Shown here: one piece after another, positions 1 through 64,000 of the stretch
Numbering within the stretch: the first letter of the stretch is position 1
Layout: the number at the start of each line of letters is the position of its first letter
DNA from: Novacetimonas maltaceti
GTDB taxonomy: Bacteria; Pseudomonadota; Alphaproteobacteria; Acetobacterales; Acetobacteraceae
NCBI RefSeq assembly: GCF_002906255.1
Contig: NZ_POTC01000004.1
Coordinates: 1 to 64,000, forward strand
DNA length: 64,000 bases
Direction: 5' to 3'
Position numbers and translations under genes: made by a program
The notes under the pieces: generated by a model
Database searches by the model: none
Seen by the model: only the letters and a program-made list of their open reading frames with translations
Told to the model about the DNA's origin: nothing

Positions 1-66
1 TTTCTTGCCAAGGCACAGCGGTTCCATTTTCGCCCATTGGGCGTCTGTCAGTACGAAGCGATCCAT
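1..66 (-). CDS. IS5-family transposase, N-terminal fragment (runs off window)
   Basis: The minus strand gives 22 residues from an ATG at 66: MDRFVLTDAQWAKMEPLCLG and onward. The 'LTDAQWAKMEPL' stretch is the usual opening of the N-terminal DUF4096-type domain of IS5-family transposases from acetic acid bacteria. An AAGG lies about 7 nt upstream of the ATG as a ribosome site. The DDE catalytic domain would lie to the left, outside the window, so intactness cannot be judged. The assignment is by recalled similarity over a short fragment. Confidence 0.7.
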   Translation of the reverse strand, partial: MDRFVLTDAQWAKMEPLCLGKK

Positions 67-122
67 GCAGACCTTGAATCACAATCACACGCTTTTAAAA
101 ACCATAATTCCCAACAGACCCC
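1..122 (-). mobile_element. IS5-family insertion sequence, 5' end only (cut by window edge)
   Basis: Reading leftward on the minus strand, this holds a transposase start (1-66) preceded by about 55 bp of AT-richer DNA. The right edge is placed at about 122 because the sequence from 123 onward matches another copy of a dispersed repeat (at 52926) and the sequence to the left does not. The other end, the terminal repeats and the target duplication lie outside the window. IS5 family (IS1031-like group) is inferred from the transposase N-terminus; the exact element is not identified. Confidence 0.7.
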
Positions 123-181
123 AAAAAGGCGGCGTCTTTCAAAGCTTTTTGGGAAAAAGCTTCACCAGAAACTTTTTCACT
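123..181. repeat. Dispersed palindromic repeat, copy A (interrupted by the IS end)
   Basis: It contains the hairpin AAGCTTTTT-GGG-AAAAAGCTT (142-162) followed by CACCAGAAACTTTTT. Before it stands AAAAAGGCGGC (123-133), which is one half of the palindrome seen whole in copy D (52914-52936). The other half is replaced by the IS end. It lies downstream of the minus-strand M3 peptidase gene. Confidence 0.85.
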
Positions 182-230
182 TTCCTGATGACGGGGAAAT
201 ATTGAGGTAACGCGCGGCCTCGCGCACCGT

Positions 231-1868
231 CTACGCCAGCGCGCCGGGCTGGAACGGGGAGGTCAGCCCGGCTTCCAGCACCAGTCCGGTAAAGGGCCGC
301 GATCCCCCCCGTTCGCACAGCGCCACGTAATCGCGCAGCGCGCGGTCGTAATCGGTGCGGCTGCGTTGCCAGAACTGTAGCGCGCAGCACAGCGCAAGCG
401 CGTAATCAATGTAATAGAAGGGCGAGCGGTAGATATGCCCCTGCGCCTGCCACCGTCCCCCGGCCGACGGATGGGCGATCCCGCCATAGTCGCGCCACGG
501 CAGGTAGCGGCGTTCCATCTCCCGCCACAGTTCGTGGCGTCCGGCGGGCGACATGTCGGGCCGGGCATAGATTTCGTGCTGGAAATGGTCCACGCACACG
601 CCATAGGGCAGGAACGACAGCGACCCGATCAGGTGCATCTGGCGAAAGCGCTCGGCCTCGCCGGGGGCGACCATCAGGTCCATGTGCGGCCATGTCAGGA
701 ATTCCAGCGCCATGGAGTTGATTTCCGCCGCATCCATCGTCGGCCACAGAAGGTCCACCGCAGGCAGGTTGCGGCTTTTCCAGTTCTGGTAGGCATGTCC
801 CATTTCATGGGTGAACACGTTGATGTCGTGCTGCGTGCCGTTGAAGTTGGCGAAGATGAACGGCATGCCCACCGTGGGGAAGGAGGTGCAGAACCCGCCC
901 CCCGCCTTGCCATCGCGGTTGCGCAGGTCAAGGAACCCGCCTTCGCGCATCTGGCGGTAGAACCCGCCCAGGTCGCCGCCCATGCGGTCGAACATCACCT
1001 GCGCCTGCGCCACCAGCATGTCATGCCCGCCGATGGGGCGCGGGTTGCCATGCGGGTCGATCAGGGGTTCGTCCCACGAATACACGCACTCCCACCCCAT
1101 CGTGGCACGGCGGCGTTCAAGGATCTGCTGCACCAGCGGGACGACATGGGTGCGCACGTCCTCGCGAAAGCGCGCGACCTCCCGCGGGCCGTAATCCACC
1201 CTGCGCATCCGGCGGTAGGCCAGCGAGGTATAGGCGTCATATCCAAGAGCCGCGGCCATGTCGGCGCGGACATGCACCAGGCGGTCGAACAGCGTGTCGA
1301 GTTGCGGCGCATTGTCGGCAAAGAACGCCCAGCGCACGCGTTCCGCCTGTTCGCGCACGGCGCGGTCGGTGCTTTCGGCATAGGGCGCAAGGCCGGACAG
1401 GTTGACGGTCCGGCCATCGATCGACAGCCGGGCGGAGGCGATCAGCGCGGTGTATTCCCCGCTCAGCCGGGCTTCCTCCTCCAGCGCGTCGGCGATTCGC
1501 GAATCGAAGGTCGTGATGTCCGTGCGCCACAGTTCCAGCGTATGCGGCGTCAGTGCGGCGCGTACCGCCTGCTGGTCCGGGGCGTCAAGCAGCCGGCGCT
1601 TGATCGCGACCTCGAACGCCGTGACATGCGGCGTCAGCGAATCCGCGTAATCGCGCTCCGCCCGGTTGGTGGCCGATGTCGTATCCTGTGAGAACCGCAG
1701 GTCCGTCATCGCCGACCAGCTTTCGTAATCGCGGCGGATCGTATCGAACAGGCCCAGCGCCTCATGCAGCCGGTTCTGGTCCAGCAGGGTGGAAACCTGC
1801 CCGAAGCGCAGGGAAAGCCTTTCGCGGGTCGGGCGTGGAAAATCAAGTTCGCTGAATCGTGGTGCCAT
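231..1868 (-). CDS. M3-family oligoendopeptidase (zinc metallopeptidase)
   Basis: A 545-residue protein of the M3 (thimet/PepF-like) family, which cleaves short peptides in the cytoplasm. The zinc motif HEMGH is seen at about residue 345 ('FTHEMGHAYQNW'), and the expected third ligand Glu follows in 'EINSMALEFLTW' about 25 residues later. Length and all-helical N-terminal half fit M3 oligoendopeptidases. There is no signal peptide. The start is the ATG at 1868 ('MAPRFSELDF'). Its 3' end faces the IS/repeat region. It precedes no other gene closely: the OPT transporter gene upstream ends 114 bp away. Together with that carrier it suggests peptide uptake and breakdown, which is inference. Family assignment is secure; substrate is not known. 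Confidence 0.93.
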   Translation of the reverse strand: MAPRFSELDFPRPTRERLSLRFGQVSTLLDQNRLHEALGLFDTIRRDYESWSAMTDLRFSQDTTSATNRAERDYADSLTPHVTAFEVAIKRRLLDAPDQQAVRAALTPHTLELWRTDITTFDSRIADALEEEARLSGEYTALIASARLSIDGRTVNLSGLAPYAESTDRAVREQAERVRWAFFADNAPQLDTLFDRLVHVRADMAAALGYDAYTSLAYRRMRRVDYGPREVARFREDVRTHVVPLVQQILERRRATMGWECVYSWDEPLIDPHGNPRPIGGHDMLVAQAQVMFDRMGGDLGGFYRQMREGGFLDLRNRDGKAGGGFCTSFPTVGMPFIFANFNGTQHDINVFTHEMGHAYQNWKSRNLPAVDLLWPTMDAAEINSMALEFLTWPHMDLMVAPGEAERFRQMHLIGSLSFLPYGVCVDHFQHEIYARPDMSPAGRHELWREMERRYLPWRDYGGIAHPSAGGRWQAQGHIYRSPFYYIDYALALCCALQFWQRSRTDYDRALRDYVALCERGGSRPFTGLVLEAGLTSPFQPGALA

Positions 1869-1982
1869 GCCCCGAGTCTGCCATCATAGGCGGGCGAGGT
1901 CTATTGCCCGATGTATGCAGCCCGCCATGGGGGCCGTCCCGCACGATGGGCGGCAGGGGGCCGGATATGACGATTCGCCGCC

Positions 1983-3914
1983 CTATCGCGCGCGCAGCAC
2001 ATGGCGGGCAAACCACACGCACATTCCTGCGAAAACCAGCGCACCCGCGATATCCGGCACGGCGGCGGGCACGTTTGCGGGCATGATCGACAGGGCGCTG
2101 TCGCGTCCGGCGAATCCCGCCACCGCCGACAGCGCGACCCCCATCAGGCTTTCCCCCACGATCATGCCCGACGCCAGCATGGTGCCGATCTGTGCCGAGC
2201 GGGCGTCGCTTCCCCGTCGCGTGCAGACCCAGTTGACCAGAGCGCCGACCGCCAGCGTGACCGTGACGGCGGCGGGCAGGTAGATGCCGATCCCTACCGC
2301 CAGCGGCGGCAGCGCGCGCCCATGGCGGCGCAGTGCCAGGTCGGTCACGATCACCATGACCGCCAGCGCCCCGCCAATGGCCAGCATGTTCCAGTCAAGC
2401 TGGTGCAGGAAGATGCCCGACGCGATCATCATCATCAGCGCGGGCTGCGGCGCGGCCAGCGCATGCGTCGGGTCCATGCCCGGATGCGGCAGGTAGCCGA
2501 CGAAACCATAGGTCTGGTACAGGATATTGAGCACCGGCGGGATCACCAGCGCCCCGGTCGCGCACCCGATCAGCAGGGCGACCTGCTGGCGCCATGGCGT
2601 CGCCCCCACCAGTTGCCCGGTCTTGAGGTCCTGGAGGTTGTCGTTGGAAATCGCCGCCGATGCCGTCAGCGCGGACAGGATGTACAGGCAGAAGGCGATG
2701 CCGCCATGGTCGCCCACGGATGCCGGGAACAGCCCCAGCGCGCGCATGCCCACGAACAGCGACGCGATCAGGATCACCGCCACGATGCAGATCCCCGAGA
2801 TGGGGGAGGAGGAGGAGCCTACGATCCCCGCCATGTATCCGCACGTCGCGGCGACAAGGAAGCCGACCAGCATGCAGAACAGCGTCCCCACCAGCGCCAG
2901 CCCGATGGTGCCCGCCCCCACGCCGCCAAAGGGGGCAAGGAAGGCGATGAACAGGCCCGTCAGCACCACGCTGATGCCTGCGGCCAGCATCCCGACCTGA
3001 CGCAGCGGCAGGTCGCCGCCATCCCCGGCGTCCCCGCCGGAAGAGGCGCTGCGCAGGCTGGAATGGATGCCACGGATGATCGGCCCCATCATGCGCGCCA
3101 GCGTCCACACGGACGCCACGGCGATCATGCCCGCACCGATGAAGCGCACGTCATGCATCCATACGCCCGTGGCATGGGCCGCGGGGGCAAGATGGGCGGG
3201 GTTGGCCTCATGCGCCGTCAGGAACGGGACGAATACCCCCCATGCCAGCACCGCGCCCAGCAGCATGGCAAGCCCCCCCTCGATCCCCACGAGGTAGCCC
3301 GCGCCCAGCATCGCCAGCGAAAACCCGCACGACCCGCGAAAGACCGCGATGCCCCATGACAGCGTGACGGAGGCCTCGTCCGCCAGCAGGCGCAACCCGG
3401 CGGAGGCAAAGGTGATGGCCGCCGCGATCACGCCACCGCCCGTCAGCGCGCGCAGGGCGGCGGGACTGGTGTCTTTTTCGCCGGCCTTGAGGATTTCCGC
3501 CGCCGCCACGCCCTCGGGATAGGGAAGGGCGCTTTCGCTCACCATGGCGCGGCGCAGCGGGATGGTGAACAGCACCCCCGTCATGCCCCCCGCGGCGGAG
3601 ATGAGCGCGGTTTCGATGAAGGGGAAATGCTGCCAGTAGCCGATCATGACCAGCGCGGGCAGCGAGGCGAAGACGCATGACAGCGTCCCCGCGGCGGAGG
3701 CCTGCGTCTGCACGATGTTGTTTTCAAGGATGCTGGCCCCGCCAAGCGCACGCAGCACCGCCATGGAAATGACGGCGGCGGGGATGGAGGACGCGACCGT
3801 CAGCCCCACCTTCAGCCCCAGATAGATGTTCGACGCGGTGAAGACGAGGGTGATGAGCGCCCCGAGGACAATGCCGCGCAACGACAGTTCCCGGGGCATG
3901 CGCGTCGCTTTCAT
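1983..3914 (-). CDS. OPT-family oligopeptide transporter
   Basis: A 643-residue polytopic inner-membrane protein of the OPT superfamily. The N-terminus ('ELSLRGIVLGALITLVFTASNIYLGLKVGLTVASSIPAAVIS') carries the conserved NIYLGLKVG-type motif of prokaryotic OPT carriers, and many hydrophobic segments (roughly 14-16) follow to the C-terminus. Family members import oligopeptides or metal-chelate complexes by proton coupling; which substrate applies here cannot be read from the sequence. Start taken at ATG 3914, with no strong ribosome site; an in-frame ATG five codons later is an alternative. The neighbouring M3 peptidase on the same strand would fit hydrolysis of imported peptides. Confidence 0.93.
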   Translation of the reverse strand: MKATRMPRELSLRGIVLGALITLVFTASNIYLGLKVGLTVASSIPAAVISMAVLRALGGASILENNIVQTQASAAGTLSCVFASLPALVMIGYWQHFPFIETALISAAGGMTGVLFTIPLRRAMVSESALPYPEGVAAAEILKAGEKDTSPAALRALTGGGVIAAAITFASAGLRLLADEASVTLSWGIAVFRGSCGFSLAMLGAGYLVGIEGGLAMLLGAVLAWGVFVPFLTAHEANPAHLAPAAHATGVWMHDVRFIGAGMIAVASVWTLARMMGPIIRGIHSSLRSASSGGDAGDGGDLPLRQVGMLAAGISVVLTGLFIAFLAPFGGVGAGTIGLALVGTLFCMLVGFLVAATCGYMAGIVGSSSSPISGICIVAVILIASLFVGMRALGLFPASVGDHGGIAFCLYILSALTASAAISNDNLQDLKTGQLVGATPWRQQVALLIGCATGALVIPPVLNILYQTYGFVGYLPHPGMDPTHALAAPQPALMMMIASGIFLHQLDWNMLAIGGALAVMVIVTDLALRRHGRALPPLAVGIGIYLPAAVTVTLAVGALVNWVCTRRGSDARSAQIGTMLASGMIVGESLMGVALSAVAGFAGRDSALSIMPANVPAAVPDIAGALVFAGMCVWFARHVLRAR

Positions 3915-4065
3915 ATGGATCGCTGGCCTGCTGCTGTGAAAAGGGAAGGAAGGCCGCCGCGCCGGTGGGCGCGCGAACGGCGGCCACGCCCGGACACCCG
4001 CGGGGGATGCCGCGATGCGTGGCGCATGCCGCCATTCCCGCGCCCGGCATGTGGCATGGGCGGGA

Positions 4066-4659
4066 TCAGAGCTTGTGGAAGGTCGGCATCACGAGGTGGG
4101 CGCGGTTGAAGTCAAGCTGCGCCTGCGTCAGCTGGAATCCGACCTCGATATGGTACTGTTCGGAATGGATGCGCCGCGAAATCGGCATGGTGATGGGGAT
4201 GTTGCGCGTACTGGTGGCTTTCTGCAGGTCGCCATTGTCGAATTCGATATGGGCGATGAACTGCTTCTTGCTCTTGATCTCGCCATTGTACACCACCGCC
4301 ACGAAATACGGGATGTTGACGAAATTGACCTTCGATGCGGGGCCACGCACCACATGCAGGCCGATCTGCATGTTGGTGACGACCGTGCGGTGGGCCCCGT
4401 CCTCGCACGAGCCGACGACCTCGCGCAGGGCGGCGCGGACCACCAGGTGCGACAGGTCATGCTCGCTGCCGGCATACTGGTAGTAATCCGCCGCCTCTCC
4501 CGGGATCTCGACGGTCGGGCAGGCCGGGGCGAACGAGATCGAATCCGACTCATTCTGGCATCCCGCCGCCAGCAGGGGCAGGGCGAGCAGGGGCAGCGCG
4601 CGCAGGAAATTCACGGAACGGGACGAAAGGGACGCGCGGGAGGGGAAATGGGCAATCAT
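4066..4659 (-). CDS. Putative lipoprotein of unknown function
   Basis: I do not recognise a family. From ATG 4659 the protein has 197 residues and begins with a basic stretch, a hydrophobic run 'LRALPLLALPLLAAG' and a lipobox cysteine (LAAG-C at about residue 34), so it is predicted to be a lipid-anchored envelope protein. The mature part is mixed polar with no repeats; it has two cysteines, in 'PACPTVE' and 'VVGSCED'. An ATG 10 codons upstream (4689) is possible; the open frame extends further to 4890, but that would bury the signal peptide. It lies between the OPT transporter (same strand) and the divergent ispH gene. Confidence 0.75.
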   Translation of the reverse strand: MIAHFPSRASLSSRSVNFLRALPLLALPLLAAGCQNESDSISFAPACPTVEIPGEAADYYQYAGSEHDLSHLVVRAALREVVGSCEDGAHRTVVTNMQIGLHVVRGPASKVNFVNIPYFVAVVYNGEIKSKKQFIAHIEFDNGDLQKATSTRNIPITMPISRRIHSEQYHIEVGFQLTQAQLDFNRAHLVMPTFHKL

Positions 4660-4946
4660 GCGGGGGTTCCGGGCTTTCGTGCTCGACATGGGCTTGGTGG
4701 ATGGCTGGCTGATAATGGCGGTTGAAAGAGTTGGTATGCAATCGGGCATCGCAACGCGGACATGTAAATGCCCCGTCACGCCGGGGAGGACATATATATG
4801 AGAATAGGCTAGAATGAACGGGAAATGGCTTGCGCCATCGCCACGGTTTGCGTAGGGCCGGGTCATTGCATCGCGATGCGGGACCGGCAACTGTAACAGA
4901 TCGCGGCCCGTATCCTATACCGCCCGCCGGATGTTTGGGGAACACC

Positions 4947-5948
4947 ATGCCCGACCAGATGATTCACACTCCCGATGCCCACGCCCCCGTTGACGTCGCG
5001 CCCCGCCTGCTCAAGGTCCTGCTTGCCGGGCCGCGCGGGTTCTGCGCCGGGGTCGACCGCGCGATCCGCGTGGTCGAGGAAGCGATCCGCCGTTATGGCG
5101 CGCCCGTCTACGTGCGGCACGAGATCGTCCACAACCGCACCGTGGTGGAGGCGCTCGAGGCGCAGGGCGCGATCTTCGTGGAGGAACTGGACGAGGTGCC
5201 GTCCGACGGCCACGTGGTCTTTTCCGCCCATGGCGTGCCCAAGACCGTCCCGGCGGAGGCCATGCGCCGCAACCTGCTGTACCTGGATGCGACCTGCCCC
5301 CTCGTCTCCAAGGTCCACCGTGAGGCGGAGCGCCACTTCGCTGATGGCGGCCCCGAAAGCCGCCACATCCTGATGATCGGCCATGCCGGCCATCCGGAGG
5401 TCGTCGGCACGATGGGGCAGCTGCCCGCGGGTGCTGTCACGCTGATCAACGATGCGGAGGAAGCGCGCACGGTCCAGCCGGCCGATCCCTCGCGCCTTGC
5501 CTTCATCACGCAGACGACGCTGTCGGTCGATGACACGGCGGAAATCGTCGATATCCTGCGCGACCGCTTCCCCCTGATCGAGGGGCCGAAGCGCGAGGAC
5601 ATCTGCTACGCCACGACCAACCGGCAGGAAGCGGTCAAGGCGATCGCGCCGGGCTGCGACCTCGTGATCGTGATCGGCTCGCCCAACTCCTCCAACTCCC
5701 AGCGGCTGCGTGAAGTGGCGGAGCGCAGCGGCGCGCCGCGCGCCCTGCTGGTGCCGCGCCTGAACGCGCTGGACTGGTCCGCGCTGGACGGGGTGAAGAC
5801 GCTGGGCATCACGGCGGGCGCGTCCGCTCCGGAATCGCTGGTGCAGGAAATGGTCGCGGCCCTGGCCAAGCGCTTCACGCTGGAGATCGAGGAGCGCACG
5901 GTCAAGGAAGAGAACGTGACCTTCCGCCTGCCCGCGCCGCTCGGCTGA
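4947..5948 (+). CDS. ispH: 4-hydroxy-3-methylbut-2-enyl diphosphate reductase (IspH/LytB)
   Basis: Last enzyme of the MEP isoprenoid pathway; it reduces HMBPP to IPP and DMAPP with a [4Fe-4S] cluster. The 333-residue protein shows the three cluster cysteines in '[13 protein letters not shown]', 'DATCPLVSK' and '[13 protein letters not shown]', and the C-terminal '[11 protein letters not shown]' diphosphate-binding segment. Start is the ATG at 4947 with GGGGAA upstream; the open frame extends to 4830 but that part is unrelated to IspH. It is the first gene of a plus-strand run with thrB 17 bp downstream. Confidence 0.97.
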
Positions 5949-5965
5949 TTTTTCCGTAATCGACG

Positions 5966-6937
5966 ATGGCGGTCTATACGGACGTCCCCCCCGAGGAGCT
6001 TTCCAGGTTCGTCGGGGGCTATGACATTGGCGAAACGGTCTCGTGCCATGGCATTGCCGAGGGCGTGGAGAACAGCAATTTCCTGCTGCGCACCACGCGC
6101 GCGGATTTCATCCTGACGCTGTATGAGCGTCGGGTGAACCCGCATGAACTGCCGTGGTTCCTTGGTCTGATGCAGTATCTGGCGGGGCAGGGGCTGTCCT
6201 GCCCGCGGCCCGTGGCCGATCGTGCGGCTGCTACGCTTGGCACGCTTGCGGGGCGTCCCGCCGCCATCACCACCTTCCTGCATGGCGCATGGCCCCGCGA
6301 TATCGAGACCTTCCATTGCGAGGCGGTGGGGGCGGCGATGGCGCGCCTGCACCTTGACGGGGCCGGATATACTGCCGAACGCCGCAACAGCATGGGGCCT
6401 GCCGCATGGCCGCCGCTGCTTGATGCCTGCCGGGCTTCGGGCGATCAGGTCCAGCACGGGCTGGTTGCGGAACTGGATGACGCGCTGGCGTTCGTCGGGC
6501 CGTCATGGCCGGGGCAGGGCGCGCATCCGGCCCTGCCGCGCGGGCAGATCCATGGCGACCTGTTCCCCGACAATGTGTTCTTCATCGACGGGCGGGTGTC
6601 GGGACTGATCGATTTCTATTTCGCCTGCACCGACTGGTTCGCCTATGACCTTGCCATTGCGCTCAACGCCTGGTGCTTCGACGCGCATGTGGCCTTCTGC
6701 CCTGACCGGGCGCGGGCGATGGTGCGCGGCTATGAAAGCGTGCGGCCGCTGGGCGCGGAAGAACGCGCGGCGTTGCCGGTGCTGGCGACGGGGGCGGCGG
6801 TCCGTTTCCTGCTGACGCGGCTGTATGACTGGATCAACACGCCGCCCGATGCGCTGGTCACGCCCAAGAACCCGCTCGACTACCTTGGCCGGTTGCGTTT
6901 CTTCCGCGCGCTCACCACCCCGCCGGAGTGGCTGTGA
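5966..6937 (+). CDS. thrB: Homoserine kinase (APH-fold, type ThrB)
   Basis: A 323-residue homoserine kinase of the aminoglycoside-phosphotransferase fold, catalysing ATP-dependent O-phosphorylation of homoserine on the threonine route. The N-terminus 'MAVYTDVPPEELSRFVGGYDIG' and 'GIAEGVENSNFLL' are characteristic. The Brenner-type catalytic motif is 'HGDLFPDNVFF' at about residue 195 and the metal-binding segment 'GLIDFYFACTDW' follows. Its stop codon overlaps the rnhA ATG (TGATG), so the two are translationally coupled. The ispH-thrB-rnhA order is common in alphaproteobacteria. Confidence 0.96.
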   Translation: MAVYTDVPPEELSRFVGGYDIGETVSCHGIAEGVENSNFLLRTTRADFILTLYERRVNPHELPWFLGLMQYLAGQGLSCPRPVADRAAATLGTLAGRPAAITTFLHGAWPRDIETFHCEAVGAAMARLHLDGAGYTAERRNSMGPAAWPPLLDACRASGDQVQHGLVAELDDALAFVGPSWPGQGAHPALPRGQIHGDLFPDNVFFIDGRVSGLIDFYFACTDWFAYDLAIALNAWCFDAHVAFCPDRARAMVRGYESVRPLGAEERAALPVLATGAAVRFLLTRLYDWINTPPDALVTPKNPLDYLGRLRFFRALTTPPEWL

Positions 6938-7431
6938 TGGACGCGGTGACGGGGGATGTGGACGTGCCGGGCGATGACGTGGTGCGCATCTGGACCGATG
7001 GCGGGTGCAAGCCCAATCCCGGACCCGGCGGATGGGCCGCCCTGCTGCAGTTTCGCGGGCAGGAGCGCGAGATCACGGGCGGCGAGGCGGAGACGACCAA
7101 CAACCGCATGGAACTGACCGCCGTGGCGGAGGCGCTGGCCAGCCTGAAGCGGCCGTGCAAGGTCATCCTGCATAGCGACAGCCAGTATGTGTGCAATGGC
7201 ATGACGCGCTGGTCCACCGGGTGGGTGCGGCGCAAATGGCGCAATGCTTCCGGCGACCCGGTGGCGAACATGGACCTGTGGCAGCGCCTGCTCGACCTTG
7301 CGACCCGCCATGACATCACATGGCAGTGGGTGCGCGGCCATGCGGGTGACGAAAACAACGAACGTGTCGATGTCCTTGCCACGCAGGCGCGTGACGCGCT
7401 CGGGATCGCCTATCCGTCGCGGCGCAAGTGA
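6937..7431 (+). CDS. rnhA: Ribonuclease HI
   Basis: A 164-residue RNase HI that cuts the RNA strand of RNA:DNA hybrids. All four acidic active-site residues are visible: Asp in 'IWTDGGCKPNPGPGG', Glu in 'NNRMELTAV', Asp in 'LHSDSQYV' and Asp in 'ENNERVD', with the catalytic His in 'GHAGDE'. ATG 6937 overlaps the thrB stop and has GGAG upstream; a GTG nine bases earlier is an alternative. About 20 extra residues precede the conserved core. Confidence 0.97.
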   Translation: MDAVTGDVDVPGDDVVRIWTDGGCKPNPGPGGWAALLQFRGQEREITGGEAETTNNRMELTAVAEALASLKRPCKVILHSDSQYVCNGMTRWSTGWVRRKWRNASGDPVANMDLWQRLLDLATRHDITWQWVRGHAGDENNERVDVLATQARDALGIAYPSRRK

Positions 7432-8171
7432 TGGCGCCCGCGACCGGCCACGCCCCTGCGATCATGGTGCGGGGACTGGGCCTGTCGATGGACGGGCAGC
7501 GTATTTTCGAAAATCTGGATGCCACGTTTCCTGCCGCCCGCCTGACGGTCCTGCTGGGTGGCAGCGGGATTGGCAAGACGACCCTGCTGCGGCTCGTGGC
7601 GGGACTGCTCGTGCCGGATGCGGGGACGATTGCGGCCGATGATGGCGTGCCGCTGTCCGGTCGCGTGGCCTGGATGGGGCAGGATGCCATGCTGCTGCCG
7701 TGGGCGCGGGTGGATGACAATGTCATGCTGGGCAGCCGCCTGCGTGGCGAGGCGCTGGACCGTGCCCGCGCCCATGACCTGCTGGAGCGCGTCGGGCTGT
7801 CGGCCTCGCGCGCTGCCCTGCCATCCGCGCTGTCGGGGGGGATGCGCCAGCGCGTCGCCCTTGCCCGCGTGTTGTATGAGGGCAGGCCGGTCGTCCTGAT
7901 GGACGAACCCTTTTCCGCGCTCGACAGCATCACGCGCCTGCGGATGCATGAACTGGCGGCGCGGATGCTGGCGGGATGCACGACGATCCTGATCACCCAT
8001 GACCCGCTGGAGGCCTGCCGCATGGCGCAGGCGCTGTTCATGATGGGGGGCGATCCCGTCCGCCTGTCGGCCCTGCCTGCACCGGGCGGGGTGGAGATCC
8101 CGCGCGCCGTGGACGATCCGGCGCTGCTGTCGGCGCAGGCGGACCTGTGGCGGCGGATGCTGGCGTCATGA
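7431..8171 (+). CDS. ABC importer ATP-binding protein (nitrate/sulfonate/taurine-type)
   Basis: A 246-residue ATPase with Walker A 'GGSGIGKTT', Q-loop 'WMGQDAM', signature 'LSGGMRQRVALARVL', Walker B 'VVLMDEPFSALD' and switch His 'LITHDPLE'. It belongs to the group serving nitrate, sulfonate, taurine or thiamine-precursor importers. ATG 7431 overlaps the rnhA stop. It overlaps the next gene (permease) by four bases, so the two act as one transporter. No substrate-binding protein gene is next to it. Substrate is unknown; pyrimidine-type ligands are a guess from the downstream nucleoside-hydrolase-like gene. Confidence 0.9.
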   Translation: MAPATGHAPAIMVRGLGLSMDGQRIFENLDATFPAARLTVLLGGSGIGKTTLLRLVAGLLVPDAGTIAADDGVPLSGRVAWMGQDAMLLPWARVDDNVMLGSRLRGEALDRARAHDLLERVGLSASRAALPSALSGGMRQRVALARVLYEGRPVVLMDEPFSALDSITRLRMHELAARMLAGCTTILITHDPLEACRMAQALFMMGGDPVRLSALPAPGGVEIPRAVDDPALLSAQADLWRRMLAS

Positions 8172-8929
8172 CGGTTGCCGCACGAATCCTGCGTCCGGTG
8201 GTCACGCTGCTGGGGCTGGTCTGTATCTGGTGGGGGATCGCGCGCTGGGGCCATGTGCCGCCTTACCTGCTGCCCGCGCCCGATGCGGTGGCGCGCTCTC
8301 TGTGGCGGCAGCGCGCGCTACTGGGCGACTCCGCGCTGACCACGCTGATCGAGACCGCGTGCGGCCTTGCGCTGGGCGTGGGGGGCGGGGCCGTGCTGGC
8401 GCTGCTGATGGCGCTTTCGCCCGTGGTGCGGCGCTGGACCATGCCGCTGGTGCTGCTCAGCCAGGCGGTGCCGGTCTTTGCGCTGGCGCCGTTGCTGGTG
8501 CTGTGGTTCGGGTTCGGCATGGCGTCAAAGATCGTGATGGCGGTGCTGGTCATCTTCTTTCCCGTGACGTCCTCCTTTGCCGACGGGTTGCGCCAGACCC
8601 CGGCGGACTGGATCGACCTTGCGCGCACCATGGGGGCATCGCGCTGGCGGATGCTGCTGCATGTGCGCCTGCCGGCCGCCCTGCCGGCGCTGGCATCGGG
8701 CGTGCGGGTCGCCACCGCCATCGCGCCGATCGGCGCCGTGGTGGGGGAATGGGTGGGGGCGTCGTCGGGGCTGGGATTCCTGATGCAGACGGCCAATACC
8801 CGTTTCGAGACGGACCTGATGTTCGCCGCCCTGCTGGTGCTGGCGGCGATGACTGTCGTGCTGTGGTGGGGAATGGACCTTCTGCTGGGCCGGGTGTTGT
8901 ACTGGGTGCCGGTCCGGCATGGGGAATGA
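8168..8929 (+). CDS. ABC importer permease (BPD_transp_1 type)
   Basis: A 253-residue integral membrane protein, about six hydrophobic segments, partner of the preceding ATPase. The coupling-helix (EAA) region is seen as 'WIDLARTMGASRWRMLLHVRLPAALP' split around residue 155, matching the sulfonate/nitrate permease family. The start ATG 8168 overlaps the upstream stop (ATGA); the open frame begins earlier at 8147 but lies inside the ATPase gene. A 115-bp gap separates it from the nucleoside-hydrolase-like gene. Confidence 0.9.
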   Translation: MTVAARILRPVVTLLGLVCIWWGIARWGHVPPYLLPAPDAVARSLWRQRALLGDSALTTLIETACGLALGVGGGAVLALLMALSPVVRRWTMPLVLLSQAVPVFALAPLLVLWFGFGMASKIVMAVLVIFFPVTSSFADGLRQTPADWIDLARTMGASRWRMLLHVRLPAALPALASGVRVATAIAPIGAVVGEWVGASSGLGFLMQTANTRFETDLMFAALLVLAAMTVVLWWGMDLLLGRVLYWVPVRHGE

Positions 8930-9044
8930 CCCTGGCAATGGTAAATGAAGAATGGGGCGCCTGCATGGCAGATGTTGACGGATGCCGCGCAAGGGGCCAC
9001 CACAGCCCACAGATACTGTTTGTGAACAAGACGGAAGCCGTGAC

Positions 9045-9935
9045 ATGACCCGTCCCCTCCTTCTGGACCTGACTGGCGCGCCGCAGGATATGGCCGCACT
9101 TGTAATGGCGCTGCAGGTTCCCGACATGCTTGCCCCCCTGCTTGTGACGACGGGCGGGCGCGAGGCGCGGCAGGCGCACCGGGCGGCGGCACTTGCGCGC
9201 ATGGTGCTGGAAAAGGCCGGGCGCGCCGACATTCCTGTCCATGCGGGCAGCGGGCAGCCGCTGTTTGCGGTGGGCGGCGCCTGGACCCCGGCCCGCATTG
9301 CCACCGGGGAGGAGGCGGAACTGCCCGCCATGGCCATGATCCGCCATGCCATGGCCCAACCCGCCGGAAGTGTCAGCATCTGCTGCACCGGCGCGCTGAC
9401 CAACCTTGCGCTGGCCCTGATCCAGGAACCGCGCCTTGCCGCGCACCTGCATGGGGTCGTGATCCTGGCGGATGCGGGCAGGGGGGAGGAGTCGGGCGTG
9501 GATGCCAATATCCATGCCGACCCGGAGGCAGCGGCCACGGTCCTCGCCTCTGGCGTGCCGGTGACGGTGCTGCCGCGTGCCTGTGTCGCGCGGGTGACGG
9601 CGGATGGCATCTGGATGGAACAGGTCGAAGCCCTTGCCGGGCGGGGCTGTGCGGGCGGCATGGTCCATGACCTGCTGCGTGGTGCGGGCGCGCAGGCGGT
9701 GCCGATGGCGCCTGCGGTGGCCATCATCGCCCTGCTGTGCCCCCGGCTGTTCGCCGGGCACATGGCGCGTCTGGGCGTGGAATGTCGTGGGGAACTGACC
9801 CGTGGGACGCTGGTGCGGGTCGAAAGTGGCGAAAATAATATCGCACCCAATACCTTTATCCTGAACCGCGTCAATGTCGATGCGTGCCGGGAGGTCGCCC
9901 GCGACCTGCTGCTGCATGCCGCGGGCGTGGCGTGA
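9045..9935 (+). CDS. Nucleoside-hydrolase-fold protein with eroded active site
   Basis: A 296-residue protein recognisable as inosine/uridine nucleoside hydrolase family by 'CCTGALTNLALALIQEP' (about residue 110), 'ANIHADPEAAATVLASGVPVTVLP' (split; about 155-178) and overall length. The family's calcium/catalytic motif DxDxGxDD should lie near residue 8; here it reads DLTGAPQD, keeping the first and last Asp but losing the two between. The C-terminal His-Asp pair ('HDPLAV' in active enzymes) reads 'MAPAVA'. Hydrolase activity is therefore doubtful. ATG 9045 is chosen because the fold starts there. It may serve with the upstream ABC importer, which is inference. Confidence 0.8.
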   Translation: MTRPLLLDLTGAPQDMAALVMALQVPDMLAPLLVTTGGREARQAHRAAALARMVLEKAGRADIPVHAGSGQPLFAVGGAWTPARIATGEEAELPAMAMIRHAMAQPAGSVSICCTGALTNLALALIQEPRLAAHLHGVVILADAGRGEESGVDANIHADPEAAATVLASGVPVTVLPRACVARVTADGIWMEQVEALAGRGCAGGMVHDLLRGAGAQAVPMAPAVAIIALLCPRLFAGHMARLGVECRGELTRGTLVRVESGENNIAPNTFILNRVNVDACREVARDLLLHAAGVA

Positions 9936-10131
9936 GCATGGGGCGGGGACAGGGAAATCATGTGCCCCGGTGCAAAAAGCCGCATCGCATGGCCCATGAC
10001 GGTTGCAGGATGGATGGCCGGTCCAGTAATGGTCCCCGCAGGGATCGCACCTGACGGGCGGCAGGCCTGCCGGGGCGACACAGGTGACACATGGGCATGA
10101 CGAAGCGCCGGATGCGGCGGGGGTCTTCTGT

Positions 10132-11094
10132 ATGGATCGGTCTATAACATCCTCTGCTTCCCTGACGGGGGGCACGCGCGCACGGGGGGATGGGCTTTTC
10201 GCCGCCATTGTCCGTGGCAGCGCCCTGCTGATCCTGCTGGGGCTTGGCGGGATGATCGCGGTCATGGCGTGGGGGGCGCGCGGGGCCTTCGCCACGTTCG
10301 GGCCGGGATTCATCATCGATCCCGCATGGAACCCGGTGACGCAGCATTTTGGCGCCGCCGCGCCGGTGTTCGGCACCCTTGTCACCGCGCTCATCTCCAT
10401 CGTCATCGCCGTGCCGCTGGCGTTCGGGATCGCCTTCTGGCTGACGGAAATCGCGTCCGCGCGGCTTGCCAGCGTCATCGGCACCGCGATCCAGTTGCTG
10501 GCTGCCGTGCCGTCGATCATCTTCGGCATGTGGGGCTTTTCGGTCATCGTGCCGCTGATGGCGCGGTATGTGGAACCGGCCGCCGCCCACTCGCTTGGTC
10601 GCCTGCCGGGCATTGGCGTGCTGTTCCGTGGCGCGCCGTATGGCACCGGGTTCCTGACGGGCGGGATCATCCTTGCGGTCATGATCACGCCGTTCATCTC
10701 CGCGGTGATGCGTGACGTCTTCACCTCCATGCCCGCTGTGCTGAAGGAAAGCGCCTACGGGCTGGGCATGACGCGCTGGGAGGTCATGCGCCGCATCGTG
10801 CTGCCCTGGTCACGCACGGCGGTGGTTGGCGGGATCATGCTGGGGCTGGGCCGCGCGCTGGGCGAGACGATGGCCATCACCTTTGTCATCGGCAATGCGA
10901 ACCATATCGGCTGGTCGCTGTTTGCGCCGGGGAACACGATCGCCTCGCTCATTGCGCTGGAATTCCCCGAAAGCGCGATGGGGAGCCTGAAATTCTCCTC
11001 CCTGATGGCGGCGGGTTTCCTGCTCATGGTCATCTCGTTCGCGACGCTGATGTGTTCGCGCTGGCTGCTGCGTTCCGCACGGGCGGCGAAGTGA
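10132..11094 (+). CDS. pstC: Phosphate ABC transporter permease PstC
   Basis: A 320-residue inner-membrane permease of the high-affinity phosphate importer. It has about six hydrophobic segments, and the PstC EAA loop 'LKESAYGLGMTRWEVMRRIVLP' (split) sits at about residue 205, followed by 'GRALGETMAITFVIGN', a PstC/PstA hallmark. The start is ATG 10132 ('MDRSITSSAS'); the frame opens at 10084 without family similarity. Its stop overlaps pstA. No pstS is upstream: the preceding 196 bp hold no gene, and I see no convincing Pho box there. Confidence 0.95.
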   Translation: MDRSITSSASLTGGTRARGDGLFAAIVRGSALLILLGLGGMIAVMAWGARGAFATFGPGFIIDPAWNPVTQHFGAAAPVFGTLVTALISIVIAVPLAFGIAFWLTEIASARLASVIGTAIQLLAAVPSIIFGMWGFSVIVPLMARYVEPAAAHSLGRLPGIGVLFRGAPYGTGFLTGGIILAVMITPFISAVMRDVFTSMPAVLKESAYGLGMTRWEVMRRIVLPWSRTAVVGGIMLGLGRALGETMAITFVIGNANHIGWSLFAPGNTIASLIALEFPESAMGSLKFSSLMAAGFLLMVISFATLMCSRWLLRSARAAK

Positions 11095-12011
11095 TGGGCG
11101 CGCACGAAACCACCGCGCGCGCCGACGGCGGGGCCGGTTCGCCATGTGCGGGGCCGGGCTGGCGGCGTGACGGCGCGCTTGATGCGCGCAGGCGCCTTGT
11201 CGACCGTGTGGCGACGGGGTTCTGCTATGTCACCACGGCGCTGGTCCTGCTGATGCTGACCTCCATCCTGTTCGTGCTGCTGCGCAACGGGTTGGGCGGG
11301 ATATCGTGGCAGACCTTCACCCATGTCACCCTTGCGCCGGGGCATGGGGGCGGGTTGGCCAATGCCATCGTCGGCAGCCTGATACAGACGGGGCTTGCGG
11401 TGCTGATCGGTGCGCCCGCCGGGCTGCTGGCGGGGATCTACCTTGCGGAATTCGCGGCAACCGACGGGCGCCTGCTGGGGGCGGTGCGGTTCGTGTCCGA
11501 CCTCCTGCTGTCCGCGCCGTCCATCCTGGTCGGGCTGTTCATCTACATGATCATCGTGGTGCCGTCGGGCCATTTCTCCGGCATGGCCGGGGCGCTGGCG
11601 CTGGCCATGCTGGTGGTGCCGGTGGTGGTCCGCACGACGGAGGACATGCTGCGCCTCGTGCCGGTCGCCATGCGTGAGGCCGCGTTCGCGCTTGGCGCGC
11701 CGCGCTGGCGCGTGGTGCTGTTCATCTGCCTGCGTGCCGCGCGCGAGGGGGTGGCGACCGGCATCCTGCTGGCGCTGGCCCGCGTGTCGGGCGAAACCGC
11801 GCCGCTGCTGTTCACCTCGCTTGGGAACATGAACTGGTCCGTGCGGCCCGATGCGCCGATGGCCAGCCTGCCGATCGCCATTTACCAGTATGCCGGTTCC
11901 GCCTATCCCGACTGGACGCAGATGGCGTGGACGGGTGCGATGCTGATCACGGCAGGGATACTGATGATAAACATCGCCGTAAGGGTGGGGCTGGGGCGTA
12001 ACAGGAAATGA
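11094..12011 (+). CDS. pstA: Phosphate ABC transporter permease PstA
   Basis: A 305-residue partner permease. The EAA loop is '[21 protein letters not shown]' (split) at about residue 200, followed by '[15 protein letters not shown]', the PstA signature. An N-terminal cytoplasmic tail of about 35 residues precedes the first membrane segment. ATG 11094 overlaps the pstC stop (TGATG), and the pstA stop overlaps the pstB start (ATGA), so pstCAB is one translationally coupled unit. Confidence 0.95.
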
Positions 12012-12799
12012 ACGTGGAAGAGACACAGCAGGCAGCGGACGGGACCGGGGTGGCCATTTCGGTCCGCAACCTCGATTTCTATTATGGCGCGCACCATGCG
12101 CTGAAGAATATCTCGATCGATTTCCCCGACCGTCAGGTCACCGGCATGATCGGCCCGTCGGGATGCGGGAAGTCCACGCTGCTGCGGGTGCTCAACCGCA
12201 TGTATGACCTGTATCCGGGGCAGCGCGCGACCGGCGAGGTCATCTTTGATGGCTGCAACATCATCGGGCCGGGCGTGGATCTCAATGTCCTGCGCGCGCG
12301 CGTGGGCATGGTGTTCCAGAAGCCCACGCCGTTCCCGATGTCCATCTATGACAACATCGCCTTTGGCGTGCGGCTGCATGAACGCCTGTCGCGCGCGGAC
12401 ATGGACATCCGCGTGGAGGACGTGCTGCGCCGCGTCGCCCTGTGGCCGGAGGTGAAGGACCGCCTTGGTTCCTCGGCCGCGGCCCTGTCGGGCGGGCAGC
12501 AGCAGCGCCTGTGCATCGCGCGCACCATCGCGACCCGTCCGGAGGTCGTGCTGCTGGATGAACCGACCAGCGCGCTCGATCCCGTCTCCACCGCGCGGAT
12601 CGAGGAACTGCTCGACGAACTCAAGGCGGATTTCACCATCGCCATCGTGACGCACAACCTGCAGCAGGCCGCGCGCTGCGCCGACCAGGTCGCGTTCTTC
12701 TATATGGGGGAGGTGGTGGAGGTCGAAAGCGCGGACCGCATGTTCACCGCCCCACGGCAGCGCCGCACGCAGGACTACATCACCGGCCGCTTTGGCTGA
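12008..12799 (+). CDS. pstB: Phosphate ABC transporter ATP-binding protein PstB
   Basis: A 263-residue ATPase of the phosphate importer. Walker A '[12 protein letters not shown]', the PstB-specific '[21 protein letters not shown]', signature '[13 protein letters not shown]', Walker B '[13 protein letters not shown]' and the C-terminal '[11 protein letters not shown]' are all present. It ends the pst operon here: phoU and phoB, which often follow, are absent; the next gene is an unrelated Spy-like protein after a 206-bp gap. Confidence 0.97.
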
Positions 12800-13005
12800 G
12801 GCCGGCCGCAGGGGCGGTCATGTCGTCGCGCCTGCGTAATGTCTTCGCGCTGCGGTTGCATCGCGCGGGCGCTTCCTTACATTTCGTATCAAGAACATGG
12901 GCTTTACCGGCCATGTGATGACCTACCCTGTGGGGATAACCCTTGTCGTGCGTCAGGAGTCGGTGCAGGGTAGGGGAACGTGTTATTACAGATTGGGATA
13001 TAAGC

Positions 13006-13488
13006 ATGATCAAGAAGATGATTCTGGCGGCAACGCTTGTTGGCGGGTTTGCGGGCATCAGCGCCGAAGCCGCCGTCGCCGCCCCGCCGCCCCCGCCGCC
13101 GTCGTGCCATGGCGCGATGGGCGGCATGCCGTTCCTGGCGCGCGTCAACCTGACGAAGGCCCAGCGCAAGAAGATCGACGCGATCCTGAAGGCCGACCAC
13201 CCCGATTTCCATGCCGACATGGAAAAGGAAGCGGGCCTGCACCACCAGATCCAGGACCTGCTGGCAACCCCCGGCAAGGTGGACGAGGCCCAGATCGCGT
13301 CGCTGCAGCAGCAGATCGCCAGCATCCACCAGGCGCATGAGGCCGAGCGCCTGCAGACCGCGATCCGCATCCATGACGTCCTGACCGCCGACCAGCTGTC
13401 GCAGATCAAGGCCGATCAGGACAAGGCCGACAGCCTGCATGCGCAGCTGCGCGCGCTGATGGCGCCCCCGGCCCCGCCCGCCCACTGA
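13006..13488 (+). CDS. Spy/CpxP-type periplasmic LTxxQ-motif protein
   Basis: A 160-residue protein with a signal peptide ('MIKKMILAATLVGGFAGISA', cleavage near AEA-AVAA) and a proline-rich start to the mature chain. Two LTxxQ motifs, 'LTKAQ' and 'LTADQ', about 85 residues apart, together with a highly helical Gln/His/Lys-rich body, place it in the Spy/CpxP family of periplasmic chaperones and envelope-stress proteins. ATG 13006 is selected because the signal peptide starts there. Metal or stress inducibility is possible from the family but not shown by the sequence. Confidence 0.82.
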   Translation: MIKKMILAATLVGGFAGISAEAAVAAPPPPPPSCHGAMGGMPFLARVNLTKAQRKKIDAILKADHPDFHADMEKEAGLHHQIQDLLATPGKVDEAQIASLQQQIASIHQAHEAERLQTAIRIHDVLTADQLSQIKADQDKADSLHAQLRALMAPPAPPAH

Positions 13489-13540
13489 TCCTGACCGCAT
13501 GGCCGGGGCGTCCGTAATGGCGTGACGTCCCGGCCCCTCC

Positions 13541-13571
13541 ATCGCGTGTCAGTCAGGTCTTGACACGCGAT
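13541..13571. repeat. 11-bp perfect inverted repeat over the ffh promoter
   Basis: ATCGCGTGTCA (13541-13551) and its exact reverse complement TGACACGCGAT (13561-13571) are separated by 9 bp. The right arm covers most of the -35 element TTGACA (13560-13565). No T-run follows, so it is not a classic terminator for the upstream gene. It could be an operator or a hairpin; neither is shown. Confidence 0.7.
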
Positions 13572-13589
13572 GGGCGGGACAGATATACC
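13560..13589 (+). promoter_or_regulatory. Predicted sigma70-type promoter of ffh
   Basis: A perfect -35 box TTGACA (13560-13565) is followed after 18 bp by TATACC (13584-13589). It would start transcription about 65 bp before the ffh start codon. The -35 lies inside the right arm of the 11-bp inverted repeat. Sequence match only. Confidence 0.5.
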
Positions 13590-13659
13590 CGACACAACAT
13601 CAGGCACGTCACTTCGCGAAGGTTCGCGCAGTGGCGCTTATTCTTTTGGGGAAAAACCT

Positions 13660-15054
13660 TTGTTCGAGACGCTGTCAGGCAAGCTCTCCGGTGTATTCGA
13701 TGGTCTCGCGAAGCGCGGGACCCTGTCGGAGGCCGATGTCACCGAAGCCATGCGCGAGGTGCGTCTGGCGATGCTCGATGCTGACGTGGCGCTCCCGGTC
13801 GTCAAGGATTTCGTCAACAAGGTGCGCGAACGTGCCGTCGGGCATGAGGTGCTCGACAGCATTTCCCCCGGCCAGGCCGTCGCCAAGGTCGTCAATGACG
13901 CGCTGATCGATGCGCTTGGCGGTGCGGGCGCGGTCCCGCTGAACCTCAGCGCCGTCCCGCCCGTGCCCATCCTGATGGTGGGCCTGCAGGGGTCGGGCAA
14001 GACGACGACCTCGGGCAAGATCGCGCTGCGCCTGGCCACGCGCGAACGCCGCAAGGTCCTGCTCGCCAGCCTCGATACGCAGCGGCCGGCCGCGCAGTTG
14101 CAGTTGCAGCAGTTGGCCGAACGCGCGGGTGTCGCCTCGCTGCCGATCATCGCCGGGCAGTCCCCGGTGGAGATCGCCCGCCGCGCCATGGATGTCGGGC
14201 GGCGCGAAGGTTATGACATCGTCATCCTCGATACCGCCGGGCGCCTGTCGATCGACGAGGCGCTGATGGATGAGGTGCGGGCCATCCGCGCCGAAACCCA
14301 GCCGGCGGAGACGCTGCTGGTCGTCGATGCGATGACCGGGCAGGACGCCGTCAACACCGCCAAGGCCTTCAACGAGGCCGTGGGCGTCACCGGCGTGGTC
14401 ATGACCCGCATGGATGGCGACGCCCGTGGTGGCGCGGCACTGTCGATGCGTGCGATCACCGGCGCGCCCATCAAGCTGACGGGTTCGGGCGAAAAGCTCG
14501 ACGCGCTGGAGGAATTCCATCCCGAACGTGTCGCGGGCCGTATCCTTGGCCTTGGCGATATCGCGGGACTGGTCGAAAAGGCCGCCGACACGCTCGACCA
14601 CGAGGAGAGCGAGAAGATTGCAGCGAAGATGCTGCAGGGCAAGTTCGACCTCGACGATTACGCGGCCCAGATCCGGCAGATCAACAAGATGGGGTCCATT
14701 TCGGGCATCCTGAACATGCTGCCGGGCATGGGCAAGCTGAAGGAGGCCATGGGCGACAAGGACATCGACACATCTGTCCTTGGCCGCCACCAGGCCATCA
14801 TTTCATCCATGACCAAGGCGGAGCGCAAGACGCCCGCCATCATCAAGGCGTCGCGCAAGAAGCGCATCGCCGCAGGGTCGGGAACAACCGTGCAGGAAGT
14901 GAACCGGCTGCTCAAGCAGTACGACACCATGTCCTCGATGATGAAGCGGTTGAACAGGTTGGGAGTGAAGGGACTGATGCGTCAGGGCCTTTCCGCGCTG
15001 ATGCCCGGCGGGGGACGTCCCCCCGGCGGGGGTGGACGTCCGCCGTTCGGCTGA
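13660..15054 (+). CDS. ffh: Signal recognition particle protein Ffh
   Basis: The SRP54-type GTPase that binds signal sequences and SRP RNA and delivers nascent membrane proteins to FtsY. From TTG 13660 it has 464 residues: N domain, G domain with P-loop 'GLQGSGKTTT', 'DTQRPAA', 'DTAGRLS' and 'TRMDGDARGG', then the methionine-rich M domain ('MGSISGILNMLPGM', 'MTKAERK') and a Gly/Pro tail. The family's usual opening 'FETLSGKLSGVFD' follows directly after the TTG, which has TTTTGGGGAAA upstream; no ATG fits. It heads the ffh-rpsP-rimM-trmD-rplS group. Confidence 0.97.
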   Translation: MFETLSGKLSGVFDGLAKRGTLSEADVTEAMREVRLAMLDADVALPVVKDFVNKVRERAVGHEVLDSISPGQAVAKVVNDALIDALGGAGAVPLNLSAVPPVPILMVGLQGSGKTTTSGKIALRLATRERRKVLLASLDTQRPAAQLQLQQLAERAGVASLPIIAGQSPVEIARRAMDVGRREGYDIVILDTAGRLSIDEALMDEVRAIRAETQPAETLLVVDAMTGQDAVNTAKAFNEAVGVTGVVMTRMDGDARGGAALSMRAITGAPIKLTGSGEKLDALEEFHPERVAGRILGLGDIAGLVEKAADTLDHEESEKIAAKMLQGKFDLDDYAAQIRQINKMGSISGILNMLPGMGKLKEAMGDKDIDTSVLGRHQAIISSMTKAERKTPAIIKASRKKRIAAGSGTTVQEVNRLLKQYDTMSSMMKRLNRLGVKGLMRQGLSALMPGGGRPPGGGGRPPFG

Positions 15055-15110
15055 TGCCGCGTCACGTTTCCCTTTTGTGTTTTTACAAGTTGTTTTGTGG
15101 AGAAGTCTGA

Positions 15111-15458
15111 ATGAGCCTCAAGATCCGCCTTGCACGCGCCGGTGCGAAGAAGCGTCCCTACTACCACATCGTCGTGGCCGACAGCCGTTCGCCCCGCGAT
15201 GGCCGCTTCATCGAGAAGGTCGGTTCCTACAACCCGATGCTGCCGTCCGACCACGCCGACCGCGTGCGTCTGGTGGCCGAGCGCATCACCCACTGGCTGT
15301 CCAACGGCGCGCTGCCGACCGACCGCGTCGCCCGCTTCCTGGGCAATGCCGGCCTGGCGCCGAAGCCCACCTGGAACGAGCAGCCGAAGAAGTCCGCGCC
15401 GAAGAAGCGTGCGCAGGAACGCGCTGCCGCTGCTGCCGCCGCGACCGCCGCGGCCTGA
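15111..15458 (+). CDS. rpsP: 30S ribosomal protein S16
   Basis: A 115-residue S16. The N-terminus '[26 protein letters not shown]' (split) is diagnostic, and '[11 protein letters not shown]' follows. The last 25 residues are an Ala/Lys/Arg-rich tail, longer than in E. coli (82 residues) and common in alphaproteobacteria. GGAG lies 9-12 nt upstream of ATG 15111. It stands 56 bp after ffh in the conserved ffh-rpsP-rimM-trmD-rplS order. Confidence 0.98.
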
Positions 15459-15498
15459 GGCACGACGGTAGGCGGGCAGGCACGATAGAAGGCAGACG

Positions 15499-16056
15499 AT
15501 GGATCGCGATCGTATCCTGATGGGCGTGGTGGGACGGCCGCATGGCGTGCGTGGGCTTGTGCATGTGCACAGCTACGCCGCCGTGCCCGAAGACCTTGCC
15601 CGTTACGGGGTGCTGCGTGACGACCATGGGAACGCCTGGCACCTGTCATGGCGGGGCAGGGGGATTGCCGAACTGCGCGATGGCGCAGGGGTGGCCGTCT
15701 CCAGCCGCGAGGACGCGCAGAAACTGGTCAACCGCAAGCTCTATGTCGGGCGCGCGGACCTGCCGGAACCGGGGGAGGACGAATTCTACGTCGCCGACCT
15801 CGTGGGGATGCAGGTGATCGAGCAGGGAAGCACGCCGTCGCGGGAACTCGGCCATGTGCGGCAGGTCCACGATTATGGCGCGGGCGTCAGCCTGGAGATC
15901 AGCGGAGGGGAAGGCACGATCCTGCTGCCGTTCACACGGGCCTGCGTGCCGGTGGTGGACATGGGCGCACGCCGGGTCGAGGTCGTCCTGCCCGATGAGA
16001 TCGAGGTCCCGGCGGAGTATTTCCCCGGCGATGGCGCGGCGGAGTCCGTGGCATGA
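15499..16056 (+). CDS. rimM: Ribosome maturation factor RimM
   Basis: A 185-residue 16S rRNA processing factor that binds S19 during 30S head assembly. The N-terminal RimM beta-barrel begins '[21 protein letters not shown]', split here; the C-terminal PRC-barrel starts near '[13 protein letters not shown]' and ends in '[13 protein letters not shown]' with the family's '[10 protein letters not shown]'. The stop overlaps the trmD ATG by four bases, so trmD is translationally coupled. Confidence 0.96.
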
Positions 16057-16802
16057 CGACGTGGCAGGCCACCGCGCTGACCCTGTTCCCGGAGATGTTT
16101 CCCGGTTCGCTGGGATACTCGCTCGCGGGGCGTGCGCTGCGCGATGGGATCTGGTCGATGCAGGCGCAGGATCTGCGCGCGCATGGGCTTGGGCGCCACC
16201 GCACCATTGACGACACGCCGTTTGGCGGCGGGGCGGGAATGGTGATGCGGCCCGATGTCGTGTCGGCGGCGCTTGACGATGTCGCGCCACAGGGCCGGCC
16301 CGTGATCTATCCCACGCCACGCGGGCGGACGCTGACGCAGGCGGATGTCCGGCGTTACGCGGCGGGGCCGGGGGTTGTCGTGCTGTGTGGCCGTTATGAA
16401 GGCGTGGACGAACGCGTGCTTGAGGCGCGCGATATCGAACAGGTCTGCATCGGTGACTATATCCTGTCGGGGGGCGAGGTCGCGGCGCTTGTGCTGCTCG
16501 ATGCCTGCGTGCGGCTGCTGCCGGGCGTCATGGGATCGGACGCAAGCGCCACGGAAGAAAGCTTCGCCGACGGCCTGCTTGAATACCCGCTTTATACCAA
16601 GCCGGCGCAGTGGGAGGGACGTGACGTGCCCGATGTCCTGCTGTCCGGCCATCATGGCGCGATCGCCCGGTGGCGCCATGACATGGCCGAGGCGGCAACG
16701 CGGCAACGGCGGCCCGACCTGTGGGCCGCCCATGTGGCGCGTGCCGGTGAAGATACGTCCCGACCTGCTGGCGCGCGCGCCAGTGCGGATCGGCTGAACT
16801 GA
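16053..16802 (+). CDS. trmD: tRNA (guanine-37-N1)-methyltransferase TrmD
   Basis: A 249-residue SPOUT methyltransferase that makes m1G37 in tRNAs reading CNN codons and prevents frameshifting. Seen: '[19 protein letters not shown]', '[19 protein letters not shown]', '[12 protein letters not shown]' and '[16 protein letters not shown]' at the knotted SAM site, with the conserved Asp in '[13 protein letters not shown]'. Both tRNAs in this window (Pro-GGG, Leu-UAG) are of the kind it modifies. ATG 16053 overlaps rimM. Confidence 0.97.
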
Positions 16803-16831
16803 ACACAAACCAATCAACTGAGGACCCGATC

Positions 16832-17248
16832 ATGAACATCATCCAGAAATACGAGGCGGAAGAAATCGCCCGCCTGACCGCGACCCGCGCCGTGCCGGAC
16901 TTCGCGCCGGGCGACACGGTGCGCGTTGGCGTGCACGTGGTCGAAGGTTCGCGCAAGCGCGTCCAGGCCTATGAAGGCGTTGTGATCGCCCGTTCGAACA
17001 AGGGCCTGAACAGCAACTTCACCGTGCGTAAGATTTCCAACGGTGAAGGCGTGGAGCGTGTGTTCCCGCTGTATTCCCCCGCCATCGCCGACATCACGGT
17101 CGTGCGTCGCGGTGTCGTGCGTCGCGCGAAGCTGTATTACCTGCGTGGCCGTCGCGGCAAGTCCGCCCGCATTGCCGAGCGTCCCCGCGATACGGCGCCC
17201 GCAGCCAAGGCCGAAGCGCCTGCCGCCGCGGAAGCCAAGGCCAACTGA
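16832..17248 (+). CDS. rplS: 50S ribosomal protein L19
   Basis: A 138-residue L19, found at the 30S-50S interface. '[15 protein letters not shown]', '[22 protein letters not shown]' (split), '[20 protein letters not shown]' and '[10 protein letters not shown]' are diagnostic, with an Ala/Lys-rich tail after residue 115. TGAGGACCCGATC precedes the ATG. A hairpin with T-tract follows at 17272-17315. Confidence 0.98.
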
Positions 17249-17271
17249 TTTGTACTACTGCCGTCGCCCGC

Positions 17272-17315
17272 GCCGCCGCCCGAAATGGGAAGGCGGTCCG
17301 CGGGTGGCGGCTTTT
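17272..17315 (+). terminator. Probable intrinsic terminator after rplS
   Basis: A 10-bp stem, GCCGCCGCCC (17272-17281) with GGGTGGCGGC (17302-17311; one G-T pair), has a 20-nt loop and is followed by TTTT and a T-rich stretch. It would separate the ribosomal/tRNA-modification operon from leuCDB. No leucine-codon leader peptide is evident between it and leuC. Confidence 0.6.
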
Positions 17316-17408
17316 ACTTATTGCCGACCGGGATCGTTCGCCCCTGCTGTCACGACAAGGCCGCGAAGGATCAGTCCGGTAGTGCCGCATGCTGGGGGAT
17401 AGGAACTG

Positions 17409-18812
17409 ATGGCTGCACGTACGCTGTTCGACAAGATCTGGGACAGTCATGTCGTGGAACGTCTCCCGGATGGTACGGCCATCCTTTATATTGATCGCCA
17501 CCTCATCCATGAGGTGACGAGCCCGCAGGCGTTCGAGGGCCTGCGCATGACGGGACGGCGCCTGCGCCACCCCGAGGCGATGATCGCGGTGGTCGATCAC
17601 AACGTGCCGACCTCTGACCGCACCCTGCCGATCGAGGAACCCGAAAGCCGCAACCAGATCGAGACGCTGGAACGCAATGTCGCGGAATTCGGCGTGCCGT
17701 ATTTCCCGCTGCTGTCGGAACGCCAGGGCATTGTCCATGTCGTCGGCCCGGAACAGGGGATTTCCCTGCCCGGCATGACCATCGTATGTGGTGACAGCCA
17801 TACCTCCACGCATGGGGCGCTCGGCGCGCTGGCGTTCGGCATCGGCACGTCCGAGGTCGAGCATGTGATGGCCACGCAGACGCTGCTGCAGAAGCCTGCG
17901 AAAAACATGAAGGTCGCGGTGGAGGGGCAGGTCGGCCCTGGCGTCAGCGCCAAGGACATCATGCTGGCGATCATCGGCAAACTCGGCACTGCGGGCGGCA
18001 CGGGCTACATCATCGAATTCACGGGATCGGCCATCCGGGCGCTGGACATGGCGGGGCGCATGACGATCTGCAACATGTCGATCGAGGCCGGTGCGCGCGC
18101 CGGACTGGTCGCCCCGGACGAGACGACGTTCGAATATGTGCGCGGCCGTCCCTTCGCGCCGAAGGGCGAGGCGTTCGAGCAGGCCGTCGCCTACTGGAAG
18201 ACGCTGGCCTCTGACGAGGGGGCGCATTACGACAAGGTTGTCGAACTGCGCGCCGAAGACATCCCGCCGGTCCTGACATGGGGGACCAGCCCCGAAACCG
18301 TCATCCCGGTGACCGGGACCGTCCCCGACCCGGCCGCCGAACCCGATGCGGCACGGCGGGCGCAGATGCAGCGCATGCTGGACTATATGGGCCTGCAGGC
18401 GGGGCAGAAGATCGCGGGCACGCCGGTCGATGTCGTGTTCATCGGGTCGTGCACCAACAGCCGGATCGAGGACCTGCGCGCCGCCGCCGCCATCGTTTCG
18501 GGCCGCCATGTGGCGCAGGGCGTGCGTGCGATGATCGTGCCGGGATCGGGCATCGTGAAGGCGCAGGCGGAAGAGGAGGGGCTGGACCGCATCTTCCTCG
18601 ATGCCGGGTTTGAATGGCGCGAGGCCGGGTGTTCGATGTGCCTGGGCATGAACCCGGACAAGCTGACGCCGGGGCAGCGCTGCGCCTCCACCTCCAACCG
18701 TAATTTTGAAGGACGTCAGGGACCGGGCGGGCGCACCCACCTGCTGTCGCCCGCCATGGCCGCCGCCGCCGCCGTGACGGGATGCCTGACCGATGTGCGG
18801 GAGTTGATCTGA
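17409..18812 (+). CDS. leuC: 3-isopropylmalate dehydratase large subunit
   Basis: The 467-residue large subunit of isopropylmalate isomerase (2- to 3-isopropylmalate, leucine synthesis). The [4Fe-4S] ligands are visible: Cys in '[13 protein letters not shown]' and the pair in '[11 protein letters not shown]'. The opening '[14 protein letters not shown]' and '[20 protein letters not shown]' (split) are family hallmarks. ATG 17409 has GGGGGATAGGAACTG in front. leuD starts one base after its stop. Confidence 0.98.
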
Positions 18813-18813
18813 C

Positions 18814-19437
18814 ATGGATAAGTTCACGGTCCTGACGGCGATTGCCGCCCCCCTGCCGCAGGAAAACATCGATACCGACAAGATCATTCCGGCGCGCTTC
18901 CTCAAGACGACGAAGCGTTCGGGCCTTGGCGTGCATGCGTTCGACAGCATGCGCTACAACGCGGACGGGTCGGAAAACCCGGATTTCGTCCTGAACCAGA
19001 ACCCGTACCGCAAGTCGCAGATCCTGATCACGCACGATAACCTTGGCTGCGGTTCGTCGCGTGAACATGCGCCCTGGGCGCTGCTGGATTTCGGCATCCG
19101 CTGCGTCATTGCGCCGTCATTCGCGGATATCTTTTTCAACAACTGTTTCAAGAACGGCATCCTGCCCATCGCCCTGCCGCGCGAGGTGTGCGACGAACTG
19201 ATGGCCGATGCGCGGATGGGCGAGAATTCGCGCATCACCATCGACCTGCCCCGGCAGGTGGTGGTCCGCCCCGACGGGAGCGAGATCCCGTTCGAGGTCG
19301 ATCCCCTGCGCAAGCGCCTGCTGCTGGAGGGACTCGACGATATCGGCCAGACCCTCCAGCACGAGGCCGCGATCGAGGGGTTCGAGGCCCGGCGCAGGCA
19401 TGATGAGCCATGGATGCCGTCCATCACCATTGACTGA
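18814..19437 (+). CDS. leuD: 3-isopropylmalate dehydratase small subunit
   Basis: The 207-residue swivelling small subunit that completes the LeuCD active site. '[14 protein letters not shown]', '[16 protein letters not shown]' and '[17 protein letters not shown]' are all present. It begins one base after leuC, implying tight coupling and equal expression; leuB follows after 34 bp. Confidence 0.98.
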
Positions 19438-19471
19438 CCGTCACCGGTCGCTTTTTCAGCAGGGAGCTGTC

Positions 19472-20587
19472 ATGTCCGAAACCAAGAAACTCCTGATCCT
19501 CCCTGGCGATGGCATCGGCCCGGAAATCATGCGCGAGGTTGCGCGCATCATGGCGTGGATGAGCCGCGCGCGCGGGATCAATTTCGACATCACCGAAGAC
19601 CTGGTCGGTGGCGCGTCGCTGGCGGTCCATGGCGTGCCGATCCGCCAGGAAGTGATTGACGAGGCCCGCGCCGCCGACGCCGTGCTGTTCGGATCGGTGG
19701 GGGACCCGAAATGGGCGTCCGCCGGGTTCGACCGCCGGCCTGAGATCGCGATCCTGAAACTGCGTCAGGAACTCGGCCTGTTCGCCAACCTGCGCCCGGC
19801 CAAGGTGTTCGATGCGCTGGCCGATGCCAGCACGCTCAAGCCCGAAGTGGTGCGTGGGCTGGATATCATGATCGTGCGCGAAACGGTGGGCGGCATCTAT
19901 TTCGGTGAGCCGCGCGGGATCGAGACCCTGCCCGACGGGTCGCGGCGTGGCATCAATACCGAAGTCTATACCACGCCGGAAATCGAACGTGTCGCACGTG
20001 TGGCCTTCGACCTTGCGCGCAAGCGCGACAACCGCGTCTGCTCGGTTGAAAAATGCAACGTGATGGAAAGCGGCCTTCTGTGGAAGGAGGTCGTGACCGA
20101 CCTGCATGCGCGTGAATACGCGGATGTGGAACTGACGCACATGCTGGCGGACAACTGCGCGATGCAGTTGGTGCGCAACCCGCGCCAGTTCGACGTGATC
20201 GTGACCGGCAACCTGTTTGGCGACCTGCTGTCCGACCTTGCCTCCATGCTGACCGGCAGCCTTGGCATGCTGCCTTCGGCCACGCTGGGCGCGGTGGACG
20301 CCAATGGCAGGCGCCCGGCCCTGTATGAGCCGATCCATGGCAGCGCGCCCGATATCGCGGGCAAGGGGCAGGCCAACCCGCTGGCGCAGATCCTGTCGTT
20401 TGCGATGCTGCTGCGTTATTCGTTCAACATGCTTGAAGATGCCGCAATGATCGAGACGGCGGTGGCCAATGTGCTGGCCAATGGCCTGCGCACTCCTGAC
20501 ATCATGAGCCCCGGCATGGCCGTTGTCGGCACCGAGGTGATGGGCGAGGCAGTGGTCCGCGAACTCGACAAGCTCCAGCAGGGCTGA
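19472..20587 (+). CDS. leuB: 3-isopropylmalate dehydrogenase
   Basis: A 371-residue NAD-dependent oxidative decarboxylase, third step of leucine synthesis. '[11 protein letters not shown]' at the N-terminus, '[19 protein letters not shown]' (split), the metal-binding '[29 protein letters not shown]' region and '[15 protein letters not shown]' are diagnostic. ATG 19472 with AGGGAG upstream is used; the frame is open back to 19208 inside leuD but is not coding there. A strong terminator follows. Confidence 0.98.
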
Positions 20588-20614
20588 ACCTGAGTCCTGC
20601 GGGGCAACGTGGGC

Positions 20615-20647
20615 AAGCCGCATCTGGTGATCAGGTGCGGCTTTTTT
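20615..20647 (+). terminator. Intrinsic terminator after leuB
   Basis: The stem AAGCCGCA (20615-20622) pairs with TGCGGCTT (20636-20643) around a 13-nt loop and is followed by a T6 tract. It sits 28 bp after the leuB stop and ends the leuCDB transcript. Confidence 0.88.
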
Positions 20648-20668
20648 ATTATGAATGGCTGCTTTCTT

Positions 20669-20815
20669 TCTCAGGGCTCTGCCCTGAAACCCGCCAAAGG
20701 GCATTGCCCTTTGGAAACCATGACTTATCCATGAATCGGGGCTGGGGCTGCCGTAAAGACGTTTTTGGTGAAGCTTTTTTCCAAAAAGCTTCGAAAGACG
20801 CTGCATTCCTGAAAA
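20669..20815. repeat. Dispersed palindromic repeat, copy B
   Basis: Module 1 (20669-20718) has two hairpins, TCAGGGC-TCT-GCCCTGA and CCAAAGGGC-ATT-GCCCTTTGG, and is identical over 50 bp to 40855-40904. Module 2 (from 20761) holds the palindrome GAAGCTTTTT-TCC-AAAAAGCTTC. The third palindrome of copy D is decayed here. It lies between the convergent leuB and response-regulator genes, beyond leuB's own terminator. Confidence 0.92.
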
Positions 20816-20858
20816 AAGTCACCACCCCAAAACTTCATTCGTCATCTGCCAATCGCCC

Positions 20859-21605
20859 TCACAGGCCGGGCTTGAGCACATATCCCTTGCCGCGCACGGT
20901 CTGGAGAAAGCGCGGTTCGCGCGGGTCGGGTTCGATCCGGCGGCGCAGGCGCGTGACCTGCACATCGACGGCGCGTTCGCCGATTTCGTCCATTTCCAGC
21001 GTCTGCGCGATTTCGTGGCGTGACAGCACTTCGTTGGGATGGCGCGCCAGCACCGCCAGCAGCGCGGATTCGCCACCCGTCAGGTGCACGATCCCGTCAC
21101 GACCGCTCAGCAGGCTGCGGGCGGGGTCGAACTCCAGTTCGCCAAGGCGCACGATGCGCAGGTTGTTGGTGGGCGGCGGCGGGGCGAAGCGGCGCAGGTG
21201 CGCCTTGAGCCGCAGCAGCAGTTCGCGCGGCTCGAAAGGCTTGCCGAGGTAATCGTCGGCCCCGGCCTCCAGCCCGATGATCCGGTCTTCCGGCTCCCCG
21301 CGTGCGGTCAGCAGCAGGATGGGGAAATCCAGTCCTTCGTTACGCAGTTCGCGCGTCAGTTCCAGCCCGTTTTCGCCCGGCATGGTGATGTCGAGCACAA
21401 GCGCGTCGGGCTGCATGAAGCCAAGGACCTGCCGCGCCTCATGCGCGGAGGCCGCGGCGCTGACGCGGAATCCCTGTTCGGTCAGGTAGCGTTGCAGCAG
21501 GCGGCGCAGGCGCGGGTCGTCATCGACCACCACGATATGGGCATCCATGTTTGCCGGGTCGCGTGGCGGCATGGTGGGGGATGCGGGACGGGGGGACCTG
21601 TTCAT
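20859..21605 (-). CDS. OmpR-family response regulator
   Basis: A two-component regulator of up to 248 residues: receiver domain ('IVVVDDDPRLRRLLQRYL', phospho-Asp in 'ALVLDITMPGENGLEL', 'LLLTARGE', Lys in 'DDYLGKPFEPREL') then a winged-helix DNA-binding domain ('ERAVDVQVTRLRRRIEPD', 'RFLQTVRGKGYVL'). The ATG at 21605 overlaps the upstream MarR-gene stop (ATGA); an ATG at 21548 just before the receiver core is an alternative. The likely partner is the histidine kinase at 23901-25289 on the other strand, by proximity only. Confidence 0.94.
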   Translation of the reverse strand: MNRSPRPASPTMPPRDPANMDAHIVVVDDDPRLRRLLQRYLTEQGFRVSAAASAHEARQVLGFMQPDALVLDITMPGENGLELTRELRNEGLDFPILLLTARGEPEDRIIGLEAGADDYLGKPFEPRELLLRLKAHLRRFAPPPPTNNLRIVRLGELEFDPARSLLSGRDGIVHLTGGESALLAVLARHPNEVLSRHEIAQTLEMDEIGERAVDVQVTRLRRRIEPDPREPRFLQTVRGKGYVLKPGL

Positions 21606-22156
21606 TCACGACTCCGTTGTGTCTGACCGGGTGCTTGGGCATCGCGATGGCGCGCCATGTTCCGTGATTCCTCTATCAGCCCGCGCATGACCCGGCGGAA
21701 CCCTTCCACCGCAGGCCCCCCGGCCTCGCGATAGACCCGCAGCACGACGTCGCGCTGCCGTTCGAACAGGCGGCGTTCCATTTCATACCCGGCATCGGTC
21801 AGGCGCAGCAGGCGCATGCGCCGGTCACGGCTGCTGGTGTGCTGGTGGACCAGACCGCGCCGCAGGAGGTCATGGAGGGCACGGGCCATGCTTTGCTTGG
21901 TAATCGACAGAATGTCCAGCAGGGCGCCGACGGAAATGTCCGGCTCATTCTTTACGAACTGGAGGATCCGCTGGTGCGCGTGCCCGATCTGCATTTCCTC
22001 CAGCAGGGGATCAAGCAGGCTGGAAAAGCCACGGCAGGCCTGTGTCATCAGCATCTGCGCCTGGCGCATGTCCTCATCGCGCAGGAACAGCAGTTCGACG
22101 CCCGCGTGCGGGCGTGCGGGACGGCTGGCCGGTGGTGGGGGGCGGCGTTCGGTCAA
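21602..22156 (-). CDS. MarR-family transcriptional regulator
   Basis: Up to 184 residues. The winged helix-turn-helix is seen around 'DISVGALLDILSITKQSMARALHDLLRRGLV' (split) and the wing 'SSRDRRMRLLRLTDAGYEME', flanked by the dimerisation helices typical of MarR. The start is uncertain: the frame opens with TTG at 22156; GTG 22099 and ATG 22069 are alternatives, and the conserved fold needs only the later part. It is co-directional with COQ9 (37 bp gap) and overlaps the response-regulator gene by four bases, so the three are probably co-transcribed. Confidence 0.88.
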   Translation of the reverse strand: MTERRPPPPASRPARPHAGVELLFLRDEDMRQAQMLMTQACRGFSSLLDPLLEEMQIGHAHQRILQFVKNEPDISVGALLDILSITKQSMARALHDLLRRGLVHQHTSSRDRRMRLLRLTDAGYEMERRLFERQRDVVLRVYREAGGPAVEGFRRVMRGLIEESRNMARHRDAQAPGQTQRSRE

Positions 22157-22193
22157 GGGCGGGGCATGTGGATGGGGCGGGCCAACGGGTCGG

Positions 22194-22811
22194 TCAGAAC
22201 GGACGCCCCAGCAGGCGGTTCTTCAGCCGGGTGATGCGGGCAATGTCGGCAAGGCGCCGGTCAAGGAATTCCTCCACCGTCGCCATGTTGCCGCCACGCG
22301 CCAGCCAGAACAGCAGCGTGGAGACATAGATTCCCGCCAGCGACGCGCGCTTGGTCATGTAGGTCACGCCCTGCGAATCGTCCCCGGCGGCGGTCCAGAT
22401 GGCGTTGACGCTGCGCGCGATGCTGCGTGCCAGCAGGCGGGCGTGTCCCGGCATCATCAGCACCGACAGGGCATGGCGCACGGCGGGGCGATGGCCTGCG
22501 GCCTGCGTCAGGCGGAACATGATCGCCGCGCGCACCCGGCGGCTGAGCTTGCGCGAATGGAAACCGTGCGCCGCCGCAAGCATGTCGCGGTCGGCCAGGT
22601 CGAAATACGCCTCCGCCACTTCGGCGATGCCACCGGGGAACAGCAGGTCGGCATCCTCGCCCGCGACCTGTTTCAGGGTGGCCATGGACCATTCGCGCTG
22701 TCCCACGCCCTCCATCATGCGGCGCAGGGCGGCGTCACGCGCGGGGGAATGATCGACGGCGGGGGGCTGCAGGCACGATGTGGCCGATGCCGTGATGAGG
22801 GAGCCGATCAT
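22194..22811 (-). CDS. COQ9-family ubiquinone biosynthesis protein
   Basis: A 205-residue COQ9 homologue, the lipid-binding helper of ubiquinone hydroxylation. The TetR-like helical fold is seen in 'WSMATLKQVAGEDADLLFPGG' (split) and the COQ9 core in 'SVNAIWTAAGDDSQGVTYMTKRASLAGIYVSTLLFW' (split; about 140-170). The family is known in alphaproteobacteria as the protein transcribed divergently from rpsU, and the arrangement here agrees, with def interposed. Its ATG overlaps the def stop by four bases. Confidence 0.92.
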   Translation of the reverse strand: MIGSLITASATSCLQPPAVDHSPARDAALRRMMEGVGQREWSMATLKQVAGEDADLLFPGGIAEVAEAYFDLADRDMLAAAHGFHSRKLSRRVRAAIMFRLTQAAGHRPAVRHALSVLMMPGHARLLARSIARSVNAIWTAAGDDSQGVTYMTKRASLAGIYVSTLLFWLARGGNMATVEEFLDRRLADIARITRLKNRLLGRPF

Positions 22812-23344
22812 GCCTGCTGTTCTCCGTAACGTGTCATTTCAGTGTCAAACCCCATCTTCCGCAGGTCGTTCATCCGCATCGGATATAATATGCCGTTCAG
22901 GTGATCATATTCATGTTGCATGACATTCGCCACAAATCCCGATGCCGTGCCCTCCAGCCGCTGTCCCCGCGCGTCCAGCCCGTGATAGGCGATGCGGGTG
23001 TGCCGCGGCACCCATCCGCGCAGGCCCGGAATCGACAGGCATCCCTCCAGCCGCAGGACCGTTTCGTCGCCGATCGGCGTGATGTGCGGGTTGATCAGGA
23101 CCTGCGGGCCGCAGGGCTGGTCATCGGGCGCGCCGGTGCTGCGCGCGGCAGGCACGCGATAGACGAACACCCGGCAGGAGCGGTGGACCTGTGGCGCGGC
23201 AAGGCCCACCCCGCCCGCATCCTCCATCGTCTCCACCATGTCGGCCACCAGGCGCGCGATGTCGGGGGACGCGGGGTCTTCCACCGCGTCCGCGCGGCGC
23301 AGCAGCACGGGATGGCCCATCCGGGCGATCTTGAGCAGGGTCAC
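22808..23344 (-). CDS. def: Peptide deformylase
   Basis: A 178-residue metallo-enzyme that removes formyl from nascent chains. All three motifs are present: 'GVGLAAPQV', 'EGCLSIPGLRGWV' and the metal site 'QHEYDHLNGILYP'. The start is set at GTG 23344: AAAGGAG lies about 10 nt upstream, and the protein then opens 'TLLKIARMGHPVLL', the usual beginning in alphaproteobacteria. The frame is open to 23509 but the upstream part matches nothing, and an ATG at 23365 lacks a ribosome site. It is coupled to COQ9 (ATGA). Confidence 0.95.
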   Translation of the reverse strand: MTLLKIARMGHPVLLRRADAVEDPASPDIARLVADMVETMEDAGGVGLAAPQVHRSCRVFVYRVPAARSTGAPDDQPCGPQVLINPHITPIGDETVLRLEGCLSIPGLRGWVPRHTRIAYHGLDARGQRLEGTASGFVANVMQHEYDHLNGILYPMRMNDLRKMGFDTEMTRYGEQQA

Positions 23345-23456
23345 GGTGGCGTTGCTCCTTTGCATCTGGTGGCATGAAAACGCATCATCTGCGTCGTGTG
23401 CATGGGACGGTCGTGAAATAACCTGTGCGCAGGCGGTGTAAAACCACCGGAAAGAT

Positions 23457-23486
23457 TTGTATTGCCGGATCGGGCTGTGATATAGG
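23457..23486 (+). promoter_or_regulatory. Predicted promoter of rpsU
   Basis: TTGTAT (23457-23462) and TATAGG (23481-23486) are 18 bp apart, about 114 bp before the rpsU start codon, in the divergent def-rpsU gap. Motif match only. Confidence 0.4.
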
Positions 23487-23599
23487 TGCGGCCCGTTTGG
23501 GAATCGCACGCAGGGAATGGCCTCGGGCGGTCATCCCCCATTACAGATACCCATCGCCGCCGGCGCAAGTGACGGCTTACAGCAGGAGTTGACGACCCA

Positions 23600-23803
23600 G
23601 TGCAGGTTCTCGTTCGTGATAATAACGTCGATCAGGCTCTCAAGGCCCTCAAGAAGAAGATGCAGCGTGAAGGCATCTTCCGGGAAATGAAGCTGCGTCG
23701 GCACTATGAAAAGCCGTCTGAACGCAAGGCGCGTGAAGCCGCTGAAGCCGTGCGCCGTGCGCGCAAGATGGAGCGCAAGCGTCTGGAACGCGAAGGGTTC
23801 TGA
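23600..23803 (+). CDS. rpsU: 30S ribosomal protein S21
   Basis: A 67-residue, strongly basic S21 ('[20 protein letters not shown]', '[20 protein letters not shown]'), needed for initiation on the 30S subunit. It starts with GTG at 23600, with CAGGAGTTG about 12 nt upstream. A strong terminator follows 33 bp after the stop, so it is mainly a single-gene transcript. Divergent from def-COQ9. Confidence 0.97.
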
Positions 23804-23835
23804 TCTGTTTTCAGATACCGGGCATCGCCCGTGGG

Positions 23836-23869
23836 AAAAGCCGACTTCCGTATGGGGTCGGCTTTTTTT
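23836..23869 (+). terminator. Intrinsic terminator after rpsU
   Basis: The stem AAAAGCCGAC (23836-23845) pairs with GTCGGCTTTT (23857-23866), an 11-nt loop between, followed by more T. A textbook rho-independent terminator separating rpsU from the histidine kinase gene. Confidence 0.92.
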
Positions 23870-23900
23870 ATGCCGGGTGCCCCGGATCACGGGATGATCC

Positions 23901-25289
23901 ATGAAACAGCCTGCCGATCCCCCGCCACCGGCCGAAGGGCGGTCCACTGTGGGGCGTTACCTGGACCGCCTGGTGCGCCGCGTGCTGCCGCGTTCGCTGC
24001 TGGGGCGGATGCTGCTGATCGGGTTCATTCCCCTGCTGGTGACGCAGGGGATCTCGCTCGAACTGTTTTACGGCAATTACCTCAAGATCGTCTCGCGGCG
24101 GCTGTCGGCGGGCGTGGTGAACAATATCGCCATGACCATCGACATCATGGAACGCTATCCCACGCCATCGGACCGTGCGTGGATCCTGCGTGACGTGCGC
24201 GATCGCGCGCAGCTTCACATGACATGGCGCGAAGGGGAAAGCCTGCAGCGTGTGGGGTCGAACCATGTGCTGGGGCCGGTGGATGACGACCTTGTGCGTG
24301 ACCTGCGCGTTGCGATCGGGCGCTCGGCCTTCGTGGACTGGAAAAGTGACCGCCATATCGTGTCGGTCTTCATCCAGATGCCCGACGGGGTGCTGCGTGT
24401 CGATACGCCGCGCAAGCGACTGGAAGTGGCGCCGGTCTGGCTGTTCGTCGCATGGGCGACAGGCAGCGCGCTGCTGCTGTTCTGCATCGCGGCCTTTTTC
24501 ATGCGCAACCAGGTGCGTGCCATCCGGCGGCTGGCGCGGGCGGCGGAACTGTTCGGGCTGGGGCGCGACATCGACCCGATCCACCCCGAAGGCGCGCAGG
24601 AGATCCGCAAGGCGGCAGTGGCCTTCAACCGCATGCGCGACCGCATCTTCCGCTTTGTGGAGCAGAGGACATCCGTGCTGGCGGGTGTATCGCACGACCT
24701 GCGCACGCCCCTGACGCGCCTGCGGCTGACGCTGGCGATGATGCCGCGCCAGGGAACGGTCCGGGCCGAGGACCTGCAACCCGATATCGAGGACATGGTG
24801 GCCGATGTCGGGGAGATGGAGCGCATGATCGAAGGCTACCTGTCCTTTGCGCGGGGGGAGGGGGCGGAGATCCCGTCGATGGTCGATGTGCGCGAACTGC
24901 TGGAGGAGGTCGCGACGGCGGCCCGTCGTGCCGGTGCGCGCGATATCGGCGTCCATGTCACGCGCCCGCTCTGCATCGTGGTGCGTCCGGCCGCGTTCCG
25001 GCGCGTGCTGGCGAATATCATCGACAATGCACGCCGCCATGCCATCCATATCAGCCTGAGCGCGCGCAAGAAGCGCTCGGGCACGGTCATCTATGTCGAT
25101 GATGACGGGTGCGGGATTGACGAATCACGCCGCGAGAGCGTCTTTCGCCCCTTTGAAAGCGGGCGCGATGGGGGAACCGGGCTGGGCCTGGCCATCGCGC
25201 GCGACATCATCCATGCGCATGGGGGCGAAATCCGGCTGGACAGCAGTCCGTCGGGCGGCCTGCGCGTGCGGATTGTCATCCCGGACTGA
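23901..25289 (+). CDS. EnvZ-like sensor histidine kinase
   Basis: A 462-residue inner-membrane kinase. A first membrane segment ('MLLIGFIPLLVTQGISLELF', about 38-57) and a second ('VWLFVAWATGSALLLFCIAAFF', about 180-200, split) flank a periplasmic sensor of about 120 residues; a HAMP linker follows. The phospho-accepting His is in 'VSHDLRTPLTRLRL', the N-box is 'NIIDNARRHA', and the G-boxes are 'DDDGCGIDE' and 'GGTGLGLAIARDI'. It is alone in its transcript after rpsU; the OmpR-type regulator at 20859-21605 is the nearest partner. The signal sensed is unknown. Confidence 0.94.
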   Translation: MKQPADPPPPAEGRSTVGRYLDRLVRRVLPRSLLGRMLLIGFIPLLVTQGISLELFYGNYLKIVSRRLSAGVVNNIAMTIDIMERYPTPSDRAWILRDVRDRAQLHMTWREGESLQRVGSNHVLGPVDDDLVRDLRVAIGRSAFVDWKSDRHIVSVFIQMPDGVLRVDTPRKRLEVAPVWLFVAWATGSALLLFCIAAFFMRNQVRAIRRLARAAELFGLGRDIDPIHPEGAQEIRKAAVAFNRMRDRIFRFVEQRTSVLAGVSHDLRTPLTRLRLTLAMMPRQGTVRAEDLQPDIEDMVADVGEMERMIEGYLSFARGEGAEIPSMVDVRELLEEVATAARRAGARDIGVHVTRPLCIVVRPAAFRRVLANIIDNARRHAIHISLSARKKRSGTVIYVDDDGCGIDESRRESVFRPFESGRDGGTGLGLAIARDIIHAHGGEIRLDSSPSGGLRVRIVIPD

Positions 25290-25369
25290 AATCCTGAAAG
25301 CGGGGAAGGGCTTGGGGGTGCCTTTTGCGATCTCACACAGGCCATGCCCCATGACGTGGGGCGTCAGGA

Positions 25370-25939
25370 TCAGGGCAGGCTGTTGCCCTGGCCGCCATGG
25401 CCCGGACCGCCGTTCATGCTGTTCATCGGGCCGGTGCTGCCGCCATAGGTGCTGGTCATCTGGCTCATGGGGTTGTAGCGGCCCACGTTGCCAAGGATCT
25501 GCTGCATGATGTTGATCTTCGTGCCCGGCGTCGGCGTCTTGCCCATCGCCATGCTGACATAGCGCGCATCATCCTTGTGCAGGGTCCGCAGGTTGCGCAG
25601 GATCCCGCCCTGGTCAAACGTCAGGACCACGACCTGCTGCTTGTCGATATGGGGGAAGCTGATGGGGGCCAGCGTCTGGCGCATGGAGATGTAGATCCAC
25701 GTATTGTCATCGAACGTCGCGCGGCTGGTGGGGGAGCCGAGGAGGTCCATGACATCGGAACGTGAACTCGTGCCGGTCTTGAGCTGGTTGTAGTCATCCG
25801 CCTGCACGAGGGAGCCGCGCTGGATCACGCTTGGCTTGAACGCGACGCATCCCGACAGCGACAGGCCAACCCCGATGACAGCGCACGAAAACAGGCGTAA
25901 GGATCGGGGGCGGGAAAAGATGTGCTGCGCTGGCCTCAT
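25370..25939 (-). CDS. bamE: Outer-membrane assembly lipoprotein BamE (SmpA/OmlA family)
   Basis: A 189-residue lipoprotein with signal 'LRLFSCAVIGVGLSLSG' and lipobox Cys at about residue 31. The SmpA/OmlA domain covers about 45-130: 'LKTGTSSRSDVMDLLGSPTS', 'DDNTWIYIS' and 'QQVVVLTFDQGGILRNL' are its typical strands. It stabilises the BamABCDE complex inserting beta-barrels. The last 50 residues are Gly/Met/Asn-rich and beyond the family core. Divergent from the DUF177 gene; its end converges with the kinase gene, with no repeat in the 80-bp gap. Confidence 0.9.
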   Translation of the reverse strand: MRPAQHIFSRPRSLRLFSCAVIGVGLSLSGCVAFKPSVIQRGSLVQADDYNQLKTGTSSRSDVMDLLGSPTSRATFDDNTWIYISMRQTLAPISFPHIDKQQVVVLTFDQGGILRNLRTLHKDDARYVSMAMGKTPTPGTKINIMQQILGNVGRYNPMSQMTSTYGGSTGPMNSMNGGPGHGGQGNSLP

Positions 25940-26156
25940 GATCGGATAAAGCGTCCTGGTAAGATGCTGCAGATAGACAGTCCGACCTTCCGGGTGCCTT
26001 ATTGGTCAAATGAAGTCAATCGCAGATCGGATGCGAAGGCGGAAAAACACTTCCGTCCTCCCTGCGGGTGCCGTGACGGGCGCCCGGCATGCCCGTTGGC
26101 CCGGCATGCCCCCCATGGCCGGGGGCGTACCGGAATTGCAGGAGAAGACACGAGTT

Positions 26157-26705
26157 ATGGATCCAGAATTTTCCCGTCGCGTCCCGGTGGGACGCATCGC
26201 GGCCAAGGGCATGGAAACCTCCATCGAGGCCACGCCCGAGGAATGCAGGGCCCTTGCGCGGCGTTTCGGGATCCCCGCGATCCGCGACCTCGCCTGCCGT
26301 TATCGCCTTGTGCCCGGTGCGCAGGGGGAAGTGATGGCCGAAGGGTGGCTGACGGCGCATGTGACGCAGGAATGTGTCGTAAGCCTTGAGCCGTTCGAGG
26401 ACGCCGTCGCCGAATCCTTCACCGTGCGCTGCATCCCGGCGGAACGCTTCCGCGAGGATGACGAGCTTGATCCCTTCAGCATCGACGAAGTGCCCTATGA
26501 GCGCGAGATGATCGACCTTGGCGAACTCGCGGCGGAGGAGTTGTCGCTGGGGCTCGACCCCTATCCGCACAAGCCCGGAAGCGCCATTCCCGTCGAGTTG
26601 CTCGATGTGGAGGAGGACGGCGATACGGACGCGGACGGGGAAGGGGAAGCGCCGAAGCGCCAGCCTTTCGCCGCCCTTGCGGAGCTGAAAAAAAAGCATA
26701 ACTGA
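26157..26705 (+). CDS. YceD/DUF177 family protein
   Basis: A 182-residue acidic protein of the YceD (DUF177) family, linked in bacteria and plastids to 23S rRNA accumulation. The motif 'GWLTAHVTQECVVSLEPFEDAVAESF' (split; about 60-85) and the acidic 'ELAAEELSLGLDPYPHKPGS' near the C-terminus are characteristic. ATG 26157 has AGGAGAAG upstream; the frame opens earlier at 26010 without similarity. It precedes rpmF-plsX-fabH, its usual neighbourhood. Confidence 0.93.
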   Translation: MDPEFSRRVPVGRIAAKGMETSIEATPEECRALARRFGIPAIRDLACRYRLVPGAQGEVMAEGWLTAHVTQECVVSLEPFEDAVAESFTVRCIPAERFREDDELDPFSIDEVPYEREMIDLGELAAEELSLGLDPYPHKPGSAIPVELLDVEEDGDTDADGEGEAPKRQPFAALAELKKKHN

Positions 26706-26875
26706 GGCGTGCGGGCGCGCCTTGGGGGCGGGTGGCATCCGGCGGATCGCAAGATCGTCTCTTGCGGAATGTCGGATCGTCTGCTAGAGCGCCCCCCTCA
26801 ATTGTTGATAACTGACCGGGTGACACCTCGCTGGCGTTACCGGGTTGTGATCCCAGATCGGAGGGGCCCAGGCCC

Positions 26876-27079
26876 ATGGCTGTACCTAAGAGAAAAACCT
26901 CGCCGTCCCGTCGTGGCATGCGTCGCAGCCATGCTGCGCTGCCCGTGCAGGCACATGCGGAATGCTCCAACTGCGGCGAGCTGAAGCGTCCGCACCATGT
27001 CTGCAGCCATTGCGGGCATTATGACGGCCGCGAAGTCGCATCCGCAGGCAAGGCGCTGAAGACCGCGGTCCGCGCCTGA
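26876..27079 (+). CDS. rpmF: 50S ribosomal protein L32
   Basis: A 67-residue L32 opening '[17 protein letters not shown]'. It keeps four Cys-type zinc ligands in '[18 protein letters not shown]', so it is the zinc-binding (C+) form. It sits in the conserved DUF177-rpmF-plsX-fabH order that ties ribosome and lipid synthesis. A GGAGGGG lies about 12 nt before the ATG. Confidence 0.98.
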
Positions 27080-27248
27080 TCCACGTTCGACGTGGTCACC
27101 TGTCGGGACGGGAGATGCCATTGACATGGCGCGGGAATGCCACAGGCAGGCGTCCCCGCCCGTCCGGATTGCGCAGGGGAATGCTGCATGAAGGGGTTGC
27201 ACCCTTTCGGCACTTGCGCGTTTTACCTTCACCCGGCACAAGACGAGC

Positions 27249-28346
27249 ATGAGCGAGACAGGTTCCTCTTTTTCCGCGACACAGTCCTACACTCTGGCCA
27301 TTGATGGAATGGGTGGGGATGGTGGTCCGGAAGTCGTGGTGGCCGGACTGGCGATTGCCGCTGACCGGCATCCATCCGCCAGAATCCTTCTTATTGGCGA
27401 TGAAAAGCGGTTGCAGGCCCTTCTGGCGCAGCATCCGCGCGCGGCGGCGATCTGCACGGTCCGTCCTGCCGGTTCCGCCATTTCCATGGAAATGAAACCC
27501 ACGGCCGCATTGCGGGTGCGCGATTCCTCGCTGCGCCTGTCGATGGACGCCGTCGCCAATGGCGAGGCGATGGGCGTGGTCTCCGCCGGCAACAGCGGCG
27601 CGATGCTGGCGCTGGCCAAGATCGTGATCAAGACCCTGCCGGGCATTTCGCGTCCCGCGATGGCGGCGATCAGTCCCACGACGAAAGGGGACGTGGTCAT
27701 GCTCGACCTTGGCGCCAATGTCGCGTGCGACTGGCGCAACCTGGTCGAATTCGCGGTGATGGGCGAAGCCTTCGCCAAGGCGGTGCTGGGCCTGCCCGCG
27801 CCGACGATCGGGCTGCTCAATGTCGGGTCGGAGGAGCTCAAGGGCGACGAACGCCTGCGCCAGGCGGCCGAAGTGCTGCGTGGCAGCCCGCTTGCCCGGC
27901 AGTTCCACGGTTTCGTGGAAGGGCACGACATCACCGCAGGCACGACCGACGTGGTGGTGACGGACGGCTTTACGGGCAATGTGGCGCTCAAGACCGGCGA
28001 AGGCGCGCTCAAGATGGCCTTCACCCTGCTGCGGCAGGTGTTCAGTTCCGGCCTGCTGGGACGGATTGGCTACCTGCTGGTGCGGCCCGGCCTTGAACGC
28101 ATGAAGGAATGGCTCGACCCGCGCCGCTATAATGGCGCGGTGTTTGTCGGGCTTAACGGTGTGGTGGTGAAGTCGCATGGCGGCACCGATGCCGAAGGGT
28201 TCGCCTCGGCTGTGGATGTGGCGATCGACATGGTCACCCATGATTTCAATGCCGGTATCCGTGACCAGCTTTCCCGCATGGGAAGCCTGACGGCCAGCAG
28301 GTTCAGTAACGAAAAGGAGCCGACGCAGGCAGTTTCGGCTTCCTGA
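27249..28346 (+). CDS. plsX: Phosphate acyltransferase PlsX
   Basis: A 365-residue enzyme that converts acyl-ACP to acyl-phosphate for phospholipid synthesis. 'LAIDGMGGDGGPEVVVAGLA' at the N-terminus, 'SAGNSGAMLALAKI', 'LDLGANVACDWRNLVEFAVMG' (split) and 'VTDGFTGNVALKTGEG' are PlsX hallmarks. ATG 27249 ('MSETGSSFS') is 169 bp after rpmF and 84 bp before fabH. Confidence 0.97.
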   Translation: MSETGSSFSATQSYTLAIDGMGGDGGPEVVVAGLAIAADRHPSARILLIGDEKRLQALLAQHPRAAAICTVRPAGSAISMEMKPTAALRVRDSSLRLSMDAVANGEAMGVVSAGNSGAMLALAKIVIKTLPGISRPAMAAISPTTKGDVVMLDLGANVACDWRNLVEFAVMGEAFAKAVLGLPAPTIGLLNVGSEELKGDERLRQAAEVLRGSPLARQFHGFVEGHDITAGTTDVVVTDGFTGNVALKTGEGALKMAFTLLRQVFSSGLLGRIGYLLVRPGLERMKEWLDPRRYNGAVFVGLNGVVVKSHGGTDAEGFASAVDVAIDMVTHDFNAGIRDQLSRMGSLTASRFSNEKEPTQAVSAS

Positions 28347-28430
28347 GTCGCTGCCGTGGGCAGGGGAAGGGCCGCATCCGCAGGGTGTGGCCTGCATGCT
28401 CCTGCCCCCAACAGGTTTGGACAGACACGC

Positions 28431-29402
28431 ATGAAGGCGAGACGCTCGCTGCTGAAGGGTTTTGGCGGCTACCTGCCGGACAGAATCGTGACCAACGATG
28501 ACCTGGCCACCAGTGGGCTGGAAACCTCTGACGAGTGGATACGCGCCCGCACCGGCATCGCGCAGCGTCACCGCGCCGGGCCGGAAGATACGGCCGTCAG
28601 CATGGCGGTCGCGGCAGGCAGGCAGGCGCTTGAATACGCCAACGCCACGCCGGATGACGTGGATGCCATCATCGTCGCCACCAGCACGCCGGACCAGGCC
28701 TTTCCCTCCACCGCCGTGCGGGTGCAGGGGGAACTTGGCATGACCTCTGGCTTCGGCTTTGACGTCGCGGCGGCCTGCTCGGGGTTCATCTTTGCCCTGT
28801 CCACCGCCGATGCCCTGATCCGCAGCGGGCAGGCCCGTTCGGCACTGGTGATCGGCAGTGAAGTCTATTCACGCATTCTTGATCCTGAGGACCGTTCCAC
28901 CTTCGTCCTGTTCGGGGACGGGGCGGGCGCGGTCTTCCTGCAGGCGACGGAAGACGGGGGGGGGCAGGGCATCGTGTCCACCCACCTGCATTCCGACGGC
29001 CGTCATGGCGACCTGCTGTATGTGGATGGCGCGATCGGCCAGAAGGACAAGAGCGCGTACCTGAAGATGCAGGGCCGCGATGTCTTCCGCCATGCCGTGG
29101 CCAAGCTGTCCTCCTCCGTGGATGAGGTGCTGGAGGCCAATGGCCTGAAATATGAAGACGTGGCCTGGCTTGTGCCGCATCAGGCGAACCTGCGTATTAT
29201 TGACGGCGTCGCGCGCAAACTGCACCTGCCGCCCGAACGGGTGGTGATCACGGTGGACCGCCATGCCAATACCTCCGCCGCCTCGATTCCGCTGGCGCTG
29301 AACGAAGCCGTGCGTGACGGGCGGATTCGCAGCGGGGACCTGGTGCTGATGGAGGCGCTGGGCGGCGGGTTGACCTGGGGGGCGGCGCTGGCGCGGATCT
29401 AG
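28431..29402 (+). CDS. fabH: Beta-ketoacyl-ACP synthase III
   Basis: A 323-residue FabH that condenses acetyl-CoA with malonyl-ACP to start fatty-acid synthesis. The Cys-His-Asn triad is visible: Cys in 'DVAAACSGFIFALS', His in 'WLVPHQANLRIIDGVA' and Asn in 'DRHANTSAASIPLAL'. ATG 28431 ('MKARRSLLKGFGGYLP') is used; the frame is open back to 28356 but not conserved. Downstream ihfA follows after 101 bp. Confidence 0.97.
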   Translation: MKARRSLLKGFGGYLPDRIVTNDDLATSGLETSDEWIRARTGIAQRHRAGPEDTAVSMAVAAGRQALEYANATPDDVDAIIVATSTPDQAFPSTAVRVQGELGMTSGFGFDVAAACSGFIFALSTADALIRSGQARSALVIGSEVYSRILDPEDRSTFVLFGDGAGAVFLQATEDGGGQGIVSTHLHSDGRHGDLLYVDGAIGQKDKSAYLKMQGRDVFRHAVAKLSSSVDEVLEANGLKYEDVAWLVPHQANLRIIDGVARKLHLPPERVVITVDRHANTSAASIPLALNEAVRDGRIRSGDLVLMEALGGGLTWGAALARI

Positions 29403-29503
29403 GCTGCGCGCCCGGCCCGGATCCGGCAGCGGGGGCAAGAAAAAACACACACCTGTCAGCACATTGAATTGACGCTGACGGATGGCATGCATAACGTGAC
29501 TGC

Positions 29504-29821
29504 ATGAGCACAGTGACCCGCGCCACTCTGGCAGAACAAATTTACAGTCAGGTTGGACTTTCCCGTCATGAGTCCGCCGACATCCTTGAACACGTCCTGG
29601 AAAAAGTGGCCCATGCACTCGAAGCCGGGGACACCGTAAAGATCAGCGGATTCGGTACTTTTTCCGTCCGCAGGAAGGGGCGACGCACCGGGCGCAATCC
29701 CAAGACGGGGGTTGAGGTTCCGATCCTGCCGCGTTCCGTCCTGGTCTTCCGGCCCAGCCAACTCCTGCGGGCGCATGTGAACGGTACTGCCGGTCATATG
29801 GATGCAGGGGATGACGAATGA
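29504..29821 (+). CDS. ihfA: Integration host factor subunit alpha
   Basis: A 105-residue DNA-bending protein (IHF alpha). '[23 protein letters not shown]' (split), '[24 protein letters not shown]' (split) and the intercalating-Pro region '[11 protein letters not shown]' define the HU/IHF fold and the alpha subunit. Its stop overlaps the MerR-family gene start (ATGA), a link conserved in alphaproteobacteria. Confidence 0.96.
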
Positions 29822-30840
29822 ATGTGCAAGATCCCGCGCAGGGCGTCGTGAACGCCACCACTGCCACGCCCGCGACAGCCGGGGACGCGCTGCCGATCTA
29901 TGAGGTCGCGCGTCAGCTTGGCATTGCCCAGCATGTGCTGAGGACATGGGAAAACCGCTTCCCGCAGTTGCAGCCCATCCGTGGGCCGAATGCCCGGCGT
30001 TTCTACCGGCCGGAGGATGTCCGGCTGCTGCGTCGTATCTCCGACATGCTGTATGTCCGCCACCTCTCGCTTGGGGAGGTGCAGCGCATCCTTGCCGGAA
30101 CGGAAGGGACAACGGACATTGCCGGCACAGGGGGCATGATGCCTGCCGTCCCGGCCCAGCCAGCGCAGCCCGCTCCCGCCGCACGTCCTGAGGTCGTGGA
30201 AATCACGGATGTGCAGGTCGAGGAAATCGAGACCGTCACCGTTGTCCGCCATCAGGTGGCCGCAGAACCCGCCACGCCTGATGTGCCGCAGGAAAAGGCG
30301 CATGAGACGGTGCAGGCTGATATGCCAGCATCCGCTGCGGAACCTGCGCCCGTTGCGGCCACGCCTGATGAGGGGGGGAAGGTTGTCCCCGAAGCGGCTG
30401 CCCCTGACGATGTCGCGCCCGAAACCGCAGCCGTGGCGCCATCGGCTCCGGCTCCGGCTCCGGCCGAACCGGCCGCAGCCCCGGTCGTGATTTCCCCAAC
30501 CGGGGAGGCTCCTGCCACGAGCACGCCATCGCAGGTCGAGCCAGCTCCCGTGCCGCCTGTTGCCGCCCCGGTGGAGAGCAGCGCCACGGAAACGGTGGAA
30601 GCACCGGGCACATCGGAAGCTTCAGGCGCATCGGAAGATGATGCGTCGGTTGATGCCGTGGCGGAGACGGAGCTGGCACCGGCTGCGCAGGCGGATGCGG
30701 CCGAGGGGGAAGAGCCTCCGCTCGAACAGCTGGTCATGCTGGAACTTGAACGCCTGCGGGCTGAAAACATGGTCCTGCGCGATCACCTGCGCGGCGTGCT
30801 GGTCGAACTCGAGGCCCTGCGGGAGATGGTCCCGGTCTGA
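29818..30840 (+). CDS. MerR-family regulator with long Pro/Ala-rich linker
   Basis: A 340-residue protein. Residues about 20-95 are a MerR helix-turn-helix ('[26 protein letters not shown]', split; '[21 protein letters not shown]'). Residues about 100-295 are low-complexity Pro/Ala/Glu/Val sequence predicted to be disordered. The last 40 residues form an acidic coiled coil ('[20 protein letters not shown]'). This architecture beside ihfA is known in alphaproteobacteria; the ligand and targets are not. There is no cysteine-based metal site. Terminator follows at 30867. Confidence 0.88.
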
Positions 30841-30866
30841 GGACGCTCCCGACGCAGGGGGAATGG

Positions 30867-30904
30867 AGGGGCAGGGACCGGGTGTTCCTGCCCCTTTGTT
30901 TTTT
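30867..30904 (+). terminator. Intrinsic terminator after the MerR-family gene
   Basis: AGGGGCAGG (30867-30875) pairs with CCTGCCCCT (30887-30895) around an 11-nt loop, followed by TTGTTTTTT. It ends the DUF177-rpmF-plsX-fabH-ihfA-merR block. Confidence 0.88.
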
Positions 30905-30940
30905 ATGTCCTTATTTTTGCGATTGAGTGCAGAAGATGGC

Positions 30941-30969
30941 TTGCAGGCACCCGGTGGGCCTGCTACACG
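30941..30969 (+). promoter_or_regulatory. Predicted promoter of tRNA-Pro
   Basis: TTGCAG (30941-30946), a 17-bp spacer and TACACG (30964-30969). Expected transcription start is near 30976, that is, at the left edge of the 12-bp inverted repeat flanking the tRNA. Confidence 0.45.
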
Positions 30970-30976
30970 ATGCGTC

Positions 30977-31078
30977 ATCGCAGACAGGCGGGCAGTAGCG
31001 CAGCCTGGTAGCGCATCAGTCTGGGGGACTGGGGGTCGTGGGTTCGAATCCCGCCTGCCCGATATCCCTGTCTGCGAT
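30977..31078 (+). repeat. 12-bp perfect inverted repeat enclosing tRNA-Pro
   Basis: ATCGCAGACAGG (30977-30988) directly abuts the tRNA 5' end; its exact complement CCTGTCTGCGAT (31067-31078) lies 4 nt after the discriminator base. Pairing would extend the acceptor stem by 12 bp with a small 3' bulge. AAAAAC follows. No function is established. Confidence 0.85.
30989..31062 (+). tRNA. tRNA-Pro (anticodon GGG)
   Basis: A 74-nt cloverleaf. Acceptor stem CGGGCAG pairs with CTGCCCG (31055-31061), discriminator A at 31062, no encoded CCA. D-arm 'GCGCAGCCTGGTAGCGC', anticodon stem TCAGT/ACTGG with loop CTGGGGG (31021-31027; anticodon GGG at 31023-31025), and T-loop 'GGTTCGAATCC'. It decodes CCC and CCU. 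Confidence 0.95.
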
Positions 31079-31240
31079 AAAAACTTTCCTGAAAATATGA
31101 AAACTGCCTGTGCACCCCAACCGGGGCGTGCGTATTCGTGCCTGCAGGGAATACCCTGCGGAAGGCACCGTCCTTTCAGGCCGGAACGCGGCCCCCCGGA
31201 CCGGTTGCGATCAGGAGAGGCGCCGTTTCCCGATGCGTCT

Positions 31241-32380
31241 TCAATCGCGCACGCGCGTCCAGTTCCGCCACAGCATATGCAGCACGGCCATGATGGCGGG
31301 CCCCATGAACAGGCCCAGCAGGTTCCAGCTTTCCGCCCCGCCCAGGATGCCCGTCAGCACCCACAGGAACGGCAGTTGCGTCGAACCGCCGATCAGGGCC
31401 GGACGCACGAGGTGGTCGGCCAGGAAAATCACCGCAAGCCCGACCAGCATGATGACAATCGCGATGACGGCGCTGCCCTTGACCAGCAGCAGCGTGGACA
31501 CGATGCCGATCGCGATCACGGCGCAGAACGGGATCATGGCGGCCACGGCCGTCACGACCCCGAACAGGAACGCATGTGGCGCCCCGGCGATCAGGTAGGC
31601 AACGCCCATCACCACGCCTTCGCCCATGCCCACCAGCACCAGTCCCGCCACCGTGCCATGGATGGAGGCGATGATCTGCAGAGCGATCCGCTCCCCCCGC
31701 TTGCCAAAGGCGCGACGCGACACGACAAGGCACTGGCGGATGACGCTGTCGCCGTCCTTGAGCAGGAAAAACAGCGTCAGGATGGAAAAGATGAACAGGA
31801 TGCCCCGGTGCGCCAGTTGGCTGCCGACCTGCTGCGTCATCTTGACGCTCTGCCCGATGCGCAATGATCCCAGCAGGGCGGAAAAATCATCCGGGTCCTG
31901 CAGGTGGCTTTCCCACCATGCCCGCAGGGTCTGCGCGCCAAGCGGCAGGTGGTCGATCCATTGCGGCACCGGCATGCCAGACTGTCGCGCATTGTTCAGA
32001 AGGTGCAGCACCCCTTCCGCATCGCGCGCGGCCTCCAGCCCGAACAGGGTGACGGGCACAAGGAAGATCAGTGCAATCCCCAGCGTGAAGGCGGCAGGCA
32101 GCAGCAACTGGTGTGTCGCGGCGTGCCATCGCGTGCGCGCCCGGACATAGAGCGGCCATGACGCGATGGCGAAGATGCCGCCCCAGATCAGCGACGGCAG
32201 GAAGCCACGGACCGTGTACAACGCCATGGCGACGAAAAACAGCGCCAGCAGGCCGCGTGCGACCCGCTGCGCGCGCTGCGTCTCCCGAAAGGAGCGGAAT
32301 GTCCGCAGCGATTGCCTGTTTTCGTCAAGACCGGGTTCCGGGACATGGGACTCGGCGCCAGCGTTCTTGTGGTCCGGCAT
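31241..32380 (-). CDS. AI-2E-family transporter (PerM-like permease)
   Basis: A 379-residue polytopic membrane protein of the AI-2E/UPF0118 family. A charged N-terminal region of about 50 residues is followed by paired membrane segments ('GLLALFFVAMALYTVRGFL', 'LIWGGIFAIASWPLY'), a soluble middle part, and a cluster of C-terminal segments with 'GEGVVMGVAYLIAGAPHAFL' and 'IPFCAVIAIGIVSTLLL'. Members export small solutes or ions; the substrate is unknown. Start set at ATG 32380, which has AAGGA 8 nt upstream; the frame opens at 32470. Confidence 0.88.
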   Translation of the reverse strand: MPDHKNAGAESHVPEPGLDENRQSLRTFRSFRETQRAQRVARGLLALFFVAMALYTVRGFLPSLIWGGIFAIASWPLYVRARTRWHAATHQLLLPAAFTLGIALIFLVPVTLFGLEAARDAEGVLHLLNNARQSGMPVPQWIDHLPLGAQTLRAWWESHLQDPDDFSALLGSLRIGQSVKMTQQVGSQLAHRGILFIFSILTLFFLLKDGDSVIRQCLVVSRRAFGKRGERIALQIIASIHGTVAGLVLVGMGEGVVMGVAYLIAGAPHAFLFGVVTAVAAMIPFCAVIAIGIVSTLLLVKGSAVIAIVIMLVGLAVIFLADHLVRPALIGGSTQLPFLWVLTGILGGAESWNLLGLFMGPAIMAVLHMLWRNWTRVRD

Positions 32381-32435
32381 GGTCATCCTTGTGATGGGAC
32401 GCGCCCGGGGCGGGCGGTGGTGCGGTGGTTCGGGA

Positions 32436-34529
32436 TCAGGCGGTTTCAACGGCCCAGATGGCAAAGGCATGTATCAGGGCCGCATCGCGCAGGGAATCGA
32501 AACGACCCGTCGCACCCCGATGTCCCGCCTCCATATTGGTGCGTAACATGACCGGGCGCGATGACCGCGTGTTTTCACGCAGCCGCGCCACCCATTTCGC
32601 GGGCTCCCAGTAGGTGACGCGCGGGTCCGTCAGCCCTCCCATCGCCAGGATGGCGGGATAGGCGCGCGGCCGCACCTGCTCATACGCGGCATAGCTTTCG
32701 ATCAGGTCATAGGCCGCCACGTCTTCCAGCGGGTTGCCCCATTCGGGCCATTCCGGCGGCGTCAGCGGCAGGGAGGCGTCCGACATGGTGTTGAGTTCAT
32801 CGACAAACGGCACGACCGCGACAATCCCCGCGAACAGGTCGGGCCGCATGTTCGCGATCGCCCCCATGACCATCCCCCCGGCGGAGCGTCCGTCGGCCAC
32901 GATTCGCCCCGCCGTGCCAAACCCCTGCGCGACCAGGTGCTCGGCGCAGGCGATGAAATCGGTGAAGCTGTTGGGCTTGTTCTTGCCACGTCCGCCAAGG
33001 AACCAGTTCCAGCCCTTTTCCGAACCGCCACGCACATGGGCGATGGCGTAAAACCACCCCCGGTCCACAAGGCTGAGCACACGGGTGGAGAAATCGGGCT
33101 CGATCGCATGCCCGTAGGAGCCATACCCGTAAAGCAGCAGCGGCGCGGAGCCATCGCACGGCGCGTCATGGCGGCCCAGCACGGTGACGGGCACTTCCTG
33201 CCCATCGGGCGCACGCGCCATCAGTCGCCAGCAGCGGTAGTCGGCGGGATTGTGGCCGGAGGGGACATCCTGCTGCTTGAGCAGGTCATGCGTGCGCCGC
33301 GCCATGTCATAGGCGAACCACTGCCGGGGCGTCGTGGGCGACTGGTAGATGTAGCGCAGTTTCACCGTGTCATATTCATATCCCCCCGAAAGGGAGAGGT
33401 CATAGGCGGCCTCACGCGGGGCGAGGGCATGGCGCTCCCCGCTGCGGGACTGCATGATGATGCGGCAGTTGGCGTTGTGGCGTTCGCGCCAGACCAGCCA
33501 GTCGGCGAAGGTCTGGCATTCGGTGATGTAGTGGCCGGGTTCGTGCGCCACCAGTTCGCGCCAGTTCGCGCGGGCGGGGGCGTCCTGCGGGGCAAGTTTC
33601 AGCGTGAAATCCACCGCGCCGTCGGCATTGGTCAGCACGACGAAATCCGTGCCCCAGTGATGCAGTCCGTACATCACGCCGCTGCTGCGCGCCTCCACGC
33701 AGGCCGGGGCGGCATCGGGGGTTGCGGCGGGGATCAGCCAGGATTCGGACGTGTCATGATTGCCTGCCGTGATGATGATCCACTGGCCCGAACGCGTGGC
33801 CTCCACCCCGACGAAGAAACCGGCGTCCTTTTCCTCATAGACAAGGATGTCCGTATCGGTCCCGACCTCGCGGCGATAGACGCGGGCGGGACGGCCATGG
33901 TCATCGCGCCAGATCCAGAACAGGTGGCGGCTGTCGGGGGCGAAGGTGAACGCGCCGCTGCAGTTGTCGATCGGTGCGCCCAGTGGCTCCCCGGTCGCGA
34001 TGTCATTGACCCGCACGCGATAGATCTCGGACCCCTGCGTGTCCTCGGCATAGGCGAAAAGCCTGTGGTCGGGGCTGTGGGTCGCGGCGGCAACGGCGAA
34101 ATAGTCGTGGGTGGCCGCACGGGCGTTCATGTCGAGCAGTACCTGCTCGTCCTGCGGGGCATCGGTGCGGTGGCGGGCATAGACCGGATACTGCGCGCCG
34201 CTGTCATAGCGGGTGTAGTACGACCACGGCCCGTGCGGCAGGGGCGGGTAGGATTCCACTTCCTGCATCCGGCCCTTCATTTCCGCGACCAGGGCGGCCT
34301 GCAGGTCCTGCGTGCCGGACAGGATTTCGGCGGTATAGGCGTTTTCCGCCCGCAGGTGATCCGCAATGTCCCCGCGCAGGAGGGCGGGATCGCGCAGGAC
34401 CTCCTGCCAGTTCTCGTCCTTCATCCACGCATACTCGTCATGCCGCACGCGGCCAAGCTGCTCTATGCGGTGGGGAACCTTGCGCGCGACGGGGGGCTTT
34501 GGCTGGGGGCGGGTCGTGGACGTCGTCAT
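32436..34529 (-). CDS. S9-family prolyl oligopeptidase (oligopeptidase B-like)
   Basis: A 697-residue serine peptidase: a seven-blade beta-propeller in the N-terminal half and an alpha/beta-hydrolase C-terminal half. The catalytic Ser is in 'DGRSAGGMVMGAI', the Asp in 'GGLTDPRVTYWEPAKW' and the His in 'NMEAGHRGATGRFD'. 'YGSYGHAIEPDFS' and 'HVRGGSEKGWNWF' are typical of oligopeptidase B, which cuts after Lys/Arg in short peptides. ATG 34529 has AAGGA 9 nt upstream. Together with the M3 peptidase and OPT carrier it fits peptide utilisation. Confidence 0.93.
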   Translation of the reverse strand: MTTSTTRPQPKPPVARKVPHRIEQLGRVRHDEYAWMKDENWQEVLRDPALLRGDIADHLRAENAYTAEILSGTQDLQAALVAEMKGRMQEVESYPPLPHGPWSYYTRYDSGAQYPVYARHRTDAPQDEQVLLDMNARAATHDYFAVAAATHSPDHRLFAYAEDTQGSEIYRVRVNDIATGEPLGAPIDNCSGAFTFAPDSRHLFWIWRDDHGRPARVYRREVGTDTDILVYEEKDAGFFVGVEATRSGQWIIITAGNHDTSESWLIPAATPDAAPACVEARSSGVMYGLHHWGTDFVVLTNADGAVDFTLKLAPQDAPARANWRELVAHEPGHYITECQTFADWLVWRERHNANCRIIMQSRSGERHALAPREAAYDLSLSGGYEYDTVKLRYIYQSPTTPRQWFAYDMARRTHDLLKQQDVPSGHNPADYRCWRLMARAPDGQEVPVTVLGRHDAPCDGSAPLLLYGYGSYGHAIEPDFSTRVLSLVDRGWFYAIAHVRGGSEKGWNWFLGGRGKNKPNSFTDFIACAEHLVAQGFGTAGRIVADGRSAGGMVMGAIANMRPDLFAGIVAVVPFVDELNTMSDASLPLTPPEWPEWGNPLEDVAAYDLIESYAAYEQVRPRAYPAILAMGGLTDPRVTYWEPAKWVARLRENTRSSRPVMLRTNMEAGHRGATGRFDSLRDAALIHAFAIWAVETA

Positions 34530-34685
34530 GGGCATCGGTCCTTCATGTCGGTGGCGGGGGCAGGCCCCGGCGGGTTGCCCGCCATGGCGGCATGTCCCGC
34601 GTGGAATGGCAACAGGGAATGGCGGCCAGAAAAGGCGGGGGGCGGGTGCGGCAGGGGCATCCGCCATCCACCGCCCGGCATGCCC

Positions 34686-35555
34686 TCAGCCCCGTGCCGG
34701 GGTGGCGGGCGCGGCAAAGAACCGCCAGCCATCAAGTCCGGCACGCAGGCGCTGCCCCTCGGCCGTGGTCGCGTCGATCAGTCCCGTGCGCAGGAACAGG
34801 TCGATCAGTACAAGGTTGACGTTGAATTTGAAGGCATCGGTGTCGCGCACCAGCCGGAATGCCTCGGACAGGGGGATGAGGGAGAATTCCTCCACCTCCC
34901 CGTCGGCGGGGCGGGGGATGAATTCTTCGGGCAGGACGATCTCGAAACAGTGCAGGATGTCGCGGCGCAGCCCTTCCGGCCGGTCGAGGGCATAACGGAT
35001 GTTCACCGTGGGCGTTGCGTGCGCCAGCAGTTCAGCCGGCAGGCTGGCTTCCTCCGCCGCTTCCTTCAGCAGCGCCTGCGCCGGCGTGTGCCCCGCCGGG
35101 ATCCCGCCCGCCACAAGGTGGTCGAGCTTGCCGGGGTCGAGCCGCTTGGTCATGGACCGGCGCGCGATCCACAGGTGCAGCCCGTCCGCGCGCCGCACCA
35201 GTCCGTTGAGGTGCACGCCCTGCGCCATCAGCCCGAACAGCGGCAGCGCGCCCCGGTCGATCCGCGCGACCGGCGGGGCATCGACATCGGTGCGGACATC
35301 GAACAGTTCATGGTGGGAGCGATAGACGCCCTGCCGGGCCATGTCCTGTGCAATCTGTTCCAGCCGTGACGGGTCGGACAGTGTCACCACGCCATCCGCA
35401 TCGGTCATGCCGTGTTCGCGCAGGACGGGCACCAGTTCGGGCATGACCCACCCGGCGGGCGCCGCGCCAAGGTGGAACGCCAGCCGCCGTCCCGGCAGGG
35501 TGGCGGTGTTGCATGCGGCGATATGGCGGAAAAAGGGATTCAGGTCGGTGGACAT
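34686..35555 (-). CDS. Nudix hydrolase with N-terminal DUF4743 domain
   Basis: A 289-residue protein. The N-terminal third (about 1-125) is the DUF4743-type domain found in thiamine-pyrophosphokinase-related Nudix proteins; the Nudix part holds 'LDHLVAGGIPAGHTPAQALLKEAAEEASLP' (split; about 155-185), which matches the Nudix box GX5EX7REUXEEXGU except that the usual first E and the R are replaced by His/Thr-region and K residues. The EAAEEA metal-binding core is kept. Substrate unknown; a nucleotide diphosphate derivative is likely from the family. Confidence 0.87.
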   Translation of the reverse strand: MSTDLNPFFRHIAACNTATLPGRRLAFHLGAAPAGWVMPELVPVLREHGMTDADGVVTLSDPSRLEQIAQDMARQGVYRSHHELFDVRTDVDAPPVARIDRGALPLFGLMAQGVHLNGLVRRADGLHLWIARRSMTKRLDPGKLDHLVAGGIPAGHTPAQALLKEAAEEASLPAELLAHATPTVNIRYALDRPEGLRRDILHCFEIVLPEEFIPRPADGEVEEFSLIPLSEAFRLVRDTDAFKFNVNLVLIDLFLRTGLIDATTAEGQRLRAGLDGWRFFAAPATPARG

Positions 35556-35730
35556 GGAACCATCATTTCATATTGGGGCTTCGTTGCCATAACGGCTGGT
35601 CCGGGGGCTGACAATCCTTTGCACGGGCCGCGGCTTCCGTGCCGCGCCGGCATGGGCGCCCGTCCGGGCGGCATGAAACCGGCATGGAATATGGCTTGCA
35701 AATCGGTGGGGGCGTGTCACATCCGAAGGC

Positions 35731-37569
35731 ATGACTGCATCCCGTGCCACCGACCGCCGCGCGCCCGATACCGAAACATCGGCCATCAAGACCCTGCATG
35801 CCCTGCTGCCGTACCTGTGGCCGCCGCACAACCCGGCCGTGCGCCTGCGGGTGGTGGGGGTGTGCGTGCTGCTGGTGCTGGCGAAGGTCGCGACGATCTG
35901 CGTGCCCTACCTCTACAGCCGCGTGATCGACGCGCTGCATCCGGGGCCGTCGGCAGGGATGCTGCCGCTGCTGCTGGTCGTGGCCTATGGGGGGCTGCGG
36001 ATGCTGGCCGCGGGGCTGGGGGAACTGCGTGACGCGCTGTTCGCGCCGCTGCGCTTTCGCATCAGCCGTGTCGCCGCCATCCGCAGTTTCGAGCACATGC
36101 ACCAGCTGTCGCTGCGCTTTCACCTCAACCGGCAGTCCGGCAGCGTCACCCGCGCCATCGCGCGCGGGACGGAGGCGATCGAGACGCTGCTGCGCGTGGG
36201 CGTGTTCAACGTGGTGCCGACCCTGATCGAGGCGCTGATGGTCATCATCGTCATCTGGCGCCTGTTCGACTGGCGCTATGCCATCATCATGCTGGTGGCG
36301 GTGGCGGCGTATGTGGGCTTTACGGTGTCGTTCACATCATGGCGGATCGGGCTGCGCCGCCGCATGAACGAGATCAACAGCGAGGCAAGCTGGAAGGCGC
36401 TCGACAGCCTGCTCAACTACGAGACGGTCAAGTATTTCGGCAACGAGGCGCATGAACGCGACCGCTACGAGGACGCGCAGGACCGTTATGAAAAGGCGGC
36501 GATCCGTACGCAGCTTTCGCTCAACGGGCTGAATTTCGGGCAGGCGGCGATCATTGCCGTGGCCCTGATCGCGGTCATGCTGATGGCCGCGCGCGACGTG
36601 GAGGCCGGGCGGCTGAGCGTCGGGCATTTCGTGCTGGTCAACACCTACCTGATGCAGCTTTACCTGCCGCTGAACTTCCTGGGCAGCGTCTATTCCTCCC
36701 TGCGCAATTCGCTGGTGGACCTTGAGCACATGTTCGCGCTGCTCGACGAGCGTTCCGACGTGGTGGACCGTCAAGGCGCGCGGACGCTGCCCGCCCGCCT
36801 TGACGAGGCCCCGGCCGCCGATGTCCGCTTCCGCCACGTGCGCTTCGGCTACCGGCCGGGGCGCGAGATCCTGCATGACGTCAGCTTCCACGTCCGCGCG
36901 GGCAGCCGTGTCGCCATCGTCGGGCCGACAGGGGCGGGCAAGTCCACCATCAGCCGCCTTCTGTTCCGCTTCTATGACGTGGATGCAGGGTCGATCGAGG
37001 TCGATGGCCATGATATCCGCGACTATGCACAGTCCGCCCTGCGCGCGGCCATCGGCGTCGTGCCGCAGGATACGATCCTGTTCAACGACACCATCGGCTA
37101 CAACATCGCCTATGGCTGCCTTGGCGCGACGCAGGCGCAGGTCGAGCAGGCGGCGCGGCTGGCGCGGATCCACGACTTCATCGCCTCGCTGCCCGATGGC
37201 TATGCCACGCGGGTGGGCGAACGCGGGCTGAAACTGTCGGGCGGGGAAAAGCAGAGGGTGGCGATCGCGCGCACCATCCTGAAGAACCCGCGCATCCTGC
37301 TGCTGGACGAGGCGACAAGCGCGCTCGATACCCGCACCGAACACGAGATCCAGTCCGCCCTGCGCACGGTCGCGGCCGACCGGACCACCATCATCATCGC
37401 CCACAGGCTGTCGACCGTGATCGATGCGGATGAAATCCTCGTGATGGAAAAGGGGGTGATCCGTGAACGGGGGGACCATCGCACCCTGCTTGAACGTGGG
37501 GGGCTATATGCCGGGATGTGGGCCGCGCAGGCGGAGGAAAACGCAAAGGCGCAGGTGCCGCAGGACTGA
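35731..37569 (+). CDS. Atm1/HMT1-type ABC exporter (fused membrane and ATPase domains)
   Basis: A 612-residue half-transporter. The membrane domain (about 20-330, six segments) contains 'SFEHMHQLSLRFHLNRQSGSVTRAIARG' (split) and 'LNYETVKYFGNEAHE', hallmarks of the Atm1/ABCB7/HMT1 group, which exports glutathione-linked sulfur or metal species. The ATPase has Walker A 'GPTGAGKSTISR', signature 'LSGGEKQRVAIARTI', Walker B 'ILLLDEATSALD' and His in 'IIAHRLSTV'. A sulfur-export role would complement the suf locus 9 kb away, which is inference. Confidence 0.93.
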   Translation: MTASRATDRRAPDTETSAIKTLHALLPYLWPPHNPAVRLRVVGVCVLLVLAKVATICVPYLYSRVIDALHPGPSAGMLPLLLVVAYGGLRMLAAGLGELRDALFAPLRFRISRVAAIRSFEHMHQLSLRFHLNRQSGSVTRAIARGTEAIETLLRVGVFNVVPTLIEALMVIIVIWRLFDWRYAIIMLVAVAAYVGFTVSFTSWRIGLRRRMNEINSEASWKALDSLLNYETVKYFGNEAHERDRYEDAQDRYEKAAIRTQLSLNGLNFGQAAIIAVALIAVMLMAARDVEAGRLSVGHFVLVNTYLMQLYLPLNFLGSVYSSLRNSLVDLEHMFALLDERSDVVDRQGARTLPARLDEAPAADVRFRHVRFGYRPGREILHDVSFHVRAGSRVAIVGPTGAGKSTISRLLFRFYDVDAGSIEVDGHDIRDYAQSALRAAIGVVPQDTILFNDTIGYNIAYGCLGATQAQVEQAARLARIHDFIASLPDGYATRVGERGLKLSGGEKQRVAIARTILKNPRILLLDEATSALDTRTEHEIQSALRTVAADRTTIIIAHRLSTVIDADEILVMEKGVIRERGDHRTLLERGGLYAGMWAAQAEENAKAQVPQD

Positions 37570-37692
37570 TGCCACGGCCCGGCAGACCTGCGGCGCGCGG
37601 AGGTCACGCATGGGCGCGCCCTCTGGTCAGCGGCGTGGGCAGGGTCCATATGAAGGACACGAACAGACAAGCCGGAAGGGAGCTTTCCTGAA

Positions 37693-37980
37693 ATGACGGA
37701 TACGAACAACACGCCCCATGACGCCGCCGGGGCCGGGCAGGATGGCGGCATCCCCGCCGAACTGAGCCATTGCGGCGCGGTCGTGGACAAGGCGATCGAA
37801 TACATGCTGGGCGAAAACCTGCCGCCGGTCGCCATCTCCTCCGCGCTGCTGGGTGGCGCGCTGGGGCTGCTGTCGCGCACCATGGGGCAGGACGCCATGC
37901 AGGCGATGCTGGAGAACGCGCTGCACAGCGTGCAGGCGGGCGAACTGCACCCCGAACATGACCGCGCGGGCAAGAACTGA
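37693..37980 (+). CDS. Small protein of unknown function (95 residues)
   Basis: Not recognised. The first 20 residues are polar and Gly/Ala-rich. Residues about 25-85 look helical and amphipathic, with a moderately hydrophobic stretch 'PPVAISSALLGGALGLLSRTM' (split) too weak to call a membrane helix. It has a single Cys ('LSHCGAVVDKAIEYML'). The AAGGGAGCTTTCCTGAA upstream of ATG 37693 gives a ribosome site. It lies 123 bp after the Atm1-type exporter and before the rpmB promoter. Codon use fits the neighbours, so I take it as real. Confidence 0.65.
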   Translation: MTDTNNTPHDAAGAGQDGGIPAELSHCGAVVDKAIEYMLGENLPPVAISSALLGGALGLLSRTMGQDAMQAMLENALHSVQAGELHPEHDRAGKN

Positions 37981-38080
37981 GACACGGCCATTGCGTCCCG
38001 ATCCCCTGTCGAAACAGGGGGGGAGAGGGGCAAAAAACCCTGTTTTCAGACAAAAAACGCCGAATCATGGCATATCCGTC

Positions 38081-38109
38081 TTGACGGATTGCGGTGGTTT
38101 GGCGATAAG
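38081..38109 (+). promoter_or_regulatory. Predicted promoter of rpmB
   Basis: TTGACG (38081-38086), 17-bp spacer, GATAAG (38104-38109). The -35 overlaps a short palindrome TCCGTC-TT-GACGGA (38075-38088). Motif match only. Confidence 0.45.
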
Positions 38110-38182
38110 CCGCGCCTAATCTAGACGATCCTTAAGCCGGGCATCAGTGCCTCGGCCCCAGTCTTATCCGAGGATGATACTT

Positions 38183-38485
38183 ATGTCTCGCCGTTGCCAG
38201 ATCACGGGCAAAGGCGTGCTGACCGGAAACAACGTCAGCCACGCCAACAACAAGTCCCGCCGCCGTTTCCTGCCGAACCTGCAGGAAACCTCGCTCCTGT
38301 CCGACATCCTGGGCACGCCGGTGCGCCTGCGCCTGAGCACCAACGGGATCCGCACGGTCGAGCATAACGGCGGTCTGGACGCGTTCCTGCTGTCCACGCC
38401 CAACCGGAAGCTGACGCCCGAGGCGATGACCGTCAAGCGCCGCATCCTGCGCGTGCAGGGCCGCAAGGCCGCCGCCGCAGCCTGA
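38183..38485 (+). CDS. rpmB: 50S ribosomal protein L28
   Basis: A 100-residue L28: '[32 protein letters not shown]' (split) is diagnostic, with '[21 protein letters not shown]' following. The alphaproteobacterial form carries the longer C-terminal half seen here. The start ATG 38183 has GAGGATGA about 9 nt upstream. It lacks the usual rpmG partner; fusA follows 206 bp downstream. Confidence 0.97.
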
Positions 38486-38691
38486 AGGCGGCCACGACCC
38501 GCATCCCCGCCGTGAACGCGCGGGGATGGGGTGTCGCGCAAAGGCCTGGCCACGGTCAGGTCCGTTATTCCGTCGTGCCGGTCTGCATCGTCCAGCCATC
38601 GCGGCTTGGGGCGGGAGCAGCTCACGGTCCCGGCAGGCGCGAAGGGAACCCCGTCCCGTTCGCGCCCACGTTGTCTTGTGGAGGTTCTCCC

Positions 38692-40779
38692 GTGTCCGAC
38701 AAGTCTGATCTGTCCCTGATTCGCAATATCGGTATTACCGCGCACATCGATGCGGGTAAGACCACGACGACCGAACGCATCCTGTATTACACCGGTGTGT
38801 CGCACAAGATCGGTGAAGTCCATGAGGGCAACACCACCACCGATTACATGGCGCAGGAGCGTGAGCGCGGCATCACCATCACGTCCGCCGCCGTGACGTG
38901 CGAATGGGAAGGCCATCGCATCAACATCATCGACACCCCGGGCCACATCGACTTCAACATCGAAGTCAACCGCTCGCTGCGTGTGCTCGATGGCGCGGTG
39001 TTCATCATCGAGGGCGTCGCCGGCGTGCAGCCGCAGTCGGAAACCAACTGGCGTCTGGCTGACCGCTACAACGTCCCGCGCATCATCTTCATCAACAAGC
39101 TCGACCGTACCGGCGCCGATTTCTATCACGCGTTCGACACGCTGAAGGAAAAGCTGGACATCGTCGCGATCCCGCTGCAGCTGCCGATCGGCACGGAAGA
39201 GAACTTCGTCGGTGTCGTTGACCTGATCGAGATGAAGGCCATCGTCTGGGAAGGCGGCGAACTCGGCGCGAAGTTCCATGACGAGGAAATCCCCGCCGAC
39301 CTGCTGGAAAAGGCGAAGGAAGCCCGCCAGAACCTGCTCGACACCGCGCTGGCCGTCGATGACGCCGCGATGGAAGAGTATTTCGACAAGGGTGATGTCG
39401 ATGTCGCGACGCTGAAGCGCTGCATCAAGAAGGGCACCATCTCGGGCGAGTTCCGTCCCGTCCTGTGCGGCACGGCGTTCAAGAACAAGGGCGTGCAGCC
39501 GCTGCTCGATGCGGTCATCGACTTCCTGCCCGCGCCGGACGATGTCGAGGGCATCCGCATCGCGCCGCCGGAAGACGAGGAAGTTGACGAGAACAAGCTG
39601 CCGATCATCCCGGTCGATCCCGACGGGAAGTTCGCGGGCCTGGCGTTCAAGATCATCAACGACAAGTACGGCACGCTGACGTTCGTGCGTGTCTATCGTG
39701 GCGTGCTGCGCACCGGTGACACCGTGCTGAACACCACGAAGGGCCACAAGGAGCGTATCGGCCGCATCTTCCAGATGCACGCGGACAAGCGTGAGGAACT
39801 CAAGGAAGTGCATGCCGGTGACATCGCGGCGTTCGTCGGCCTGAAGGACACCCAGACGGGTGACACGCTGGCCGATGCCAGCGACCCGGTGGTGCTGGAA
39901 CGCATGACCTTCCCGGTTCCCGTCATCGACATCTCCGTCGAGCCGAAGACGAAGGACGCGGTGGAGAAGATGACGCTGGCGCTGCAGAAGCTGTCCGGTG
40001 AAGATCCCTCCCTGCGCCTGAAGACCGATCAGGAAACCGGCCAGACCATCCTGTCGGGCATGGGCGAACTGCACCTCGACATCATCATCGACCGCCTGCG
40101 CCGCGAATATGGCGTGGATGCGAACATCGGTGCGCCGCAGGTTGCGTATCGCGAGACGATCACACAGGCGCACACCGAAACCTATACCCACAAGAAGCAG
40201 TCGGGTGGTTCGGGCCAGTTCGCGGAAGTGAAGATCGAGTTCGCGCCGGTCGAGCGTAACGAAGGCATCTCCTTCGAGAACAAGGTCGTCGGTGGCGCCG
40301 TGCCGAAGGAATACATCCCGGCGGTTGAAAAGGGCATCATGGCGCAGGCCACGACGGGCGTGCTCGCGGGCTTCCCGACGGTGGACTTCAAGTTCACGCT
40401 GCTCGACGGTAAGTACCATGACGTCGACTCGTCCGCGCTGGCGTTCGAAATCGCTGCGAAGGCCTGCTTCCGTGAAGGCATGAAGAAGGCCGGTCCGGTC
40501 ATCCTCGAGCCGATCATGGACGTGGAAATCACCACCCCGAACGACCATGTCGGTGACGTGGTGGGTGACCTCAACCGTCGTCGTGGCATGATCCAGAACC
40601 AGGAAAGCTCCGGCTCGACCGTCATGGTCCGCGCGCTGGTGCCGCTGAAGGAAATGTTCGGCTACATCTCGCACCTGCGTTCGATGACGAAGGGCCGTGC
40701 GTCCTTCACGATGCAGTTCCATCACTACGATCCGGTGCCGCGCAACGTGGCAGAGGAAATCATGTCCAAGTCCGCCTGA
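38692..40779 (+). CDS. fusA: Elongation factor G
   Basis: A 695-residue translational GTPase that drives ribosomal translocation. P-loop '[15 protein letters not shown]', switch II '[16 protein letters not shown]', 'NKLDRTGAD' (NKxD) and the domain IV region '[21 protein letters not shown]' (split) with '[18 protein letters not shown]' near the end are EF-G features. It starts with GTG 38692 preceded by GTGGAGG; the frame opens to 38512 without similarity. It stands beside rpmB, not in the usual rpsL-rpsG-fusA-tuf operon, and its G-domain wording ('NIEVNRSL', '[10 protein letters not shown]') departs from the commonest alphaproteobacterial form. Confidence 0.93.
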
Positions 40780-40807
40780 TCACGGCAGACGGGATAGACA
40801 GGAACAG

Positions 40808-40838
40808 GGCCAACCTCCTTTCGGGGGCTGGCCTTTTT
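40808..40838 (+). terminator. Intrinsic terminator after fusA
   Basis: GGCCA (40808-40812) pairs with TGGCC (40829-40833), the stem continuing inward through CCTCC/GGGGG-type pairs, followed by T5. It lies 28 bp after the fusA stop and just before repeat copy C. Confidence 0.85.
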
Positions 40839-40854
40839 CTTTGGGGTGGGGGCT

Positions 40855-41034
40855 TCTCAGGGCTCTGCCCTGAAACCCGCCAAAGGGCATTGCCCTTTGG
40901 AAACTAGGACTTTCCAGCCTATCGGGGCTTTACCGTTCCTGCCGGAACTGGGCAGCGGACCCAAATTTCAAAAGTTTTTGGTGAAGCTTTTTTCAAAAAG
41001 CTTCGAAAGCGCCGCCCTTTCAGGAAAAGGCGCT
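40855..41034. repeat. Dispersed palindromic repeat, copy C
   Basis: Module 1 (40855-40904) is identical over 50 bp to copy B: hairpins TCAGGGC-TCT-GCCCTGA (40857-40873) and CCAAAGGGC-ATT-GCCCTTTGG (40880-40900). Module 2 holds GAAGCTTTTT-TC-AAAAAGCTTC (40983-41004). A third, imperfect hairpin follows (about 41010-41032). It lies between the convergent fusA and MBL-hydrolase genes. Confidence 0.92.
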
Positions 41035-41065
41035 CCCCCGGACCGTTCATCATTATTGAAAAAGA

Positions 41066-41905
41066 CTACGCGTGGGCCCAGGTGTCGCCAGCCTGTATCG
41101 CCCGCCCGTCATCGCGCAGCTTTTCCAGATGCGCCCGCAGGTTCAGCAACGCCGCGCGGCGCAGGCCGGGGCGCAGGCGGTGATAGGCCGCATCGACAAT
41201 CTGTTCCGCCGTGCGCGGCTGTGCCGACAGCAGTGCCGCGATGCTTTCATGCCGTGACAGGCGGTGTTCGATCAGGCCACGCATGCAGGTTTCGGGCTGT
41301 TCGATGACCGGCCCATGCGCCGAAAGCAGCAGGCGCGGCCCGCGTTGCAGCAGGCGTTCCATGCTGTCGAGGAACATCTGCACCGACCCGTGGGGGGCAG
41401 GGGGGACAAGCGTCGTGGACCATCCCATGACATGGTCGCCCGTCAGGATGATGCCATCCGTGGTTTCCAGGCAGATGTGATCCGCCGCATGGCCGGGTGT
41501 GTACAGCACCCGCAGGCCCGCGACGAGGTCGAGGTCATGCAGCCCGACATCGGGCGTGAAGGTGGGTTCGGCGCTGCGGTGCCACGCATGGATGGGTGCG
41601 CCGGTGCGCCGTGACAGTGGCGCGGCCCCGTCGAGGTGGTCGTGATGGGTATGCGTCAGGAGGATATGCGTCAGCACCCGGCCATTCAGGGCGCGCTCCA
41701 CCGCGTCGAGGTGCGCGTCATCCGCCACGCCGGGATCAATGACGGCGCATCCCCCGCCTGCATGGTCGACAATCCATGTGTTGGTGCCGTTGCCGGTCAT
41801 CGGGCCGGGATTGCCGGCCACCACGCGGCGGATGGCGGGCGTGGCCGTGATCGCCACGCCATAGGGCGGTGGCGCCTCCACCACGCGCCAGTCATAGCGC
41901 GACAT
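41066..41905 (-). CDS. Metallo-beta-lactamase-fold hydrolase (LACTB2/glyoxalase-II-like)
   Basis: A 279-residue hydrolase. The metal-binding signature is 'LLTHTHHDHLDGAAPL' (about residue 85), with later ligands in 'YTPGHAADHICLE', 'ILTGDHVMGW' and 'LLSAHGPVI'. 'GTNTWIVDHAGGGCAVIDPGV' (split) opens the domain and a winged-helix-like C-terminal part follows, as in LACTB2-type proteins. Substrate unknown (thioester or nucleic acid hydrolysis are known in relatives). Its start is 3 bp from the stop of the upstream PEPC-like gene, so the two are co-transcribed. Confidence 0.9.
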   Translation of the reverse strand: MSRYDWRVVEAPPPYGVAITATPAIRRVVAGNPGPMTGNGTNTWIVDHAGGGCAVIDPGVADDAHLDAVERALNGRVLTHILLTHTHHDHLDGAAPLSRRTGAPIHAWHRSAEPTFTPDVGLHDLDLVAGLRVLYTPGHAADHICLETTDGIILTGDHVMGWSTTLVPPAPHGSVQMFLDSMERLLQRGPRLLLSAHGPVIEQPETCMRGLIEHRLSRHESIAALLSAQPRTAEQIVDAAYHRLRPGLRRAALLNLRAHLEKLRDDGRAIQAGDTWAHA

Positions 41906-41908
41906 GGG

Positions 41909-44710
41909 TCAGCCAAAGGCCCCGACATGGTGCATCACCCCTGTGCTGATTTCGCGGATCAGCGAGAACAGGCGCTGCATCGGTTCGAAAATCTCCGTGT
42001 ATTCGCGCATGTAGGTGCCTTCGTCGCGCGGGCCATGCGGTTCATGGAAATCAAGGTCGAAGCTGCGGTCGGCATGATAGGGGAAGATCTTTTCAAGCTC
42101 CCTGAGCACGTCGGGAATCTCGAGGCACAGGACCTTCGCCGTCAGCACGTCGCGGGTGAAGGCGTTGCGCGGCGCGAAATACGGGATGCGGGTGGACAGT
42201 AGCCAGATCTGCTCGATCACGGCGATGCGGATGGCATGCAGCAGCATTTCGTCGGCCTCCATCCTCGGTGCGCTGGACCATGCGTTGCGCAGGGCCAGAT
42301 GGTCGGATTGCAGGCGGCGGAACATGGATTGCGTGCAGGCCCAGAAATCCAGCCGTTCCAGCCCGTGCATCAGCGTCAGGCAGGCCTCCTGCTGCTTCGG
42401 GTCGTGATGGGAGGTCGCGCGTTGCAGCCACATGTCCGGGTCCAGCAGGCGGATGACACCGCGCAGGACGCCATCGCTGGAATGGGCCAGCGCATGGGCC
42501 GCGAAATCCAGTGCGCGGCGGAAACGCGGACTGTCGCTGAGGTAGCGTTCGAACGTATCGGGATGGCGCGCGGCGGCCGTGCCCAGTCCCTGCAATGTGT
42601 TCGCGCACCAGCCCAACTGCTGCAGGATGGCGTTGTTGGGAATGGCGCGCAGCTGGCTGGGATGGCGGATGCGCGTGGTGATGGCGGCCGCGTCGCTCTG
42701 CCGTGCGGAGGGGCGCGATCCTGTCTTGTCGATCAGCGACGGCCCGAACGCGCCCAGCAGCGCGGCATAGCCCGGGTCCTCCACCAGTCCCGTCATGCCC
42801 CGCGCGATGGCGGAGAAGAAATCGGCGGAGAAATCAGGCTCGTCATAGACCGGGTCCTCGTCGATGGAGGTCGCGGCAAACGCATGTTCGGCAATCACGC
42901 TGACGGTCGCGTCCGCCAGTGGCTGCGTCCCGAACAGCAGGTAGCCATCCCCGCCCTGGAACGCCGTCTCCTCGCGCAGGCGGATGCCGGCCTGCAGGAA
43001 GCGCATGCGGGCATGCGGGGGGGAGAGGTAGTCGAAACGGTCCGCCAGGCTGTAGGGGTGCGCGCCGCGCCCGATGCTCTCGCCATGGGTGTCGAACAGG
43101 ATCACCTCCACGAAGGCGAGGTCCCATTGCCGCAGCAGGTCGCAGACCTTCAGCCGCAGCCGCTCGATCAGGTAGGTCGCGGCCAGCTGCCCCACATAGC
43201 GCCCCGAATCCGAGAAACCGAACTGCAGGCTGAGCTTGCGCGTGCGCTGCAGGTAGGCGCGCCAGTGCGGCGAATGCAGGGCCTCCTCGATCAGGTGCTC
43301 GCCCTGTTCCAGCGCGTCCTGGGTCTCGAACAGGGGGGAGATCTCGATCATGTCCTCCACCCCCAGCAGGCGCGCCAGCCACAGCGCCGTCAGCAGGGTG
43401 TAGCCGGTTTCCGTCTCCGCGATCAGGAAGCGGATGGGGGTGGTGCGGTCGATATGGTGCAGGATCTGGCGCACCGTCATCATCAGCCGCCCCGCCGTGG
43501 ACTGTTCCACCAGCAGGGAGCCGAAATCGATGTCGATGGGCTGCGTCGTGTCCAGCGCCTCGTCCATGCGGGCGATCAGGGCGCGGCGCTGCGCATGGAT
43601 GTCGGGATTGTCGGTAATGCCCAGGCGCTGGCGCGCGGCATTGTGCAGCTGCGTGGAATTGAGCCGCACATGCGTATGTGCGGCCGACAGCCCGTGGGCC
43701 ATGAAGCCCGCGCGCGCGACCGCCAGCGTCATCTTGTCATCGGGGGTGGCGGCGTCGATCGCCTCGGCAAAGGTGGGGGCGAGGTCGTTGCTGCTGGTCA
43801 GGGCATCGCCGCGGCGGCCGATCAGGACGGCGGCGAAATCGGCCACGGCCTGCGGGTCGGCGCTGCCGGGGCAGGCGGCGATCTGTGCTTCCACCGCCTC
43901 GATGGCGCGGGTGATGCGTTCCTGCAGGTCGTTGGGAATGGAGGTGGCAGGCGCGATCTGCGCGCCCAGCCGCGTCAGCTGCATGTGTTTCATGCGCAGC
44001 CGCAGCCGCAGCGTATCCCACCAGCCGATGTCGGTGCGGCCGTCCGTGTCGTACCCGACCCAGCTGGTCATGATGATCGGACGCGGCGCCAGCGTGGCCC
44101 ACAGCTGCGGCCAGTGGGCCCGCGCCTCTGTCAGGAGGATGCGCGTCAGGCGGTCCAGCGCATTGCGCCCGCGCAGGATCGCCTGCGTCGCCAGCGTGAA
44201 CTCCTCGTCCAGCGTCGGTGGCGCCGCGCGGCGGTGCGTCAGGAAGGCCGGGACATCGGCCGGGGGCTGCTGCGGGTTCTGCGTCGCCATGTCGGCAAGG
44301 CATTCATAGACCGGGTTGGCCAGCGCGAAGGTGGGATGGGCGGTGAACACGGCGGCAAAGCGGCTGCGTTCGGTCGCCGCGCGGAAACGGGCGATGGGCA
44401 CCGGGCTGTCATTGGGGTCGGGCTGCATGATGCGGCGCGCCACGTCGCGCATGCGCTGTTCGATGACCGCGTCATCCACGCCGCCGACATAGGCGGCGAT
44501 ATGGCAGGCGCGCCGGGCGAAGGCGGCATCGCGCAGGCGGCGCACCCATTCCTCCAGCGCGTCGATCGACAGGCCATCCCTGTCGATCTGCCGCCCGATG
44601 CTGCGTGCCAGCGTCATGACCGGGTTGTCGGAAAGGGCGGGGATCGCCACAAGTTCGCGGGCCTGCTGCTGCAGCATGTCTGTCGCATGAGGGGCAGAGG
44701 CCTGAGACAT
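41909..44710 (-). CDS. Phosphoenolpyruvate-carboxylase-family protein with altered active-site motifs
   Basis: A 933-residue protein aligning to PEPC by eye along its length: 'AAVFTAHPTFALANP', 'IIMTSWVGYDTDGRTDIGWW', 'IEISPLFETQDALE', 'GFSDSGRYVGQLAATY', 'FDTHGESIGRGAHP' and 'GSRPSARQ...LRAIPNN'. The His of TAHPT, the Glu of LFET, the Asp of SDS and one Arg (GRG) are kept. However, the catalytic 'DSxKDxG' Lys is Arg here, 'FHGRGGS' is FDTHGES, and the 'TEQGE..R.KYG' segment is not recognisable. Function as PEPC (oxaloacetate from PEP) is plausible but uncertain. ATG 44710 has AGGA upstream; ATG 44737 is an alternative. Confidence 0.75.
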   Translation of the reverse strand: MSQASAPHATDMLQQQARELVAIPALSDNPVMTLARSIGRQIDRDGLSIDALEEWVRRLRDAAFARRACHIAAYVGGVDDAVIEQRMRDVARRIMQPDPNDSPVPIARFRAATERSRFAAVFTAHPTFALANPVYECLADMATQNPQQPPADVPAFLTHRRAAPPTLDEEFTLATQAILRGRNALDRLTRILLTEARAHWPQLWATLAPRPIIMTSWVGYDTDGRTDIGWWDTLRLRLRMKHMQLTRLGAQIAPATSIPNDLQERITRAIEAVEAQIAACPGSADPQAVADFAAVLIGRRGDALTSSNDLAPTFAEAIDAATPDDKMTLAVARAGFMAHGLSAAHTHVRLNSTQLHNAARQRLGITDNPDIHAQRRALIARMDEALDTTQPIDIDFGSLLVEQSTAGRLMMTVRQILHHIDRTTPIRFLIAETETGYTLLTALWLARLLGVEDMIEISPLFETQDALEQGEHLIEEALHSPHWRAYLQRTRKLSLQFGFSDSGRYVGQLAATYLIERLRLKVCDLLRQWDLAFVEVILFDTHGESIGRGAHPYSLADRFDYLSPPHARMRFLQAGIRLREETAFQGGDGYLLFGTQPLADATVSVIAEHAFAATSIDEDPVYDEPDFSADFFSAIARGMTGLVEDPGYAALLGAFGPSLIDKTGSRPSARQSDAAAITTRIRHPSQLRAIPNNAILQQLGWCANTLQGLGTAAARHPDTFERYLSDSPRFRRALDFAAHALAHSSDGVLRGVIRLLDPDMWLQRATSHHDPKQQEACLTLMHGLERLDFWACTQSMFRRLQSDHLALRNAWSSAPRMEADEMLLHAIRIAVIEQIWLLSTRIPYFAPRNAFTRDVLTAKVLCLEIPDVLRELEKIFPYHADRSFDLDFHEPHGPRDEGTYMREYTEIFEPMQRLFSLIREISTGVMHHVGAFG

Positions 44711-44862
44711 CAGAGGGTCCTGTCGTAAAGATTGCATGATGCCCCCAACGTCCCATGTTCGCCGCCGCTTCGCAATCGCCACGGGGTTGTGTTCACGTGT
44801 ATTTGGAGGTTCCCGGCCACGGCGTATTGGGTCCGGAGACACATAATGGTATCAAAAGGTTC

Positions 44863-46158
44863 ATGAACAACATTCCACAAGCCGACAGGGACGCCTGGCG
44901 CGTCCTGCAGCGTTACAAATGGTCGGCAACCGGGCTGTTGGTCGGGATGGCGGGCCTGACGGTCGCGGGCTATGCCCTGCCGGCATCGGGGGTGATGGCC
45001 GACCATGCGTGGCTGGATGTCCTGCGCTCCGGGGCGAAGGCGGGGGTGGTCGGCGGGCTTGCGGACTGGTTCGCGGTCACGGCCCTGTTCCGCCGCCCCA
45101 TGGGCCTGCCCATCCCGCATACCGCCATCCTGCCCGCGCAGCAGGAACGCCTGGCGCAGGCGCTCGGGCGGTTCGTCTCCACCAACGTGTTTACCGAACA
45201 GGACGTGGCAAAGGCGATGCAGCGCATCGACCTGCCCAGCGTGATTGGCGACATCCTGCGCGATCCCGAAACCGTGTCCACCGTGAACCGCGCGGTCATC
45301 GGCGCGGTGCCGCACATGCTGGACCGGCTGGAGGACGGGCGGGCCAGCAACGCGATCTCCCGCCTGGTGCCCAGCCTGCTGGGGGGGGAGGAAATCGCCC
45401 CGATCATGATCCGCAGCATGCGCGCCCTGGTCGACGGGGACCGCCACCAGGAGGTGCTGTCCTTCCTGCTCATGCGGCTCAAGGACGGGCTGAAGTCCAA
45501 GGAGCAGTCGCTGCGCCAGATGATCGAGGAGCGCGTGCGCGAACAGGGCGGGCGCATCCTTGGCTGGGCCATCGGCGGGTCCATCGCCACCAAGGTCCTG
45601 ACCGCCGCGAGCGAGGAGCTTGACCGGATCGACCCGCAGAATTCCGAACTGCGCGAAGGCTTCACCACCTGGGTCCGCGCGGAAATCGACCGGATCGAGC
45701 AGGACCCCGAACGCCGCCGCGACCTGAGCGGCACGATCAAGGGGGTCCTGTCGCACGACAGCATCCGTGGATGGAGCGGCGATATCTGGCACCGCCTGCG
45801 GCAGGTGATCGAAAGCGACATCGCAAAGGGGGAGGAAGGGTGGACCGCGTCGATCGTGCGCGATGCGCTGCACCGCCTGTCGGAGCAGATGTACCACGAC
45901 GCGCCGATGCGCCAGCGCGTCAATGACGCGGCCCAGCGCATGGTCAACAGCAGCCTGCCGTTCCTGCGCGACAGCATGTCACGTTTTATTGCTTCGGTCG
46001 TTGCCGGGTGGGACGCGAACGCCCTGAGCGACCGGCTCGAACTGCGTGTGGGGCGCGATCTCCAGTATGTACGCTTCAACGGGACGCTGGTCGGGTTTCT
46101 GGCCGGATGTGGCCTGTCCGTGCTACTTCAGCTTATATTCGGCACCGGCATCGGATAG
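44863..46158 (+). CDS. DUF445-family membrane protein
   Basis: A 431-residue protein of the DUF445 (YjiN/YheB-like) family, function unknown. A hydrophobic segment near residues 20-40 ('SATGLLVGMAGLTVAGYAL') and one at the very C-terminus ('LVGFLAGCGLSVLLQLIF') bracket a long helical soluble region. 'GLADWFAVTALFRRPMGLPIPHTAILP' (split) and 'LGRFVSTNVFT' are the family's conserved N-terminal motifs. ATG 44863 has AAAAGG upstream. Divergent from the PEPC-like gene; the suf regulator follows after 122 bp. Confidence 0.9.
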   Translation: MNNIPQADRDAWRVLQRYKWSATGLLVGMAGLTVAGYALPASGVMADHAWLDVLRSGAKAGVVGGLADWFAVTALFRRPMGLPIPHTAILPAQQERLAQALGRFVSTNVFTEQDVAKAMQRIDLPSVIGDILRDPETVSTVNRAVIGAVPHMLDRLEDGRASNAISRLVPSLLGGEEIAPIMIRSMRALVDGDRHQEVLSFLLMRLKDGLKSKEQSLRQMIEERVREQGGRILGWAIGGSIATKVLTAASEELDRIDPQNSELREGFTTWVRAEIDRIEQDPERRRDLSGTIKGVLSHDSIRGWSGDIWHRLRQVIESDIAKGEEGWTASIVRDALHRLSEQMYHDAPMRQRVNDAAQRMVNSSLPFLRDSMSRFIASVVAGWDANALSDRLELRVGRDLQYVRFNGTLVGFLAGCGLSVLLQLIFGTGIG

Positions 46159-46216
46159 GAAAGCATCATGATGTGGCAAATGAACTTGACGAACCGCGAC
46201 AGGTGTCTCATCTGGA

Positions 46217-46231
46217 ACTGAGTAAATCAGT
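46217..46231. promoter_or_regulatory. Small palindrome before the suf regulator, possible operator
   Basis: ACTGA-GTAAA-TCAGT is a 5-bp inverted repeat 50 bp before the Rrf2 gene start. Rrf2 regulators of Fe-S operons are commonly autoregulated from such AT-containing palindromes. Matching to a known consensus was not possible. Confidence 0.3.
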
Positions 46232-46280
46232 ACCAGTCTGGTCCATTTAGTGTTGGACGTGGCGGGTACGGGAGAGCAGA

Positions 46281-46739
46281 ATGCTGAAACTTTCAAAACT
46301 GACCGATTACGCCGTCGTGGCCCTGGTCCGTCTTGGACAGAAAGAGGACGTGACGACCTCTCCCGTGCTGTCGCGCTCCACCGGCATCCCGGAACCGACC
46401 ATCGCCAAGGTGCTCAAGGTGCTGGCCGCGCAGGGGATCGTCATTTCGCAGCGTGGCGCGCGCGGGGGCTACCGCCTTGCGCGCCCACTGTCGGAGATTT
46501 CGGTCGCGGCCGTGATCCAGGCGATCGACGGGCCGATTTCCCTGACGACCTGCGTCGATGGCGGGGAATGCGATGCGCGTTCGAAATGCGGGCTGGTGGG
46601 ACAGTGGGATGCGGTCAACGGCGCGATCCTGCAGGCGCTGTCGTCCATTTCATTGTCCGACATGCAGAACCATACAGTGACATCCCGGCGAGGCCCCGAT
46701 GCCCCGTCCGCGGCCCTCGGCCCCCTGGCCACGGCCTGA
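46281..46739 (+). CDS. Rrf2-family regulator of the suf operon (IscR-like)
   Basis: A 152-residue Rrf2 protein. The winged helix covers about 1-75 ('LSKLTDYAVVALVRL', 'TGIPEPTIAKVLKVLAAQGIV', 'RGARGGYRLARP'). Three cysteines spaced C-x5-C-x5-C in 'CVDGGECDARSKCG' match the cluster-binding pattern of IscR, so it probably senses Fe-S status with a bound cluster. It is the first gene of the suf locus, 17 bp before sufB, and likely represses the operon including itself. Confidence 0.94.
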   Translation: MLKLSKLTDYAVVALVRLGQKEDVTTSPVLSRSTGIPEPTIAKVLKVLAAQGIVISQRGARGGYRLARPLSEISVAAVIQAIDGPISLTTCVDGGECDARSKCGLVGQWDAVNGAILQALSSISLSDMQNHTVTSRRGPDAPSAALGPLATA

Positions 46740-46756
46740 AGGAGGAGTGAAGACAC

Positions 46757-48247
<1,491 letters not shown>

Positions 48248-48262
48248 ACAGGGATTAGAGAC

Positions 48263-49036
48263 GTGAGTAACGAATTTGTAAGGATCGACGGCCTGTGCGC
48301 CCGTATTTCGGATGCCGGGACGCCCAAGGAAATCCTGCGCGGTGTCGATCTGGAAATCCCCGCGGGCGAGGTCCATGCCATCATGGGGCCGAACGGGTCG
48401 GGCAAGTCCACCCTGTCCTATGTCCTCGCCGGGCGGGAGGATTACGAGGTCACGGGCGGGAGCGCGTCGTTCAAGGGACAGGACCTGCTGGCGCTGGAGC
48501 CGGAGGAGCGCGCGGCCCTTGGCCTGTTCCTCGCGTTCCAGTCCCCGGTGGAGCTGCCGGGCGTGAACAACGCCAATTTCCTGCGCACCGCCGTCAACGC
48601 CGTGCGCCGCGCCCGCGGGCAGGAGGAGCTTGACGCGGTCGGCTTCCTCAAGGCCGTGCGCAAGGAGACGAAGCACCTGTCCATGTCCGACGACATGCTC
48701 AAGCGCAACGTCAATGTCGGCTTCTCCGGCGGGGAGAAGAAGCGCAACGAGGTGCTGCAGATGCGCATGCTCCAGCCGTCCTTCGCCATCCTTGACGAAA
48801 CCGACAGCGGGCTGGACATCGACGCGCTGCGCATCGTGGCCGAGGGCGTGAATTCCCTGCGTTCGCCCGATTTCTCGGCGCTTGTCATCACCCATCACCA
48901 GCGCCTGCTCGACTACATCGTGCCGGACCGCATCCACGTCATGGCCAAGGGGCGCATCATCCACAGCGGCGGCCCCGAACTGGCCCGCGAACTGGAGGCC
49001 CAGGGTTACGCCAAGTTCCTTGCGGAGGCGGCGTGA
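48263..49036 (+). CDS. sufC: Fe-S cluster assembly ATPase SufC
   Basis: A 257-residue ABC-type soluble ATPase of the SufBC2D complex. Walker A 'GPNGSGKSTLSYVLAG', Q-loop 'FLAFQSPVELPGV', signature 'FSGGEKKRNEVLQM', Walker B 'FAILDETDSGLDIDAL' and His 'VITHHQRLLDYI' match SufC exactly in style. Start is GTG 48263, with GGGATTAGAG upstream. The stop overlaps the sufD GTG. Confidence 0.97.
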   Translation: MSNEFVRIDGLCARISDAGTPKEILRGVDLEIPAGEVHAIMGPNGSGKSTLSYVLAGREDYEVTGGSASFKGQDLLALEPEERAALGLFLAFQSPVELPGVNNANFLRTAVNAVRRARGQEELDAVGFLKAVRKETKHLSMSDDMLKRNVNVGFSGGEKKRNEVLQMRMLQPSFAILDETDSGLDIDALRIVAEGVNSLRSPDFSALVITHHQRLLDYIVPDRIHVMAKGRIIHSGGPELARELEAQGYAKFLAEAA

Positions 49037-50304
49037 ACGCCATCGCCCCGGTCGGGATCAGTGCCAGCGCCTTCCTCGGCCGGGGAAAAGGGGACCTGCC
49101 CGAACGCCATGCGGCGGCGGCGTTCCTGACGCAGGCGGGCCTGCCGCGCGCGGGCGTGGAGGCATGGAAATACACCTCGCTTCGCACGCTGGCGGACGTG
49201 CCGTTCGCAGCACCGCCTGCGCAGGTGGATGCGGCAGAGGTCGCGCGCCTGCTGGCGACGGTGGAAACCGTCTCCGGCCTTGGCGCGGGGACAGCGCGCA
49301 TCGTGCTGGTCAACGGGCGGCCTGATACGGCGCTGTCGCGGCTGCCGCAGGGCGTGCGGGTGGAGGCGTTCGCCGCCCATCCCGCCTTTGCCGACTGGAT
49401 CGACCCGTGTGGCGACGTGGGCACCGCGCTCAACACCGTCATGGCGGAAGATGGCGCGGTCATCCATGTGGATGCAGGCGTGGATGCTGGCGCTCTGCTG
49501 CTGGTCAGCATCGGGGTCGGCACGGAAGGGACGCCCATTTCCTTTCATCCGCGCCATCGCATCTCCCTTGGCGCGGGCGCGCGCCTTGCGGTGCTGGAGG
49601 CGGCGACCGGGGTTGGCCATTACCTGCACAACCCGGTGTTCGAGGTGCAGGTGGCCGATGGCGCGCGCCTGACCCATGCCCGCCTGCAGGCCGAGGGGCA
49701 GGAGGCGTCGCAGATTGCCGTGACCCATGCGCAGGTGGCGTCCGACGGGCTGTATGACAGTTTCAACCTGACGCTTGGCGCGGCGCTGAGCCGGCATGAG
49801 GTGCATGCCGCCCTGCTGGGTGAGCGGGCCTGCGTGCATGTCAACGGCGCGCAACTGCTGTCCGGCCGGCAGCATGGCGACCTGAGCAGCGTCATCACCC
49901 ATGCGGCGCCGAACTGCGTGTCACGCCAGACGGTCAAGAACGTGCTGGCGGACCATGCGCGCGGCGTGTTTCAGGGCAAGATCCATGTGGAGCGCATCGC
50001 CCAGAAGACCGATGGCTACCAGATGAACCAGGCGCTCCTGCTTTCGGACACGGCGGAAATCGATGCCAAGCCCGAGCTTGAGATCTATGCCGATGACGTC
50101 AAGTGCAGCCATGGCGCGACGGTTGGCGCGATCGATCCGGACCAGCTTTTCTACCTGCGCAGCCGTGGCATCGCGCTGGCGGATGCGCGGTCGATGCTGA
50201 TCCGCGCCTTCCTGCATGACGTGGTGCATCTGCTGGAGGATACGCGCCTGCGCGACAGCCTCGACCTTGCGGTCGAGGCATGGTGGAACCAGAGGAACGC
50301 GTGA
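49033..50304 (+). CDS. sufD: Fe-S cluster assembly protein SufD
   Basis: A 423-residue SufD, partner of SufB. The N-terminal part is variable and the C-terminal beta-helix core holds 'HGDLSSVITHAAPNCVSRQTVKNVLA' (split) and 'GVFQGKIHVERIAQKTDGYQ', with the conserved His in 'VKCSHGATVGAID'. Starts with GTG 49033 overlapping sufC (GTGA) with GGAGG just upstream; its own stop overlaps the sufS ATG. Confidence 0.95.
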   Translation: MNAIAPVGISASAFLGRGKGDLPERHAAAAFLTQAGLPRAGVEAWKYTSLRTLADVPFAAPPAQVDAAEVARLLATVETVSGLGAGTARIVLVNGRPDTALSRLPQGVRVEAFAAHPAFADWIDPCGDVGTALNTVMAEDGAVIHVDAGVDAGALLLVSIGVGTEGTPISFHPRHRISLGAGARLAVLEAATGVGHYLHNPVFEVQVADGARLTHARLQAEGQEASQIAVTHAQVASDGLYDSFNLTLGAALSRHEVHAALLGERACVHVNGAQLLSGRQHGDLSSVITHAAPNCVSRQTVKNVLADHARGVFQGKIHVERIAQKTDGYQMNQALLLSDTAEIDAKPELEIYADDVKCSHGATVGAIDPDQLFYLRSRGIALADARSMLIRAFLHDVVHLLEDTRLRDSLDLAVEAWWNQRNA

Positions 50305-51554
50305 TGGACAGGACCCTCGTACAGACGGTGGACCCGGCGGATGCCCTGCGGCACCTGCGGGCCGATTTCCCCATCCTGTCGCAGCAGGTGCATGGCAAGC
50401 CGCTCGTCTTCCTCGACAGTGCGGCATCGGCGCAGAAGCCGCGCCAGGTCATCGATGCGATGGCCGACACGATGCGCACGCAGTATGCGAACATCCATCG
50501 TGGCCTGTACTGGATGAGCGAACGCACGACCGAGGCGTACGAGGCCGTCCGTGACCAGGTCGCGGCCTTCATCAATGCCCTGGGGCGCGAGGAAATCGTG
50601 TTTACCCGCAACAGCACGGAGGCCATCAACCTCGTCGCGCAGTCCTATGGCTCGCTGCTGAAGCCGGGGCAGGTGGTCGTGATTTCCGAAATGGAGCATC
50701 ACGCCAACCTTGTCCCGTGGCAGATGCTGCGGGATCGCGCCGGGATCGAACTGCGCGTCGCCGCCGTGACCGACAGTGGCGAACTGGACATGGAGTCCCT
50801 GTCGCGCACGCTTGCCGATGGCAGGGTCGCGCTGGTGGCGATCACCCACATGTCCAACGTGCTGGGCACCATCACCGACGCGCGCGCCATTGCGGACATG
50901 GCGCATGCGGCGGGGGCGCGCGTGCTGTTCGATGGCAGCCAGCTTGCGGTGCACCGGCGCGTGGACGTGCAGGCGCTGGGGGCCGATTTCTATGTCGTGA
51001 CCGGGCACAAGCTGTACGGGCCGACCGGCATCGGCTTTTTGTGGGCGCGGCGTGAACTGCTGGAGGCGATGCCGCCCTTCATGGGGGGCGGGGACATGAT
51101 TTCCTCCGTTACGTTCGAGAAATCGACATGGGCCCCGGTCCCGCACAAGTTCGAGGCCGGAACGCCCGCCATCGTGGAGGTCATCGGCCTTGGCGCGGCG
51201 CTGTCCTATATCGACGCCATCGGGTTCGAGGCGATCGGCGCGCATGAGGCCGCGCTGACGGACCATGCGCTGGGGCGTCTTGCGGATGTTACGGGCCTGA
51301 ACCTTGTCGGTACGGCGCGCGAACGGGGTGGCGTCATTTCCTTTACGATGGATGACGTCCATCCTCATGACATTGCGACGCTGCTGGACCGTAACGGGAT
51401 CGCCGTGCGGGCGGGTCATCACTGTGCCGAACCGCTGATGCGCCGGATGGGGCTGAGTGCCACGGCGCGGGCGAGCTTCGGGATATATACCACGCGGGAG
51501 GAAATCGATTTCCTTGCGCAGACCCTTGAACAGATTCGCAAGTTCTTTGTGTGA
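50304..51554 (+). CDS. sufS: Cysteine desulfurase SufS
   Basis: A 416-residue PLP enzyme that takes sulfur from cysteine. 'LDSAASAQKPRQVIDAM', 'NIHRGLYWMSERTTEAYE' and 'EIVFTRNSTEAINLVAQSYG' are group II desulfurase features; the PLP Lys is in 'VVTGHKLYGPTG' and the sulfur-carrying Cys is in 'RAGHHCAEPLM'. ATG 50304 overlaps the sufD stop with AGAGGAACG upstream. The adjacent SufU rather than SufE is its likely sulfur acceptor. Confidence 0.97.
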   Translation: MDRTLVQTVDPADALRHLRADFPILSQQVHGKPLVFLDSAASAQKPRQVIDAMADTMRTQYANIHRGLYWMSERTTEAYEAVRDQVAAFINALGREEIVFTRNSTEAINLVAQSYGSLLKPGQVVVISEMEHHANLVPWQMLRDRAGIELRVAAVTDSGELDMESLSRTLADGRVALVAITHMSNVLGTITDARAIADMAHAAGARVLFDGSQLAVHRRVDVQALGADFYVVTGHKLYGPTGIGFLWARRELLEAMPPFMGGGDMISSVTFEKSTWAPVPHKFEAGTPAIVEVIGLGAALSYIDAIGFEAIGAHEAALTDHALGRLADVTGLNLVGTARERGGVISFTMDDVHPHDIATLLDRNGIAVRAGHHCAEPLMRRMGLSATARASFGIYTTREEIDFLAQTLEQIRKFFV

Positions 51555-51578
51555 GGGTGCGATGGGGCCGGGGGTTCA

Positions 51579-52007
51579 ATGACGCAGGGGGATCTTTACC
51601 GTCGTCTGGTTGTCGAACGTGCCCGCGCGCCCATGTTTGGTGGGCAGGTGGCGGATGCGCAGGCGCAGGGCGAGGGGACGAACCCGCTCTGTGGCGACCG
51701 TGTGCGCCTGACGGCGTCCATGACGCCGGAGGGACGCATTGCCGCCGTGCGCCATGAAACCCGTGGTTGCGCCATCTGCGCGGCGTCGGCGGACCTGATG
51801 GCCGAACATGTTACCGGGCATGATGCCGCACAGGTGGCGGAACTGGGCACCGTGTTCGAGACCATGCTGAAGACCGGGGAGCCTGCCGAAGGGGCAGGGG
51901 ACCTCGCGGTATTTGCTCCCCTGCACCAGCATCGTTCGCGCATCCGCTGCGCGACCCTGCCGTGGACCGCACTGACCGCCATGCTGAATGATTTGAAAGA
52001 CAGGTAA
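51579..52007 (+). CDS. sufU: SufU-type iron-sulfur scaffold/sulfurtransferase
   Basis: A 142-residue SufU/IscU-family protein. Three conserved Cys are seen: 'NPLCGDRVRL', 'GCAICAASADLM' and 'RIRCATLPW', with the Asp after the first Cys. In SufU these residues plus Asp bind zinc and receive sulfur from SufS. It sits 24 bp after sufS, replacing sufE in this operon. Confidence 0.93.
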   Translation: MTQGDLYRRLVVERARAPMFGGQVADAQAQGEGTNPLCGDRVRLTASMTPEGRIAAVRHETRGCAICAASADLMAEHVTGHDAAQVAELGTVFETMLKTGEPAEGAGDLAVFAPLHQHRSRIRCATLPWTALTAMLNDLKDR

Positions 52008-52013
52008 AGCGTC

Positions 52014-52481
52014 ATGGAAGTGAAATCCGACGATACGCGATCCGCCCCGCAACAGCAGGAGGCGAAGGAAGCGGCCTCTTTCTCCCTGGAGGAAGGGCAT
52101 GCCCCCGCGCAGGAGGGTGACGTCATGTCCGTCTGGACCCCTGATGGCGCGCAGCCTGTCGCCCCTGCCGCCGGTGGCATGGCGTCGGAAGACGCGGTGA
52201 TCGAGGCGATCGCGACGGTTTACGACCCGGAAATCCCGGTCAATATCTATGAACTGGGGCTGATTTACGCCATCGACCTGCATGATGACGGCACCGTCAA
52301 GATTGAAATGACGCTGACGGCCCCCAACTGTCCCAGTGCACAGGAACTTCCGGCACAGGTGAAGGAAGCGGTCGAAAAGATCGACAGGGTCAGCACCGCC
52401 ACGGTCGAGATCGTGTGGGAACCGCCATGGGACATGTCGCGCATGAGCGAGGATGCCCGCCTGACCCTGAACATGTTCTGA
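52014..52481 (+). CDS. sufT: SufT/MIP18-family Fe-S assembly protein (DUF59)
   Basis: A 155-residue protein: a variable acidic N-terminal 55 residues, then a DUF59 domain ('AIATVYDPEIPVNIYELGLIY', 'LTAPNCPSAQELP' with the conserved Cys, 'VEIVWEPPWDMSRMSEDARL'). SufT-type proteins aid maturation of Fe-S proteins under high demand. Six bases separate it from sufU, so they are co-translated. Confidence 0.93.
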   Translation: MEVKSDDTRSAPQQQEAKEAASFSLEEGHAPAQEGDVMSVWTPDGAQPVAPAAGGMASEDAVIEAIATVYDPEIPVNIYELGLIYAIDLHDDGTVKIEMTLTAPNCPSAQELPAQVKEAVEKIDRVSTATVEIVWEPPWDMSRMSEDARLTLNMF

Positions 52482-52499
52482 TCCACGGGGAATACAGCC

Positions 52500-52883
52500 A
52501 TGACAACGCATACCGATGCCGCAGCCTCCACCACGCCGCCCGCGCGCCGCGAACTGCCGCCGCTGATGACCCTGACGGAGCGTGCTGCAAAACGCCTTGC
52601 CTCGCTTTACGCCAATGCCCATGCCGGGCAGTTGCTGCGGATTTCCATTTCAACCAAGGGCTGTTCGGGCCATGCCTATGACATGTCCTTCGTGGAGGAG
52701 GCCGGGCCGGGGGACGAAGTGGTTCGCGACCATGGCGTGACCGTGCTGGTGGACCGCAAGGCGACGCTGTTCCTGATCGGTTCGGTGATGGATTATGAGG
52801 TCAAGCAGCTTGAATCCGGCTTCACCTTTTCCAATCCCAATGAAAAGGGCCGCTGTGGCTGCGGCGAAAGCTTCCACGTCTGA
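52500..52883 (+). CDS. sufA: A-type Fe-S carrier (SufA/IscA/HesB family)
   Basis: A 127-residue A-type carrier that hands clusters to apoproteins. The three invariant cysteines are present: 'STKGCSGHAYDM' and the C-terminal 'GRCGCGESFHV'. About 20 extra residues precede the domain. It is the last suf gene; repeat copy D follows 30 bp downstream and probably helps end transcription. Confidence 0.95.
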   Translation: MTTHTDAAASTTPPARRELPPLMTLTERAAKRLASLYANAHAGQLLRISISTKGCSGHAYDMSFVEEAGPGDEVVRDHGVTVLVDRKATLFLIGSVMDYEVKQLESGFTFSNPNEKGRCGCGESFHV

Positions 52884-52913
52884 ACAACCAGGCAAAGAAT
52901 CAAAGTTCCTGGG

Positions 52914-52979
52914 GCCGCCTTTTTCAAAAAGGCGGCGTTCTTTTTGAAGCTTTTTGAAAAAGCTTCACCAAAAACTTTT
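52914..52979. repeat. Dispersed palindromic repeat, copy D
   Basis: Two near-perfect palindromes in tandem: GCCGCCTTTTT-C-AAAAAGGCGGC (52914-52936) and GAAGCTTTTT-G-AAAAAGCTTC (52946-52966), then ACCAAAAACTTTT. The orientation is opposite to copies B and C and the same as copy A. It fills the gap between the convergent sufA and RNA-methyltransferase genes and could terminate both strands because each arm has T-runs. Confidence 0.92.
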
Positions 52980-52999
52980 ATCTGTCCGGGGTATCTTCC

Positions 53000-54265
53000 T
53001 TAGCGCCGGCGTGGCGGGGGCGGCCGGGTGAACAGGCAGACGCTCTCCACCTCGGTCGACCACAGGAACTGGTCGATCACCGTGACATGTTCCAGCCTGT
53101 ATCCCGCCTGCAGCAGGGCTGCCGCGTCACGACGCAGGGCCGTGGGATTGCAACTGACATAGATGACACGCAGCGGCCTGCCGTCGATGATCTGCTGTAG
53201 CTGCGCGCCTGCCCCGGCATGGGGCGGGTCAAGCACGACAGCGCCAGCCTTGGCAAGGACCGTTCCCATGACCGGCTGGCGGTTGAGGTCGTTATGGAAC
53301 GCCTGCACCCGCGTGCCACCACAGGCCTGTTTCAGGCAGGCGAACGCCGCCCAATCCCCTTCATAGGCCATGACTCGCGCCCGTTCCGCCAGGGCGAAGG
53401 ACAGCGTGCCGCATCCGGCATAAAGTTCGATGATGTCGCCCTTGATCCGCTTGGTGGGCAGGGCGTCCAGGACCGCCTGACGGATCGCGTCCTCCCCCGC
53501 GCGACTGGGCTGGAGGAAGGCACCCGGCGGCGGTGCGGTGCGCACGCCACAGAATTCGTGCCATACGCCTGCCGTCTGTGCCGCCGTTTCGGGGGTGTCA
53601 TGACTGCCATGGGGACGCCACGAAATCCGTGGGATGCGGTGCGTGCCCGCGAACTGCGCCAGAAGCCGCCGGTCATCGGGGCCAAGCGGCCCATCGGTGG
53701 CAAGCAGCAGGTCCGGCCCGCTGTCGAGCATGTTGATCTGCAGATCCCCCCCACGTCGCACCGCGGGCAGCGAATGCAGCATCTGCCGCAGCGGGGGAAG
53801 CAGCGCGAACAGTGCCGGTTCCAGCACATGGCATTGCGTCATGTCCACGACCGCGCCGCGTTTACGATGCAGTCCCAGCGCAATGGCCTGTCCCTCGCGG
53901 GCGAAGGTAAGGTCCACCCGTCGCCGGGTCATGGGGGCGCCCTGCCATGACGTGACAGGCACCGGGTCCGCATGACCTGCGGCATGCAGGGCACGCAGGA
54001 CCGTATCAGTCTTCCATCGCAGCGACAGGGGCAACGACATGTACTGGACGGAACACCCGCCACATTCCCCGAACAGGTCGCACACCGGTGCAACCCGGTC
54101 GGCGCTGGGATGGATGATGGTTTCCACCCGTGCCCTGCCATCGCCGGTCGGGAGGACGGTGACATCCTCTCCCGGCAGGGCGCCAGCCACGAACAGGGCC
54201 GCGCCATCAGGCAGGCGTGCAAGACCGTGCCCTTCCGCGCCAAGGGCATCGATATGAACCTGCAT
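53000..54265 (-). CDS. RumA/RlmD-type 23S rRNA (uracil-5-)-methyltransferase
   Basis: About 421 residues. An N-terminal TRAM domain ('MQVHIDALGAEGHGLARL') is followed by Fe-S cysteines in 'CDLFGECGGCSVQ' and 'MTQCHVLEP', a SAM domain ('IIELYAGCGTLSFALA', 'VVLDPPHAGAG') and the catalytic Cys in 'IYVSCNPTALRRDA'. It methylates a uridine of 23S rRNA, or tRNA in some relatives; which site is not deducible. The start is uncertain: ATG 54265 begins the TRAM domain, with TTG 54283 and GTG 54277 possible. 11-29 bp after the helicase gene, likely one operon. Confidence 0.92.
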   Translation of the reverse strand: MQVHIDALGAEGHGLARLPDGAALFVAGALPGEDVTVLPTGDGRARVETIIHPSADRVAPVCDLFGECGGCSVQYMSLPLSLRWKTDTVLRALHAAGHADPVPVTSWQGAPMTRRRVDLTFAREGQAIALGLHRKRGAVVDMTQCHVLEPALFALLPPLRQMLHSLPAVRRGGDLQINMLDSGPDLLLATDGPLGPDDRRLLAQFAGTHRIPRISWRPHGSHDTPETAAQTAGVWHEFCGVRTAPPPGAFLQPSRAGEDAIRQAVLDALPTKRIKGDIIELYAGCGTLSFALAERARVMAYEGDWAAFACLKQACGGTRVQAFHNDLNRQPVMGTVLAKAGAVVLDPPHAGAGAQLQQIIDGRPLRVIYVSCNPTALRRDAAALLQAGYRLEHVTVIDQFLWSTEVESVCLFTRPPPPRRR

Positions 54266-54294
54266 GATTTCAGACACGGGCAAAGTCTTTCGGG

Positions 54295-55857
<1,563 letters not shown>

Positions 55858-56068
55858 AATTCTCTCGAACGTGTCAGTGGTGAGGTCCCGTCCGGATTGC
55901 TACCATACCGCCTATCAGGTTACCGCGCCTGATCGCCTGCAGCAACGCAGGGGCCTGTGGACCAAGGGCGAATCCCTCGATTCCACACGTCCCCTGCCTA
56001 TCCGCATCCCGTATGAAAATCAAGGATGCCTGTGTGCCCGTGCATCAGTCACGGGCATTTTCATGGCT

Positions 56069-56521
56069 TCAGAACGGATGCGCCAGCGACGCGGCCACGA
56101 TGGTCAGCACGCCAAGGCCGATATTGATGAGGATCTGCGAGCGGATCGAATCGAACATCGACGGCTGCGGACGCAGCGCGCGGCGTGCCTTCTGGTAGGG
56201 GCCGAAATAGATCCGCGCGAAGATCAGCGCCATCATCAGGCCAAGCAGCTGCATCAGGTTGATCTGCCACCCGATGGTGGCGAAGCCCCCTTCGTGGAAA
56301 ATCATCAGCCAGCCCGTCACCAGCACCATCGGCATGGTGTGCCACACGATGCGGAAGAAGCGGTTGAGCGTCTGCAGGTGGACGGATGCGCGCGGGGTGG
56401 GGTCAAGCAGGCCGAGACTCGGCTTGAGGACGAACACGGCATAGATCATGCCGCCCAGCCATGCGGCCATGCCAAGAAGGTGAACGGCGAGCACAAGGCT
56501 CCAGACGATGGAGTGGGACAT
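56069..56521 (-). CDS. CopD-like four-helix membrane protein
   Basis: A 150-residue inner-membrane protein with four hydrophobic segments ('VWSLVLAVHLLGMAAWLGGM', 'IVWHTMPMVLVTGWLMIF', 'INLMQLLGLMMALIFARIYF', 'ILINIGLGVLTIVAASLA'). His residues near membrane borders ('AVHLLG', 'WHTMP', 'FHEGG') resemble CopD/DUF2269-type haem- or copper-associated proteins. The function is unproven. ATG 56521; the frame stays open far upstream over the opposite-strand gene but without meaning. Divergent from the NAD(P)HX repair gene. Confidence 0.8.
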   Translation of the reverse strand: MSHSIVWSLVLAVHLLGMAAWLGGMIYAVFVLKPSLGLLDPTPRASVHLQTLNRFFRIVWHTMPMVLVTGWLMIFHEGGFATIGWQINLMQLLGLMMALIFARIYFGPYQKARRALRPQPSMFDSIRSQILINIGLGVLTIVAASLAHPF

Positions 56522-56740
56522 GACGCCTCCGGTTTGGAAAACGATGGGGTGGGCGAATGCGTCTGTGGCATGGCGCCCATCGGGAAAGCATGGACGGTTG
56601 TTTCCCGATTCCGCGTTCATAATGCAAGATATTGCATGTCGCGGGCTGTATTTCCGGGCCGGATCACGGGTTGCCTCGCGCCCCGTGGTCCCGGCGCGCA
56701 TGCTTTTGCCCCATCCGTTGTGGTTCAGGGAGGACCGATC

Positions 56741-58183
56741 ATGAATGACACCGCTTACCGACTGCTGCTTCCCGATCCGGCGCAGATGGGCCGGGTCGAT
56801 GCCCTGGCCGCGCGGGTGGTGCCGATTCGCACGCTGATGGAACATGCGGGGCGCGCGGTGGAACGCGCGGTGCGCCGCCATGTTAGGCCCTGTCGCGTCC
56901 TTGTGCTGTGCGGTCCGGGGGATAACGGGGGCGATGGCTATGTCTGCGCGCGACGTCTGGCGCAGGCCGGGTGGCCCGTCAGCATCGCGGCCCTTGCCCC
57001 GCCGCGCCCCGGCGGGGATGCGGCCGCCGCCGCTGCGCTGTGGGACGGGCCGGTGGTGCCGTTCGCGGCCGGGCAGGTGGCGCGTTTCGACCTTGTGATC
57101 GACGCGGTCTTCGGCGCGGGCCTGTCCCGCCCGGTGGAAGGCGATGTCGCGGACGTGCTGCGCGCGGCGCGGCGGGTGGTGGCCATCGACATGCCCACCG
57201 GCGTGGACGGGGCGACCGGGGCCGTGCGCGGCTATGCCCCGCAGGCGGAACTGACCGTGACATTCTGCCGGCGCAAGCCGGGGCACCTGCTGCTGCCGGG
57301 GCGCGACCTGTGCGGACGGTGCGAGGTGGCGGATATCGGCATTCCCGAATCTGCGGTCGGGCAGGTGGGCGTGCGCACCTGGCACAATGAACCGGGCCTG
57401 TGGCAGGTGCCGCATTGCGGGGTGGAGAGCTATAAATACAGCCGTGGCGTGGTCAGCATCTGTGGCGGTGCTCAGATGCCCGGTGCGGCGCGACTGTCGG
57501 CGGGCGGCGCGCGCGGCAGTGGCGCGGGCCTTGTCCGGCTGGCGGTGGGGGCTGCCGCGGACCTGTACCGCATGCAGGCGCCAGCAGGCCTGATCGTGGA
57601 TTCCGATCCCCTGCCCGAACTGCTGCACGATGCCCGGCGCAAGGTGTGGGTCTGCGGCCCCGGCCTGACGGTTGACGAAGTGGGCTCCGTCTTTCCCACG
57701 CTGGTGGGGGCGGGACGGCAGGTGGTGGCGGATGCCGGGGCATTTTCCATGGCGGCGGGCGATCCCGCACGCCTGCGCGGCGCGGCGGTGGTCACCCCCC
57801 ATGCCGGGGAGTTCGCGCGCGTGTTCGGCCATCCGGGCGAGGACCGCCTGGCCGCGGCCCGTGCCGCGGCGGCCCTGATCGATGCGGTGGTGGTGATGAA
57901 GGGGCCGGACACGATCATCGCCGCCCCGGACGGGCGGGCCGCGATCAACGATCATGCGACGCCCGCGCTGGGCACGGCGGGGTCGGGCGATACCCTGACC
58001 GGGATCGTGGCCGCGATGATGGCGGCGGGCATGCCCGCGTGGGAGGGGGCGTGCGCCGCCGTGTGGCTGCATGGGGAGGCGGCGATGCGCGCGGGGCCGT
58101 GGCCCGTGGCAGAACAGTTCGACCTCCATCTGGGCGCCGCGCGTGCAAAGGCCGAGGCGGAAGGGCAAAAAAAGCGGGGCTGA
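56741..58183 (+). CDS. nnr: Bifunctional NAD(P)HX epimerase/dehydratase
   Basis: A 480-residue repair enzyme. The N-terminal YjeF_N epimerase domain (about 1-215) has 'VLCGPGDNGGDGYVCARRL' and 'VIDAVFGAGLSRPVEG' with 'IDMPTGVDG'. The C-terminal dehydratase (ADP-dependent kinase fold) holds 'KVWVCGPGLT', 'VTPHAGEFARVFG' and 'TAGSGDTLTGIVAAM'. It restores hydrated NAD(P)H. ATG 56741 has AGGGAGGACC in front; the long open frame upstream to 55637 is not coding. tRNA-Leu follows. Confidence 0.94.
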   Translation: MNDTAYRLLLPDPAQMGRVDALAARVVPIRTLMEHAGRAVERAVRRHVRPCRVLVLCGPGDNGGDGYVCARRLAQAGWPVSIAALAPPRPGGDAAAAAALWDGPVVPFAAGQVARFDLVIDAVFGAGLSRPVEGDVADVLRAARRVVAIDMPTGVDGATGAVRGYAPQAELTVTFCRRKPGHLLLPGRDLCGRCEVADIGIPESAVGQVGVRTWHNEPGLWQVPHCGVESYKYSRGVVSICGGAQMPGAARLSAGGARGSGAGLVRLAVGAAADLYRMQAPAGLIVDSDPLPELLHDARRKVWVCGPGLTVDEVGSVFPTLVGAGRQVVADAGAFSMAAGDPARLRGAAVVTPHAGEFARVFGHPGEDRLAAARAAAALIDAVVVMKGPDTIIAAPDGRAAINDHATPALGTAGSGDTLTGIVAAMMAAGMPAWEGACAAVWLHGEAAMRAGPWPVAEQFDLHLGAARAKAEAEGQKKRG

Positions 58184-58207
58184 GAGGGCGTTATTCGGGT
58201 TCGCATC

Positions 58208-58236
58208 TTGCCCCCATGGCTACTCTGCGCTAAAGC
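58208..58236 (+). promoter_or_regulatory. Predicted promoter of tRNA-Leu
   Basis: TTGCCC (58208-58213), 17-bp spacer, TAAAGC (58231-58236), 25 bp before the tRNA. Motif match only. Confidence 0.4.
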
Positions 58237-58261
58237 CGCGCGCTTGTAGCTTGGGCAATGT

Positions 58262-58346
<85 letters not shown>

Positions 58347-58443
58347 TAAAACCCCGGCAATTCGCGTTATGCGAGCAGACGTGGTGGCCCAACCGGCCTC
58401 TTGCGTTCTTTGATACGTTCTGACCGAGAGGATGGCCTGGCAG

Positions 58444-59781
58444 ATGCAGGTTACTGAAACGCTTTCCGATGGCCTGAAGCGCGGGTTTACCGTCACGGTT
58501 CCGGCGCAGGAAATTGAAAGCAAGCGCACGGCGCGCCTTAATGAAGTTGGCAAGTCCATGAAGCTGCCCGGGTTCCGTCCCGGCAAGGTGCCGCTGAGCA
58601 TCGTCAAGCAGCGCTTTGGCACCGAGGTCCAGGGGGAAGTCCTGGAGCAGGTCGTCGGCGACGCGACACGCACGCTGCTGGACGAGCGCGGCCTGCGCCC
58701 GGCGATGCAGCCGAAGGTTGGCATCGTCTCCGGCGGGGAACCCGACAGCAAGGACGACCTCAAGTTCACTGTTGAGTTCGAAATCCTCCCCGAAATCCCG
58801 GTGCCCGACCTGTCCACCGTGTCGCTGACGCGCCTGAAGGCCCCCGTCAACGCGGAAACGGTTGACAAGGCGCTTAAGGAAATCGCCAGCCGCCAGCGTG
58901 AGTTCGAGACGATCACCGAGGATCGTCCCGCAGCCAAGGGCGACGTCCTGACGGTTGATTTCGTCGGCAAGATCGATGGCGTTGCGTTTGACGGCGGTTC
59001 CGCCGATGACGTGAATGTCGAGATCGGTGGCGCGGGCTTCATCCCCGGCTTCGCCGAGCAGCTCGAGGGCATGAAGGCCGGTGACGAAAAGGTGATCCAT
59101 GTCACGTTCCCGGCCGGTTACCAGGCCGAGAACCTTGCAGGCAAGGAAGCCACCTTCGACATCAAGGCGAAGGAACTCAAGCGTCCCGTCGAACCCAAGA
59201 TCGATGACGAACTGGCCAAGAAGCTGGGCTTCGAGGGGCTGGAGCAGGTCCGTGAACTGATCACCAAGCAGGTGGAGCAGGAATACGAGCAGCTTTCGCG
59301 CCTGCGCCTGAAGCGCGACCTGCTGGACCAGTTGGCTGAAAAGACCGCGTTCGACGCGCCTCCGGGCATGGTTGACGCCGAATTCGCCCAGATCTGGAAC
59401 CGTATCGAGGAAGACCGCAAGGCCGGTCGCCTTGATGACGAGGACAAGGACAAGGACGAGGACACGCTGCGCGCCGACTATCGCAAGATTGCCGAACGCC
59501 GCGTGAAGCTGGGCCTGCTGCTGGCTGAAATCGGCCGCGTCAACAACATCACCGTCACGCAGGACGAGATGATGCAGGCCATCCGCGCCGAAGCCATGCG
59601 CTATCCCGGCCAGGAACAGGCCGTGTTCGAGTTCTTCGGCAAGAACCCGCAGGCCGCCGACAGCCTGCGCGGCCCGATCTTCGAGAACAAGGTCATCGAC
59701 TACATCGTCGAGCTGGCGAAGGTCGAGGACAAGGAAGTGACGCCCGAGGAACTGGCCGAAATGCCGGAAGCCAACGTCTGA
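58444..59781 (+). CDS. tig: Trigger factor
   Basis: A 445-residue ribosome-bound chaperone with prolyl isomerase activity. The ribosome-binding signature 'GFRPGKVPLSIVKQRFG' lies at about residue 40, the FKBP domain 'KGDVLTVDFVGKIDG' and 'GGAGFIPGFAEQLEGM' at about 160-205, and a long helical C-terminal arm follows. Start is set at ATG 58444 ('MQVTETLSDGL'), the family's usual opening, although ATG 58432 is in frame. It heads the tig-clpP-clpX-lon block. Confidence 0.97.
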   Translation: MQVTETLSDGLKRGFTVTVPAQEIESKRTARLNEVGKSMKLPGFRPGKVPLSIVKQRFGTEVQGEVLEQVVGDATRTLLDERGLRPAMQPKVGIVSGGEPDSKDDLKFTVEFEILPEIPVPDLSTVSLTRLKAPVNAETVDKALKEIASRQREFETITEDRPAAKGDVLTVDFVGKIDGVAFDGGSADDVNVEIGGAGFIPGFAEQLEGMKAGDEKVIHVTFPAGYQAENLAGKEATFDIKAKELKRPVEPKIDDELAKKLGFEGLEQVRELITKQVEQEYEQLSRLRLKRDLLDQLAEKTAFDAPPGMVDAEFAQIWNRIEEDRKAGRLDDEDKDKDEDTLRADYRKIAERRVKLGLLLAEIGRVNNITVTQDEMMQAIRAEAMRYPGQEQAVFEFFGKNPQAADSLRGPIFENKVIDYIVELAKVEDKEVTPEELAEMPEANV

Positions 59782-60049
59782 GACCGCCGTTTCAGGCCTT
59801 GCGGACGTCGGCTGGACGCGTAAAGATCGGATATGGTTCTTGCGTGTCCAACGACCTTCGTGACGGAGCCAGGCAGGCCATGTTCGCATCATATTGTCTA
59901 AAATGACGGCAATGGGGTGGTATCTGGCGTGTTTGTCTCTATTTTGTCATAAGTAACCGGGAAAGGTCCGGCTGCTCCGTTTGGATGGCGCGCCCACGCA
60001 CGCCGGAAAATCAGGGCAGGTCGGGCCTTTGCTTTTCAGGATCGGGAAT

Positions 60050-60691
60050 ATGGCTATGAGGGATCGCAATCCCGTAGAGATCTACAATAATGCTCTTGTG
60101 CCGATGGTGGTCGAGCAGACCTCTCGCGGGGAGCGGGCATTCGATATCTATTCCCGCCTGCTGCAAGAGCGCATCATCTTTCTGACCGGGCCGGTCTATG
60201 ATCAGGTTTCCGCCGTGGTGTCCGCGCAGCTCCTGTATCTGGAAAGCGTGAACCCGACCAAGGAAATCTCGTTCTACATCAACAGCCCCGGCGGGGTGGT
60301 GTCGGCCGGTCTCGCGATCTACGACACCATGCAGTATATCCGCAGCCCCGTCAGCACCGTGTGCATCGGGCAGGCCGCGTCGATGGGCTCGCTCCTGCTT
60401 GCGGGCGGGGAGAAGGGACGCCGCTTCGCGCTGCCCAATTCCCGCGTGATGGTGCACCAGCCGTCCGGCGGCGCGCAGGGCCAGGCCAGCGACATCGAGA
60501 TCCAGGCGACGGAAATCCTGACCATCCGCAAGCGCCTGAACGAGATCTATGAGACCCATACCGGCCGCACGCTTGAGGAAATCGAGCGCAAGCTGGAACG
60601 TGACAGCTACATGTCGGCGGAAGAGGCCCGCGCGTTCGGCATCGTTGACGAAGTCGTGCGCAACCACGCAGCCGAGAAGGCCGCCGACTGA
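60050..60691 (+). CDS. clpP: ATP-dependent Clp protease proteolytic subunit
   Basis: A 213-residue serine peptidase forming the 14-mer chamber. The catalytic Ser is in '[15 protein letters not shown]', the His in '[16 protein letters not shown]' and the Asp in '[12 protein letters not shown]'. The short N-terminal extension before '[17 protein letters not shown]' is a propeptide-like stretch. ATG 60050 has AGGA 8 nt upstream; ATG 60056 also fits. clpX follows after 262 bp. Confidence 0.98.
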
Positions 60692-60758
60692 TGTCCGGAT
60701 GGGCACGGGCATGATGCGCGCGGCGTGCGCGGGTGCCCGTGTCCCGCAGGCAGGATGA

Positions 60759-60807
60759 AAGACCCCGTCTGCGTCGCGGGCAACGCATGACGCGGCGCAG
60801 GGGTCTT
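60759..60807. other. Long imperfect hairpin between clpP and clpX
   Basis: AAGACCC, CTGCG and CGCG in the left arm (60759-60778) pair in order with CGCG, CGCAG and GGGTCTT in the right arm (60791-60807), leaving small bulges and a 12-nt loop. No T-run follows, so it could be a processing or attenuating structure rather than a normal terminator. Confidence 0.55.
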
Positions 60808-60953
60808 GTGATATGCGGGGAAGGGGAGCAGGCGCACGGTGTGCGTTTCCCCTCCTCAGGCGACGAGGCAAGCTGCGGCGTACCGGAAGGCGGGTGCAGG
60901 TTCCGGTCGTCGGGAATGGACAGGTTCTCCCTTGCGGGGGAATAGGAGCGGTT

Positions 60954-62213
60954 ATGAACAACAAATCCGGCGATTCCAAAAATACCCTTTATTGCTCGTT
61001 CTGCGGCAAGTCCCAGCACGAGGTCCGGAAGCTCATCGCCGGTCCCACCGTGTTCATTTGCGATGAATGCGTCGAACTGTGCATGGACATCATCCGCGAG
61101 GAGCATAAGACCCATCTGGTGAAGTCACGCGACGGCGTGCCGACCCCGCGTGAGATCTGCAATATCCTCGACGACTACGTCATCGGGCAGATGCACGCCA
61201 AGAAGGTGCTATCGGTCGCGGTCCACAACCATTACAAGCGCCTGGCCCACAGCCAGAAGAACAACGACGTCGAGATCGCGAAGTCGAACATCATGCTGAT
61301 CGGCCCGACCGGTTCGGGCAAGACGCTGCTGGCGCAGACGCTGGCGCGCATCCTTGACGTACCGTTCACCATGGCCGACGCCACGACCCTGACCGAAGCC
61401 GGTTATGTGGGCGAGGACGTGGAGAACATCATCCTCAAGCTGCTGCAGGCCGCCGACTACAACGTGGAGAAGGCGCAGCGCGGCATCGTCTATATCGACG
61501 AGATCGACAAGATTTCGCGCAAGTCCGACAATCCCTCCATCACCCGCGACGTCAGTGGCGAGGGCGTGCAGCAGGCGCTGCTCAAGATCATGGAAGGGAC
61601 CGTCGCCTCCGTCCCGCCGCAGGGCGGGCGCAAGCATCCGCAGCAGGAATTCCTGCAGGTGGACACCACCAACATGCTGTTCATCTGCGGTGGCGCGTTC
61701 GCGGGCCTCGACAAGATCATCAGCGCGCGTGGCAAGGGATCAGGAATCGGGTTCGGCGCCGACGTGCAGTCCCCCGATGACCGCCGCACGGGCGCGATCC
61801 TGCGCGACATTGAACCCGAGGACCTGCTGAAGTTCGGCCTGATCCCGGAATTCATCGGCCGCCTGCCGGTGCTGGCGACGCTTGAGGACCTTGATGAAGC
61901 CGCGCTGATCGAGATCCTGACCAAGCCCAAGAACGCGCTGGTCAAGCAGTATGCGCGCCTGTTCCAGATGGAAGACGTGAAGCTGACATTCTCCGAGGAC
62001 GCGCTGAGCGCCATCGCGCAGCGGGCCATCGCGCGTCGTACCGGCGCGCGCGGCCTGCGCGCCATCCTGGAAAGCATCCTGCTGTCGACGATGTTCGACC
62101 TTCCGGGCCTGAAAAACGTGGAAGAGATCGTCGTCAACAAGGATGCGGCGGAAAACAAGGCCCCGCCGGTCTATGTCTATGGCAAGGCGGAGCCTGAGGA
62201 GCAGTCCGCCTGA
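60954..62213 (+). CDS. clpX: ATP-dependent Clp protease ATP-binding subunit ClpX
   Basis: A 419-residue AAA+ unfoldase for ClpP. The N-terminal zinc domain has '[11 protein letters not shown]' and 'CDECVELC'; Walker A '[15 protein letters not shown]', Walker B 'VYIDEIDKI', the pore and sensor regions and the ClpP-contact loop 'IGFGADV' are present, with sensor 2 near 'TGARGLRAI'. ATG 60954 has AGGAGCGG upstream; the frame opens earlier at 60813 without family similarity. Confidence 0.98.
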
Positions 62214-62268
62214 TCGCGGCGCCGTACGCTCTTGGTAAAGCTTTTTCATCTTTGATGATGCAGGTCAT

Positions 62269-62339
62269 TTGCCTTTCGCTCACTTGTGTCAGTGAGGGCA
62301 AGTGACAACATGACTCATCAGGTCACCGCATGTGCGGTG
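62269..62339. promoter_or_regulatory. Hairpin and palindrome in the clpX-lon gap
   Basis: TTGCC...CTCACT (62269-62284) pairs with AGTGAGGGCAA (62291-62301), leaving a 5-nt bulge. Downstream, CACCGCA-TG-TGCGGTG (62324-62339) is a 7-bp palindrome 64 bp before the lon ATG. They may be a terminator-like structure and an operator; I could not place a heat-shock promoter with confidence. Confidence 0.35.
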
Positions 62340-62403
62340 TTACGGGTCCGCAGGCCGCGTGTCGGGTGTGGACCCGGGATCGTCCATCAGGAGGTCAAGT
62401 TAA

Positions 62404-64000
62404 ATGTCTGAATCCGAAAGACTGGACCAGGTGCCGGGCACCCCCGAAAATACGGAAAAGAAGGTGCCGGTATCGGTGTCGTCGCACGAAGGGCAGGACA
62501 TCACCCCGCAGGAGAAGGACACGATGGCGGTCCTGCCGCTGCGTGATATCGTGGTGTTCCCCCATATGATCGTGCCGCTGTTCGTGGGGCGCGAAAAGTC
62601 CGTCCGCGCGCTGGAAGCGGTCACGAAGAATGACAAGCAGATCCTGCTGGTGGCGCAGAAGAACGCATCGCAGGACGACCCGTCGGTTGACGACATCTAC
62701 CGCTATGGCACGGTCTCCACGATCCTGCAGCTGCTGAAGCTGCCGGACGGGACGGTCAAGGTGCTGGTGGAAGGTGGCCGCCGCGCGCGCATTTCCACGC
62801 TGCATGAGGTCGATGGCCATTTCGAGGCCGAGATCGAGGAAGTGGCCGAGGAAGAGACCGACGGCAAGGAAGCCGAGGCGCTGGGCCGCACGATCATTTC
62901 CCAGTTCGAGCAGTATATCAAGCTGAACAAGAAGATCGCGCCGGAGGTGCTCGTCTCCCTCAACCAGATCGACAACCTGTCGAAGCTGGCCGATACGATC
63001 GCAAGCCACCTGAACCTCAAGATTTCCGAAAAGCAGGAAATCCTTGAAATCCAGGACGTCAACGCCCGTCTGGAGCGGGTTTTCGCCCATATGGAAGCCG
63101 AGATTGGCGTCCTGCAGGTGGAAAAGCGCATCCGCAACCGCGTCAAGCGGCAGATGGAAAAGACGCAGCGCGAGTATTACCTGAACGAGCAGCTCAAGGC
63201 GATCCAGAAGGAACTTGGCGAGGGCGAGGACGGCAAGGACGAGACCGCCGAGCTTGAGGAAAAGATCGCCAAGACCAAGCTGAGCAAGGAAGCGCGCGAC
63301 AAGGCGGTGGCGGAGCTGAAGAAGCTGCGGACCATGAGCCCGATGTCGGCCGAATCGACGGTGGTGCGCAACTACCTCGACTGGCTGCTGGGGATCCCGT
63401 GGAAAAAGCGTTCCAAGGTGCGCCACAACCTGCCCGAGGCGGAAAAAATCCTCGATACCGACCATTACGGGCTGGAGAAGGTCAAGGAACGCATCCTTGA
63501 ATACCTCGCGGTGCAGAGTCGCGCGCAGAAGCTCAAGGGGCCGATCCTGTGCCTCGTCGGGCCGCCGGGCGTGGGCAAGACCTCGCTTGCGCGTTCGATC
63601 GCGAAGGCGACCGGGCGGCAGTATGTCCGCATGTCGCTTGGCGGCATGCGTGACGAGGCGGAGATCCGTGGCCATCGCCGGACCTATATCGGCTCCATGC
63701 CGGGCAAGATCATCCAGGGCATGAAGAAGGCGAAGACGTCGAATCCGCTTTTCCTGCTCGATGAGATCGACAAGCTTGGCGCGGACTGGCGTGGCGATCC
63801 GTCGTCGGCCCTGCTCGAGGTGCTGGACCCGGAGCAGAACGCGACCTTCGGTGATCACTATCTGGAGGTGGATTACGACCTGTCGGACGTGATGTTCATC
63901 ACCACGGCCAACAGCCTGAACATGCCCCAGCCGCTGCTGGACCGCATGGAGATCATCCGCCTGTCGGGCTATACCGAGGACGAGAAGGTCGAGATCGCAA
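62404..64000 (+). CDS. lon: ATP-dependent protease Lon, N-terminal part (runs off window)
   Basis: The first 532 residues of Lon are present. A LAN substrate-binding domain starts at about residue 42 ('[20 protein letters not shown]'), a long coiled coil follows ('[20 protein letters not shown]', '[15 protein letters not shown]'), then the AAA+ module with Walker A '[15 protein letters not shown]' and '[10 protein letters not shown]'. The Ser-Lys protease domain lies beyond 64000. CAGGAGG sits about 9 nt before ATG 62404. Confidence 0.97.

What the first reader, a model, noticed from the sequence alone, without database searches (positions are those of the whole stretch)
30977..31078. tRNA-Pro(GGG) precursor clamped by a 12-bp perfect inverted repeat
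ATCGCAGACAGG abuts the tRNA 5' end and its exact complement lies 4 nt after the discriminator base. A predicted promoter (TTGCAG-17-TACACG) would start transcription almost exactly at the left arm, so the primary transcript would fold into a tRNA with a doubled acceptor stem. The other tRNA in the window, Leu-UAG, has no such arms. Possible roles: a processing signal for RNase III or RNase P, protection or maturation control, or a DNA cruciform/attachment site.
Basis: partly seen in the sequence, partly recalled or inferred. Interest (0 to 1): 0.58.

Follow-up and report, generated by a model that had tools for sequence, protein, structure and literature searches.

The report
Paired-end clamp on tRNA precursors
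In vinegar bacteria, a proline tRNA and a few other tRNAs appear to be made with extra ends that zip together into a short double helix, which related species keep paired even as the letters change; what the helix does for tRNA maturation is still untested.

Summary
In detail: a perfect 12-bp inverted repeat (30977-30988 / 31067-31078) flanks tRNA-Pro(GGG). Alone it is weak evidence, since comparable repeats occur elsewhere in the window; its position and conservation make it real. The window lies in the acetic acid bacterium genus Novacetimonas. In related acetic acid bacteria the arms differ in sequence but stay complementary. The same kind of helix, with compensatory changes, flanks tRNA-Val(GAC) and tRNA-Met, and in single lineages Pro(UGG), Lys(CUU), Ser(CGA) and Pro(CGG). 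For Pro(GGG) the arm usually begins 7-8 nt after a conserved -10 element and moves with it, so arm and transcript leader are probably the same thing and the feature acts in RNA. A non-acetic Acetobacteraceae genome and the three E. coli proline tRNAs lack it. Most likely it is a leader-trailer helix that clamps the precursor ends and must be opened before RNase P acts, plausibly by RNase III; that step is inferred. A terminator substitute and a link to CCA encoding were tested and rejected; an attachment site or cruciform is disfavoured. Replication template switching may have helped perfect the arms. My searches of open papers found no description of it.

The parts
30941..30946 (+). -35-like hexamer TTGCAG
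   Evidence: TTGC conserved upstream of the gene in most relatives
30961..30969 (+). extended -10-like element TGC TACACG
   Evidence: TGCTA(A/C)A conserved in relatives
30977..30988 (+). left arm = presumed whole 5' leader of the precursor, from predicted +1 (A30977) to position -1
   Evidence: 32 of 43 helix-bearing Pro(GGG) genes have the arm starting 7-8 nt after the -10 hexamer
30989..31062 (+). tRNA-Pro(GGG), no encoded CCA
   Evidence: ARAGORN; Rfam RF00005 60.3 bits
31063..31066 (+). TATC, unpaired 3' bulge (with A31062) between acceptor stem and leader-trailer helix
31067..31078 (+). right arm = proximal 3' trailer, reverse complement of the left arm
   Evidence: covarying in relatives

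Best explanation
The two arms are the 5' leader and proximal 3' trailer of the pre-tRNA. They form a leader-trailer helix of about 9-13 bp that closes the precursor beyond the acceptor stem, leaving the discriminator base plus UAUC (or CCA) as a one-sided bulge. It is an RNA-level maturation element used by a subset of tRNA genes in acetic acid bacteria. It locks both single-stranded extensions into a duplex that cannot invade the tRNA fold and hides the leader and 3' end from RNase P and exonucleases. A nuclease then opens it, most plausibly RNase III cutting the duplex as in rRNA leader-trailer helices, or an endonuclease cutting in the bulge, after which RNase P, trimming and CCA addition finish the ends. 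Shown: the inverted repeat, its covariation in three isoacceptor families, the coupling of arm start to the promoter-like element, and presence of RNase III genes. Inferred: formation in vivo, the start site itself, the delay of RNase P, and the identity of the opener (about 0.35 for RNase III).
For: Contiguous Watson-Crick runs of 8 or more occur in 38 of 59 Pro(GGG), 17 of 30 Val(GAC) and 11 of 28 Met flanks, against about 0.3% with shuffled leaders. The Val(GAC) helix has a covariation score of 0.437 against 0.213 (sd 0.022) in shuffles, 0 of 500 as high; slid registers that keep relatedness give 0.045-0.225, and RNAalifold finds 7 helix pairs with two-sided changes on its own. Whole tRNA sets: helices at -16 or better in 4 of 45, 5 of 46 and 4 of 45 genes of three genomes, against 0.09, 0 and 0.34 expected from mismatched partners. 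The control genome G104 has 0 of 49, expected 0.51. Arm start and promoter move together: r 0.70, 33 distinct arm pairs. Real arms keep the Pro(GGG) acceptor stem formed at 0.99 where shuffled extensions average 0.41. Pairing of leader with RCCA inhibits E. coli RNase P (PMC9433436, abstract and passages). RNase III is over cut-off in 38 of 38 genomes.
Against: No transcript ends or nuclease data. G.U pairs, the usual mark of an RNA rather than a DNA constraint, are not enriched over A.C mismatches (5 against 5; 2 G.U and 0 A.C among all interior pairs). The folding benefit is not seen for Val (55 of 100 shuffles as good) or Met (23 of 100), and helix-bearing tRNAs are not intrinsically worse folders (p 0.38). 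RNAalifold on the MAFFT alignment of Pro(GGG) did not recover the helix; arm length varies and the alignment lost register. Several acetic acid bacteria have no good helix on this gene (19 of 59 below a run of 7), so it is dispensable. A 12-bp helix is short for RNase III (recalled).
Confidence: 0.55

Rival explanations
1. Mutational origin: the arms are a quasi-palindrome kept perfect by template switching during replication, with little or no selection on the RNA.
For: Very few imperfect pairs (531 Watson-Crick, 2 G.U and 6 other among interior pairs) and no excess of G.U over A.C. Template switching is reported to create and maintain perfect RNA stems (PMC8794818, abstract and passages).
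Against: Complementarity begins at the predicted start site and shifts with the promoter, recurs at three isoacceptor families with similar geometry, and is absent in a related genome with the same tRNAs. A replication process has no reason to respect the start site.
Confidence: 0.15
2. The helix is mainly a folding insulator: it stops extensions from invading the tRNA, independent of any particular nuclease, as argued for the 16S leader-trailer helix.
For: Pro(GGG) 0.99 against 0.41 and Pro(UGG) 0.99 against 0.38 acceptor pairing with real against shuffled extensions. The 16S helix is needed for 30S formation independent of RNase III (PMC10250234, passages).
Against: No clear advantage for Val(GAC) or Met, two of the three conserved cases.
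Confidence: 0.2
3. The helix replaces a missing intrinsic terminator or acts as a 3' exonuclease barrier.
For: No strong terminator directly after the arm in this window; a few armless relatives have a terminator right behind the tRNA (L032, L087, L095).
Against: No association: Fisher p 1.0 for 58 Pro(GGG) genes and 0.77 for all tRNAs of three genomes; Komagataeibacter species have the helix and a terminator-like hairpin some 15-25 nt later.
Confidence: 0.04
4. DNA element: attachment site of an integrated element or a cruciform.
For: It is an inverted repeat next to a tRNA gene.
Against: Sequence changes freely while complementarity is kept; no integrase among the neighbouring genes examined (YceD, PlsX, FabH, IHF-type, MerR, AI-2E transporter families); the same arrangement at Val and Met loci; the arms are 78 nt apart.
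Confidence: 0.03

Closest known systems
Bacterial rRNA leader-trailer helices (16S, 23S) cut by RNase III
   Same: Complementary flanks of a stable RNA form a helix that closes the precursor; variable sequence, covarying (PMC10250234, passages read).
   Different: The 16S helix is 25-40 bp; here 9-13 bp, around a single tRNA, and cleavage by RNase III is not shown.
E. coli pre-tRNAs with leader N(-1)N(-2) paired to RCCA
   Same: Acceptor stem extended by leader pairing, which inhibits RNase P (PMC9433436, abstract and passages).
   Different: Two base pairs with the mature 3' end there; here a full extra helix with the trailer, and in this gene the discriminator and UAUC are bulged out.
Eukaryotic pre-tRNA leader-trailer pairing (recalled, from no call)
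   Same: Leader pairs with trailer beyond the acceptor stem.
   Different: Different polymerase, La protein and processing enzymes.

Membership tests
Leader-trailer helix of a stable-RNA precursor | Flanking sequences complementary and adjacent to the mature RNA | tested here: met
   12 bp perfect; about 9-13 bp in relatives
Leader-trailer helix of a stable-RNA precursor | Compensatory changes in relatives | tested here: met
   Val(GAC); distinct arm pairs with a run of 8 or more: Pro 13, Val 10, Met 10. The strand-specific G.U test was uninformative
Leader-trailer helix of a stable-RNA precursor | Both arms lie in one transcript | tested here: inconclusive
   Conserved promoter-like element placed so that transcription would start at the arm; no RNA data available to me
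RNase III processing site | Cleavage on both strands by RNase III | not testable with these tools
   Only the presence of the enzyme gene was tested: 38 of 38 genomes over cut-off
Intrinsic terminator | GC-rich hairpin followed at once by a T run | tested here: not met
   Right arm followed by AAAAACTTTCC; no association with terminators
Integrase attachment site | Direct repeat of the tRNA 3' end with an integrase gene nearby | tested here: not met
   Neighbours are YceD, PlsX, FabH, IHF-type, MerR and AI-2E transporter families; the only other match in the genome is 24 bases inside the tRNA body on another contig
Quasi-palindrome kept by template switching | Arms homogenised without regard to transcript boundaries | tested here: inconclusive
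   Perfect pairing fits; coupling of arm start to the promoter does not

The most novel reading that the evidence does not exclude
Acetic acid bacteria mature a subset of tRNAs by an rRNA-like route: the whole leader pairs with the trailer from the first transcribed nucleotide, RNase III rather than RNase P or RNase Z makes the first cuts, and RNase P acts second. This would fit that none of 38 genomes has a protein over the cut-off of one RNase Z model (TIGR02651).
Probability: 0.2. Interest if true: 0.75.

Novelty: new variant of a known kind. Interest (0 to 1): 0.52.

Why it matters
Bacterial tRNA leaders are usually treated as short, unstructured sequence that RNase P removes. A conserved helix from the first transcribed base to the trailer, in a defined set of isoacceptors of one clade, would force the order of processing and would make it testable whether double-strand cutting can start tRNA maturation. 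It also gives a natural series of with-helix and without-helix orthologues in which to ask when precursor ends need structure.

Tried and rejected
Terminator substitute: rejected. Link to missing CCA: rejected, because CCA-encoding orthologues (for example L016, L025, L035, L036) and Val(GAC) and Met carry the helix too. Intrinsically poor folders: rejected (p 0.38). Strand test by G.U against A.C: uninformative. RNAalifold on the Pro(GGG) alignment did not find the helix, so I counted runs on unaligned flanks instead. Longer-range pairing in helix-poor Acetobacter species was not clearly better than shuffles (7-18% as good in L177, L203, L211 and L246), but Endobacter (L197, 15 pairs, 0 of 200) and Pseudoroseomonas (L176, 12 pairs, 3 of 200) have a displaced helix. 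The RNase Z search gave only partial hits under the cut-off in 38 of 38 genomes, while 9 of 14 control genomes pass; the E. coli-type model was not tried. The plasmid search found matches of 10-13% of the query, lying over the tRNA.

Rows dropped before counts: of 150 family genomes with a DNA match, 115 GGG flanks were in hand, 114 distinct and used; the rest were not fetched. In some searches I chose the acetic-acid-type loci myself from those fetched; some species occur twice through two collections, and helix-poor rows were left out of the promoter-spacing counts. ARAGORN and flank filters kept 45, 46 and 45 genes from 45, 48 and 46 Rfam matches.

Full report
What is there. The window belongs to the acetic acid bacterium genus Novacetimonas (Acetobacteraceae): a same-genus genome's tRNA contig (G003:C363, 32,487 bases) has the length of the N. 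hansenii JCM 7643 contig carrying the same gene and the same flanks (taxonomy). tRNA-Pro(GGG) at 30989-31062 stands alone between a MerR-family gene (after YceD, PlsX, FabH and IHF-type genes) and a convergent AI-2E-transporter-family gene. It has no encoded CCA. Its flanks are a perfect 12-bp inverted repeat, 30977-30988 and 31067-31078. 0 of 20,000 shuffles of the flanks reach 12 pairs, but perfect 12-bp repeats with similar spacers occur at two other places among the 25 longest listed for the window, so the repeat alone proves little.

Conservation. In 114 distinct tRNA-Pro(GGG) flanks from the family, 28 have leader-trailer duplex energy of -16 kcal/mol or better against 2.3% of shuffled leaders. 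Among named organisms the paired ones are Komagataeibacter, Novacetimonas, Gluconacetobacter, Nguyenibacter, Asaia, Swaminathania, Ameyamaea, Tanticharoenia, Neokomagataea, Saccharibacter and some Acetobacter. Roseomonas-like genera, Acidocella and Acidiphilium mostly carry a different acceptor stem (CGGAGCG), an encoded CCA and no arms. Arm sequences include ATCGCAGACAGG, GTCGCAGACGGA, ACCGCAGGAC, CCGCGAGACGG and CCAAATGAA, each with its own complement. In the acetic-acid-type set that I chose, 38 of 59 have 8 or more contiguous Watson-Crick pairs, against 0.27% with shuffled leaders; 19 of 59 have fewer than 7. One same-genus relative (L003) has one uncompensated change.

It is not one gene. 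All tRNAs of the own genome show the same for Val(GAC) (12 bp), Met and Pro(UGG). Helices at -16 or better: 4 of 45, 5 of 46 and 4 of 45 genes, expected 0.09, 0 and 0.34; in the non-acetic family member G104 0 of 49, expected 0.51. The Val(GAC) alignment of 30 sequences has a covariation score above all 500 shuffles and well above slid registers. Met covaries by inspection and run counts. Outside the family, 3 of 26 Val(GAC) flanks are also paired (L462, L465, L480), so the trait is wider than one family or arose more than once. E. coli proK, proL and proM have none.

Why RNA. For Pro(GGG), 32 of 43 helices begin 7-8 nt after the last base of the -10 element (36 of 43 within 6-9), 37 of 43 begin with a purine and 40 of 43 are preceded by a pyrimidine. 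Spacing between promoter and tRNA tracks arm length (r 0.70, Spearman 0.75, 33 distinct arm pairs; not corrected for relatedness). The relation is looser for Val (4-11 nt) and tight at 9-11 nt for Met. So the arm appears to be the entire leader. Against this, the G.U test that would show the transcribed strand gave no signal, and the near-perfect pairing could have been polished by template switching (PMC8794818, abstract and passages only).

What it does. Tested and rejected: terminator substitute and CCA dependence. Partly supported: protection of the fold against the extensions, for the two proline tRNAs only. Expected from published work: pairing of the leader with the 3' end slows RNase P in E. 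coli (PMC9433436, abstract and passages), so a 12-bp clamp should have to be opened first. RNase III is present in 38 of 38 genomes and opens the analogous rRNA helices (PMC10250234, passages), although that paper argues the 16S helix also works independent of RNase III. RNase III action in Gluconobacter is presumed by others for 23S rRNA fragmentation (PMC6191907, passages). One RNase Z model finds no protein over its cut-off in 38 genomes, which I regard as a hint only.

Known or new. Searches of open papers (leader, trailer, pre-tRNA, extended acceptor stem, inverted repeat with RNase III, proline tRNA with RNase E, template switching, acetic acid bacteria with tRNA processing) gave listings in which I saw no description of leader-trailer helices in bacterial tRNA precursors; most subscription papers are not in that library. 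I file it as a new variant of a known kind, the stable-RNA leader-trailer helix.

Noticed in passing
window 30989-31062: tRNA-Pro(GGG) lacks an encoded CCA, one of only two such tRNAs among 45 in this genome; orthologues in Neokomagataea, Saccharibacter and others encode CCA.
   Followed up: partly
L054 (own genome): The other CCA-less gene is a CAU-anticodon tRNA followed by GGCCCTG; not examined further.
   Followed up: no
L175, L176: Skermanella and Pseudoroseomonas carry a CCA-less CGGGCAG-type tRNA-Pro(GGG); the Pseudoroseomonas copy has a displaced 12-pair leader-trailer helix, which could mean horizontal transfer of the gene.
   Followed up: partly
L197 (Endobacter medicaginis): Displaced leader-trailer helix of 15 pairs with 4-nt and 15-nt gaps on the two sides; 0 of 200 shuffles as good.
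   Followed up: partly
38 acetic acid bacteria and near relatives (genome handles): No protein over the cut-off of RNase Z model TIGR02651; only partial, weak hits.
   Followed up: partly
L305, L309, L312: In some species the Val(GAC) leader pairs with the encoded CCA itself, putting the mature 3' end inside the helix.
   Followed up: no
L204, L206, L238: MAGs labelled Asaia bogorensis or Solirubrobacterales carry a non-acetic Acetobacteraceae-type tRNA-Pro; the labels look wrong or the bins mixed.
   Followed up: no
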